Positions 1-34,966 of a DNA stretch of 34,966 nt are shown piece after piece. Within the stretch, counting starts at the first letter, position 1, and each line of letters begins with the position of its first letter. Made by a program: the position numbers and the translations under genes. This DNA comes from Fimbriimonas sp. Lineage in GTDB: Bacteria; Armatimonadota; Fimbriimonadia; Fimbriimonadales; Fimbriimonadaceae. The notes beneath the pieces were generated by a model, which was given only the letters and a program-made list of their open reading frames with translations, made no database searches and was not told where the DNA came from. The stretch covers positions 1-34,966 of the forward strand of contig JARXAE010000011.1 in assembly GCA_029866005.1 (NCBI GenBank), read 5' to 3'.

Positions 1-649
1 AGGTAATCATCTCCTTCAGACCGCGCGCAACTAACGCACCTTTCGTATTGTCCCCAAATCCAAGACCATCCGACAGCCCGCCGCCAATTGCCAAAACGTT
101 CTTTAATGCTCCTGCAAGCTCGACACCCTTAACATCGGAAGATGCATAAACTCGGAAACTAGGGCACATGAACGCTGACCGGACTCGGTCAGCTCCCCTC
201 GGATCGGTGCAAGCAGCGACCGCCGCAGTCGGAATCCCCTGAACGATTTCAACAGCCAAGTTGGGTCCGCTGAGAACGGCAACCATCGAATCCGGCTTCA
301 TCTCGGCCGCAACGTCGGTGACGATCATTCCAGTGGTTAGCTCAAGCCCTTTCGATGCCATCACCAAGAGCGGATGCTCGCCTTTCAAATCAGCCAGCAA
401 AGGCCGCACTGCTGAAGCGGGAACCGCGACCACCGTCATCGGAGCATCGCCGACATTGGCGATGTCATCCACCGTCACGTTCTTCGGCATCGTGAACCCT
501 GGTAAGTACTTCAGATTTTCACGCGTATGACGCATGATCATCAGTTCTTCATGGTCTCGACCAAAGATCGTCACATCCAGCCCGTTTCGAGCTAGAAGGA
601 TCGCCAGCGCGGTGCCCCAACTTCCACTACCGAGGACAGCAACGTCCAT
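1..649 (-). CDS. gpsA: Glycerol-3-phosphate dehydrogenase [NAD(P)+], partial (3' end off the left edge)
   Basis: Cytosolic enzyme that reduces dihydroxyacetone phosphate to sn-glycerol 3-phosphate, the backbone for phospholipid synthesis. The first 216 codons are present (family length is about 330) and the gene runs off the left edge without a stop. Reading the minus strand from the ATG at 649 gives the N-terminal Rossmann motif GSGSWG at residues 7-12, ASKG at 98-101, SGPN at 127-130 and the catalytic-lysine segment ALKNVLAI with Lys183. GDNTKGALVARG (199-210) is also typical of GpsA. The start is fixed by the nucleotide-binding motif a few residues in and by a TATAAT box 8 nt upstream. It is divergent from the outer membrane protein gene. 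The identification is firm; only the C-terminal domain is unseen. Confidence 0.95.
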   Translation of the reverse strand, partial: MDVAVLGSGSWGTALAILLARNGLDVTIFGRDHEELMIMRHTRENLKYLPGFTMPKNVTVDDIANVGDAPMTVVAVPASAVRPLLADLKGEHPLLVMASKGLELTTGMIVTDVAAEMKPDSMVAVLSGPNLAVEIVQGIPTAAVAACTDPRGADRVRSAFMCPSFRVYASSDVKGVELAGALKNVLAIGGGLSDGLGFGDNTKGALVARGLKEMIT

Positions 650-657
650 ATCTAACG

Positions 658-663
658 ATTATA
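658..663 (-). promoter_or_regulatory. -10 box TATAAT of gpsA, leaderless type
   Basis: On the minus strand a perfect TATAAT lies 8 nt before the gpsA ATG, so transcription would begin at or within about one base of the start codon. No good -35 hexamer is visible at 16-18 bp. Same layout as many other genes in this window. Confidence 0.6.
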
Positions 664-725
664 GTCGGCTGGTAAACAGACTTGCTCCAGAGATTTCTCA
701 AGCTGGTACAGGACTGCCTCTCTGG

Positions 726-731
726 TATCCT
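726..731 (+). promoter_or_regulatory. -10 box TATCCT ahead of the outer membrane protein gene
   Basis: TATCCT lies 9 nt before a CTG codon at 741 that opens a textbook signal peptide. The 9-nt spacing is the same as for the GTG gene at 30540 and the TTG gene at 22334. This supports a leaderless transcript starting near 738-741. No clear -35. Confidence 0.4.
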
Positions 732-740
732 GTCATTGTC

Positions 741-2705
741 CTGAAACTCCTCTTGCCCATCATCGTGTCTGCCTGCGCCGCTTTCTCGCTGGGTGGACCC
801 CAAGTTCCGCAGATCGCCGCCAAGAAAATGACGGCAACTCCTGTCGTAGATGGATCTATTAATCCTGCAGAATGGTCATCCGCAACCTTGATTGAGGACT
901 TCAAGGATAGGGTCACCTCGCAAGCACCAACCGCAGACCCGACTCGTGCGTACCTTGGATACACGGAAAAAGGGATCTACTGTGCCTTCCTCTGCGAAGA
1001 CTCCGACCCCAGCAAGATCATCGGCCGAGAGATTCTTCCCAATGCCGAGTTCCGAGGCGAGGACACGGTCACGCTCGACATCAACACCTTCGGAACTCGG
1101 GCCTACGACCAGCTCAATGAGTTCATCGTCAACGCGATTGGCACCCAAACGGAGAGAATCGCAGGTGGACGGGCAGCCAAGAGAGAGTGGCGGGGGGAGT
1201 GGCAGGCTAAGACCAGGATGACCGAAAAGGGCTGGGAATGCGAGATGTTCGTTCCCTGGAAGATCCTGAACTACCCCGACAAGAAGTCCATCAACATGGA
1301 CCTCAACCTGATTCGGCGTCAGGGCAGAACCCAGTACGAGCAAAGCTGGGCGAACTACCGTACAAACCCGCTACCCGAGCTTCAAGGTCAATGGCTAGAC
1401 GTTCAGCCGCCTGCGCCACCAAAACCGAAGGCCCAGTTTCTTGTCTTTGACGCCCTAGACCTAGAGCCTGAATCGATCCACAATCGAATCGGTCTTGATG
1501 CGCGAATCCCGCTCACGCAGACATACAATGCCCTTATTACGGTTGCACCCGACTTCCAAAACATCGAGGATGTTATCGCCGGGAACGACTTCGTTCGCAC
1601 CGAGCGATTTCTGAGCGATCCGCGTCCGTTCTTCGTTGAAGGCAACCAGTTCTTTGAACTGAATGACCGGTTTACATTTGGAAGGCTATTCTATTCGCGA
1701 CGGATCAGCCAGCTCGATGTTGGCGCTAAAACCTATGGACAACTCAACCCGAAACTTGCGTTGGGAGCACTGCTGACCAAGAGTTCCGGAGGGGGTTCTT
1801 CGGCAGTCGTCAAAGTCAACAACACCATTTCGGGCACTCAAAACCAGCGCATCTCGATGATGATGGACAATCGAAACGGCATTACCAACACGGCGATTGG
1901 GGCAGGATTTTTCAAGCGTTGGGACACCGTCGGATTCAGCGGCGAAATGACGTCGGAGCAGAATGCTGGGGAAGATGCGGATACCGCCGGGAGTTTTCAG
2001 CTGTCCTATCTTCGTCCAAACACCCGAATCAGTGCACGATACACGTGGGTTGAGGATGACTTCAATCCAAGCCTCGGCTTCATTCCCTGGCAAAACAGGC
2101 GAGGGGGAAATGTGTTCATCGATCTCTTTCGCAATTACCGGTCAGGAGCCATAAGAGACTCTCGCTTGGACATATTCTATGAGCAGTACCGGACATACGA
2201 TACCGATGTGCTTCAACAAGGCGGGCTCTCGATTTTCGGTGAACTGTCAACATTCTCCGACTTAGGACTTGGGCTGAACTATTCACGGGCGACTTTCAGT
2301 GGTTCTCGAGACGAAACCGTCGGGTACAGCCTGACCTTTGGGAAAACGAACCGTTTCCGACAGTTCAGCCTCAACTACGATAGCGGAATCCGCTCGGATC
2401 AGCCATCCAGCTACTACAGCCTTGGGTCCAGTTGGCGGATTGCGGATAACCTCGACATTGGCTTTCGCCAAAGCGTTCTTGAACTGGGGGGTTCAGACCG
2501 CCAGAGCATCTTCACTGCTCAATATCAGCTTGCCGCCGATCAGCTCATTTCAACCAGAACAGTCGTCATCGACGGGGTTAGCAACACATATTTCAGCTAT
2601 CGCAAAGCAGGTCTCGCAGGAGCTGAATACTATCTGATCTACGGCGACCCCAACTCCCTATCATCTCAGAATCGTTTGAGTATCAAAGCCGTCTGGGCGT
2701 TCTGA
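741..2705 (+). CDS. Secreted carbohydrate-binding (CBM9-like)/DUF5916-type outer membrane beta-barrel protein
   Basis: The protein (about 654 residues) begins with a signal peptide, KLLLPIIVSACAAFSLG. A CBM9-like/DOMON-type beta-sandwich follows (roughly residues 25-200, with VVDGSINPAEW and EFRGEDTVTLDINTF). A long C-terminal part rich in alternating aromatic/polar strands ends in VWAF. A terminal Phe is the usual recognition signal for beta-barrel insertion, so an outer membrane location is likely. The layout matches DUF5916 proteins, whose function is not established. The open frame extends back to an ATG at 534, but that stretch is antisense to gpsA and reads as non-protein sequence. Between it and the signal peptide there is no in-frame ATG, GTG or TTG. 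I therefore place the start at CTG 741; TTG 753 is the alternative. Function: possible glycan binding or uptake at the cell surface (inference). Confidence 0.75.
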   Translation: MKLLLPIIVSACAAFSLGGPQVPQIAAKKMTATPVVDGSINPAEWSSATLIEDFKDRVTSQAPTADPTRAYLGYTEKGIYCAFLCEDSDPSKIIGREILPNAEFRGEDTVTLDINTFGTRAYDQLNEFIVNAIGTQTERIAGGRAAKREWRGEWQAKTRMTEKGWECEMFVPWKILNYPDKKSINMDLNLIRRQGRTQYEQSWANYRTNPLPELQGQWLDVQPPAPPKPKAQFLVFDALDLEPESIHNRIGLDARIPLTQTYNALITVAPDFQNIEDVIAGNDFVRTERFLSDPRPFFVEGNQFFELNDRFTFGRLFYSRRISQLDVGAKTYGQLNPKLALGALLTKSSGGGSSAVVKVNNTISGTQNQRISMMMDNRNGITNTAIGAGFFKRWDTVGFSGEMTSEQNAGEDADTAGSFQLSYLRPNTRISARYTWVEDDFNPSLGFIPWQNRRGGNVFIDLFRNYRSGAIRDSRLDIFYEQYRTYDTDVLQQGGLSIFGELSTFSDLGLGLNYSRATFSGSRDETVGYSLTFGKTNRFRQFSLNYDSGIRSDQPSSYYSLGSSWRIADNLDIGFRQSVLELGGSDRQSIFTAQYQLAADQLISTRTVVIDGVSNTYFSYRKAGLAGAEYYLIYGDPNSLSSQNRLSIKAVWAF

Positions 2706-2957
2706 CCAGGCTGCGACTCCGAGTAATTTGCCTCTGTTTCGAGCGACATCACTGTCTCGAGTTTAGTGCTGAGTAGATCCCGGGAATTTCAGCCTGATCA
2801 CACCTTTTGCCATGGAGACTCCAAAGTAGGCGCCACCACTCACTTAGCAAGCGAACCCAAACTCGTGAACAAGCGTGAACCGATTGGCGGCAAAGATTGT
2901 TTGCTCTTTCTGATCGCAACATTTTTCGGCACTAAGTTTGATACGCTTGCAGGTGGC

Positions 2958-3845
2958 GTGCTCGCAACATTCTTGCAACTCATTCGAATCCGGCAGTGGA
3001 CAAAGAACATCTTTGTCCTCGCCGCATTCGTTTTTACGCGTGGGTGGGAGGAAGCCGCCGATATCCGTGCGATCACGTTAGCGCTCATCGCAATGTGTCT
3101 CATTTCGTCTGCGACTTATGTGGTCAACGATATCGTTGACCATCAGAAAGATCAACAACACCCGAAGAAGAAGCACCGCCCGATTGCCTCCGGAAAGATC
3201 AAAATCAACCAAGCCGTCGGTATCGCCCTGATTCTCTTTGTTCTAGGTCTGGCCTCAGCAGTTATCTCCAGACCGGAAACGTTACTTGTACTCGCCGCTT
3301 ACTTGGCAATTCAAGTCGCTTACAACTTTGGCCTCCGGAATCAAGCTGTGATTGACGTCGGCTGTATTGCAGCGGGGTTTGTAATCCGCGTGATTTTGGG
3401 AGCCGTTGCGATCAACGCTCAAGTCTCCGGATGGATTCTCCTTTGCACCGCCACCGTCGCCCTCATGATCGGTTTCGGAAAGCGCCGTCACGAGTTCATG
3501 CTCAAGAGTCAGCTGGGTGGCGAAACCCGGCGCAGCCTCTCGGATTACACCCAGCAGTCGCTCGACGTTCTTGTTGCAATGTCAGCCACCTGCGCGGCGA
3601 TGAGTTACAGCGTTTACAGTATTGAGAGTCCAACCGCGCAAATATATCCAGCTCTGATCCTGACAACACCATGGGTGTTGTTTGGTATTTGCCGCTATGT
3701 CATCTTGGTCTTTGGTGTTGGCGAAACCGGCGAGCCAGAGTCCCTTGTGCTCGGAGATAAGCAACTTTTGATTGTGTTCGCAGGCTACACATTAAGTGCC
3801 ATCCTCGCCCTGAAGAGGCTGCCTCTTCCGTTTCTCATCCAATGA
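2958..3845 (+). CDS. ubiA: UbiA-family prenyltransferase, decaprenyl-phosphate phosphoribosyltransferase-like
   Basis: Integral membrane prenyltransferase of about 295 residues, close to the roughly 300 of mycobacterial DPPR synthase. That enzyme transfers 5-phosphoribose from PRPP to polyprenyl phosphate, the first step towards polyprenyl-phosphoryl-arabinose. Visible marks are the opening LIRIRQWTKNIFVLAAFVF, the first Asp-rich motif NDIVD (from residue 57) followed by HPKKKHRPIASGKI, and the second region YNFGLRNQAVIDVGCIAAGF. Hydrophobic segments run through the remainder. The frame is open from GTG 2766. GTG 2958 is preferred because the family begins right before the RxxQWxKN segment and because the length then fits. 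The stop overlaps the next start by 4 bp (ATGA), so it is translationally coupled to the reductase. Without its neighbours it could only be called a generic UbiA protein; the operon makes the DPPR role likely. Confidence 0.85.
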   Translation: MLATFLQLIRIRQWTKNIFVLAAFVFTRGWEEAADIRAITLALIAMCLISSATYVVNDIVDHQKDQQHPKKKHRPIASGKIKINQAVGIALILFVLGLASAVISRPETLLVLAAYLAIQVAYNFGLRNQAVIDVGCIAAGFVIRVILGAVAINAQVSGWILLCTATVALMIGFGKRRHEFMLKSQLGGETRRSLSDYTQQSLDVLVAMSATCAAMSYSVYSIESPTAQIYPALILTTPWVLFGICRYVILVFGVGETGEPESLVLGDKQLLIVFAGYTLSAILALKRLPLPFLIQ

Positions 3846-4555
3846 AATACCAAACTGCAATCGTCGTCGGAGCTTCATCCGGAATGGGGCGCGAGCTCGT
3901 CCGCCAACTTGCTGCCTCGGGCACCAAAGTCGCCGCCATCGCTCGCCGAGAAGAACGCCTGCAAGAGCTTGTCAACGAATTTCCAGGATTGGTGACGCCA
4001 ATCGTCCACGACGTCACGGACCATGACGCAATCCCTGAACTGTTCCAAACCATCACTCGCGATCTAAGGGGTCTTGACCTCTTTATTTACAACAGCGGAG
4101 CGATGCCCATCGTCGAAGTGAAAGAGTTCACCTGGGAGAAAGATAAGCAGATGCTGGACGTCAACATTTCTGGAGCCGTCGCTTGGTGCAACCAGGCCGC
4201 CGACCGATTCCTCCATACCAACCACGGCTATCTCGTTGGTATCGGGTCGGTTGCCGGAGATCGGGGGCGACACAAGCAACCCGTCTACAACGCATCCAAA
4301 GCCTTCTTTCACACCTATCTCGAAGCCCTCCGAAACCGGGGAGTCTGTGTCAGCACCATCAAGCCCGGCCCCGTCGATACCGAGATGACCGCTCCTCTCA
4401 ACATGAAAGGGATGATGTCTGCCGAGCAAGCTGCGACGATCATTCTGAGCAAAGCCGATAAGAACGGCGAGCACTATTTGAAGCTTGCCCACCGAATCGC
4501 TTTCTACATCATCAAGCGAGTCCCCAGCCCCATCTTCCGAAAGCTCAAGATATGA
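3842..4555 (+). CDS. dprE2: Short-chain dehydrogenase/reductase, probable decaprenylphosphoryl-2-keto-D-erythro-pentose reductase (DprE2-like)
   Basis: Cytosolic NAD(P)H-dependent SDR of 237 residues. The glycine-rich cofactor motif GASSGMG is at residues 10-16, NSGA at 84-87 (the NNAG position), the catalytic Ser136 in IGSVAG, and Tyr149-x3-Lys153 in YNASK. In the DprE1/DprE2 epimerase pair, this enzyme reduces the 2-keto sugar lipid made by the oxidase to the arabinose epimer. SDR sequence alone does not fix the substrate. The assignment rests on its position between a UbiA prenyltransferase and a DprE1-like oxidase, with 4-bp ATGA overlaps on both sides. At 237 residues it is slightly shorter than mycobacterial DprE2 (about 254). 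Confidence 0.8.
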   Translation: MKYQTAIVVGASSGMGRELVRQLAASGTKVAAIARREERLQELVNEFPGLVTPIVHDVTDHDAIPELFQTITRDLRGLDLFIYNSGAMPIVEVKEFTWEKDKQMLDVNISGAVAWCNQAADRFLHTNHGYLVGIGSVAGDRGRHKQPVYNASKAFFHTYLEALRNRGVCVSTIKPGPVDTEMTAPLNMKGMMSAEQAATIILSKADKNGEHYLKLAHRIAFYIIKRVPSPIFRKLKI

Positions 4556-5943
4556 TTTCAACCCAGCGCATCGCCCGCGTTGCGGGATACGGAATGACCC
4601 AGGCGGCAGACGCCTATGTTTATCGCCCAACCTGTGTCGAAGAGATCAATAAGATCTTCGACGAGGCGAGAACAGCGGGTCGAAAAGTCACCCTGCGCGG
4701 AGCCGGCCGAAGCTATGGTGATGGCAACATTGGCTCGGAAACCTTGCTGATTGACATCACCCGGATGAACCGAATTCTCTCCTGGGATGCAAGCACCGGC
4801 ATCATCGACTGCCAAAGTGGAGTCACCATTGAGAACCTCTGGCGATTCTGCTTGGAAGACGGATATTGGCCGCCAGTCGTCACCGGAACCATGTACCCAA
4901 CCCTCGGCGGCGCTCTTGGTATGAACGTTCATGGCAAGAACAACTACTGTCAAGGCACGATGGGCGAGCACGTCATTGACATGGACGTGCTGTTTCCCAA
5001 CGGTGAACTCAAAACTCTGACCAAAGACGATGATCTGTTTTACGCAGTGATCTCCTCCGCCGGACTCCTCGGCGTCATCACCCGCGTGAAGCTCCAAATG
5101 CACCACGTCGCGAGCGGAAATGTAGACGTCTGGGCAGAAGCGGCCCAGAACTGGGATGAGCAGTTCGCCCTCTTCGAGAAGTACGAGCACAACTCCGACT
5201 ACATGGTCTCTTGGGTCGATTGCTTCGCAAAGGGCGCAAAAGCTGGTCGGGGGCAGTTCCACGGCGCTTGGTACAAAGATCGCGAAGATCTCGCCAGCCG
5301 CGTCGCCGAGAAGCAAGACCTTCCAGCGTTGATCCTTGGCTTTTTCCCTAAATCACTTGTCTGGAAGGTACTCAAGCTCGTCTGCAACCGCCCAGGAATG
5401 CGATTCCTGAACGCCGCCAAACAGTTCGCAAGCAGCACCATCGGCAATAACAAAATGCACGACCAAAGCCTAGTCGCATTCTCCTTCCTCCTCGACTATG
5501 TCCCAGATTGGCGCAAAGCCTACGAGCCCGGCGGGTTCATTCAGTACCAAACGTTCATTCCCAAGGAGCACGCCAAAGCCGTCTTCGCTGAGCAGGTCCG
5601 CCTCCAGCAAGAGTACAAACTCGAGTCCTTCCTCGGAGTCCTGAAGCGGCACCGGCCCGACAAATTCTTATTCTCCCATGCCGTCGACGGCTACTCGATG
5701 GCCCTCGACTTCAAAGTCACTGCGAAGAATAGAGTGAGGCTGTGGGAACTAGCCCATAAGATGAACGATCTCACCCTCAAGCACAGCGGTCGCTTCTACT
5801 TTGCCAAGGATTCCACCCTCAGGCCAGAGGACGCTGCGGAGTATTTGGGTGAAGGGCTCCCCAAGTTCCGTAAGCTGAAAAGCAAGCTCGACCCTGAGGG
5901 CTTACTTGTGAGTGATCTGGGACGACGACTAAAACTTTCCTGA
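4552..5943 (+). CDS. dprE1: FAD-dependent oxidoreductase, decaprenylphosphoryl-beta-D-ribose 2'-oxidase-like (DprE1)
   Basis: 463 residues, almost exactly the 461 of mycobacterial DprE1. It would oxidise the 2'-hydroxyl of polyprenyl-phosphoryl-ribose, the first half of the epimerisation to arabinose. The N-terminal FAD-binding domain (VAO/PCMH fold) has RGAGRSYGDGN (about residues 49-59) and GTMYPTLGGA followed by NVHGKNNY (about 112-132), both closely resembling DprE1. The C-terminal part carries LKRHRPDKF, then GYSMALDF, then YFAKDS, whose Lys matches the catalytic Lys418 of the mycobacterial enzyme. It ends DLGRRLKLS, like the mycobacterial MARRLELL. The residue at the benzothiazinone-reactive Cys387 position is Ala here (codon 5701-5703). 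It is the last gene of the operon. A generic sugar/alditol oxidase is the alternative, but the length, C-terminus and neighbours favour DprE1. Confidence 0.88.
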   Translation: MISTQRIARVAGYGMTQAADAYVYRPTCVEEINKIFDEARTAGRKVTLRGAGRSYGDGNIGSETLLIDITRMNRILSWDASTGIIDCQSGVTIENLWRFCLEDGYWPPVVTGTMYPTLGGALGMNVHGKNNYCQGTMGEHVIDMDVLFPNGELKTLTKDDDLFYAVISSAGLLGVITRVKLQMHHVASGNVDVWAEAAQNWDEQFALFEKYEHNSDYMVSWVDCFAKGAKAGRGQFHGAWYKDREDLASRVAEKQDLPALILGFFPKSLVWKVLKLVCNRPGMRFLNAAKQFASSTIGNNKMHDQSLVAFSFLLDYVPDWRKAYEPGGFIQYQTFIPKEHAKAVFAEQVRLQQEYKLESFLGVLKRHRPDKFLFSHAVDGYSMALDFKVTAKNRVRLWELAHKMNDLTLKHSGRFYFAKDSTLRPEDAAEYLGEGLPKFRKLKSKLDPEGLLVSDLGRRLKLS

Positions 5944-5984
5944 ACAGTACCAACTTCGCCCAATGTTATGAGAAACTAGGGCGC

Positions 5985-8888
5985 ATGGGTCGTTCTGCAT
6001 CATCCATCCTCCTTCTCGCCGCCATGGCGGTTGCCTTCGGTCAAGCCCCAATCAAAGATTGGGATAAGAAAGCCGAGCGAGAGAAGTTCCATCCGACCAT
6101 AGTACGAGGAACCCCGGCAGCCGAGAGGGAAGCCTCTTACCAAAAGCGTCTGCAGCTCGAAAAGGAATCCTTCCTCATGGGTTACCTCTGGAAGAACGTC
6201 GGCCCAGAACCACAGAGCGGGCGAGTCATGATGATCACCGCTCCAGAGAACAATCCGAACCAAGTCTATGCCGCCTTCGCCACCGGTGGTCTCTTCCGCA
6301 CCGAGGACGACGGGCAAACCTGGCAAAGCCTTTGGGATAACCAACCGAGCTTTGGCATCGGAGACTTTGCCATCAGCAAGGACGGCAAAACCATTTATCT
6401 GGGAACCGGCGAAGCCAATAACCAGCGCACCAGTTACTCCGGAACCGGAATGTACAAATCGACAGACTCCGGCAAAACCTGGACCTTCGTCGGTCTGCCC
6501 GAGAGTCATCACATCGGCCGAATCGTGATGGATCCCAAAGACGAAAACACCGTCTGGGTCGCAGTGACGGGACACCTCTACTCTCAAAATCCTGAGCGGG
6601 GAATCTACAAAACCAGCGATGGTGGAAAGACCTGGAAGCAGGTGCTGAAAAAAGACGAGTTCACCGGCGCGATCGACATCCAACTCGATCCTAAGAACCC
6701 CAAAGTCGCCATCGCCGCCATGTATCAGCGCGACCGCCGAGCATGGAACTTTCTCGAAGCCGGTCCTGGCAGCGGTGTCTTCCGAACCGAGGATGGTGGC
6801 AACACCTGGACGCCAGTGAACACCCTCCCCAGCGGCGATTCCTGCGGACGAGTTGGTCTCGCCTGGGCGAAGAGCGACAATAAAGTCGTTTACGCCTTCG
6901 TAGAGAACCCTGGCAAAAACCAAACGTGGGAAGAAGAAGATGAGCGGGTTCGCAGCGGAGTCCTCACCCCCCGTCGGTTCCTGAAGCTCGACGCTAAGAT
7001 GTTCCAGGAGATCGACAAGGCGGTTCTCGAACCGTTCTGGAAGCAATATGCTCCCGCCGACAGCAAACTAGACGACATTCTGGCCGGCCTGAAAGACGGC
7101 AAGATGACGATGGCCGATGTCAAAGCCAAGATCGAAGTCAAGAGCCCGAACGCGTTTGATCCCGGCCAATACGACGACGAACTCTATAAGTCCACCGACG
7201 GCGGAAAGACTTTTGCCAAGATCACGAAGTTTGGCGTGGTTGGTGGTTACTATTACGAGCGGGTCTTCGTCAACCCGAAGAACGCCGATGATGTCTGGCT
7301 ATGTGGCGTACCAATGCTTCGCTCCCTCGATGGCGGCAAGAACTTCAAAGATGCAGTCACGAGAGATGTCCACGTTGACCATCACGCTGTCTACTTCGAC
7401 CCCCGCAACCCCAATCATGTTTGGGTCGGTAACGATGGCGGAATCTACCTGAGCCGCAACGACGGAAAGAACTGGTTCCACTTCGAGAATCTCAGCGTTG
7501 GTCAAACCACAACTGTAGCAGTCGACAACAAGACTCCCTATAACATCTACACTGGTCTCCAAGATAACGGCACGATGAAGGGTCCAAGTGATTTCATTCT
7601 GGGAGTCACTAGCCCGACCAAGTGGGAAGACATCGGAGGCGGCGACGGCTCAGCCATCGCCATCGACCCTCGTCCTGAGTTCGATCTCGTCTATGGTGCG
7701 AGCCAGTTTGGCTCCCACTACGCCATCGACTTCAAAACAAATCAGCGCTACTCTGCACGTCCCCGAGGCGCCACTGGCGAAGCCCAGCGGGCGAACTGGA
7801 TATCTCCAATCCAGCTTTCCACTTTCAACGCTGATATCGTCTACATCGGCTTCAATAAGCTTTACCGCTCGTTTGACCGGGGCCGAACCTTTAAGCCCAT
7901 CTCGCCAGATCTGACTCGGAACCGACCCAATGGAGACGTCCCGCACTCAACGATAAAGGAGCTCAGCGAAAGCCCTCTCAAGTTCGGCCTCATCTATTGC
8001 GGAGCGGACGACGGACGGGTCACGATGACCCCAGACGGAGGCAATACCTGGACCGAAATCCCCACCCCCCAACCCGAGAAGTGGGTCTCCCGAATCGTTG
8101 CCAGCCGGCACGAGGAAAACGTCGTCTACTGCAGCCAAAGCGGCTACCGAGAAGATGACTGGTCGGCTTACCTTTGGAAGTCCACCGACCAAGGCAAAAC
8201 CTGGAAGTCCATCGTTGGCAATCTTCCCCACGAAACGATCAACGTCGTTCGCGAAGACCCCAAGAACAAAGATATCCTGTACGTCGGAACTGACCTTGGC
8301 GTCTACGTCACCTTCGACGGTGGCACAACATGGGAAGTCCTCGGCGGGGCTCTCGGACACCTCCCGGTTCACGACATGGTGATCCAAGAGCGGGAGTATG
8401 ACCTCGTCGTCGCAACTCACGCCCGAGGTTGCTTTGTCCTTCCTCTAAAGCCCGTGCTCGCCGTCACTAAGGAGCAACGTGCCGCCGACCTCATAATTAG
8501 CTCCCTCAGCGACATGTCCCGAAGCGTCCTCTGGGGCTACGAGCGCCGCGCACCCTACACCACCGAGGCACCATCGATCCCTACCCTCAAGTGCTCGTTC
8601 TTCTCGAAAGCCAGCGGAGCGGGAACAGTTGAGCTGGTAGACAAGGATGGCAAGGTTGTCCTGAAACGAGACCAGACCATCATGCGCGGACTCAATAACA
8701 CAGCACTCGAGCTGAGACTCACAAAGGAAGGAATCATCGTCGGACCTCCTCCGGCTCCAAAGGACGCCAAAGAAGCCGTAAAAGACCCGTTCGAGTCCAA
8801 GCGAGCCACCTTCGTCCCGGTTGGTACCTACAAGCTGAGAATCACGGTAGGCGGCAAGTCAGTCGAGAAAGACTGGAAACTGGACTGA
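5985..8888 (+). CDS. Large secreted BNR/sortilin (VPS10)-type beta-propeller protein
   Basis: 967 residues with an N-terminal signal peptide (MGRSASSILLLAAMAVAFGQA), so exported. The body contains at least eight Asp-box/BNR motifs of the S/T-x-D-G-G-x-T-W type: EDDGQTW, TDSGKTW, SDGGKTW, EDGGNTW, TDGGKTF, PDGGNTW, TDQGKTW and FDGGTTW. They are spaced over residues about 105-790, as in two stacked ten-bladed or similar propellers. A 150-residue helical insert rich in Lys and Asp separates the first and second groups (about residues 310-395). The C-terminal 120 residues look like a beta-sandwich. Such WD40/YVTN/BNR-like glycosyl-hydrolase-annotated proteins are common in Armatimonadota, Acidobacteria and Bacteroidetes; their substrates are mostly unknown, and no sialidase catalytic set is evident. 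It starts 41 nt after dprE1 on the same strand and may be separately transcribed. Confidence 0.85.
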   Translation: MGRSASSILLLAAMAVAFGQAPIKDWDKKAEREKFHPTIVRGTPAAEREASYQKRLQLEKESFLMGYLWKNVGPEPQSGRVMMITAPENNPNQVYAAFATGGLFRTEDDGQTWQSLWDNQPSFGIGDFAISKDGKTIYLGTGEANNQRTSYSGTGMYKSTDSGKTWTFVGLPESHHIGRIVMDPKDENTVWVAVTGHLYSQNPERGIYKTSDGGKTWKQVLKKDEFTGAIDIQLDPKNPKVAIAAMYQRDRRAWNFLEAGPGSGVFRTEDGGNTWTPVNTLPSGDSCGRVGLAWAKSDNKVVYAFVENPGKNQTWEEEDERVRSGVLTPRRFLKLDAKMFQEIDKAVLEPFWKQYAPADSKLDDILAGLKDGKMTMADVKAKIEVKSPNAFDPGQYDDELYKSTDGGKTFAKITKFGVVGGYYYERVFVNPKNADDVWLCGVPMLRSLDGGKNFKDAVTRDVHVDHHAVYFDPRNPNHVWVGNDGGIYLSRNDGKNWFHFENLSVGQTTTVAVDNKTPYNIYTGLQDNGTMKGPSDFILGVTSPTKWEDIGGGDGSAIAIDPRPEFDLVYGASQFGSHYAIDFKTNQRYSARPRGATGEAQRANWISPIQLSTFNADIVYIGFNKLYRSFDRGRTFKPISPDLTRNRPNGDVPHSTIKELSESPLKFGLIYCGADDGRVTMTPDGGNTWTEIPTPQPEKWVSRIVASRHEENVVYCSQSGYREDDWSAYLWKSTDQGKTWKSIVGNLPHETINVVREDPKNKDILYVGTDLGVYVTFDGGTTWEVLGGALGHLPVHDMVIQEREYDLVVATHARGCFVLPLKPVLAVTKEQRAADLIISSLSDMSRSVLWGYERRAPYTTEAPSIPTLKCSFFSKASGAGTVELVDKDGKVVLKRDQTIMRGLNNTALELRLTKEGIIVGPPPAPKDAKEAVKDPFESKRATFVPVGTYKLRITVGGKSVEKDWKLD

Positions 8889-8904
8889 TAGCAGAAAGAA
8901 AAAG

Positions 8905-8930
8905 GCGGGAAGTCACTCAAGACTTCCCGC
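8905..8930 (-). terminator. Intrinsic terminator, convergent gene pair 8888/8952
   Basis: Perfect 10-bp stem GCGGGAAGTC/GACTTCCCGC with a 6-nt loop. On the minus strand it is followed by CTTTTTCTTTC, a good U-tract for ending the cyclophilin transcript. On the plus strand the tail is only TTCC, so termination of the propeller gene would be weaker. Confidence 0.8.
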
Positions 8931-8951
8931 TTCCAGCTTGCGCTTAATGCG

Positions 8952-9647
8952 TTACTTAACCGGCCACTTAGCGATCTTGACTTTCATCTCGATACGCTCA
9001 TCCGGAAGGTCACTGCTGTTGCGAGGGGAGTTTACGATCTTGTCGGCAACATCCATTCCTTCAACCGCCTCGCCGAAAGCTGTGTACTCCCGGTTAAGGA
9101 ACGCCGAGTCTCCGACGCAGACATAGAACTGCGAACCTGCCGAGTTCGGATCCTGTGATCGCGCCATCGAAAGCACGCCGCGCTTGTGGTCCAAGTTGTT
9201 GAATTCAGCATCAACGTTGTAGCCCGGGCCACCCTGTCCGTACATCTCAGGCTTCGACTTATCTTTCGTGTTCGGGTCGCCGCCCTGAATCATGAAACCA
9301 GGAATAACCCGGTGGAAGATCGTCCCGTTGTAGAAACCGTTTCGAGCCAGCTTCTTGAAGTTCTCAACGTGCTTCGGTGCCTTATCAGGGCGGAACTTGA
9401 GAACGATCTTGCCGAACTTGGTTTCGATCACCGCAACTTCTTCGCCATCTTTTGGCTTAGCAAAAGTCGGCTCTTCAATCGCATTGCTAGACGTCTCAGG
9501 AGCGGTTGCCGGGGATGATGGAGCTTGCGAATTTGTTTCGTAAGTCTCCTTGATCTGTGCACCGGCGTTCGTATCACCCTGATAGGTATCCGAGCCACAA
9601 CCGACCGCGATAAGGGCGAGGGGCAATAGGGAAGTGTATTTCAGCAT
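8952..9647 (-). CDS. Cyclophilin-type peptidyl-prolyl cis-trans isomerase, lipoprotein
   Basis: 231 residues from ATG 9647. Residues 1-16 (MLKYTSLLPLALIAVG) followed by Cys form a lipoprotein signal with a plausible lipobox AVGC, so it is probably anchored in the envelope facing the periplasm. A Ser/Thr/Pro/Glu-rich linker (about 20-60) leads to a complete cyclophilin domain: FHRVIPGFMIQGG (catalytic Arg in FHRV), GGPGYNVDAEFN, SMARSQDPNSAGSQFY and YTAFGEAVEGMDVADKI. It catalyses proline cis-trans isomerisation in exported proteins. It lies 1 nt downstream of a second cyclophilin gene, so the two are co-transcribed and are most likely a tandem duplication. A frame extension to 9674 is rejected because it would put the signal peptide internally. 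Confidence 0.92.
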   Translation of the reverse strand: MLKYTSLLPLALIAVGCGSDTYQGDTNAGAQIKETYETNSQAPSSPATAPETSSNAIEEPTFAKPKDGEEVAVIETKFGKIVLKFRPDKAPKHVENFKKLARNGFYNGTIFHRVIPGFMIQGGDPNTKDKSKPEMYGQGGPGYNVDAEFNNLDHKRGVLSMARSQDPNSAGSQFYVCVGDSAFLNREYTAFGEAVEGMDVADKIVNSPRNSSDLPDERIEMKVKIAKWPVK

Positions 9648-9648
9648 C

Positions 9649-10161
9649 TTAGGACTCCAAAGGCCAAGCAACAACCGAAACCGACTCCATCACGCAAGGC
9701 GTCGTCGGTCGGTCGCCAGGACCACTAAAGGAAACGATTTTATCGGCCACTTCCATTCCCTCAATCACATATCCAAACGCAGAATATTGACCATCGAGGT
9801 GAGGAGACTTAGCGACCATGATGAAGAACTGCGAACCGGCCGAGTTTGGATCGGACGATCGAGCCATCGAAAGGATTCCCTTCTCATGTGGTGTATCGTT
9901 GAACTCAGCCCGGACATTGTGCCCCGGTCCGCCGGTTCCCGGCATTCCAGAAGCGCCGTCACGAGTGTTCGGACATCCGCCCTGAATCATAAACCCAGGA
10001 ATAACCCGGTGAAACTTGAGGCCATTGTAGAACCCATCGGTTGCGAGCTTTTTGAAGTTTGCAACGTGGAGAGGGGCTTTGTCTTCGAGGAATCCGATCA
10101 CGATCTTGCCGTGGTTCGTCTGCATGACCACGACTTCTTCGCCTGCTTGAGGGGTTGGCAT
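9649..10161 (-). CDS. Cyclophilin-type peptidyl-prolyl cis-trans isomerase, cytosolic form
   Basis: 170 residues and no signal peptide, so a cytosolic proline isomerase. The cyclophilin core is complete: FHRVIPGFMIQGG, GGPGHNVRAEFN, SMARSSDPNSAGSQFF and YSAFGYVIEGMEVADKI. It shares most of these stretches with the lipoprotein cyclophilin immediately downstream, differing chiefly by lacking the signal and linker. The ATG at 10161 sits 8 nt after a TAAACT box, suggesting a leaderless transcript carrying both genes. The terminator at 8905-8930 closes the unit. Confidence 0.92.
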   Translation of the reverse strand: MPTPQAGEEVVVMQTNHGKIVIGFLEDKAPLHVANFKKLATDGFYNGLKFHRVIPGFMIQGGCPNTRDGASGMPGTGGPGHNVRAEFNDTPHEKGILSMARSSDPNSAGSQFFIMVAKSPHLDGQYSAFGYVIEGMEVADKIVSFSGPGDRPTTPCVMESVSVVAWPLES

Positions 10162-10169
10162 AGACGCCT

Positions 10170-10175
10170 AGTTTA
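10170..10175 (-). promoter_or_regulatory. -10 box TAAACT of the cyclophilin pair
   Basis: On the minus strand TAAACT is followed after 8 nt by the ATG at 10161. The -35 region is not recognisable. Leaderless-type spacing. Confidence 0.45.
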
Positions 10176-10203
10176 CTTGAGGCTCACAATCGGGGGCTGG
10201 AGT

Positions 10204-10299
10204 CTAGCGGCTGTGGGAGACCATAAGCAGTAATAGAATGTAACCGACCAGCGCCAAAGCCGTGAGGATCAAGAGTGCTTTGTGGGTCCAGGCGTCCAT
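10204..10299 (-). CDS. Putative 31-residue single-pass membrane micro-protein
   Basis: A minus-strand ATG at 10299 opens 31 codons ending in TAG. The peptide starts MDAWTHKALLIL, continues as an uninterrupted hydrophobic stretch of about 21 residues (8-27) and ends with the charged tail SHSR. This has the classic look of a small bacterial transmembrane protein. It lies alone between the terminator of the metalloprotease gene (10313-10346) and the cyclophilin pair (start 10161, 42 nt downstream), on the same strand as both. No promoter or strong ribosome binding site is obvious directly upstream. Function is unknown and chance occurrence cannot be excluded, but the composition is hard to explain as random intergenic sequence. 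Confidence 0.45.
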   Translation of the reverse strand: MDAWTHKALLILTALALVGYILLLLMVSHSR

Positions 10300-10312
10300 G
10301 GAAGAAAGACGA

Positions 10313-10346
10313 AACCCCGCTCCTACCGTATAGCGGGAGCGGGGTT
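10313..10346 (-). terminator. Intrinsic terminator after the zinc metalloprotease gene
   Basis: 11-bp perfect stem AACCCCGCTCC/GGAGCGGGGTT around a 12-nt loop. On the minus strand it is followed by TCGTCTTTCTTCC, a moderately T-rich tail. It begins 18 nt after the metalloprotease stop. Confidence 0.75.
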
Positions 10347-10364
10347 CTCGTGATGACCTTAGGT

Positions 10365-13007
10365 TTACTGTCCGCGTTTAAGCTCGGCTTCAAGCTCCTT
10401 CTTCAGCTCGACCAACTCAGATGGAGCCATGCGGGTCCAGCAGTCTCGGCCGTGCTTGTGTCCGGATTCGAACTTGAAGGGCATTCCCATCAGCAGGTCC
10501 ATCAGCGATGGAGCTGGAGCTGAGCCTGCTCCCTTCGAGTACGTGTCGGCGAGGATCTTCTTCACATCGCTGAGACTCTCGTTTAGGTGAGCCTTCGTCA
10601 CCTTGTCCGAAGTCCGGCTCTGCGCCGAAACCATGTCGTTAGCGACTCCGCGCAGGGCTTCCTTCAACAACGGTCGAAGGTCAGTCTGGCTCGCGCCAGC
10701 TCCATTGATTCGCCCGTCAACCATCTTCAGGAAGTTGCGCTGAAGGTTTCGATCAAACGCGGTGGTCGAGACCTTTGCATTCTTGAGACCATCAAAGATT
10801 CCGCTGACCACATCATCAACCAAGTTGGAAGGCGTGTAAGCCTGCCCTGGCTTGGTCGCCTCAAAGTCAGCGAGCGAAGAAACCTTCGCATCTGAAAGCA
10901 GGCTTCGCAGAACTGCAGAACTCATGGAGTTCAGGCCATTCACAAAACCGGTCATTCGAGTCTTCGCAAAGATCTTTGGATCAAAGATCGCCGACGAAGG
11001 TCGCACTGCTCGGCTCATCAGAAGCTGAACAGCCTTGCGCTGCTGAGCCGCCGGAACCGGATTGAAGACATCGCCTCCCCGCCCCACGTGGTTGTCCAAT
11101 TCAACAACTCCACCAACGACACGCACAACGTGCATCACTTCGGTCATCCACTGACCGATCAGTTCGCCGTGCATCTCGGCAAGATTGTCATATGACTCGC
11201 CGAATTTTGATGTCGCGGGGACAAGTACGTTCTTGGCGATGTACTCCAGGTTGTTCATACCGAGCCGAGTTGCCTCGACCGGGTCGTTCGAAATGATTTC
11301 GGACTGCTTTCGTGGGTCGAGCGAAGCGTTCTTGTAGTTGCCAAATCGCAACCAAGAGTTCGCCACTTGCTGACCAAGGTGCGAATCCAAAGCCGACTTC
11401 TCCTGCTCCGGCGTCACCGCGTTGAGCGTTTTGTAGCCGTACTGGATCGCAAAGGTGTCATAGTCGCCAATCACACCAATCGTTGAAGTGACTCCATCAC
11501 CCGGCTGGGCAACGTAGTTGTATCGCGAGTAGCTCATGATCGAAGAAGCAACTCCGTGCTTGTCGGTGAAGTTCTTATCTCGAAGCTGCGCAATCGTGTA
11601 GGCCGCCGACCCGTTAAAGTTGTGCTCCAAGCCCAACGTATGCCCCACTTCGTGGCAGACAACGTACTGGATCAATCGCCCAATCAGCTCTTCGCTCATT
11701 GGCAACTTCTGAGCCTTCGGGTCAGTTGCACCAACTTGCGCGAAGTACCAGTTCTGGACGAGTTTGACGATGTCGTTCCAGACGATGATGTGCGCGGAAA
11801 TCGACTCTCCGCTGCGAGGGTCCTGAATGGAAGGTCCCATCGCATTCGCAGTGTCGCTTGGAGCCCATCGAATAACGCTGTACCGCGCATCCTCTGGATC
11901 GAAATCTGGATCTTCTTCTTTGGTCGGAGCCATCTTGCCGATGACCGCATTCTTGAAACCAGCGGTCTCGAATGCTGGCTGCCAGTCATTGATTCCCTGA
12001 ATCACATACTTGCGCCACTTTTCAGGAACTTCCTGGGTTACGTAGTAGGTGATTGGCTTCTTCGGCTCGCTGACATCCGCCTTCGGATCCTGCTTTTCAA
12101 GTCGGAATCGGTTGATGTACTGAACCTCTTTCGCCGCGTTGCCTTCCGCACCAAATAGCGTGAAATCAGTGGTGAAGTATCCAATTCGCGAATCCTTCAG
12201 TCGGCCCATCATGGGAACTTCGGGCAGCTCGGTCAAGCTGTAATGTACGACCGTAGCCGCCTTGCTCGCGTCATAGTTTCCGCCGCCGCCGCCAAGCAGA
12301 GCCTGAATTCCTCCGCCCTGAGCGCGCCCCATCAAGAACGTCATGTAAGTCCGCGTTTCAATATTTGTTGGGAATGCCTTGACCTTCTCGATCCAGGTCT
12401 TGCTGGAATCAACTCCCATTGCACCAGGGATCGCAGCGCGAACGCTGAAGTCCTGAGGATCACTGATGAATAGCTGGGTCACGTCGATCAGCGGATTCTT
12501 CTCTGGAGATTCGCCAACGATGTCGAAGGTGAACAAAATCGGCTCGATCGAGTTCTGCTTCACTCCCAAATCGACGCCCTTGTCTCCACCTGCCGATCGG
12601 GTGCTGACATCGACATTCTTGAGCTGAATCTTCTTGTCTCGTCGAGCAAACTTGACCGTTCTTGGGCGCTGCATTGGTGCAGTTCCCGGATAGGTCAAAG
12701 CGCGAGGTGCTTCAGAAACTTCTGCGTTGATGAGGAACAGTCGTCCAAGCTTTGATTCGGGAATTTCCCAGTAGACCTTATCCTCAACTTTGTGAACCTT
12801 GAAGACGCCGTCCTGCGACTTGGCGGTTTTCATCAGTTCGTCGTATTTCTTTTGCTCAGCGGTTCGCTTATCTTCCGCTTTGGGAGGCTCGGGCTTCTTC
12901 TCGTCTTGCGTTGCAGGCGGAGTGGTAGCCGGGGGAGGAGTTTGGGCGAGGGTGGTTCCCGCGACCATGGTTAGCCCGAGGGCGATGAGGAATGCGCGCT
13001 TCATCAT
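10365..13007 (-). CDS. Secreted zinc-dependent metalloprotease (DUF5117/DUF5118-type, metzincin motif)
   Basis: 880 residues. Signal peptide MMKRAFLIALGLTMVAGTTLAQ is followed by a Pro/Thr/Lys-rich stretch to about residue 50. The catalytic motif HEVGHTLGLEHN (near residue 450) is a metzincin-like HExxHxxGxxH zinc site, and SIMSYSRYNY about 35 residues later is a plausible Met-turn. The upstream DUF5117/DUF5118-like region and the C-terminal helical region match a family of large secreted metalloproteases found in Bacteroidetes, Armatimonadota and related groups, whose substrates are not established. There are two adjacent Met codons (13007 and 13004), either of which may start. It is divergent from hom with 104 bp between starts, and ends at a strong hairpin. 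Likely exported to the periplasm or beyond. Confidence 0.88.
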   Translation of the reverse strand: MMKRAFLIALGLTMVAGTTLAQTPPPATTPPATQDEKKPEPPKAEDKRTAEQKKYDELMKTAKSQDGVFKVHKVEDKVYWEIPESKLGRLFLINAEVSEAPRALTYPGTAPMQRPRTVKFARRDKKIQLKNVDVSTRSAGGDKGVDLGVKQNSIEPILFTFDIVGESPEKNPLIDVTQLFISDPQDFSVRAAIPGAMGVDSSKTWIEKVKAFPTNIETRTYMTFLMGRAQGGGIQALLGGGGGNYDASKAATVVHYSLTELPEVPMMGRLKDSRIGYFTTDFTLFGAEGNAAKEVQYINRFRLEKQDPKADVSEPKKPITYYVTQEVPEKWRKYVIQGINDWQPAFETAGFKNAVIGKMAPTKEEDPDFDPEDARYSVIRWAPSDTANAMGPSIQDPRSGESISAHIIVWNDIVKLVQNWYFAQVGATDPKAQKLPMSEELIGRLIQYVVCHEVGHTLGLEHNFNGSAAYTIAQLRDKNFTDKHGVASSIMSYSRYNYVAQPGDGVTSTIGVIGDYDTFAIQYGYKTLNAVTPEQEKSALDSHLGQQVANSWLRFGNYKNASLDPRKQSEIISNDPVEATRLGMNNLEYIAKNVLVPATSKFGESYDNLAEMHGELIGQWMTEVMHVVRVVGGVVELDNHVGRGGDVFNPVPAAQQRKAVQLLMSRAVRPSSAIFDPKIFAKTRMTGFVNGLNSMSSAVLRSLLSDAKVSSLADFEATKPGQAYTPSNLVDDVVSGIFDGLKNAKVSTTAFDRNLQRNFLKMVDGRINGAGASQTDLRPLLKEALRGVANDMVSAQSRTSDKVTKAHLNESLSDVKKILADTYSKGAGSAPAPSLMDLLMGMPFKFESGHKHGRDCWTRMAPSELVELKKELEAELKRGQ

Positions 13008-13093
13008 AATGACAATTGAACATTAACGCATTACAAAGTGTAAATGGTTGCATCGAAGGAAAATTCTCTCAAATCTCGTATTGAAAAGGACTT

Positions 13094-13099
13094 CATAAT
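13094..13099 (+). promoter_or_regulatory. Probable -10 box CATAAT of hom-surE
   Basis: CATAAT lies 12 nt before the hom ATG, so the leader would be only about 5 nt. No matching -35 at 16-18 bp. It lies within the 104-bp divergent region shared with the metalloprotease gene. Confidence 0.35.
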
Positions 13100-13111
13100 A
13101 GTGAAGTTCAA

Positions 13112-14392
13112 ATGGCAAAGACGATACGCATCGGGTTTCTTGGGTTCGGTACCGTCGGTACGGGGGCGTTCCGAATGCTCGAAGATAATCGTGATGCGAT
13201 TATCAAGAAGATAGGATTGCCTTTTGAGGTCGCCAAAATTGGAATCCGAAATGCCTCGAAAGAGCGGGGAGTCGATCCCACCCTCTTCACCACCGATCTT
13301 GAGTCGATCGTCACAGACCCATCAATTGATGTCGTCATCGAAGTCATCGGCGGAGTCGATCCGGCAGCAATGCTGGTAGAGAAGGCGCTGCAAAACGGCA
13401 AGCATGTCGTCACCGCCAACAAAGAACTGATCGCAAAGTACGGTTCCCGCCTCGTTCACCTCGCCAAGTCAAAAGGTCTTGACCTCCACTACGAAGCCGC
13501 AGTCGGAGGTGGAATTCCGTTGATCCAACCTCTCAAGCACCAGCTTGCGGGCAATGATCTCGTCCGCATGATGGGCATTCTCAACGGAACCACAAACTAC
13601 ATCCTCACCATGATGGAGCAAGAGGAGGCGGACTACGGCGACGCGCTCCGTGAGGCTCAAGAGAAGGGCTACGCCGAAGCCGACCCGACCAACGATGTCG
13701 AAGGAATCGACACCGGCTACAAGATCGCAATCTTGGCCAGTATCGCGGGTGGCAAGCAAGTCGCGGTTGACGAAATCTATAAGGAAGGGATCTCAAAAGT
13801 TTCGGCAACCGATATCGCCTACGCTGCATCCTGGGGCTACCGAATCAAGCTTCTTGGAATCGCCGAGATGGTCGGTGAAGCAGTTCGGGTTCGAGTCCAC
13901 CCAACGATGATCCCCCTCACCCACCCTCTCGCCTCCGTCAATGGGGTCTACAATGCCCTCTGGATTCATGGCGACTTCGTGGGAGACGTAATGTTCTCCG
14001 GTCGCGGCGCCGGCTCTGATCCGACTGGTTCGGCCGTCATCGGTGACTTCCTTGACGTCGGACGAAACATCTTCGCTGGCGGAGCAGGGAGTGCCATCCC
14101 CTACGACGACGGTATGAAAACCGCCTCGATGGACGACCTCGAAACCACTTACTACCTTCGCATACAGGTCGAGGACAAACCTCGTACCCTCGGCGAGATC
14201 TCAATGGTCTTCGGTCGCCACGAAATCAGTATCGCCGAAATGCAGATGCGAACTCTCCCGTCCGAAAAAGGCGAGATTGTCTTCCTAACCCACAAGGCGA
14301 AGGAATCCGCATTCCAGGCGACGCTTAGCGAAGTTCAATGGCTTCCGTGTGTAAGCAAAATCGCCACTGCCATCCGGGTCGAAACCGCATGA
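13112..14392 (+). CDS. hom: Homoserine dehydrogenase
   Basis: 426 residues. NAD(P)-dependent reduction of aspartate 4-semialdehyde to homoserine, the branch point to threonine and methionine. The N-terminal Rossmann motif is GFLGFGTVGTG (residues 8-18). The central catalytic domain contains VTANKELIA, the segment AAVGGGIPLI, NGTTNYILT and GYAEADPTNDVEGIDTGYK, all diagnostic of the family. The C-terminal ~75 residues (from YYLRIQVEDKPRTLGEI) are an ACT domain, which in homologues mediates threonine feedback inhibition. The stop overlaps the surE start by 4 bp (ATGA), so the two are coupled. No threonine or methionine regulatory element is visible upstream. Confidence 0.97.
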   Translation: MAKTIRIGFLGFGTVGTGAFRMLEDNRDAIIKKIGLPFEVAKIGIRNASKERGVDPTLFTTDLESIVTDPSIDVVIEVIGGVDPAAMLVEKALQNGKHVVTANKELIAKYGSRLVHLAKSKGLDLHYEAAVGGGIPLIQPLKHQLAGNDLVRMMGILNGTTNYILTMMEQEEADYGDALREAQEKGYAEADPTNDVEGIDTGYKIAILASIAGGKQVAVDEIYKEGISKVSATDIAYAASWGYRIKLLGIAEMVGEAVRVRVHPTMIPLTHPLASVNGVYNALWIHGDFVGDVMFSGRGAGSDPTGSAVIGDFLDVGRNIFAGGAGSAIPYDDGMKTASMDDLETTYYLRIQVEDKPRTLGEISMVFGRHEISIAEMQMRTLPSEKGEIVFLTHKAKESAFQATLSEVQWLPCVSKIATAIRVETA

Positions 14393-15162
14393 GAATCCTG
14401 ATCACCAACGACGACGGTATCCACGGTCACGGCCTCAAAGTTCTTGCTGAGGCAGCGAGGCAGATTGGAGAAGTCAAGATCGTTGCCCCCGACCGCGAGC
14501 GATCCGCCTGCGGACACGCGATGACGCTCCGGGATCCACTCCGTGTTAATCCGGTCGAATACGGCGGACTCGAAGCATATACCGTCAACGGCGTCCCCGT
14601 CGATTGTGTCAATGTAGGCCTTACTGTCGCCTGGCCCGATGGCTGCGATCTCGTCCTCAGCGGTGTCAACCACGGTCCGAATCTTGGCTTCGACATCACC
14701 TACTCCGGCACCGTTGCTGGAGCGATGGAAGGCGCCATCAACGGCATTCGTTCAATCTCCTTCTCCCTCGCAACCTTCGTTCTCGAAGCCCCGCCCCACT
14801 GGGAAACCGCCACCCATTGGCTCAACGAGAACCTCCTCAAACTCACTCAGTTACCCGACGAGGATCTGAGTTTTCTCAACGTCAACTTCCCATCCATCGC
14901 TTACGAGGAGCTACGGGGAACCAAGTTCGCCGAGATGGGTCAGCGAGTCTACAAAGACCGAGTCGAGCGCCGCGACGACCCCTGGGGTCGCCCCTACTAC
15001 TGGCAAGGCGGAGCCGTGGTGATGAAAGCCAACCAACCCGGAACCGACGTGATGGCGGTCAGCGAAGGCTTCGTGTCCGTAACGCCGCTAAGCCTGAACT
15101 GGACGAATCACAATCTGGCCAAAGCCCAGGCTAGTCGCGTCGAGTGGCCGAGCTCCCTATAG
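14389..15162 (+). CDS. surE: 5'/3'-nucleotidase SurE
   Basis: 257 residues. Metal-dependent phosphatase acting on nucleoside 5'- and 3'-monophosphates. The N-terminal metal site ITNDDGIHGHG (Asp8, Asp9) opens the protein, and SGVNHGPNLGFDITYSGTV, the active-site segment of the family, follows at about residues 85-103. AMEGAINGIRSISFSL is also typical. The start at 14389 is chosen because the metal-binding motif must lie at the extreme N-terminus and because it overlaps the hom stop. The gene converges on a minus-strand gene whose stop lies inside its last codons. Confidence 0.96.
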   Translation: MRILITNDDGIHGHGLKVLAEAARQIGEVKIVAPDRERSACGHAMTLRDPLRVNPVEYGGLEAYTVNGVPVDCVNVGLTVAWPDGCDLVLSGVNHGPNLGFDITYSGTVAGAMEGAINGIRSISFSLATFVLEAPPHWETATHWLNENLLKLTQLPDEDLSFLNVNFPSIAYEELRGTKFAEMGQRVYKDRVERRDDPWGRPYYWQGGAVVMKANQPGTDVMAVSEGFVSVTPLSLNWTNHNLAKAQASRVEWPSSL

Positions 15163-15981
15163 TCCCAGTCGTAGTTCTTCTTCTGCCGCCCTGATGGTTC
15201 TAATCTCCATCAGGGCGTCGTCTATGAGTGCCCCAGGCATCTGCTCAACTTCGCCCGCCAATCCCGATGGCGCAGAGTTGGTCAGCTGCTCGATCTCCGA
15301 CTTCAATGTCTGCAACTTCTGTGCAACCCGAAACGCCCCGTCAAACCCGAGTTCAGTAAACGGCGTCGCCCGGTTGGCTTTTCCGGAGAACGTCTCAACT
15401 GCCTCATCAATGTAGCTCCAAACTGGACGCGCCTCAACCTGCATCGGCAAGCTATTCCGAAACTGTAAAACGGCATCAATTGTCGACTGATCCGCAGCCA
15501 CTAATGCCTGGCGTTTCAGCTCCATCAAGGTCGACGACAAATGGCTCTGCTGCCAAAAAGGCATATTCAAAATATCATGAATCTGCCCGCGTAGTCGCGC
15601 AATTTCGTCGAGCAAAGTCAAAGTCGATTCACTCAGATCACGATGCAACCGATTCAACTGTAGCATCCGTCGCATGACCGCCAACAACTGATACGCCTCC
15701 ACCTTTGACTCAAACTCCGGTGTCCGCAGCGCAGCCCGGCGCTTCAAGTTGATGATTCCACAGGTCACCAAAGCCATCAGAAGAAGTGGACCAAGAACGA
15801 TTACCGCGATCAGCGGCTGGAACAGGAGGATGATTCCAAAGATTCCCAAAGCTGCAAATATTCCTGTTCCCGTCGTCAGGGTCTCTTGACCACGAAACTC
15901 GCGAAACAAATCGATCCGTTCTGTCTCATGCAAGTAAGAGACAAAGTAGGGGTATCGGTCCGCGCGATTTCCAAATAGCAT
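15157..15981 (-). CDS. Hypothetical membrane protein, two transmembrane segments plus helical domain
   Basis: 274 residues, not recognised. After a short charged N-terminus there are two adjacent hydrophobic segments (about residues 37-56 and 58-78). A long, mostly helical, charged region follows (about 85-274), with heptad-like Leu spacing around LNRLHRDLSESTLTLLDEIARL and again near the C-terminus. This suggests a membrane-anchored cytosolic coiled-coil protein. The start is supported by a TACAGT box 7 nt before the ATG. Its stop codon overlaps the end of the convergent surE gene. It is divergent from ribE (52 bp between starts). No catalytic motif is seen. Confidence 0.75.
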   Translation of the reverse strand: MLFGNRADRYPYFVSYLHETERIDLFREFRGQETLTTGTGIFAALGIFGIILLFQPLIAVIVLGPLLLMALVTCGIINLKRRAALRTPEFESKVEAYQLLAVMRRMLQLNRLHRDLSESTLTLLDEIARLRGQIHDILNMPFWQQSHLSSTLMELKRQALVAADQSTIDAVLQFRNSLPMQVEARPVWSYIDEAVETFSGKANRATPFTELGFDGAFRVAQKLQTLKSEIEQLTNSAPSGLAGEVEQMPGALIDDALMEIRTIRAAEEELRLGL

Positions 15982-15988
15982 TTGGGTT

Positions 15989-15994
15989 ACTGTA
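15989..15994 (-). promoter_or_regulatory. -10 box TACAGT of the membrane protein gene
   Basis: On the minus strand TACAGT is followed after 7 nt by the ATG at 15981. Leaderless-type spacing; no clear -35. Confidence 0.45.
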
Positions 15995-16033
15995 CGACGT
16001 AGAAGCGAAAGAGGTTTACTCAGGTAGCAAAAA

Positions 16034-16618
16034 ATGTTTACGGGGATTGTTCAAGCCGTTGGGAAAGTTGAGTCGTGGGATGGTCAATGTCTTGTTGTCG
16101 ATCCTGGCTCGCTTGAACTGAACGACCTAGCTATGGGTGAGTCAATCGCGGTCAACGGCTGCTGCCTCACCGTCGTCCCCGGGCAGGAGCCTGGACTTTC
16201 CTTCGATCTCTCGCCTGAGACCGTGCAAAAGACAACGTTTTCTTCCCTCAGACCCGGTCAAGAACTGAACCTCGAGCGGGCGATGCGACCTACCGACCGG
16301 TTTGGCGGTCACATCGTCCAAGGACACGTGGATGGAATCGGACAGTTCCTCGGGAAGCGAACCGAAGGCAATGCAGTCGTGTATCAGTTTTCAGTTGATA
16401 TTGGGACATACCTGATCGACAAAGGCTCGGTAACTGTGAACGGGATATCGCTCACGGTGGTGTCCCCACATGAAGGCAAATTTGAAGTCTGGATCATTCC
16501 TCATACTTTAGAGAACACGAATTTGCGGTCTTTAGCACAAGATCAAGAAGTGAACATAGAATATGATGTTATCGCGAAATACGTAGAAAAACTACGATTG
16601 CCTTACCGGACAGTATAA
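16034..16618 (+). CDS. ribE: Riboflavin synthase, alpha subunit
   Basis: 194 residues. Dismutates two 6,7-dimethyl-8-ribityllumazine molecules to riboflavin and a pyrimidine, the last step of riboflavin synthesis. The two tandem lumazine-binding barrels are clear. The first begins MFTGIVQAVGKV and contains AVNGCCLTVV; the second begins GHIVQGHVDGIG and contains TVNGISLTVV. The C-terminal helix is present. The length is typical. The partner lumazine synthase gene lies about 13 kb away on the other strand, so the rib genes are dispersed. No FMN riboswitch can be seen in the 52-bp upstream gap. A short AGGT 8 nt before the ATG could serve as a weak ribosome binding site. Confidence 0.97.
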   Translation: MFTGIVQAVGKVESWDGQCLVVDPGSLELNDLAMGESIAVNGCCLTVVPGQEPGLSFDLSPETVQKTTFSSLRPGQELNLERAMRPTDRFGGHIVQGHVDGIGQFLGKRTEGNAVVYQFSVDIGTYLIDKGSVTVNGISLTVVSPHEGKFEVWIIPHTLENTNLRSLAQDQEVNIEYDVIAKYVEKLRLPYRTV

Positions 16619-16632
16619 AGATGTGCAATCGA

Positions 16633-16662
16633 TTGACCATAATTGGGACAGGGCGTTGTTAA
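16633..16662 (+). promoter_or_regulatory. Candidate promoter TTGACC-N18-TGTTAA
   Basis: TTGACC (16633-16638), an 18-bp spacer and TGTTAA (16657-16662) precede the ATG at 16676 by 13 nt, implying a leader of about 7 nt. It lies in the short gap after ribE. Confidence 0.45.
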
Positions 16663-16675
16663 TGGTGTACCACGG

Positions 16676-17152
16676 ATGGAACTCGCTGAACTGAACCCGA
16701 CTGAGCAAAAGTTGCTCGTTGAACTCTATTGCTACGAGATGGATTCTGGGGGCCAACCAATCTCCGCCGAGGAGCTCCAGCAGCGTCTGAACGCCTCGGA
16801 AGCAGACATTAGATTCGCTTTCCGAAAGCTCGCCCTCAAAGGACATCTGCTCGATCGAAGCCTGACCGTCCGTGGAAAACTGTTTGTCGAAGAGACTGGT
16901 CTGCTTCAAGCCTCGAGGTGGGTCGAAGTCCAAGGCATTCGCGAAGCAATCGCGATTGCCATCGTCGAAACCATGGTCACCGAAGGCATTACCGAATCAG
17001 TCAACCTCGACGATCTGATCACCCGACTCCCGATCAAACCAGGACTCTTTGAGTTCAACCTCGGCGTCATGGCCGAACGCGGTTTTCTCACCCTTCTCCG
17101 AGGCAACCGAGTCGCCCTCGGTCCGAGGCTGAGAGCGCTCGTCGGGAGGTAA
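16676..17152 (+). CDS. Hypothetical protein with winged-helix-like features
   Basis: 158 residues from ATG 16676 (the frame is open back to TTG 16643). Residues 1-75 read like a helix-turn-helix/winged-helix fold: LNPTEQKLLVELYCYE, then PISAEELQQRLNASEADIRFAFRKLALKGHL, then a basic wing-like strand. A second domain of similar pattern (about 90-158) has alternating helices and ends GNRVALGPRLRALVGR. It may be a DNA-binding regulator or a ScpB/MarR-like tandem winged-helix protein, but no family can be named. It ends 3 nt before the end of the convergent gyrB gene. Confidence 0.65.
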   Translation: MELAELNPTEQKLLVELYCYEMDSGGQPISAEELQQRLNASEADIRFAFRKLALKGHLLDRSLTVRGKLFVEETGLLQASRWVEVQGIREAIAIAIVETMVTEGITESVNLDDLITRLPIKPGLFEFNLGVMAERGFLTLLRGNRVALGPRLRALVGR

Positions 17153-17155
17153 GCC

Positions 17156-19267
17156 TTAATAGTGCCAGTCGACGTTCAGCGCTTCTTTTGCGTGACGCTC
17201 GATGAACTCTCGTCTAGGCTCGACTTTCTCGCCCATTAGCTTCGAGAACATCTCCTCGATCTCCATCTCAAACGTCTTGTCGCAGATCACCTGAACCATG
17301 CGCCGCTTGTCTACCGCCATGGTCGTATCCTCAAGGTCCTCGGCGTTCATTTCGCCCAGTCCCTTAAAGCGAGTGACGTCGTACTTGCGTCCCTTCTTGA
17401 TTCCTGCAATGATCTCATCTCGTTCTCCTTCGGTCATTGCGTAATACCGCTCATTGGCGCCGACCTTGACGACAAACAGCGGCGGCTGCGCAAGCCAGAT
17501 GTGACCAGCCTGCATCAACGGCTTCATGTAGCGATAGAAGAACGTGAGCAGAAGCGTTCGAATGTGCTCTCCATCAACGTCAGCATCAGTCATGATGACA
17601 ACCTTGTGATACCGCAGCTTCGAAAGGTCAAACTGAACCTCTTTCTCCTTCGGATCCTTCTCGCGCTTCTTTGGACCATTGAGTTCCAAATCAGGCTGAT
17701 CTTCATCAACCGACAAGTCTGCCTTGCCAAGTGAAAGGTCAATCCCGACCCCCAGAGCTGCGATAAGAGCTTTGATTTCCTCGTTATCCAGAGCCTTATC
17801 AATTCGAGCCCGCTCAACGTTCAAAATCTTTCCGCGAAGCGGAAGAATCGCCTGCGTCTCTCGATCCCGCGCGCTCTTGGCCGATCCACCCGCCGAGTCA
17901 CCCTCAACAAGGAAGATCTCGCACTTCGTGGCGTCCTTGCTTCGGCAGTCCGCCAGCTTTCCAGGCAAACCAAACGAGTCCATCGTCGAAGACCGTCGAA
18001 CGCTTTCCATCGCCTTTCGAGCCGCTTCCCGTGCTCGCTGAGCAATGACGCCCTTCTCAACAATCTTCCGAGCAATGTTCGGGTTCTCCTCAAAGAATGT
18101 CATCAAGCCCTCGCCAACCAACGAGTTCGTCAGACCCTGAACCTCAGGCGTGACCAGCTTGACCTTATCCTGAGAGTTGTACGACGGATCGCCGATGCGA
18201 AGAGAAATAACCGCCGTCAAACCGTCGGTAACATCATCGCCCACCAGGTTGTTGTCCTTCTCCTTGAGAAGGCCCATCTTGCGCGCGTAATTGTTAATCG
18301 TTCTGGTCAGAGCGGTGCTGAAGCCCGAAACGTGGGTTCCGCCATCTGGGTTGTGAATGTTGTTCGTAAACGCCAAAATCGTCAACGAATACCCGTCGTG
18401 GTATTGCAGCGCAACCTCGATCTCGCTCGTTTCGCGAAGCCGCTTAAAGTGGATAACGTTGTGAAGCGTGTCCTTCCCGTCGTTGATGTCCTCAACCAAC
18501 TGCGGAATACCTCGCTGGTAGTAGAACGTCTCGCTGTTCTCAGGATCCTTCTCGTTGATGAACTCGAAGGTGACCTTTGGGTTGAGATAAGCCAGTTCGC
18601 GCATTCGACTCTTCACGATGTGCGGATCGTGCTCAACCTCAGTCAGAACCGTTGGGTCCGGCATCCATCGCTGGGCAGTTCCCGTAACTCCAGCCTCAAC
18701 CGTCCCGATCTCTTTAACATCGTAAACCGGAATACCTTTCTCAAACCGTTGCCGATAAATCTTTCCGTTTCGCTTGACCGTCGATTCCATCCAAGTCGAG
18801 AGTGCGTTGGTACAAGAAACGCCAACCCCGTGCAGGCCGCCCGAAGTCTTGTAACCGCTTCCTTCGCCGCCAAACTTACCGCCCGCGTGAAGAACCGTCA
18901 TAACGACCTGCAGCGCCGAAACGCCCATCTTCTCGTGCTTGTCAACCGGAATTCCGCGCCCGTTGTCCTCGACTCCTGCAGAACCATCCTCGAACAATGT
19001 CACAGTGATGTGGTCGCAGTGACCGGCGAGAGCCTCGTCAACCGAGTTGTCGATAACCTCTCGGAAAAGCTGGTGCAGACCGCGCTTGCCGTTGTCTCCA
19101 ACGTACATTCCGGGTCGCTTCCTAACAGCCTCTAGCCCTTCCAGAACCTGAATCTGCGCCGCGTCGTAATCCCCATCAACTCGCCCTGCGAGTTCGTTCA
19201 CTACTGCGTTCTGATCCAAGCTGTCTGTGGATTCAAGATAGAGTTCGTCTTGTGGCTCGTTGCTCAT
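17156..19267 (-). CDS. gyrB: DNA gyrase subunit B
   Basis: 703 residues. ATPase subunit of gyrase, which introduces negative supercoils. GHKL ATPase motifs: VIDNSVDEA, VEDNGRGIPV and GGLHGVGVS. TOPRIM motifs: LVEGDSAGGSA and TDADVDGEHIRTLLLTFFYR. The C-terminal marker is DVTRFKGLGEMN. It ends with the PRREFIERHAKEALNVDWHY-type tail of short GyrB proteins, lacking the large insert of E. coli GyrB. Odd point: between ALGVGI and LRYHKVVIMTDAD there are about 40 residues, rich in Asp/Glu/Lys, where E. coli has about nine (genomic 17620-17740). The ATG at 19267 is chosen because AGGA precedes it; a TTG at 19282 is the alternative. Divergent from pyrD. Confidence 0.96.
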   Translation of the reverse strand: MSNEPQDELYLESTDSLDQNAVVNELAGRVDGDYDAAQIQVLEGLEAVRKRPGMYVGDNGKRGLHQLFREVIDNSVDEALAGHCDHITVTLFEDGSAGVEDNGRGIPVDKHEKMGVSALQVVMTVLHAGGKFGGEGSGYKTSGGLHGVGVSCTNALSTWMESTVKRNGKIYRQRFEKGIPVYDVKEIGTVEAGVTGTAQRWMPDPTVLTEVEHDPHIVKSRMRELAYLNPKVTFEFINEKDPENSETFYYQRGIPQLVEDINDGKDTLHNVIHFKRLRETSEIEVALQYHDGYSLTILAFTNNIHNPDGGTHVSGFSTALTRTINNYARKMGLLKEKDNNLVGDDVTDGLTAVISLRIGDPSYNSQDKVKLVTPEVQGLTNSLVGEGLMTFFEENPNIARKIVEKGVIAQRAREAARKAMESVRRSSTMDSFGLPGKLADCRSKDATKCEIFLVEGDSAGGSAKSARDRETQAILPLRGKILNVERARIDKALDNEEIKALIAALGVGIDLSLGKADLSVDEDQPDLELNGPKKREKDPKEKEVQFDLSKLRYHKVVIMTDADVDGEHIRTLLLTFFYRYMKPLMQAGHIWLAQPPLFVVKVGANERYYAMTEGERDEIIAGIKKGRKYDVTRFKGLGEMNAEDLEDTTMAVDKRRMVQVICDKTFEMEIEEMFSKLMGEKVEPRREFIERHAKEALNVDWHY

Positions 19268-19304
19268 GCTTCCTAGGTTCAAATTCGACAGAAATTGAAC
19301 CCGA

Positions 19305-19310
19305 ATTGTA
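19305..19310 (-). promoter_or_regulatory. Candidate -10 box TACAAT of gyrB
   Basis: TACAAT on the minus strand, 37 nt before the gyrB ATG, would give a leader of about 30 nt. This fits with gyrB being one of the few genes here with a Shine-Dalgarno-like AGGA. No strong -35. Confidence 0.35.
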
Positions 19311-19356
19311 CCTGATTTCTACTGGTGTGTACCGGTGCGGGCTCGTCTGAACCAGG

Positions 19357-19362
19357 GATAAT
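19357..19362 (+). promoter_or_regulatory. -10 box GATAAT of pyrD
   Basis: GATAAT abuts the ATG at 19363. With the usual 6-7 nt to the transcription start, the message would begin at the in-frame GTG at 19369, making that the likely leaderless start. Confidence 0.4.
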
Positions 19363-20421
19363 ATGTCTGTGGATTTGTACGCCTCGATCTTGCGCCCGGT
19401 CGCGTTCCGACTGGACCCCGAGAAGGCGCACAACCTGGCGATGTCTCTGATCCAGAAGGGCCTCATCCCCGGCCGATCCACCCCCCTCGAAAAGGATCCC
19501 GTCGACCTATTCGGAGTCCATTTCCCCAACCGAATCGGTCTTGCCGCCGGCCTCGACAAGAACGCCGTCGCCCTTGACCAGTGGCACAAATTCGGATTCG
19601 GCTACGTCGAGATCGGCACCATCACCTGGCACGCCCAGCCCGGCAACGACAAGCCGCGCATGTTCCGCCTGCCAAGCGACAAAGCCCTCATCAACCGCAT
19701 GGGCTTCAACAACCACGGAGCAATCGCCGTCGCGGAGCGCCTCTCCAACTCCGCCAGCCGAATCCCCGTCGGAATCAACCTCGGCAAATCCAAAATCACC
19801 CCGCTCGAAGAAGCCCACGATGACTACAAAAAGAGCTACGAAGTCCTCCAGAGCTTCGGCGACTACTTCGTCGTCAACGTCAGCAGCCCAAACACCCCTG
19901 GCCTAAGATCGCTCCAAGATGCAGACTCACTCAGAAGAATCTTTCAAACTCTCCGCGAAGTCAACGACAAACGCCCCCTCTTCGTCAAAGTCGCCCCCGA
20001 CCTCGAAGACGAAGCTATCAATGACGTTCTCAAAGTCGCCGTCGAAGCCAATCTCACCGGAATCATCGCCACCAACACCACGATCAGCCGCGACATGCTC
20101 CCCGGACTCGCCGCCCCAACCAGCCGCCACATCAGCAACTCCCTCCTCGGTGGTGGACTCTCAGGAACCAACGGGATCAACCGCAACATCACCGCCAACC
20201 AGCAAGGCGGCCTCTCCGGCGCCCCTCTCCTCCAACGCAGCAACGAAGTTCTCGCAAGACTCAAATCAAACGCCCCGGACAACCTCATCCTCATCGGCGT
20301 CGGCGGAATCTTTACCGCCGAAGACTACAAGTCAAAGCGCGAAAACGGAGCCGACCTCGTCCAACTCTACACCGGCTGGATCTATGGTGGCCCCGCGTTA
20401 GTCCCCAAGCTCCTTAACTAG
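19363..20421 (+). CDS. pyrD: Dihydroorotate dehydrogenase (quinone), class 2
   Basis: Up to 352 residues. FMN enzyme oxidising dihydroorotate to orotate in pyrimidine synthesis, with electrons passed to the quinone pool; class 2 enzymes are peripheral membrane proteins. The N-terminal helical extension (MSVDLYASILRPVAFRLDPEKAHNLAM) is the class 2 hallmark. FPNRIGLAAGLDKNAVALD, then INRMGFNNHG, then VVNVSSPNTPGLRSLQ with the catalytic Ser, and VGVGGIFTAEDY plus VQLYTGWIYGGP for FMN phosphate binding are all present. The start may be GTG 19369 rather than ATG 19363, because the -10 box sits directly against the ATG. It converges on an M48 protease gene, sharing the four bases CTAG between the two stops. 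Confidence 0.97.
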   Translation: MSVDLYASILRPVAFRLDPEKAHNLAMSLIQKGLIPGRSTPLEKDPVDLFGVHFPNRIGLAAGLDKNAVALDQWHKFGFGYVEIGTITWHAQPGNDKPRMFRLPSDKALINRMGFNNHGAIAVAERLSNSASRIPVGINLGKSKITPLEEAHDDYKKSYEVLQSFGDYFVVNVSSPNTPGLRSLQDADSLRRIFQTLREVNDKRPLFVKVAPDLEDEAINDVLKVAVEANLTGIIATNTTISRDMLPGLAAPTSRHISNSLLGGGLSGTNGINRNITANQQGGLSGAPLLQRSNEVLARLKSNAPDNLILIGVGGIFTAEDYKSKRENGADLVQLYTGWIYGGPALVPKLLN

Positions 20422-22334
20422 CTCTGAGTCTTCTCGTAGATCTTTATGATGTTTGGGTGATCGAGCCTTTTCCGGATTTTGGCGGCCTGGTCATCAAGGC
20501 CCAACGGGAAAATTGGGAACGGCGGCTCGATCGCGGCGACAATGTCCGAAGCGGAGCTGAGATCTAGCTTGAACGCACTCGGATTCTTGGTGGCGTCGAT
20601 GAACATCACCAGAACGAGAGCCGATCCGGTCTTCTTGGCCGAATACTGCACGCAGGCGACATGAACCCGTTGGATCTTCGGAAAAAGAGCAATCGCTTCC
20701 CGCAGCACCCGAAGAGTCTCCGGACTGAGCGAAAAGGCGATTGGCCCCTCGCCCGGAAACTGCCCACCGGCAGCAAATGAAATGAGCTGCCCCTTGCAAG
20801 CTTCAATATAGCGGTTGAGCTCATCAAATAGTGGCGCCGCCAGGGCTTCCTCTTTCCGCTCCTCATAGATCGACAACAACTGCCCCTTCGCAGCATAGTC
20901 AAAAACTGTATCTCCCAAAACCCGCTTGGCAGCCTGTTCCGCGAGAGATAAATCGAGTGCCCGAACGTCATTAGCAAACTGGATAAGAGAGTAAGGGTCC
21001 GCCAAGTCATTCAATGCTGCACGGCATGCCTCAATTGCCTCAGCCTTCGTCGCGGAATATCTAATCTGCTTCAGCCCAGCCAGGACTCCCGCCTCCCCGG
21101 TTAAGAGGGGAGCATCGACTTTTGGAGGCAGCCCATCGCTTTTCGGAGAAGCCGCAACCGCCTGAACACCCCCGATCAACGCATCGAATCTCTCCCCCAA
21201 CATCTGTGCCAACTCGGGACACAATTCGTCACCAGCCGAAGGTGACGGCGCAATTGCCAGTTCATTCGCGTAAGCCGCCAACGCATCCTCGGCCTCAAAT
21301 GACGGAACGTAAGCATTGAACTTCAACCTATCGGTGGAACTCGGGTGGGTATCAGCATAGTCTGTTTGCGAAGCGAGCGCCTTGGAAAGTGCCTCGTACG
21401 GAATCGAAGGATCCCTCACCAGCGATGTTTTGCCCAAAGACCCATAGATCCTCATGTCCGTTTTGATGCCACTGGCCGCTTGATCAAGCTTTGCCCCGAG
21501 ATGTTCCGCGTAAAAAAGTTGCCCCATCACCGGAAGCCTCAACATCGAACGCACAAACACATCCTTGCCAGCAATCTTGACCTCAGCCGCATCAGCTTCG
21601 TACTCATGCTTGCGCATCAGGGGGAACGCTAGCGCGGAAAAAGTGGGGCTGAAACGCTTCAGAATCGGAAGCACAAATACGACCTGCCAAGATCCTTCAA
21701 ACTTTTCTGCTACCGCCGCAAACATCATCATTGAGCGGTAAATGAACACGATCTTCTTCGAGTGATTCCCTGAGAAGTGCCCCAGCTCATGTCCGATGAT
21801 TCCCTCGACCTCAGCCCGGCTGAAGAGCGCAAGCAGCGGAAGTCCGATGGTCAAATCGTTACGGTACCACCCAAAGATTCCGAGCCGAGGAATCTGGGCC
21901 GCTGATGCATTTAACTCCGGATCAATCAGAATCCGATCTACTTTAGGAGCATTCAGTTTCGTTGCAATATCGTCGACAGCTCTGTATAGCTCCGGAGCCT
22001 CAATGCGAGAAACAACGTACCCGCTTGACTTGGCAGAGCCAGCTCGCAACAGAGTCCACCACATCGAAAACACCAAAAAGACCGCCCCCAGCAGCAGATA
22101 AATGGGCATTCTGACGCCAAGAACCAGCCACACATAAAACAACCCGCCGGCCAGTGCCGTGACTAAGAACAGTACGCACAAGTACAGAAAGAATCCAAAC
22201 CAAGCCATCTGAACGGCTTTTGATAGATACTTCTCCGGGTCGGCGTTCAACAACGCCTCATTGCGTTCGACCTTCTGCCTAAATGCGGCATCCTCGGCCC
22301 TCTGGCTCGCGTACGCAGATTCTCGTTGTTTCAA
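20418..22334 (-). CDS. M48-family membrane zinc metalloprotease with long C-terminal extension
   Basis: 638 residues. Two or three hydrophobic segments near the N-terminus (about residues 44-110) precede the protease domain. The zinc motif HELGH in GIIGHELGHFSGNHSKK (about 181) and the downstream Glu ligand in HEYEADAAE (about 250) mark the M48 (Ste24/HtpX-like) family, which cleaves membrane or secreted proteins. Beyond about residue 350 there are some 290 residues of helical sequence, with Ala/Leu-rich repeats suggestive of TPR-like pairs, not found in HtpX. Their role is unknown. The predicted start is a TTG (22334) placed 9 nt after TATGCT. It starts 15 nt after the TauE-type permease gene on the same strand and overlaps the pyrD stop at its 3' end. 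Confidence 0.88.
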   Translation of the reverse strand: MKQRESAYASQRAEDAAFRQKVERNEALLNADPEKYLSKAVQMAWFGFFLYLCVLFLVTALAGGLFYVWLVLGVRMPIYLLLGAVFLVFSMWWTLLRAGSAKSSGYVVSRIEAPELYRAVDDIATKLNAPKVDRILIDPELNASAAQIPRLGIFGWYRNDLTIGLPLLALFSRAEVEGIIGHELGHFSGNHSKKIVFIYRSMMMFAAVAEKFEGSWQVVFVLPILKRFSPTFSALAFPLMRKHEYEADAAEVKIAGKDVFVRSMLRLPVMGQLFYAEHLGAKLDQAASGIKTDMRIYGSLGKTSLVRDPSIPYEALSKALASQTDYADTHPSSTDRLKFNAYVPSFEAEDALAAYANELAIAPSPSAGDELCPELAQMLGERFDALIGGVQAVAASPKSDGLPPKVDAPLLTGEAGVLAGLKQIRYSATKAEAIEACRAALNDLADPYSLIQFANDVRALDLSLAEQAAKRVLGDTVFDYAAKGQLLSIYEERKEEALAAPLFDELNRYIEACKGQLISFAAGGQFPGEGPIAFSLSPETLRVLREAIALFPKIQRVHVACVQYSAKKTGSALVLVMFIDATKNPSAFKLDLSSASDIVAAIEPPFPIFPLGLDDQAAKIRKRLDHPNIIKIYEKTQS

Positions 22335-22343
22335 AACGGAGTA

Positions 22344-22349
22344 AGCATA
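22344..22349 (-). promoter_or_regulatory. -10 box TATGCT of the M48 protease gene
   Basis: Minus-strand TATGCT sits between the permease stop (22350) and the TTG start (22334), 9 nt before the latter. A TTACAT about 19 bp upstream could be a poor -35 inside the permease gene. Confidence 0.4.
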
Positions 22350-23111
22350 TCAAAAAGTTGTACGCCAAATGTAATAGCCCGTCATCACAAACCCATAAAC
22401 CGCAATCCATCGCCGCATCTTGTCCGGGTCAACTCGCAGCGACCACCGCGCCGCCAAGAACCCACCGGCAAACCCCCCACAAGCCAGCGGATATGCCTCC
22501 GGAGTCATCACCAGCCCCTTCGAAACAAACACCAACGAACAAAAGAGGTTGATAATCGAACCCAACCAGTTCTTCACCGCGTTCAGTTCGTGCGTCGTCC
22601 CATCCATGTAAAGCGCAAAGGTCGCGAGCATCATAATCCCCATCCCCGCGCCAAAATAGCCGCCGTAGCAAGCCACCAAGAACTGCAGCACAATCCCCGC
22701 CCAAACCGGAATCACATGGTGGTTCGCCCGGGCCAGCATTGCCTTCACCTTCGGCTGAAACCACAACAGCAACGCCGCCAAAAGAATCAAAAACGGCACA
22801 ATCGTCTTAAACGACTTGTCCGAAGTATTCAGCAACAAAGCCGCCCCGCAAAGCGACCCCAAAATCGTTGGCACCGCCAGCGTCTTCAAGTGCCGAGCCG
22901 TCTGCGAAAGCTGCTTGATAAACCCCAGCCCCCCGGCAAACGACCCCGGGAAAAGCCCAACCGCGTTCGTAGCATTCGCCACCCGATCCCCAATCCCCAT
23001 CCCCAAAGTCAGATAAGGAAAGCTGATCAAAGACCCGCCCCCCGCCACACTATTGATGCCCGAAGCCACCGCCCCGGTGGCAAACAAAAGCACGGCGTCC
23101 GTCGGAGTCAT
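22350..23111 (-). CDS. TauE/SafE-family (sulfite exporter-like) membrane permease
   Basis: 253 residues from ATG 23111, nearly all hydrophobic, with seven or eight predicted membrane segments. The repeated family motif appears near the start as ATGAVASGINSVAGGGSLISFP and again mid-protein as QFLVACYGGYFGAGMGIMML. The family (formerly DUF81) exports organosulfur or other small anions; the substrate cannot be deduced here. A TTG at 23114 precedes the ATG in frame. The gene is divergent from the 23144 gene with only 32 bp between start codons, and lies directly upstream of the M48 protease gene. Confidence 0.9.
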   Translation of the reverse strand: MTPTDAVLLFATGAVASGINSVAGGGSLISFPYLTLGMGIGDRVANATNAVGLFPGSFAGGLGFIKQLSQTARHLKTLAVPTILGSLCGAALLLNTSDKSFKTIVPFLILLAALLLWFQPKVKAMLARANHHVIPVWAGIVLQFLVACYGGYFGAGMGIMMLATFALYMDGTTHELNAVKNWLGSIINLFCSLVFVSKGLVMTPEAYPLACGGFAGGFLAARWSLRVDPDKMRRWIAVYGFVMTGYYIWRTTF

Positions 23112-23119
23112 CAACAGAA

Positions 23120-23125
23120 AGGTTA
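23120..23125 (-). promoter_or_regulatory. -10 box TAACCT of the TauE/SafE permease gene
   Basis: Minus-strand TAACCT 8 nt before the ATG at 23111. It is 6 bp away from the opposite-facing -10 box of the 23144 gene, so the two promoters are back to back. Confidence 0.45.
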
Positions 23126-23131
23126 GCAGGA

Positions 23132-23137
23132 TAAACT
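23132..23137 (+). promoter_or_regulatory. -10 box TAAACT of the 23144 gene
   Basis: TAAACT is followed by 6 nt and then GTG 23144, so the predicted transcription start coincides with the start codon. Confidence 0.5.
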
Positions 23138-23143
23138 CTGCGC

Positions 23144-23599
23144 GTGGTGCCAGAAAAGTGTCCTCAATGCGGTTTTGACCCCACGAAGCTCGGGCTAGAA
23201 ATGACGTGTCTCGAGGCGTTCCGAGAGCTTTCGCTCTACACCCTCTACCAGCCCGTTCCTCCCTTCATCCACCAAAATGCGGTCGACGCCTACTCCGCCC
23301 AGCACCTACACGCCGACATGTCGGTCATCCAGCGCATCTTCGGCCTCATGGGGCTCTGCCTCGCCACCGAGCACGGCCTCAACGGCTACGACATCCAACT
23401 CGCCCACATCGCCAAGTCAAAAGACCCCGACCGATCAAACTGGCCCCTCATTGAGCCGCAAGCCATAGAATTTCAGACTAACGTCGGAGACGTCCTCGTC
23501 GCGGATGACAAAGATGCCGCAATCCGCTGCTGGGTCGAGACAACCTGGCACGATTGGGAGTCTGCCCACGAAGTCGTCCGTCAATTCTGCGCAGAGTGA
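23144..23599 (+). CDS. DUF5946-like protein of unknown function
   Basis: 151 residues from GTG 23144 (a second GTG follows at once). A zinc-type CPQCG motif sits at residues 6-10. The middle part HQNAVDAYSAQHLHADMS and the C-terminal RCWVETTWHDWESAH resemble what I remember of the DUF5946 family, which has no known activity. A lone CxxC would need further ligands, and His/Cys residues are present later (HLHAD, CLATEH). The start is well supported by the TAAACT box 6 nt upstream. Divergent from the TauE/SafE permease. A 390-nt gene-free stretch follows. Confidence 0.75.
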   Translation: MVPEKCPQCGFDPTKLGLEMTCLEAFRELSLYTLYQPVPPFIHQNAVDAYSAQHLHADMSVIQRIFGLMGLCLATEHGLNGYDIQLAHIAKSKDPDRSNWPLIEPQAIEFQTNVGDVLVADDKDAAIRCWVETTWHDWESAHEVVRQFCAE

Positions 23600-23627
23600 C
23601 TTCTGTGACCCGTTTAGGCAGAAGGAT

Positions 23628-23651
23628 TTGGGGTGACACTGGTAACCCCAA
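23628..23651 (+). terminator. Weak candidate hairpin after the DUF5946-like gene
   Basis: 7-bp stem TTGGGGT/ACCCCAA with a 10-nt loop, 28 nt after the stop. No U-tract follows, so function as an intrinsic terminator is doubtful. Confidence 0.3.
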
Positions 23652-23828
23652 GAAATTAGTCGGCCCCTCTAAACCTGTATTCAATAATCCAACTTGGAAC
23701 CACTGTGCAATCACTAACCTCGCCGAGTAACCGAAAAGTGAAGATCCGCCCCGCAAAATTCCGATTCTTCGCCTAGTCAGTGACGATTCTCTTCGAAGTG
23801 CGCGATGCCACGCACCCTTTCGGCGGCA

Positions 23829-23852
23829 CAGCCAATAACCCTCGATTGGCTG
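23829..23852. other. Inverted repeat, 8-bp stem
   Basis: CAGCCAAT/ATTGGCTG with an 8-nt loop in the middle of the gene-free stretch. No T-run on either side, so it may be part of a structured RNA or an incidental palindrome. Confidence 0.3.
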
Positions 23853-23989
23853 CCCCTTTCTGCCCACATTTCGACCAAAAATGCAAATCGTCGAACCTAG
23901 ACTGCCCATCAGGCTCGACACGCGCCCTGACCTCCAAGCCGACCCAACTTTTCGCTCGACAGTTCTCTCTTTTCGCCGAGGCGAATCCC

Positions 23990-25348
23990 CTACGCTAGCA
24001 GGCTTGCCCCGTTTGAGCCGATCACATCGCGATACCAGTAAGCCGAGTCCTTTGGAATCCGCTCCTGCGTCGCATAGTCCACGTAAACCAACCCAAACCG
24101 GAACCGGTAACCCTCGTTCCACTCAAAGTTGTCCATCAACGACCACTGGAAGTACCCGCCAATCTCCACGCCGTCCTGTCCGGCCCTGTGGAACTCACGG
24201 ATGTAACGAGTTAAGAAGTCAATCCGCTGAGGGTCGTGAACCTTTCCGTCGACGTGGGGCCAGTCCGAAAGCCCAAGCCCGTTCTCGGTAATCACAATCG
24301 GCTTGTCGTACTTCTCATAGAAGAACTTCGGACCCCAATAGAGAGATTCCGGAGTGACCGGCCAATGGTAAATCGTCCGTGCCATTCCCTGCGGATGTGG
24401 CAGAACCTCTGGCTTGCCGTCTGCCCCCGCCTTCACTCGAGGAGCGTTGTAAATGTTCGCACCAAAGAAGTCAGGAACTTGGTTGATAATCTCCAGATCG
24501 CCCTCCGCTGGCTTGTAATAACTCGTCTCCCAGAGCTTGTTCACACAATCCGGGTACTTGCCAAAAAACACCGGATCATTCCAAAGCGCCGATGACCAAA
24601 GATTAAACGACTCCATCTCCACCGTCGCCTTCCTCGCAACTTCGATGTCCACTGCCGAATCAGAAGCCGGAATCGAACAAACGCCAACCGGCGCCCAACC
24701 AATCTGCGCTCCGTTGGTAATATTCGCCCGCAAAACCTGCGCGGATCGCCCGTGCGCCAGCAACGCATTATGCGAAGCCCAAAGCAGCTCCTGCTGGCCC
24801 AGCTTATCGCCGGGAGCATGCGAACCCGTTTCGTAGCCAAGACCGATAAAGACCTGCGGCTCGTTGAGTGTCATCCAAGAAGTCACCCGGTCACCCAGCT
24901 TCTTCGAAACAACGTCGGTGTAATCGGCAAACCACTTCGAGATATCCGAGTTCAACCAAGACCCTTGGAGATAGATGTCGTAAGGCGTATCCCAGTGGAA
25001 CAAAGTCACGTGAGGATCAATCCCGTGCTCAAGCAGGCAGTCGATCAGGTTGTCATAAAACTCAAGACCCTTCGAGTCAACCTCGCCCCGCCCCGTAGGC
25101 ATGATCCTTGGCCATGAGAGCGATAAACGATAGTTTTTGACCCCGAGCTCTTGCATCAAAGCACAATCCTCTCGGTAACGATTGAAGTGATCACAAGCGA
25201 TATCCCCGTTGCTGGCGTCGTGAATCGCCCCTGGGCGCTTACAGAACATATCCCATACGCTGTGACCGCCACCGACTAGATGCGGCGCACCCTCAATCTG
25301 GTAGGAGGCCGTGGCTACGCCCCAACGAAAATCGGCTGGAAAAGACAT
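23990..25348 (-). CDS. Family 1 glycoside hydrolase, beta-glucosidase
   Basis: 452 residues from ATG 25348, the usual GH1 length. It hydrolyses beta-linked glucosides or galactosides by the retaining mechanism. The acid/base Glu163 is in MTLNEP and the nucleophile Glu355 in VITENG. The N-terminal FPADFRWGVATASYQIEGA and the closing FGLVYVDYATQERIPKDSAYWYRDV are standard. No signal peptide, so cytosolic. The frame extends to 25438, but the family starts at FPxxFxWG, and a TATACT box 7 nt before the 25348 ATG supports this start. Divergent from an oxidoreductase/aldo-keto reductase/glycosyltransferase series, suggesting a role in handling beta-glucosides or related sugars. Confidence 0.96.
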   Translation of the reverse strand: MSFPADFRWGVATASYQIEGAPHLVGGGHSVWDMFCKRPGAIHDASNGDIACDHFNRYREDCALMQELGVKNYRLSLSWPRIMPTGRGEVDSKGLEFYDNLIDCLLEHGIDPHVTLFHWDTPYDIYLQGSWLNSDISKWFADYTDVVSKKLGDRVTSWMTLNEPQVFIGLGYETGSHAPGDKLGQQELLWASHNALLAHGRSAQVLRANITNGAQIGWAPVGVCSIPASDSAVDIEVARKATVEMESFNLWSSALWNDPVFFGKYPDCVNKLWETSYYKPAEGDLEIINQVPDFFGANIYNAPRVKAGADGKPEVLPHPQGMARTIYHWPVTPESLYWGPKFFYEKYDKPIVITENGLGLSDWPHVDGKVHDPQRIDFLTRYIREFHRAGQDGVEIGGYFQWSLMDNFEWNEGYRFRFGLVYVDYATQERIPKDSAYWYRDVIGSNGASLLA

Positions 25349-25355
25349 GACCAAA

Positions 25356-25361
25356 AGTATA
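25356..25361 (-). promoter_or_regulatory. -10 box TATACT of the beta-glucosidase gene
   Basis: Minus-strand TATACT 7 nt before the ATG at 25348; near-consensus -10, no good -35. Leaderless spacing. Confidence 0.55.
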
Positions 25362-25405
25362 TGTGATTTACCGATAGCGGATGCCAGTCGTTCACTGATA
25401 ACCAG

Positions 25406-25411
25406 TATGCT
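25406..25411 (+). promoter_or_regulatory. Candidate -10 box TATGCT of the Gfo/Idh/MocA gene
   Basis: TATGCT 15 nt before the ATG at 25427, giving a leader of about 8 nt. It overlaps the right end of a small palindrome, ACTG-N5-CAGT (25394-25406), which could be an operator half-site pair. Confidence 0.35.
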
Positions 25412-25426
25412 TTCAAGCGAATTATC

Positions 25427-26425
25427 ATGGCTGATCACGTGCGTTGGGGAATCATCGGGCCGGGCAACATCGCTCGTCAGTTTGCAGGGGGACTAGCTGT
25501 TTCCAAGACCGGGAAATTGGTGGCGGCAGGCTCAAGGACGCTCAGTCGGGCCGAGGAATTCTGCGCAAAACACGGCGGGACCGCCTATGGTTCGTACGAG
25601 GAAGTCTTGAACGATCCAAGCGTCGATGCTGTCTACATCGCCACCCCTCACCACACCCACATGAACGACACGATTGCCGCCGCAAAAGCGGGCAAAGCAA
25701 TCCTGTGCGAGAAGCCCTTTACGCTGAATGCCCTTGAAGCGGAACGAGCACTCGCCGTAGTGAAAGAGGCGGGAGTCTTTTTCATGGAAGCATTCATGTA
25801 TCGCTGCACCGCCCAAACTGCAAAGATTCGCGAATGGATCGACTCGGGTTTGATTGGTGAAGTCAAGCTGGTCAACGCCTCATTTGCATTCCAAGCTGGC
25901 GAGGAGTGGACCAACTTCCGCAACGACCCCGCCCTCGGAGGTGGTGGTCTCATGGACGTGGGTTCCTACTGTGTCTCGCTTGCTCGTCTCGCGTTTGGCG
26001 AGGAGCCGAGCGAGGCTTGGTACATCTCTCAGCCAAGCACGAAAGGTGTCGACTGGATCGGTAGCGGAATGCTGAAGGTCTCTGGGAACCGTTCCGCAGT
26101 TTTCCAGACTGGTGTCGGAATCATCTGCCGTAACGACGCTGTCATCATGGGAACCAGTGGCCGAATCGTCGTTGACGATCCTTGGAAGAACGGCACAGGA
26201 AAGAAGATTCGCCGGTACGAAGGTTGGGACACCGTGGCTGAGGAGCTTGATCTTGGGATCACGAACGCCGAATTGTATGCGGCAGAAGCGGACGCCGTCG
26301 CGGAATACCTCGAAGCTGGCGAATGCCCTCACGTGACGATCGAAGACACGATGCAACAAATGCGCACCCTCGACAGGCTGCGTTCCTCGGGTGGAGTCGT
26401 GTTCGGAGCGGAGTTGAAAGCATGA
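25427..26425 (+). CDS. Gfo/Idh/MocA-family NAD(P)-dependent oxidoreductase
   Basis: 332 residues. The N-terminal Rossmann domain has GIIGPGNIA (residues 8-16) and the conserved EKPFTLN with Lys96 at the active site. The C-terminal alpha/beta domain contains GGGGLMDVGSYCVSL. The family oxidises or reduces sugars and cyclitols. The overall pattern (YIATPHHTH, FFMEAFMYR) resembles the trans-1,2-dihydrobenzenediol/xylose dehydrogenase branch, but the substrate is not decided. It is divergent from the beta-glucosidase and overlaps the next gene by 4 bp (ATGA), so it is coupled to an aldo/keto reductase. The two probably act on the same sugar. Confidence 0.92.
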   Translation: MADHVRWGIIGPGNIARQFAGGLAVSKTGKLVAAGSRTLSRAEEFCAKHGGTAYGSYEEVLNDPSVDAVYIATPHHTHMNDTIAAAKAGKAILCEKPFTLNALEAERALAVVKEAGVFFMEAFMYRCTAQTAKIREWIDSGLIGEVKLVNASFAFQAGEEWTNFRNDPALGGGGLMDVGSYCVSLARLAFGEEPSEAWYISQPSTKGVDWIGSGMLKVSGNRSAVFQTGVGIICRNDAVIMGTSGRIVVDDPWKNGTGKKIRRYEGWDTVAEELDLGITNAELYAAEADAVAEYLEAGECPHVTIEDTMQQMRTLDRLRSSGGVVFGAELKA

Positions 26426-27324
26426 AATACGCAAGAATTGCCCATCTCGACAAAGACATCTCTCGCATCGTCTGCGGAACGGACTGGCTCATGTCCACTC
26501 CGCCGCAAGAGTCTTTCAAAACCCTCGACGCGTTTGTCGAAGCCGGTGGAAACTGCTTTGATACCGCTCACTGTTACGGCGCGAATAGCAATGTTTTGGG
26601 AGCTTGGCTGAAAGCCCGCCGGAACGCTCACAAGCTCGTTTTCTTGAACAAAGGCAACCACCCCTACGGTTCGCCGCGTTTCAGCGAACAGTTCACCAAG
26701 AACGACATTTTCGAGAACCACGAGAGGCTCGGAATTGTTCACACCGACCTCTACGTCTTCCACCGCGACGACCCCTCAGTTCCGATTGAAGAAGTCGTTG
26801 ATTGGATGAACCGGATCATTAAGGCAGGATTGATCACCGCCTACGGTGGCTCGAACTGGCAGCCAGCTCGGATCGAGGCGGCAAACAAGTACGCAACAGA
26901 GTCAGGTCAACAGGGCTTCAGTTGCAACAATCCAAACCTTACGCTGGCCCAGAACGTGAAACCGCTTTGGGATGGCTGTGTCACGATCGATGAAGCCGGA
27001 CGCAAGTGGCACGAGGCCAATCAGCTTCCGCTGTTCGCCTGGTCTTCGGCGGCAAGGGGCTATTTTGCCGAAACCACAGATGGTGAGGTTCTCGCCGCTT
27101 ATGACTGCGAAGAGAGCCAGGCTCGGCGGGCGCGGGCCAAGGAACTGGGAGAGAAGAAGGGCTTCAGTGCGACTCAGGTCGCTTTGGCTTGGGTTCTGAA
27201 CCAGCCATTCCCAACGTTTGCTTTGTGTGGACTCCGCAAGCAGAGCGATGTGGAGCAAAACTCAATTGTGCCCACGATTCAACTGACACCCGAAGAACTA
27301 CGCTATTTGGAGTTCGGAGCCTAA
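26422..27324 (+). CDS. Aldo/keto reductase
   Basis: 300 residues from ATG 26422. Cytosolic NAD(P)H-dependent carbonyl reductase with a TIM-barrel fold. The catalytic tetrad is visible: Asp47 and Tyr52 in FDTAHCYG, Lys77 in FLNKGNH and His114 in YVFHRDD. The C-terminal SATQVALAWVLNQP segment is typical. The start is fixed by overlap with the upstream stop; an in-frame ATG at 26323 lies deep inside the preceding gene. The coupled Gfo/Idh/MocA gene and the nearby beta-glucosidase suggest sugar or sugar-derivative metabolism; the exact substrate is unknown. Confidence 0.93.
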   Translation: MKYARIAHLDKDISRIVCGTDWLMSTPPQESFKTLDAFVEAGGNCFDTAHCYGANSNVLGAWLKARRNAHKLVFLNKGNHPYGSPRFSEQFTKNDIFENHERLGIVHTDLYVFHRDDPSVPIEEVVDWMNRIIKAGLITAYGGSNWQPARIEAANKYATESGQQGFSCNNPNLTLAQNVKPLWDGCVTIDEAGRKWHEANQLPLFAWSSAARGYFAETTDGEVLAAYDCEESQARRARAKELGEKKGFSATQVALAWVLNQPFPTFALCGLRKQSDVEQNSIVPTIQLTPEELRYLEFGA

Positions 27325-27377
27325 ACCTCGCAAAAGCTCCAAATGTTTCGAGCGGATTCTTGTGGAATTCGCTCGTC

Positions 27378-28559
27378 GTGCATATTGTCCAGCTCGTAGA
27401 ATCGGGCAACCCGCAGATGTTTGGCGGCGTGATTTCGTCATGTCTGACCCGTGCTCAGTTCTTAATGGACCATGGACACGAAGTCTCCCTTGTCTGTCGA
27501 GGTTATCCGGACTGGGACCAGCCCTTTGTGCACAAGGGAGTATCTGTTTATCCGACCCGTCCGAAGGACTTCAAGCTCGGCAAGCTGTGGGAACGACAGT
27601 ATCTCCATCCGCTGTTGCCGCACTACATGGCAAAGGCAGTTGATCGCCTTGCGACAGAAAGAGGTGTAGATCTACTTGAGATTAACGATAGCTTCCCGGC
27701 CCAGAAAATGGACCGAGTCATCGCAAAGCACGACTTGTGGGTCGCCCACTCGATTCAAGGCACAGCCTTTTTACACCCAGGGCTTCCACCCAAAGTGAAG
27801 AAGGCATCAATGCAATGGGAAACCAAGGTCGCGAAAATGAGTGACATGTCCTTCCCCTTGAGCAACTATCTTGCCTCGGCCTTCCGTCCGTATGTGGATG
27901 ATTCGAGGGTGAGGGTCATCTACAATCCAATCCCGGCGGCGTTCAGGGACTATCGCAGACAGCCATTGCAGTTAGACTCTTCGCAGCCCTTGAAACTTCT
28001 GTTCATGGCGCGAATGGACTCCGGAAAGCGGATTCTCAAGCTGATAGAGGCAATTGGTCGTCTTCCATATCCCTCGAGGGTTCGACTGAAGGCCGTCGGT
28101 CAGGGTGACGAACTCGCCGCGGCTCGTCGGCTTGTCGGCGAGTTGGGACTTCGTAGTGTCATCGAGTTCACCGGAGATTACGTTTATGGAACAGATGCCG
28201 TTCTTGCTGAGTACGATCAAGCAGACTTGGTCGTTAACCCGACCGCGATGGAAGGGTTCTCGCTAGCGATTCTCGAGTGCATGGGCACCAGAACCCCGCA
28301 ACTTGTGACCGACCTACCACCCAATGTCGAAGCGCTTGGCATCGAGTATCCCCTCTACTTCGGTGTGGATAATGTTGAACAACTTGCAAGTCAGCTGTGG
28401 AAAGTGGTTGAGAACCGGTCCCTTCTGAGTGTCTCGGCTGACTTGATGACCCGACGGGCAAGTTTGTTCACCCCTGAAGCTTGTTTTTCACCGATGGTGG
28501 ACGCTCTGTTGGAACTTGAGCAAGGCAAGATCGACCGAAGATTGCGTGTTGCGGCTTAG
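27378..28559 (+). CDS. Glycosyltransferase family 4 (GT-B fold)
   Basis: 393 residues. It transfers a sugar from a nucleotide donor to an unknown acceptor, probably at the cytosolic face of the membrane. The N-terminal Rossmann-like domain opens MHIVQLVESGNPQMFGGV. The donor-binding domain has LLFMARMDSGKRI and the EX7E motif in EGFSLAILE (Glu292, Glu300), the family signature. The frame is open back into the aldo/keto reductase gene, so GTG 27378 is chosen because it opens directly onto the first beta-strand. It follows the reductase gene by 53 nt on the same strand. Its last bases overlap the stop of the convergent DUF1801 gene. Confidence 0.88.
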   Translation: MHIVQLVESGNPQMFGGVISSCLTRAQFLMDHGHEVSLVCRGYPDWDQPFVHKGVSVYPTRPKDFKLGKLWERQYLHPLLPHYMAKAVDRLATERGVDLLEINDSFPAQKMDRVIAKHDLWVAHSIQGTAFLHPGLPPKVKKASMQWETKVAKMSDMSFPLSNYLASAFRPYVDDSRVRVIYNPIPAAFRDYRRQPLQLDSSQPLKLLFMARMDSGKRILKLIEAIGRLPYPSRVRLKAVGQGDELAAARRLVGELGLRSVIEFTGDYVYGTDAVLAEYDQADLVVNPTAMEGFSLAILECMGTRTPQLVTDLPPNVEALGIEYPLYFGVDNVEQLASQLWKVVENRSLLSVSADLMTRRASLFTPEACFSPMVDALLELEQGKIDRRLRVAA

Positions 28560-29008
28560 GCGCCCGGCTTTGGGCGACGCTTCGGACCTTCCATCTGGCG
28601 AATGACGATACAAGGGCTTACCGGAACTTTTGGTCGATCTGCGGTCATCAAAGCTTGATCAATCAATTTTCGAACGTACGGATCATTGAGGTCGTCGATC
28701 TGGTGCAATTTGATGTGCCGAATCTTGGCTCCTCCCCCAACGAGGCGACCCTCTGGATCATCCAGTGATGTGCCCTTTGTGAACCCGATATTCACATAGT
28801 TCGTGTAGGTCGGAAGGTGAATGAAGTGATCTCGGTTCTTATCCGTAAACCCGTATGAGGGTCCGACTGTGTTGGTCGCGTCCCATATGATCTCGACGCA
28901 AGGCGGCAAAATGTCTAGAATCGCCTGGCGAAGCCCTCGAGCGAGTTTGACTGTATTCTGCGGATAGGGCTGAAGGAACTCTAGATATTCAGGCGGCTCC
29001 GGGTGCAT
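28556..29008 (-). CDS. DUF1801 (YdhG/YjbR-like fold) domain protein
   Basis: 150 residues. The sequence pattern (YLEFLQPYPQNTVKLARGL, then ILPPCVEIIWDATNTVGPSYGF, then YVNIGFTKGTSLDDPEGRL, then GGGAKIRHIKL) matches small DUF1801 proteins, whose function is not settled. No signal peptide. The promoter is the best in the window: TTGACT-N17-TAAGAT with the ATG 6 nt later, so the message should be leaderless. The stop shares bases with the convergent glycosyltransferase stop (TTAG). It is immediately downstream of ribH on the same strand but has its own promoter. Confidence 0.82.
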   Translation of the reverse strand: MHPEPPEYLEFLQPYPQNTVKLARGLRQAILDILPPCVEIIWDATNTVGPSYGFTDKNRDHFIHLPTYTNYVNIGFTKGTSLDDPEGRLVGGGAKIRHIKLHQIDDLNDPYVRKLIDQALMTADRPKVPVSPCIVIRQMEGPKRRPKPGA

Positions 29009-29014
29009 ACCGTC

Positions 29015-29043
29015 ATCTTACGGCAAACTTGGCTCTCAGTCAA
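29015..29043 (-). promoter_or_regulatory. Consensus-type promoter TTGACT-N17-TAAGAT of the DUF1801 gene
   Basis: Minus strand: TTGACT (29043-29038), 17-bp spacer, TAAGAT (29020-29015), then 6 nt to the ATG at 29008. The -35 overlaps the end of ribH. The strongest sigma-70-like promoter I see here, with no room for a leader. Confidence 0.75.
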
Positions 29044-29497
29044 TCTGAGCGAGCGCATCAACTACTTCAATGACGGCAAGTGCAGCCTCTCGGCCCTTGT
29101 TGCCTAACTTCAACCCAGCCCGATCGAGTGCTTGGTCTTGGGTATCAGGGGTCAGAATCCCCCAGGCGACCGGCTTGCAGAACTCAACTTGGAGCGACAT
29201 CAAGGCTCCTCCGACGTCGCCGCCTAGTAGCTTGGCATGAGGTGTCTGTCCCTGAAGGATACAGCCCAAAGCAACAACGCCATCCGGAGCAGTTCTGCTC
29301 TTCAGAAGCTTCTTGACAACGACCGGAATCTCCCATGTGCCAGGTACATGAACGATATTGATCGTTGCAACTCCGTGGCTTTCCAGCTCTTCGACTGCGC
29401 CAGCCAAAAGCTCTTTGGTTACCAGCTCATTCCAGCGGCTGACAACGATAGCCACCGACTTGCCTTTGCCGTTCATCTTGCCGCGGATCTGCTTCAT
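29036..29497 (-). CDS. ribH: 6,7-dimethyl-8-ribityllumazine synthase
   Basis: 153 residues. It condenses 5-amino-6-ribitylaminouracil with dihydroxybutanone phosphate to lumazine, the substrate of RibE. Family motifs: VVSRWNELVTKELLAGA at the N-terminus (usually V-x-R-F/W-N), VPGTWEIP (usually GAYEIP) and the catalytic His87 in GQTPHAKLL, where many homologues have GxTxHFE. WGILTPDTQDQALDRAG completes the active site. Homologues assemble into pentamers or icosahedra. It starts 20 nt after the stop of the FecCD permease gene on the same strand. A CATAAT box 9 nt upstream and an AGGGG next to the start are both available for expression. Confidence 0.96.
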   Translation of the reverse strand: MKQIRGKMNGKGKSVAIVVSRWNELVTKELLAGAVEELESHGVATINIVHVPGTWEIPVVVKKLLKSRTAPDGVVALGCILQGQTPHAKLLGGDVGGALMSLQVEFCKPVAWGILTPDTQDQALDRAGLKLGNKGREAALAVIEVVDALAQID

Positions 29498-29506
29498 ACC
29501 ACCCCT

Positions 29507-29512
29507 ATTATG
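29507..29512 (-). promoter_or_regulatory. Candidate -10 box CATAAT of ribH
   Basis: Minus-strand CATAAT 9 nt before the ribH ATG, in the 20-nt gap after the permease gene. The AGGGG between box and start might instead act as a ribosome binding site for a read-through transcript. Confidence 0.35.
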
Positions 29513-29517
29513 GCTAG

Positions 29518-30510
29518 TTATCTGCGCCGCATCAGGATGAGAAGGCTCGGTGCACCGAGGATTGCGGTGACAATTCCCACAGGTAGCTCAGTTCCTTGAG
29601 GTCCCCTCTGGGCGATGGCGTCTGAGGCAAGGAGGAGTGACGAACCAGCAATCGCCGACAACGGAAGAGTCTTCCTGAGATCGACACCAACGAGTGATCG
29701 AGCAATGTGGGGCGCAACCAATCCAATGAATCCGATGATTCCGACTGGTCCGACAGTGATCGCCACCATCGCGGTCACGATCACCAGAATCTGGTTCCTA
29801 AGTCGATGAACATCAATCCCTACCGAAGCTGCCGTGTCCTCTCCGACGGCCAGAGCATTCAACTTCCGAGAAGCGCGATAGAGAAGCGAGAAGCCCACAA
29901 AGAACGACACGGCGAGTAGCAAAACAGGCCACCAGAAGGCGGTCGACATGCTTCCAAGTAGCCAGCGCAAGAGCACCCCCTGATCCTTTCCGCTCTCAAG
30001 AACAATCAAGGACAACAGGGAGCTGAGCATTGTTGAGACCACGACTCCGGCCAGCAGAAGGGAAGGAGTCTCAATCACCCCGTTTCGCCGGGACAGTCGG
30101 GTCACCAGCAGAAGGGTGAGCAGGCCCGTCACAAATCCAGCTAAGGGCTTGACAACGATAAGCAACCCCTCAGATAATCCAAGCCCAAGCGTCAACGCAC
30201 CGCCAATGGCGGCGCCGCTCGAAGCTCCCACAACGTAGGGTTCCGCTAAAGGATTTCGAAACAATGTTTGCAAAGCTGCTCCGCACACCCCGAGGGAAGC
30301 TCCCACAAACAAGCAGTAGCAAGCTCGAGGCAGCCGCAGATTCCAGATCACATTGTTTGTATAGTTGTCTCCAACCGGACCACGCAGAATTTCCAGCACG
30401 ATCGCAAGGGGGTTGTACCAAAAAGTGCTTCCGATCCCAACGTGAAGTAGGAATCCTATCAGCAGAAGTAGGCACCCAAGCCAGATGATGCGTAGAGTTG
30501 GCTTGGGCAT
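29518..30510 (-). CDS. FecCD/BtuC-family ABC transporter permease
   Basis: 330 residues and about ten predicted membrane segments, the usual length for permeases importing iron-siderophores, haem or cobalamin. Family marks: NVIWNLRLPRACYCLFVGASLGVCGAALQTLFRNPLAEPYVVG, GASSGAAIGGAL, and near the C-terminus GPVGIIGFIGLVAPHIARSLVG, the loop that docks the ATPase. No substrate-binding protein or ATPase gene lies beside it: downstream is ribH and upstream a divergent aminotransferase, so the partners must be elsewhere. No cobalamin riboswitch fits in the 29-bp upstream gap. Promoter TTCACC-N17-TTTATC lies 5 nt before the ATG. Confidence 0.93.
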   Translation of the reverse strand: MPKPTLRIIWLGCLLLLIGFLLHVGIGSTFWYNPLAIVLEILRGPVGDNYTNNVIWNLRLPRACYCLFVGASLGVCGAALQTLFRNPLAEPYVVGASSGAAIGGALTLGLGLSEGLLIVVKPLAGFVTGLLTLLLVTRLSRRNGVIETPSLLLAGVVVSTMLSSLLSLIVLESGKDQGVLLRWLLGSMSTAFWWPVLLLAVSFFVGFSLLYRASRKLNALAVGEDTAASVGIDVHRLRNQILVIVTAMVAITVGPVGIIGFIGLVAPHIARSLVGVDLRKTLPLSAIAGSSLLLASDAIAQRGPQGTELPVGIVTAILGAPSLLILMRRR

Positions 30511-30530
30511 ATCGTGATAAAGTCTATACT
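30503..30530 (+). promoter_or_regulatory. Promoter TTGGGC-N16-TATACT of the aminotransferase gene
   Basis: TTGGGC (30503-30508) and TATACT (30525-30530), then 9 nt to GTG 30540. The -35 touches the start codon of the divergent permease gene. Confidence 0.6.
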
Positions 30531-30544
30531 CTCAGTAAGGTGAA
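30516..30544 (-). promoter_or_regulatory. Promoter TTCACC-N17-TTTATC of the permease gene
   Basis: Minus strand: TTCACC (30544-30539), 17-bp spacer, TTTATC (30521-30516), 5 nt, ATG at 30510. The -35 covers the GTG of the divergent aminotransferase gene, so the two promoters interlock. Confidence 0.5.
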
Positions 30545-31721
30545 CACGTTCAATCTATCTCATCGCGCTCAACTTTTGAAGCCCTCGCCCACCTTGGCGA
30601 TTACCTCGAAAGCAAATGCGATGCGTGCCGAAGGAATCGATGTCGTCTCCTTCGGTGCCGGAGAACCTGACTTCAATACTCCCCAGCCGATCATCGACGA
30701 AGCCGTCGCCGCCCTAAACGAAGGTTTTACCAAATACACGCCAAGCGCAGGCATCAAGGAACTGAGAGAAGCAATCTGTGCTAAGTTGCTACGAGAAAAC
30801 AAGCTCAACTACTCGCCAGAGCAGATTGTCGTGAGTTGCGGTGCAAAGCACTCGCTTTACAATGCGATGCAAGTGCTTCTGAACCCAGGTGACGAGGTCA
30901 TTCTGCTCGCTCCGTATTGGATGACATACGCCGACCAGGTTGTCCTAGCTGGAGGAGTTCCCAAGGTCATCAAGTGCTTGGCTGAGGAAGGTTTTGTTCC
31001 CACCTATGATCAGCTTCGCGAAGCAATCACGCCAAAGACCCGAGCAATTGTCATCAACAGTCCCTCCAATCCTTCTGGCGCCTTGTTGCCACGGCACACA
31101 CTCAAAGAGATCGGTGCCTTGGCATTGCGAAACGGATTCTGGATCATCGCCGATGAGATCTACGAGCGCTTGATCTACGGCTACGAGTTCGAGTCGATTG
31201 CTGCCTTAGGCAAAGATGTCCAGGATCAGACGGTCACCATCGGTGGTTGCTCAAAGAGCTATGCGATGACCGGATGGAGGATCGGATTTGCCGCGGCTCC
31301 GCTGCCAGTTGCCAAAGCCATGAGCAACTTCCAAGACCAAGTCACGAGTAACCCAACATCGTTTGCTCAGCGAGGCGCGGTGAAAGCCTTTGGTCTTCCT
31401 GCCGAGTCGGTGGAAGCGATGCGTGCTGAATTTGAATCTCGGCGCGACCTCATCGTTGGTCTTCTTACGGCGATCCCTGGTGTCAAAATTGATCCGCCGA
31501 AGGGTGCTTTCTACGCGTTCCCAGATATTTCGGCTCTCCTGAAGCCGGGCGAAACGGACCTTGATCTCGCGGGCGAATTGTTAGAAAAGGCACTCGTGGC
31601 GGTAGTTCCGGGTTCAGTGTTTGAGGGATCGGGGCATGTTCGACTTAGCTACGCCACCAGTAGAACCAACATCGAGAAGGGGGTTGGGCGGATCGCAAAG
31701 TTCTTCGCCGATCGCGCATGA
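30540..31721 (+). CDS. Class I/II pyridoxal-phosphate aminotransferase, aspartate aminotransferase type
   Basis: 393 residues from GTG 30540. Fold type I PLP enzyme transferring amino groups between aspartate (or a similar amino acid) and 2-oxoglutarate. Motifs: SFGAGEPDFNTP near the N-terminus, VINSPSNPSGALL for cofactor and substrate binding, the PLP-lysine Lys239 in GGCSKSYAMTGWRIGF, and a C-terminal RLSYATS with the substrate-carboxylate Arg. This is the pattern of subgroup Ib aspartate aminotransferases (Bacillus/Thermus type). The frame is open back to 30498, but the promoter and family N-terminus favour GTG 30540. The stop overlaps the rnc start by 4 bp. Confidence 0.94.
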   Translation: MNTFNLSHRAQLLKPSPTLAITSKANAMRAEGIDVVSFGAGEPDFNTPQPIIDEAVAALNEGFTKYTPSAGIKELREAICAKLLRENKLNYSPEQIVVSCGAKHSLYNAMQVLLNPGDEVILLAPYWMTYADQVVLAGGVPKVIKCLAEEGFVPTYDQLREAITPKTRAIVINSPSNPSGALLPRHTLKEIGALALRNGFWIIADEIYERLIYGYEFESIAALGKDVQDQTVTIGGCSKSYAMTGWRIGFAAAPLPVAKAMSNFQDQVTSNPTSFAQRGAVKAFGLPAESVEAMRAEFESRRDLIVGLLTAIPGVKIDPPKGAFYAFPDISALLKPGETDLDLAGELLEKALVAVVPGSVFEGSGHVRLSYATSRTNIEKGVGRIAKFFADRA

Positions 31722-32407
31722 CTCCACCAAGCGGAATTCCTAAGGGGATTCCCCTAAAAAACGAAGAAGCGTTCAGGCTTGCGATGACCCATCGCTCTGC
31801 CTCACCGCTTGATGTCGCCGGTTCATACGAGCGATTAGAATTTTTTGGCGACTCAGTACTGGGCTTAGTCGTCGCTCAATACCTTTACGAGCACTTCCCA
31901 CAGTGGGACCAAGGATTGATGTCTAAGGCCAAGAGCAGCGTGGTTCAAGAAGCACCGCTCGCGGAGGTGGCAAAGAAACTAGGGCTAGAGCCCTACTTGG
32001 TGCTCAGTGCAAGCGAAGAGTCGACTGGGGGACGACAGAGAGCTTCAGTCCTTGCCGACGTGGTCGAGGCAATTTTTGGTGCGATTTACCTTGAATCTGG
32101 TCTCGAAGTTGCGAGGTGGTTCATTTTGGAGCAACTTAACCCCTATCTCTTGCGAATCAGTACGGGTGATGTTAGTCCGGATGATTTTAAATCGAAACTC
32201 CAAGAAATGGCTCAATCAATATGGCGAAAGACCCCTTCTTACCAGGTTTTAGGGGAAAGCGGTTACGCACACGATCGTCGCTACCGGGTTGTAGTATTAT
32301 TTGATGGAGAGATCATCGGAGAAGGGACGGGGCGATCGAAAAAAGAGGCAGAGCAGGCAGCCGCCGCAGAAGCCATTGAAGTGATTCGACGCAACGTTAA
32401 GCTCTGA
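31718..32407 (+). CDS. rnc: Ribonuclease III
   Basis: 229 residues. Double-strand-specific endoribonuclease for rRNA and mRNA processing. The nuclease domain has YERLEFFGDSVLGLVVAQYL, the family signature with catalytic Glu and Asp, and LADVVEAIFGAIYLESG carrying the second metal-binding cluster. The C-terminal double-stranded-RNA-binding domain begins DFKSKLQEMAQ and ends GTGRSKKEAEQAAAAEAI. Translation is coupled to the upstream aminotransferase (ATGA overlap). A run of seven T follows 7 nt after the stop, but without a convincing stem. Confidence 0.97.
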   Translation: MTPPSGIPKGIPLKNEEAFRLAMTHRSASPLDVAGSYERLEFFGDSVLGLVVAQYLYEHFPQWDQGLMSKAKSSVVQEAPLAEVAKKLGLEPYLVLSASEESTGGRQRASVLADVVEAIFGAIYLESGLEVARWFILEQLNPYLLRISTGDVSPDDFKSKLQEMAQSIWRKTPSYQVLGESGYAHDRRYRVVVLFDGEIIGEGTGRSKKEAEQAAAAEAIEVIRRNVKL

Positions 32408-32497
32408 GGACTCGTTTTTTTGCTTGAGATCGGACTGGAGGACAGTGGAAGTGCACCCCTTGGCACACATCTTGACCCTCACTGAATGCTAGACGTG

Positions 32498-33229
32498 ATG
32501 AAGATGAACAAAATTAAGGGACTAGTTTTAGGAATCGCAGTGGTGAGCATGAGTGCGAGCGCACTTGCCCGGCCAGAGCTTAACGCATTTATCAATAAGC
32601 CGGCAAATACAATCCCTGAGCTCATCGCGCAGATCAAGACTGATCGACAAGTCGCCGACCGCTTTATGCGGCACTTTTCGATGGGTCGTGACGAGGTAAT
32701 AGAATTCGTAAGTAGACTTCGCCTTGGGACGATCCCTAAGTCTTCGTACTTCACAATTTATTCTGCGCCTGAGAACGGAGTGCTGAAGTCGCACGTTTCA
32801 TTCTTCAAGAAGGGCACCCCCGCATTCGTCGACGCCGAAGGAAATCCTATTCTGAGGGTCAAGTGCGGTAACCCGTTTGTTGGCGGTCCTGTTCGAGCCT
32901 ACGCTACAAATGACCCTGGTGTCGAAGATGTTGCCGCCGAAAAGGTCGGTGGAGAAGTGGAACTTGGCATGGTCGCGGCGGCGGCCCCTGTCGATCCAAC
33001 GGTCTATACAATGACCACTCCTACGGTCACGATTCCCTCGATTCCCATCAGCACCAACACGGTTCCAAGCGTTAACAGTAGAGGAAACGTATTCGGTGCT
33101 GTAGTTGGAATGGGTATGGCGGCGTCTTTCGTTCAAACGGGAAACACCCAGGTTGTAGTCCCTGAGCCGGCAACCATGGCTGTCCTTGGACTTGGCGCGG
33201 CTGCTCTTCTCCGAAGACGCAAGAAGTAA
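32498..33229 (+). CDS. PEP-CTERM sorting-domain exported protein
   Basis: 243 residues from ATG 32498 (an in-frame ATG at 32486 is the alternative). Signal peptide: MKMNKIKGLVLGIAVVSMSASALA. The C-terminus VPEPATMAVLGLGAAALLRRRKK is a clear PEP-CTERM signal (PEP motif, hydrophobic helix, basic tail), cut by an exosortase in producing organisms. Between them, residues 25-140 form an unrecognised domain (NAFINKPANTIPELIAQIK, FMRHFSMGRDEVIEFV, then a beta-rich part), and a Thr/Pro/Ser-rich linker (about 160-205) leads to the anchor. The first domain's function is unknown. It stands alone, in the 78-nt gap after rnc; an AATGCT hexamer 7 nt before the chosen ATG is a possible -10. Confidence 0.88.
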   Translation: MKMNKIKGLVLGIAVVSMSASALARPELNAFINKPANTIPELIAQIKTDRQVADRFMRHFSMGRDEVIEFVSRLRLGTIPKSSYFTIYSAPENGVLKSHVSFFKKGTPAFVDAEGNPILRVKCGNPFVGGPVRAYATNDPGVEDVAAEKVGGEVELGMVAAAAPVDPTVYTMTTPTVTIPSIPISTNTVPSVNSRGNVFGAVVGMGMAASFVQTGNTQVVVPEPATMAVLGLGAAALLRRRKK

Positions 33230-33289
33230 CGACGAAAACCTCCACACTGAAAGGCGCATCATCCTAGACGATTGATGGGTCTCTTCACT

Positions 33290-34369
33290 TTAAATCTCTT
33301 CAAGGATTGGGGGAATTTCCGAATTGAAGCTAACGGCCGACTCCGATGCGTAATAAAGATTTTCGAGCCTGACTCCAAACTCATCTGGCAAGTAGATACC
33401 TGGTTCGATGCTGAAGCAGTTACTCTCAACAAGAGGCACGTGGTTGTCTGGTGAGATGTTAGGATGCTCGTGAACTTGGGTTCCGATTCCATGCCCTGTA
33501 CGGTGGGTAAAGAATTCTCCGAAGCCAGCTTCGGTAATGACTTTTCGAGCCGCAGCATCAACTTCACTCGGGATCGATCCGACAACTGCGACACGTCTTG
33601 CGGCTTGGTGAGCCTGATAAACCGCCTCGTAAACCTGTTTTTGCTTCTCCGAAGCCTTCCCGAAGACGAATGTCCGGGTGATGTCGCTGTTATAGCCCTG
33701 ATACTCGCACCCAAAGTCGACAAGCACGAGCATGTCCTTCTCCAGTCTTGTCTCACCGTTGATGTGGTGGCTCTCCGCCGCGCCAGGGCCGAACCCAACA
33801 ATGCAAAACGATGGATTACTACCCAGCCGTGAAAACTCCTCGCGGATGATCTTCTCGAGTTCCAACTCGGTCATTCCCTCAAGAAGGGAACTTTTGACTT
33901 TCAGAAACACCTGATCAGCGAGCTCGCCCGCTGCCTTCATTCTTGCCAACTCATCGGCATCCTTCCGCCCAGTGAGCTGGCCCAGATAGGACCCACCAGA
34001 AACGAACCGAATTCCGATAAACGCTTCCTGCATCTCGAGCAACATCTTCGCCGGAAGGTGGTCATCCACCAAGAAGACCCCTGCCTCGCCGTTCCATTCT
34101 TCGATGAGTTGAGAGAAGAGAGCGACAGGGTCTTCTCCGTCGCGCCAATCCCGGATTTTCGTGATTCCTGCCCGCCGAGCTTGGATGGAACTCAGAGCCG
34201 GACAGATCAGGCAATGCTCCCCTGATTTGTGAACCGCCAAAACCATGAACCGCTCGTGTGCATCTTCCGGAAAGTCAACCAGGTAACCCAAGGAGGCTGG
34301 TGTCTGAGCCAAGAAACCATCAAGCGCTTGGTCGTTGATCAGTTCGACGAGCCGTTCGATTCGAGTCAT
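33290..34369 (-). CDS. M24-family metallopeptidase (Xaa-Pro dipeptidase/aminopeptidase P type)
   Basis: 359 residues, cytosolic, no signal peptide. It releases N-terminal residues next to proline, or splits Xaa-Pro dipeptides. The N-terminal creatinase-like domain (1-130) is followed by the pita-bread fold. All five metal ligands can be read: Asp in VDFG, Asp in NSDITRTF, His in HRTGHGIG, Glu in IEPGIYL and Glu in RLENL. The first His-rich loop, SHHINGE, is also typical. The start lies 6 nt after the ggt stop, so the two form an operon for peptide and glutathione breakdown. It converges on the PEP-CTERM gene with 60 nt between ends and no clear terminator. Confidence 0.95.
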   Translation of the reverse strand: MTRIERLVELINDQALDGFLAQTPASLGYLVDFPEDAHERFMVLAVHKSGEHCLICPALSSIQARRAGITKIRDWRDGEDPVALFSQLIEEWNGEAGVFLVDDHLPAKMLLEMQEAFIGIRFVSGGSYLGQLTGRKDADELARMKAAGELADQVFLKVKSSLLEGMTELELEKIIREEFSRLGSNPSFCIVGFGPGAAESHHINGETRLEKDMLVLVDFGCEYQGYNSDITRTFVFGKASEKQKQVYEAVYQAHQAARRVAVVGSIPSEVDAAARKVITEAGFGEFFTHRTGHGIGTQVHEHPNISPDNHVPLVESNCFSIEPGIYLPDEFGVRLENLYYASESAVSFNSEIPPILEEI

Positions 34370-34375
34370 ATGCTT

Positions 34376-34966
34376 CTAGTATCCCGCATGACCCGAGGTG
34401 GAAACCCTGGGATCACAGCCGATTGTTCGGGTTTGATTCGAGTCAAGAATGATCAGGTGGCAACTCCCCTGGCTGGATTGAGATGTATCAATCTCGTGTC
34501 CCTTTGCTCGGAGTAGATTCAATGTGTCGCTTGAAATTCCCGGCTCCACTCGGATCTGATCCGGAAACCACTGGTGATGGAATCGAGGCGCGCTCACTGC
34601 CCGTTGGGCGGATAAGCCGTGAACGCCAACGTTCAGAATCGTCTCAAAAACCGTATTGATAATCGTCGGTCCCCCGGGTGAGCCGAGGATCATCCAGAGC
34701 TTGCCGTCCTTCGTGACGATCGTAGGCGTCATGCTCGAGAGTGGTCTCTTACCTGCCTGAACCGAATTCACTTCTCCTTGAAGAATTTTGTATCGGTTCG
34801 GACTCCCTGGCTTGGCGGTAAAGTCATCCATCTCGTTGTTCCAAATGAACCCCAACTTCGGCGAGGTCACTTTGCTTCCGTAACTGTCGTTGATCGTGTA
34901 AGTCTGGCTCACGGCATTCCCCTCCGCATCAACGATGCTGAAGTGGGTAGTGTGCTCCTTTTCTTT
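34376..34966 (-). CDS. ggt: Gamma-glutamyltransferase, partial (5' end off the right edge)
   Basis: The last 196 codons are present, i.e. the small subunit produced by autocleavage. The window edge cuts the gene just ahead of the nucleophile. The catalytic Thr is the first Thr of HTTHFSIVD (codon 34951-34949). The remaining signatures follow in order: LGFIWNNEMDDF, KRPLSSMTPTIV with the oxyanion serines, GSPGGPTIINTV, APRFHHQWFPDQIRVE and the terminal STSGHAGY. This matches E. coli GGT closely along its whole length. The enzyme cleaves gamma-glutamyl bonds of glutathione, typically in the periplasm; the signal peptide, if any, lies outside the window. It is followed by the M24 peptidase gene after 6 nt. 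Confidence 0.96.
   Translation of the reverse strand, partial: KEKEHTTHFSIVDAEGNAVSQTYTINDSYGSKVTSPKLGFIWNNEMDDFTAKPGSPNRYKILQGEVNSVQAGKRPLSSMTPTIVTKDGKLWMILGSPGGPTIINTVFETILNVGVHGLSAQRAVSAPRFHHQWFPDQIRVEPGISSDTLNLLRAKGHEIDTSQSSQGSCHLIILDSNQTRTIGCDPRVSTSGHAGY

What the first reader, a model, noticed from the sequence alone, without database searches (positions are those of the whole stretch)
2958..5943. Polyprenyl-phosphoryl-D-arabinose donor operon outside the Actinobacteria
A UbiA prenyltransferase, an SDR and a DprE1-like oxidase follow in the order of the pathway, with 4-bp overlaps at both joints. In mycobacteria these three activities make decaprenyl-phosphoryl-arabinose for arabinan. 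Here they sit in a diderm, non-actinobacterial-looking genome, without the phosphatase or arabinosyltransferases beside them. Similar gene sets are known for arabinosylated pilin and Nod factors in some Proteobacteria. The acceptor in this organism is unknown: a D-arabinose-bearing envelope glycan or glycoprotein would be new.
Basis: partly seen in the sequence, partly recalled or inferred. Interest (0 to 1): 0.65.

Follow-up and report, generated by a model that had tools for sequence, protein, structure and literature searches.

The report
Arabinose-donor genes in Fimbriimonas
A soil and water bacterium far from the tuberculosis group carries the same three-enzyme route that mycobacteria use to make their activated cell-wall arabinose, and related genomes suggest that an unusual fused phosphatase-flippase and a secreted-sugar (exosortase) locus belong to it, although the sugar-coated product itself has not been seen.

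Summary
The three genes are real: UbiA 2958-3845, SDR 3842-4555 and a DprE1-like oxidase 4552-5943, with ATGA overlaps at both joints. The UbiA passes NCBI's threshold for decaprenyl-phosphate phosphoribosyltransferase and keeps the catalytic residues. The oxidase is nearest to DprE1 by far, in a sister clade to the mycobacterial one. The SDR is DprE2-like by context more than by score. The organism is Fimbriimonas-like (Armatimonadota). The set is not a local oddity: the DPPR-synthase UbiA is in 229 of 237 genomes of the phylum and the oxidase in 122. Window-type oxidases also occur in at least seven other phyla, mostly with the SDR directly upstream. In a sister family the order is HAD phosphatase, UbiA, GtrA flippase, in one run. 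In this genome HAD and GtrA are fused into one protein elsewhere, between mltG and aroE. A near-universal GT-C lies beside UbiA in one relative and near it in two others. In 26 of 53 relatives with an exosortase, UbiA lies within 30 kb of it. Most likely this is a polyprenyl-phosphate D-arabinofuranose pathway decorating an exosortase-linked surface polysaccharide or protein. The donor pathway is well supported; the acceptor is inferred.

The parts
2958..3845 (+). UbiA-fold polyprenyl-phosphate phosphoribosyltransferase (DPPR synthase / Rv3806c family), step 1: PRPP + polyprenyl-P -> polyprenyl-P-ribose-5-P
   Evidence: NF008977 237 bits over cut-off 234; Rv3806c structure 8j8j E=7.4e-43; NDxxDxxxD, K71 and R74 invariant among 12 relatives, matching N73/D74/D77/D81, K87 and R90 of Rv3806c by the alignment. 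Start codon inferred.
3842..4555 (+). classical SDR, DprE2-like ketoreductase (step 4: 2-keto intermediate -> arabinofuranose)
   Evidence: PF00106; PRK07102 139 bits, DprE2 85 bits, both below cut-off; GASSGMG and YNASK motifs read directly; directly upstream of the oxidase in at least 64 of 80 loci from many phyla.
4552..5943 (+). FAD oxidase, DprE1-like (step 3: polyprenyl-P-ribose -> 2-keto intermediate)
   Evidence: NF053785 298 bits (cut-off 500), next family 73 bits; M. smegmatis DprE1 E=6.6e-57; HGKN and YxAKD (Lys418 equivalent) conserved, Cys387 equivalent is Ala.
3842..3845 (+). ATGA overlap UbiA/SDR
   Evidence: sequence
4552..4555 (+). ATGA overlap SDR/oxidase
   Evidence: sequence

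Best explanation
The operon makes a polyprenyl-phosphate-linked D-arabinofuranose donor. [quoted passage not shown] (2) The 5'-phosphate is removed, most likely by the HAD (YqeG-type) half of a HAD-GtrA fusion protein encoded elsewhere (G000:C32:34953-36035). (3, 4) The oxidase and the SDR invert C2 through a 2-keto intermediate, giving polyprenyl-P-arabinofuranose. (5) The GtrA half of the same fusion carries, or helps carry, the lipid-sugar across the inner membrane. (6) A GT-C enzyme transfers the pentofuranose to a surface acceptor; the best candidate is the conserved PMT-like protein at G000:C22:33384-34766. The acceptor is most likely a polysaccharide or PEP-CTERM glycoprotein made through the exosortase/EPS locus (in this genome at G000:C11:57.7 kb). 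Shown here by sequence: the family identity of steps 1 and 3, and operon conservation. Supported by context: steps 2, 4 and 5. Inferred: step 6, the sugar's identity and the acceptor.
For: Profile and structure-sequence matches, catalytic residues. SDR+oxidase pairing across phyla, and recurrent joining with UbiA in a different order (SDR-E1-UbiA in Chthonomonadaceae). Family f5: MltG-HAD-UbiA in 7 of 7 genomes, followed by GtrA and AroE where the contig continues. Family f1, the window's own: HAD-GtrA fused in at least 32 of 37 genomes, between MltG and AroE in the window genome. Exosortase (PF09721) within 30 kb of UbiA in 26 of 53 genomes that have one (coordinates), against about 1 expected for a 3-Mb genome; in families f2-f4 they share one Wza-Wzc-sugar transferase-UbiA-GtrA-exosortase-EpsI run. 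GT-C ortholog in 57 of 61 genomes, in one run with UbiA-SDR in G005 (L083), and near UbiA in G038 (L065) and G084 (L122). In Ignavibacteria the SDR-oxidase pair faces UbiA and GT-C-like genes, one with weak AftB similarity.
Against: No D-arabinose has been measured. The oxidase and SDR fall below the NCBI equivalog cut-offs for DprE1 and DprE2. YqeG belongs to a family that also contains lipid (PGP) phosphatases (PF09419 match), and yqeG lies in one operon with the shikimate dehydrogenase gene aroD in Bacillus subtilis (PMC5080769), so its place beside aroE may be older than any link to UbiA. GtrA's flippase role is itself disputed (PMC7389260). In the window's own genome the operon is not near the exosortase. 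The GT-C is linked to UbiA in only three lineages and three other GT-C proteins exist in the genome. Several close relatives (G004, G005, G008, G013, G019) lack a detectable exosortase but keep the operon genes.
Confidence: 0.72

Rival explanations
1. The donor is made as described, but it is used for something other than an exosortase-linked glycan: LPS/O-antigen side chains, pilin, or a small glycolipid.
For: Known D-arabinofuranose systems in Proteobacteria serve pilin and O-antigens (PMC11127046). In this genome the operon is not beside the exosortase. In other classes UbiA neighbours include heptose-synthesis-like genes (L122, L127, read by eye).
Against: In four families UbiA is next to or near the exosortase/EPS locus far above chance.
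Confidence: 0.35
2. The HAD-GtrA fusion is not part of this pathway. The HAD half is the cell's phosphatidylglycerophosphate phosphatase or another 5'-phosphatase, and GtrA serves another lipid-sugar.
For: PF09419 PGP phosphatase match and TIGR01668 YqeG; one YqeG per genome also where it is not next to UbiA; B. subtilis YqeG is a weak 5'-nucleotidase in an operon with aroD.
Against: HAD-UbiA-GtrA run in family f5; stand-alone GtrA next to UbiA in f2-f5; fusion of exactly these two partners in f1. HAD phosphatase-UbiA fusions do this step in Citrobacter (PMC11127046).
Confidence: 0.4
3. The oxidase and SDR act on a different polyprenyl-phosphate sugar or a free alcohol, and the UbiA alone makes a ribofuranose donor.
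For: Families f2-f4 keep UbiA, GtrA and exosortase but lack the oxidase; sub-cut-off scores.
Against: Nearest family by more than 200 bits is DprE1, catalytic Lys and HGKN kept; recurrent pairing with the DPPR-synthase UbiA in two gene orders.
Confidence: 0.12
4. UbiA is a quinone or haem prenyltransferase and the oxidase a lactone/alditol oxidase; the operon is unrelated to arabinose.
For: Shared superfamilies only.
Against: Score gaps of 190 and 225 bits; two other UbiA proteins are available for those roles elsewhere in the genome.
Confidence: 0.02

Closest known systems
Mycobacterial decaprenyl-phosphoryl-arabinose pathway (Rv3806c, Rv3807c, DprE1 Rv3790, DprE2 Rv3791, Rv3789)
   Same: Homologous step-1 UbiA, DprE1-like oxidase, SDR; a GtrA protein linked to UbiA in sister families; same catalytic residues.
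   Different: Oxidase is 31% identical and in a sister clade; Cys387 is Ala; gene order SDR-oxidase, not oxidase-SDR; no Emb or AftB-like transferase found; candidate phosphatase is a HAD fused to GtrA; no arabinogalactan expected.
Three-component pentofuranose systems (Citrobacter youngae ORF12-15, GT136; Pseudomonas PA7 pilin arabinosylation)
   Same: PRPP-dependent UbiA, HAD-type phosphatase, flippase, optional epimerase (DprE1/E2 for arabinofuranose), periplasmic GT-C.
   Different: There HAD is fused to UbiA and the flippase is MATE; here HAD is fused to GtrA and the genes are scattered in the window's genome; acceptor unknown; exosortase linkage in relatives.
Exosortase / PEP-CTERM EPS loci
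   Same: Exosortase, EpsI (DUF3485), Wza, Wzc and sugar-transferase genes around UbiA-GtrA in sister families; PEP-CTERM protein in this window at 32486-33229.
   Different: Member loci with a DPPR synthase inside were not found described in the papers searched.

Membership tests
DPPR synthase (Rv3806c type) | Equivalog profile score | tested here: met
   237 bits vs 234
DPPR synthase (Rv3806c type) | NDxxDxxxD Mg/PRPP motif and Lys/Arg cluster (R22, K87, R90, K143 of Rv3806c) | tested here: met
   N57 D58 D61 D65, K71, R74 invariant; R10 nearly invariant; K143 position is Arg
DPPR synthase (Rv3806c type) | Makes polyprenyl-P-ribose-5-P from PRPP | not testable with these tools
   needs enzyme assay
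DprE1 | Curated equivalog cut-off (500 bits) | tested here: not met
   298 bits, though best by 225 bits; treated as DprE1-like, not filed as DprE1
DprE1 | Catalytic/FAD-site residues (Tyr60, His132, Lys134, Lys418) | tested here: met
   conserved in alignments
DprE1 | Phylogenetic placement with DprE1 rather than lactone/alditol oxidases | tested here: inconclusive
   Profile scores clear; tree shows a clade sister to mycobacterial-type DprE1, but lactone oxidases were not in the tree
DprE2 | Curated equivalog cut-off (250 bits) | tested here: not met
   85 bits; top family PRK07102, which also tops the SDR beside a 488-bit DprE1 in L137
DprE2 | Genetic pairing with DprE1 | tested here: met
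   64 of 80 loci, at least
Three-component pentofuranose system | Phosphatase for the 5'-phosphate | tested here: inconclusive
   HAD (YqeG) directly upstream of UbiA in f5, fused to GtrA in f1
Three-component pentofuranose system | Flippase | tested here: inconclusive
   GtrA adjacent to UbiA in f2-f5, fused to HAD in f1
Three-component pentofuranose system | GT-C transferase | tested here: inconclusive
   conserved PMT-like GT-C, linked to UbiA in three lineages
Mycobacterial arabinan (Emb/Aft) system | Emb arabinosyltransferases (PF04602) | tested here: not met
   0 of 21 genomes, positive control C. glutamicum

The most novel reading that the evidence does not exclude
Across a whole phylum of diderm bacteria, polyprenyl-phosphate pentofuranose (arabinose where the oxidase is kept, ribose or another pentose where it is not) decorates the exosortase-dependent surface polysaccharide or its PEP-CTERM glycoproteins, with a fused phosphatase-flippase (HAD-GtrA) coupling dephosphorylation of the lipid-sugar to its export.
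Probability: 0.3. Interest if true: 0.68.

Novelty: new variant of a known kind. Interest (0 to 1): 0.52.

Why it matters
D-arabinofuranose donors are a validated tuberculosis drug target and are usually treated as an actinobacterial speciality with a few Proteobacterial exceptions. Here the first enzyme is near-universal in Armatimonadota, and a distinct oxidase clade runs through at least eight phyla, so pentofuranose donors look like a general feature of some diderm envelopes. The HAD-UbiA-GtrA run and the HAD-GtrA fusion give a testable answer to which proteins dephosphorylate and move the lipid-sugar. The exosortase linkage gives a testable place to look for the product: PEP-CTERM proteins and their EPS.

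Tried and rejected
Quinone/haem UbiA and lactone/alditol oxidase: rejected by score gaps. A phosphatase or GT-C inside the window or within about 8 kb of the operon in relatives: hydropathy and Pfam of neighbours gave none. Emb and AftB-like transferases: not found in own genome. DUF3352 and MscS neighbours of the oxidase in f5 were judged incidental. The profile name NF008977 was not accepted by the genome search. Neighbours of UbiA in other classes (LysRS, a putative aldehyde-forming reductase, RNase Y) looked incidental. The HAD after the oxidase in an Anaerolineales locus (L206) is HisB/GmhB-like, not YqeG, so it was not counted as the same enzyme. No structure was predicted: sequence evidence for UbiA and the oxidase was already clear, and the outside proteins of interest were not clearly among those allowed for prediction. 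Literature for Armatimonadota envelope arabinose: nothing relevant found.
Full report
OBSERVATION. The three frames exist as described: UbiA 2958-3845, SDR 3842-4555, FAD oxidase 4552-5943, with ATGA overlaps at both joints. The gene upstream (534-2705) had no Pfam match; the gene downstream (5985-8888) is a Sortilin/BNR beta-propeller protein. Both are conserved beside the operon only in the closest relatives, so they are probably incidental.

IDENTITY. UbiA: 237 bits to NCBIfam decaprenyl-phosphate phosphoribosyltransferase, above its cut-off of 234, against 47 bits or less for haem O and quinone types. The best solved structure is Rv3806c, 7.4e-43. The aligned motif NDxxDxxxD...HPxKxxRPIASG keeps Rv3806c's metal and PRPP residues including K87 and R90 (residues from PMC10994848, and PMC11127046). 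Two other UbiA genes in the genome are available for haem and quinone. Oxidase: DprE1 profile 298 bits (cut-off 500), next family 73; M. smegmatis DprE1 6.6e-57. His132-Lys134 (HGKN) and Lys418 (YxAKD) equivalents are kept; the benzothiazinone-target Cys387 is Ala. SDR: PRK07102 139 bits, DprE2 85 bits. The SDRs beside two mycobacterial-type oxidases (L137, where the oxidase scores 488 bits to DprE1, and L050) have the same two families on top, so the SDR is the DprE2-like partner by family and context, though not by cut-off.

ORGANISM AND SPREAD. The window is contig 30 of a 2.81-Mb, 97%-complete genome; named relatives are Fimbriimonas and Fimbriimonadaceae, Armatimonadota. The DPPR-synthase UbiA is found in 59 of 61 close genomes and 229 of 237 in the phylum at E<=1e-20, nearly always one copy. 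The oxidase is in 122 of 237 at E<=1e-30: nearly all of family f1, all of f5, several other families, none of f2-f4. A scan of named genomes returned relatives at 45-52% identity in Ignavibacteriota, Bacteroidota, Chlorobiota, Chloroflexota, Sumerlaeota, Myxococcota and Acidobacteriota. The SDR is directly upstream in at least 64 of 80 loci and UbiA within 6 kb in 30. In the tree the window type forms one clade (99) apart from a clade holding M. smegmatis DprE1 and a second, oxidase-then-SDR type present in some Fimbriimonadaceae and one other Armatimonadota family. The M. smegmatis branch is long, so the deep placement is tentative.

MISSING PARTS. In family f5 all seven genomes read MltG, HAD phosphatase, UbiA, and then GtrA and AroE where the contig continues. 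In the window's family f1 UbiA has left this place and the gene between MltG and AroE is a single HAD-GtrA fusion, in this genome at G000:C32:34953-36035 with 4-bp overlaps to both neighbours. At least 32 of 37 f1 genomes have the fusion in one match. The HAD half is YqeG (TIGR01668 105 bits over cut-off 89) and the GtrA half PF04138. B. subtilis YqeG is a weak 5'-nucleotidase and its operon contains aroD (PMC5080769), so the AroE neighbourhood alone is not evidence; the UbiA in between and the fusion to GtrA are. GtrA proteins such as Rv3789 are proposed flippases or recruiters in mycobacterial arabinosylation (PMC7389260). My reading: phosphatase and flippase of this pathway, probability about 0.55.

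TRANSFERASE. No Emb and no AftB-like protein in this genome. A PMT-like GT-C, G000:C22:33384-34766, is found in 57 of 61 genomes. In G005 (same genus) it forms one run GT-C, 700-aa protein, UbiA, SDR (L083). In G038 it lies about 6.5 kb from UbiA beyond the exosortase genes, and in G084, another class, about 6.5 kb upstream of UbiA. Its usual neighbours are housekeeping genes, so this is a candidate only; three other PMT_2 proteins exist. In Ignavibacteria and Bacteroidota loci (L165, L179, L186) SDR-oxidase faces UbiA and two to four GT-C-like genes; one has weak similarity to the AftB profile (9.5e-5).

ACCEPTOR. In families f2-f4 UbiA-GtrA sits inside a Wza, Wzc, sugar-transferase, exosortase, EpsI run. 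In f1, UbiA is within 30 kb of the exosortase in 12 genomes, touching in three. In all, 26 of 53 genomes with an exosortase show this, counted by hand from the coordinates; a random gene would be within 30 kb in about 2% of 3-Mb genomes. Family f2 shares one inherited arrangement, so the count is not of independent events. In this genome the exosortase lies on another contig in a glycan cluster with several GT4-like genes, and the window itself encodes a PEP-CTERM protein at 32486-33229. Several close relatives (G004, G005, G008, G013, G019) keep the pathway without a detected exosortase, so the link is not strict.

MECHANISM, SHOWN VERSUS INFERRED. Shown by sequence: enzyme families of steps 1 and 3, operon conservation, catalytic residues. 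Supported by context: SDR as reductase, HAD as phosphatase, GtrA as flippase. Inferred: D-arabinofuranose as product, GT-C identity, exosortase-linked acceptor. Families f2-f4 lacking the oxidase probably use polyprenyl-P-ribose itself or an epimer of it; in most f2 genomes examined an extended-SDR epimerase gene directly precedes UbiA, recalling Citrobacter ORF13 (PMC11127046), but I did not test that homology.

COMPARISON AND NOVELTY. It works like the mycobacterial DPA pathway and like the three-component pentofuranose systems of PMC11127046, where arabinofuranose systems carry DprE1/E2. It is a variant: a sister oxidase clade, SDR-first order, HAD-GtrA fusion instead of HAD-UbiA fusion, scattered genes, exosortase linkage in relatives.

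Noticed in passing
L050, L051, L053 (f1 genomes G023, G026, G022) and L137 (G159): A second, mycobacterial-type dprE module (oxidase then SDR, about 38.7% identity to M. smegmatis DprE1 versus 30% to the window) replaces the window type in some Fimbriimonadaceae; in those genomes UbiA lies elsewhere.
   Followed up: partly
G133 and G134 (genus g42, family f1): Two 1.5-Mb genomes rated 97% complete lack both the UbiA and the oxidase, in a family where nearly all others have both; possibly reduced or host-associated.
   Followed up: no
window 4552-5943: The residue at the benzothiazinone-target Cys387 position is Ala in the window and in 93 of 124 oxidases read; Cys only in M. smegmatis. Most of this clade would not be expected to react covalently with that drug class.
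   Followed up: partly
window 32486-33229: PEP-CTERM protein (PF07589), a likely exosortase substrate.
   Followed up: partly
window 10365-13007 (-): Large secreted met-zincin (DUF4953/DUF5117/DUF5118).
   Followed up: no
L165, L179, L186 (Ignavibacteriota/Bacteroidota): SDR-DprE1 pair facing UbiA and two to four GT-C-like genes, one with weak AftB similarity: a compact candidate arabinosylation locus and perhaps the best experimental model.
   Followed up: partly
L064-L075 (family f2-f4): DPPR synthase and GtrA inside an exosortase/EPS locus in genomes without DprE1, often with an epimerase gene directly upstream: possible ribo- or xylofuranose donor.
   Followed up: partly
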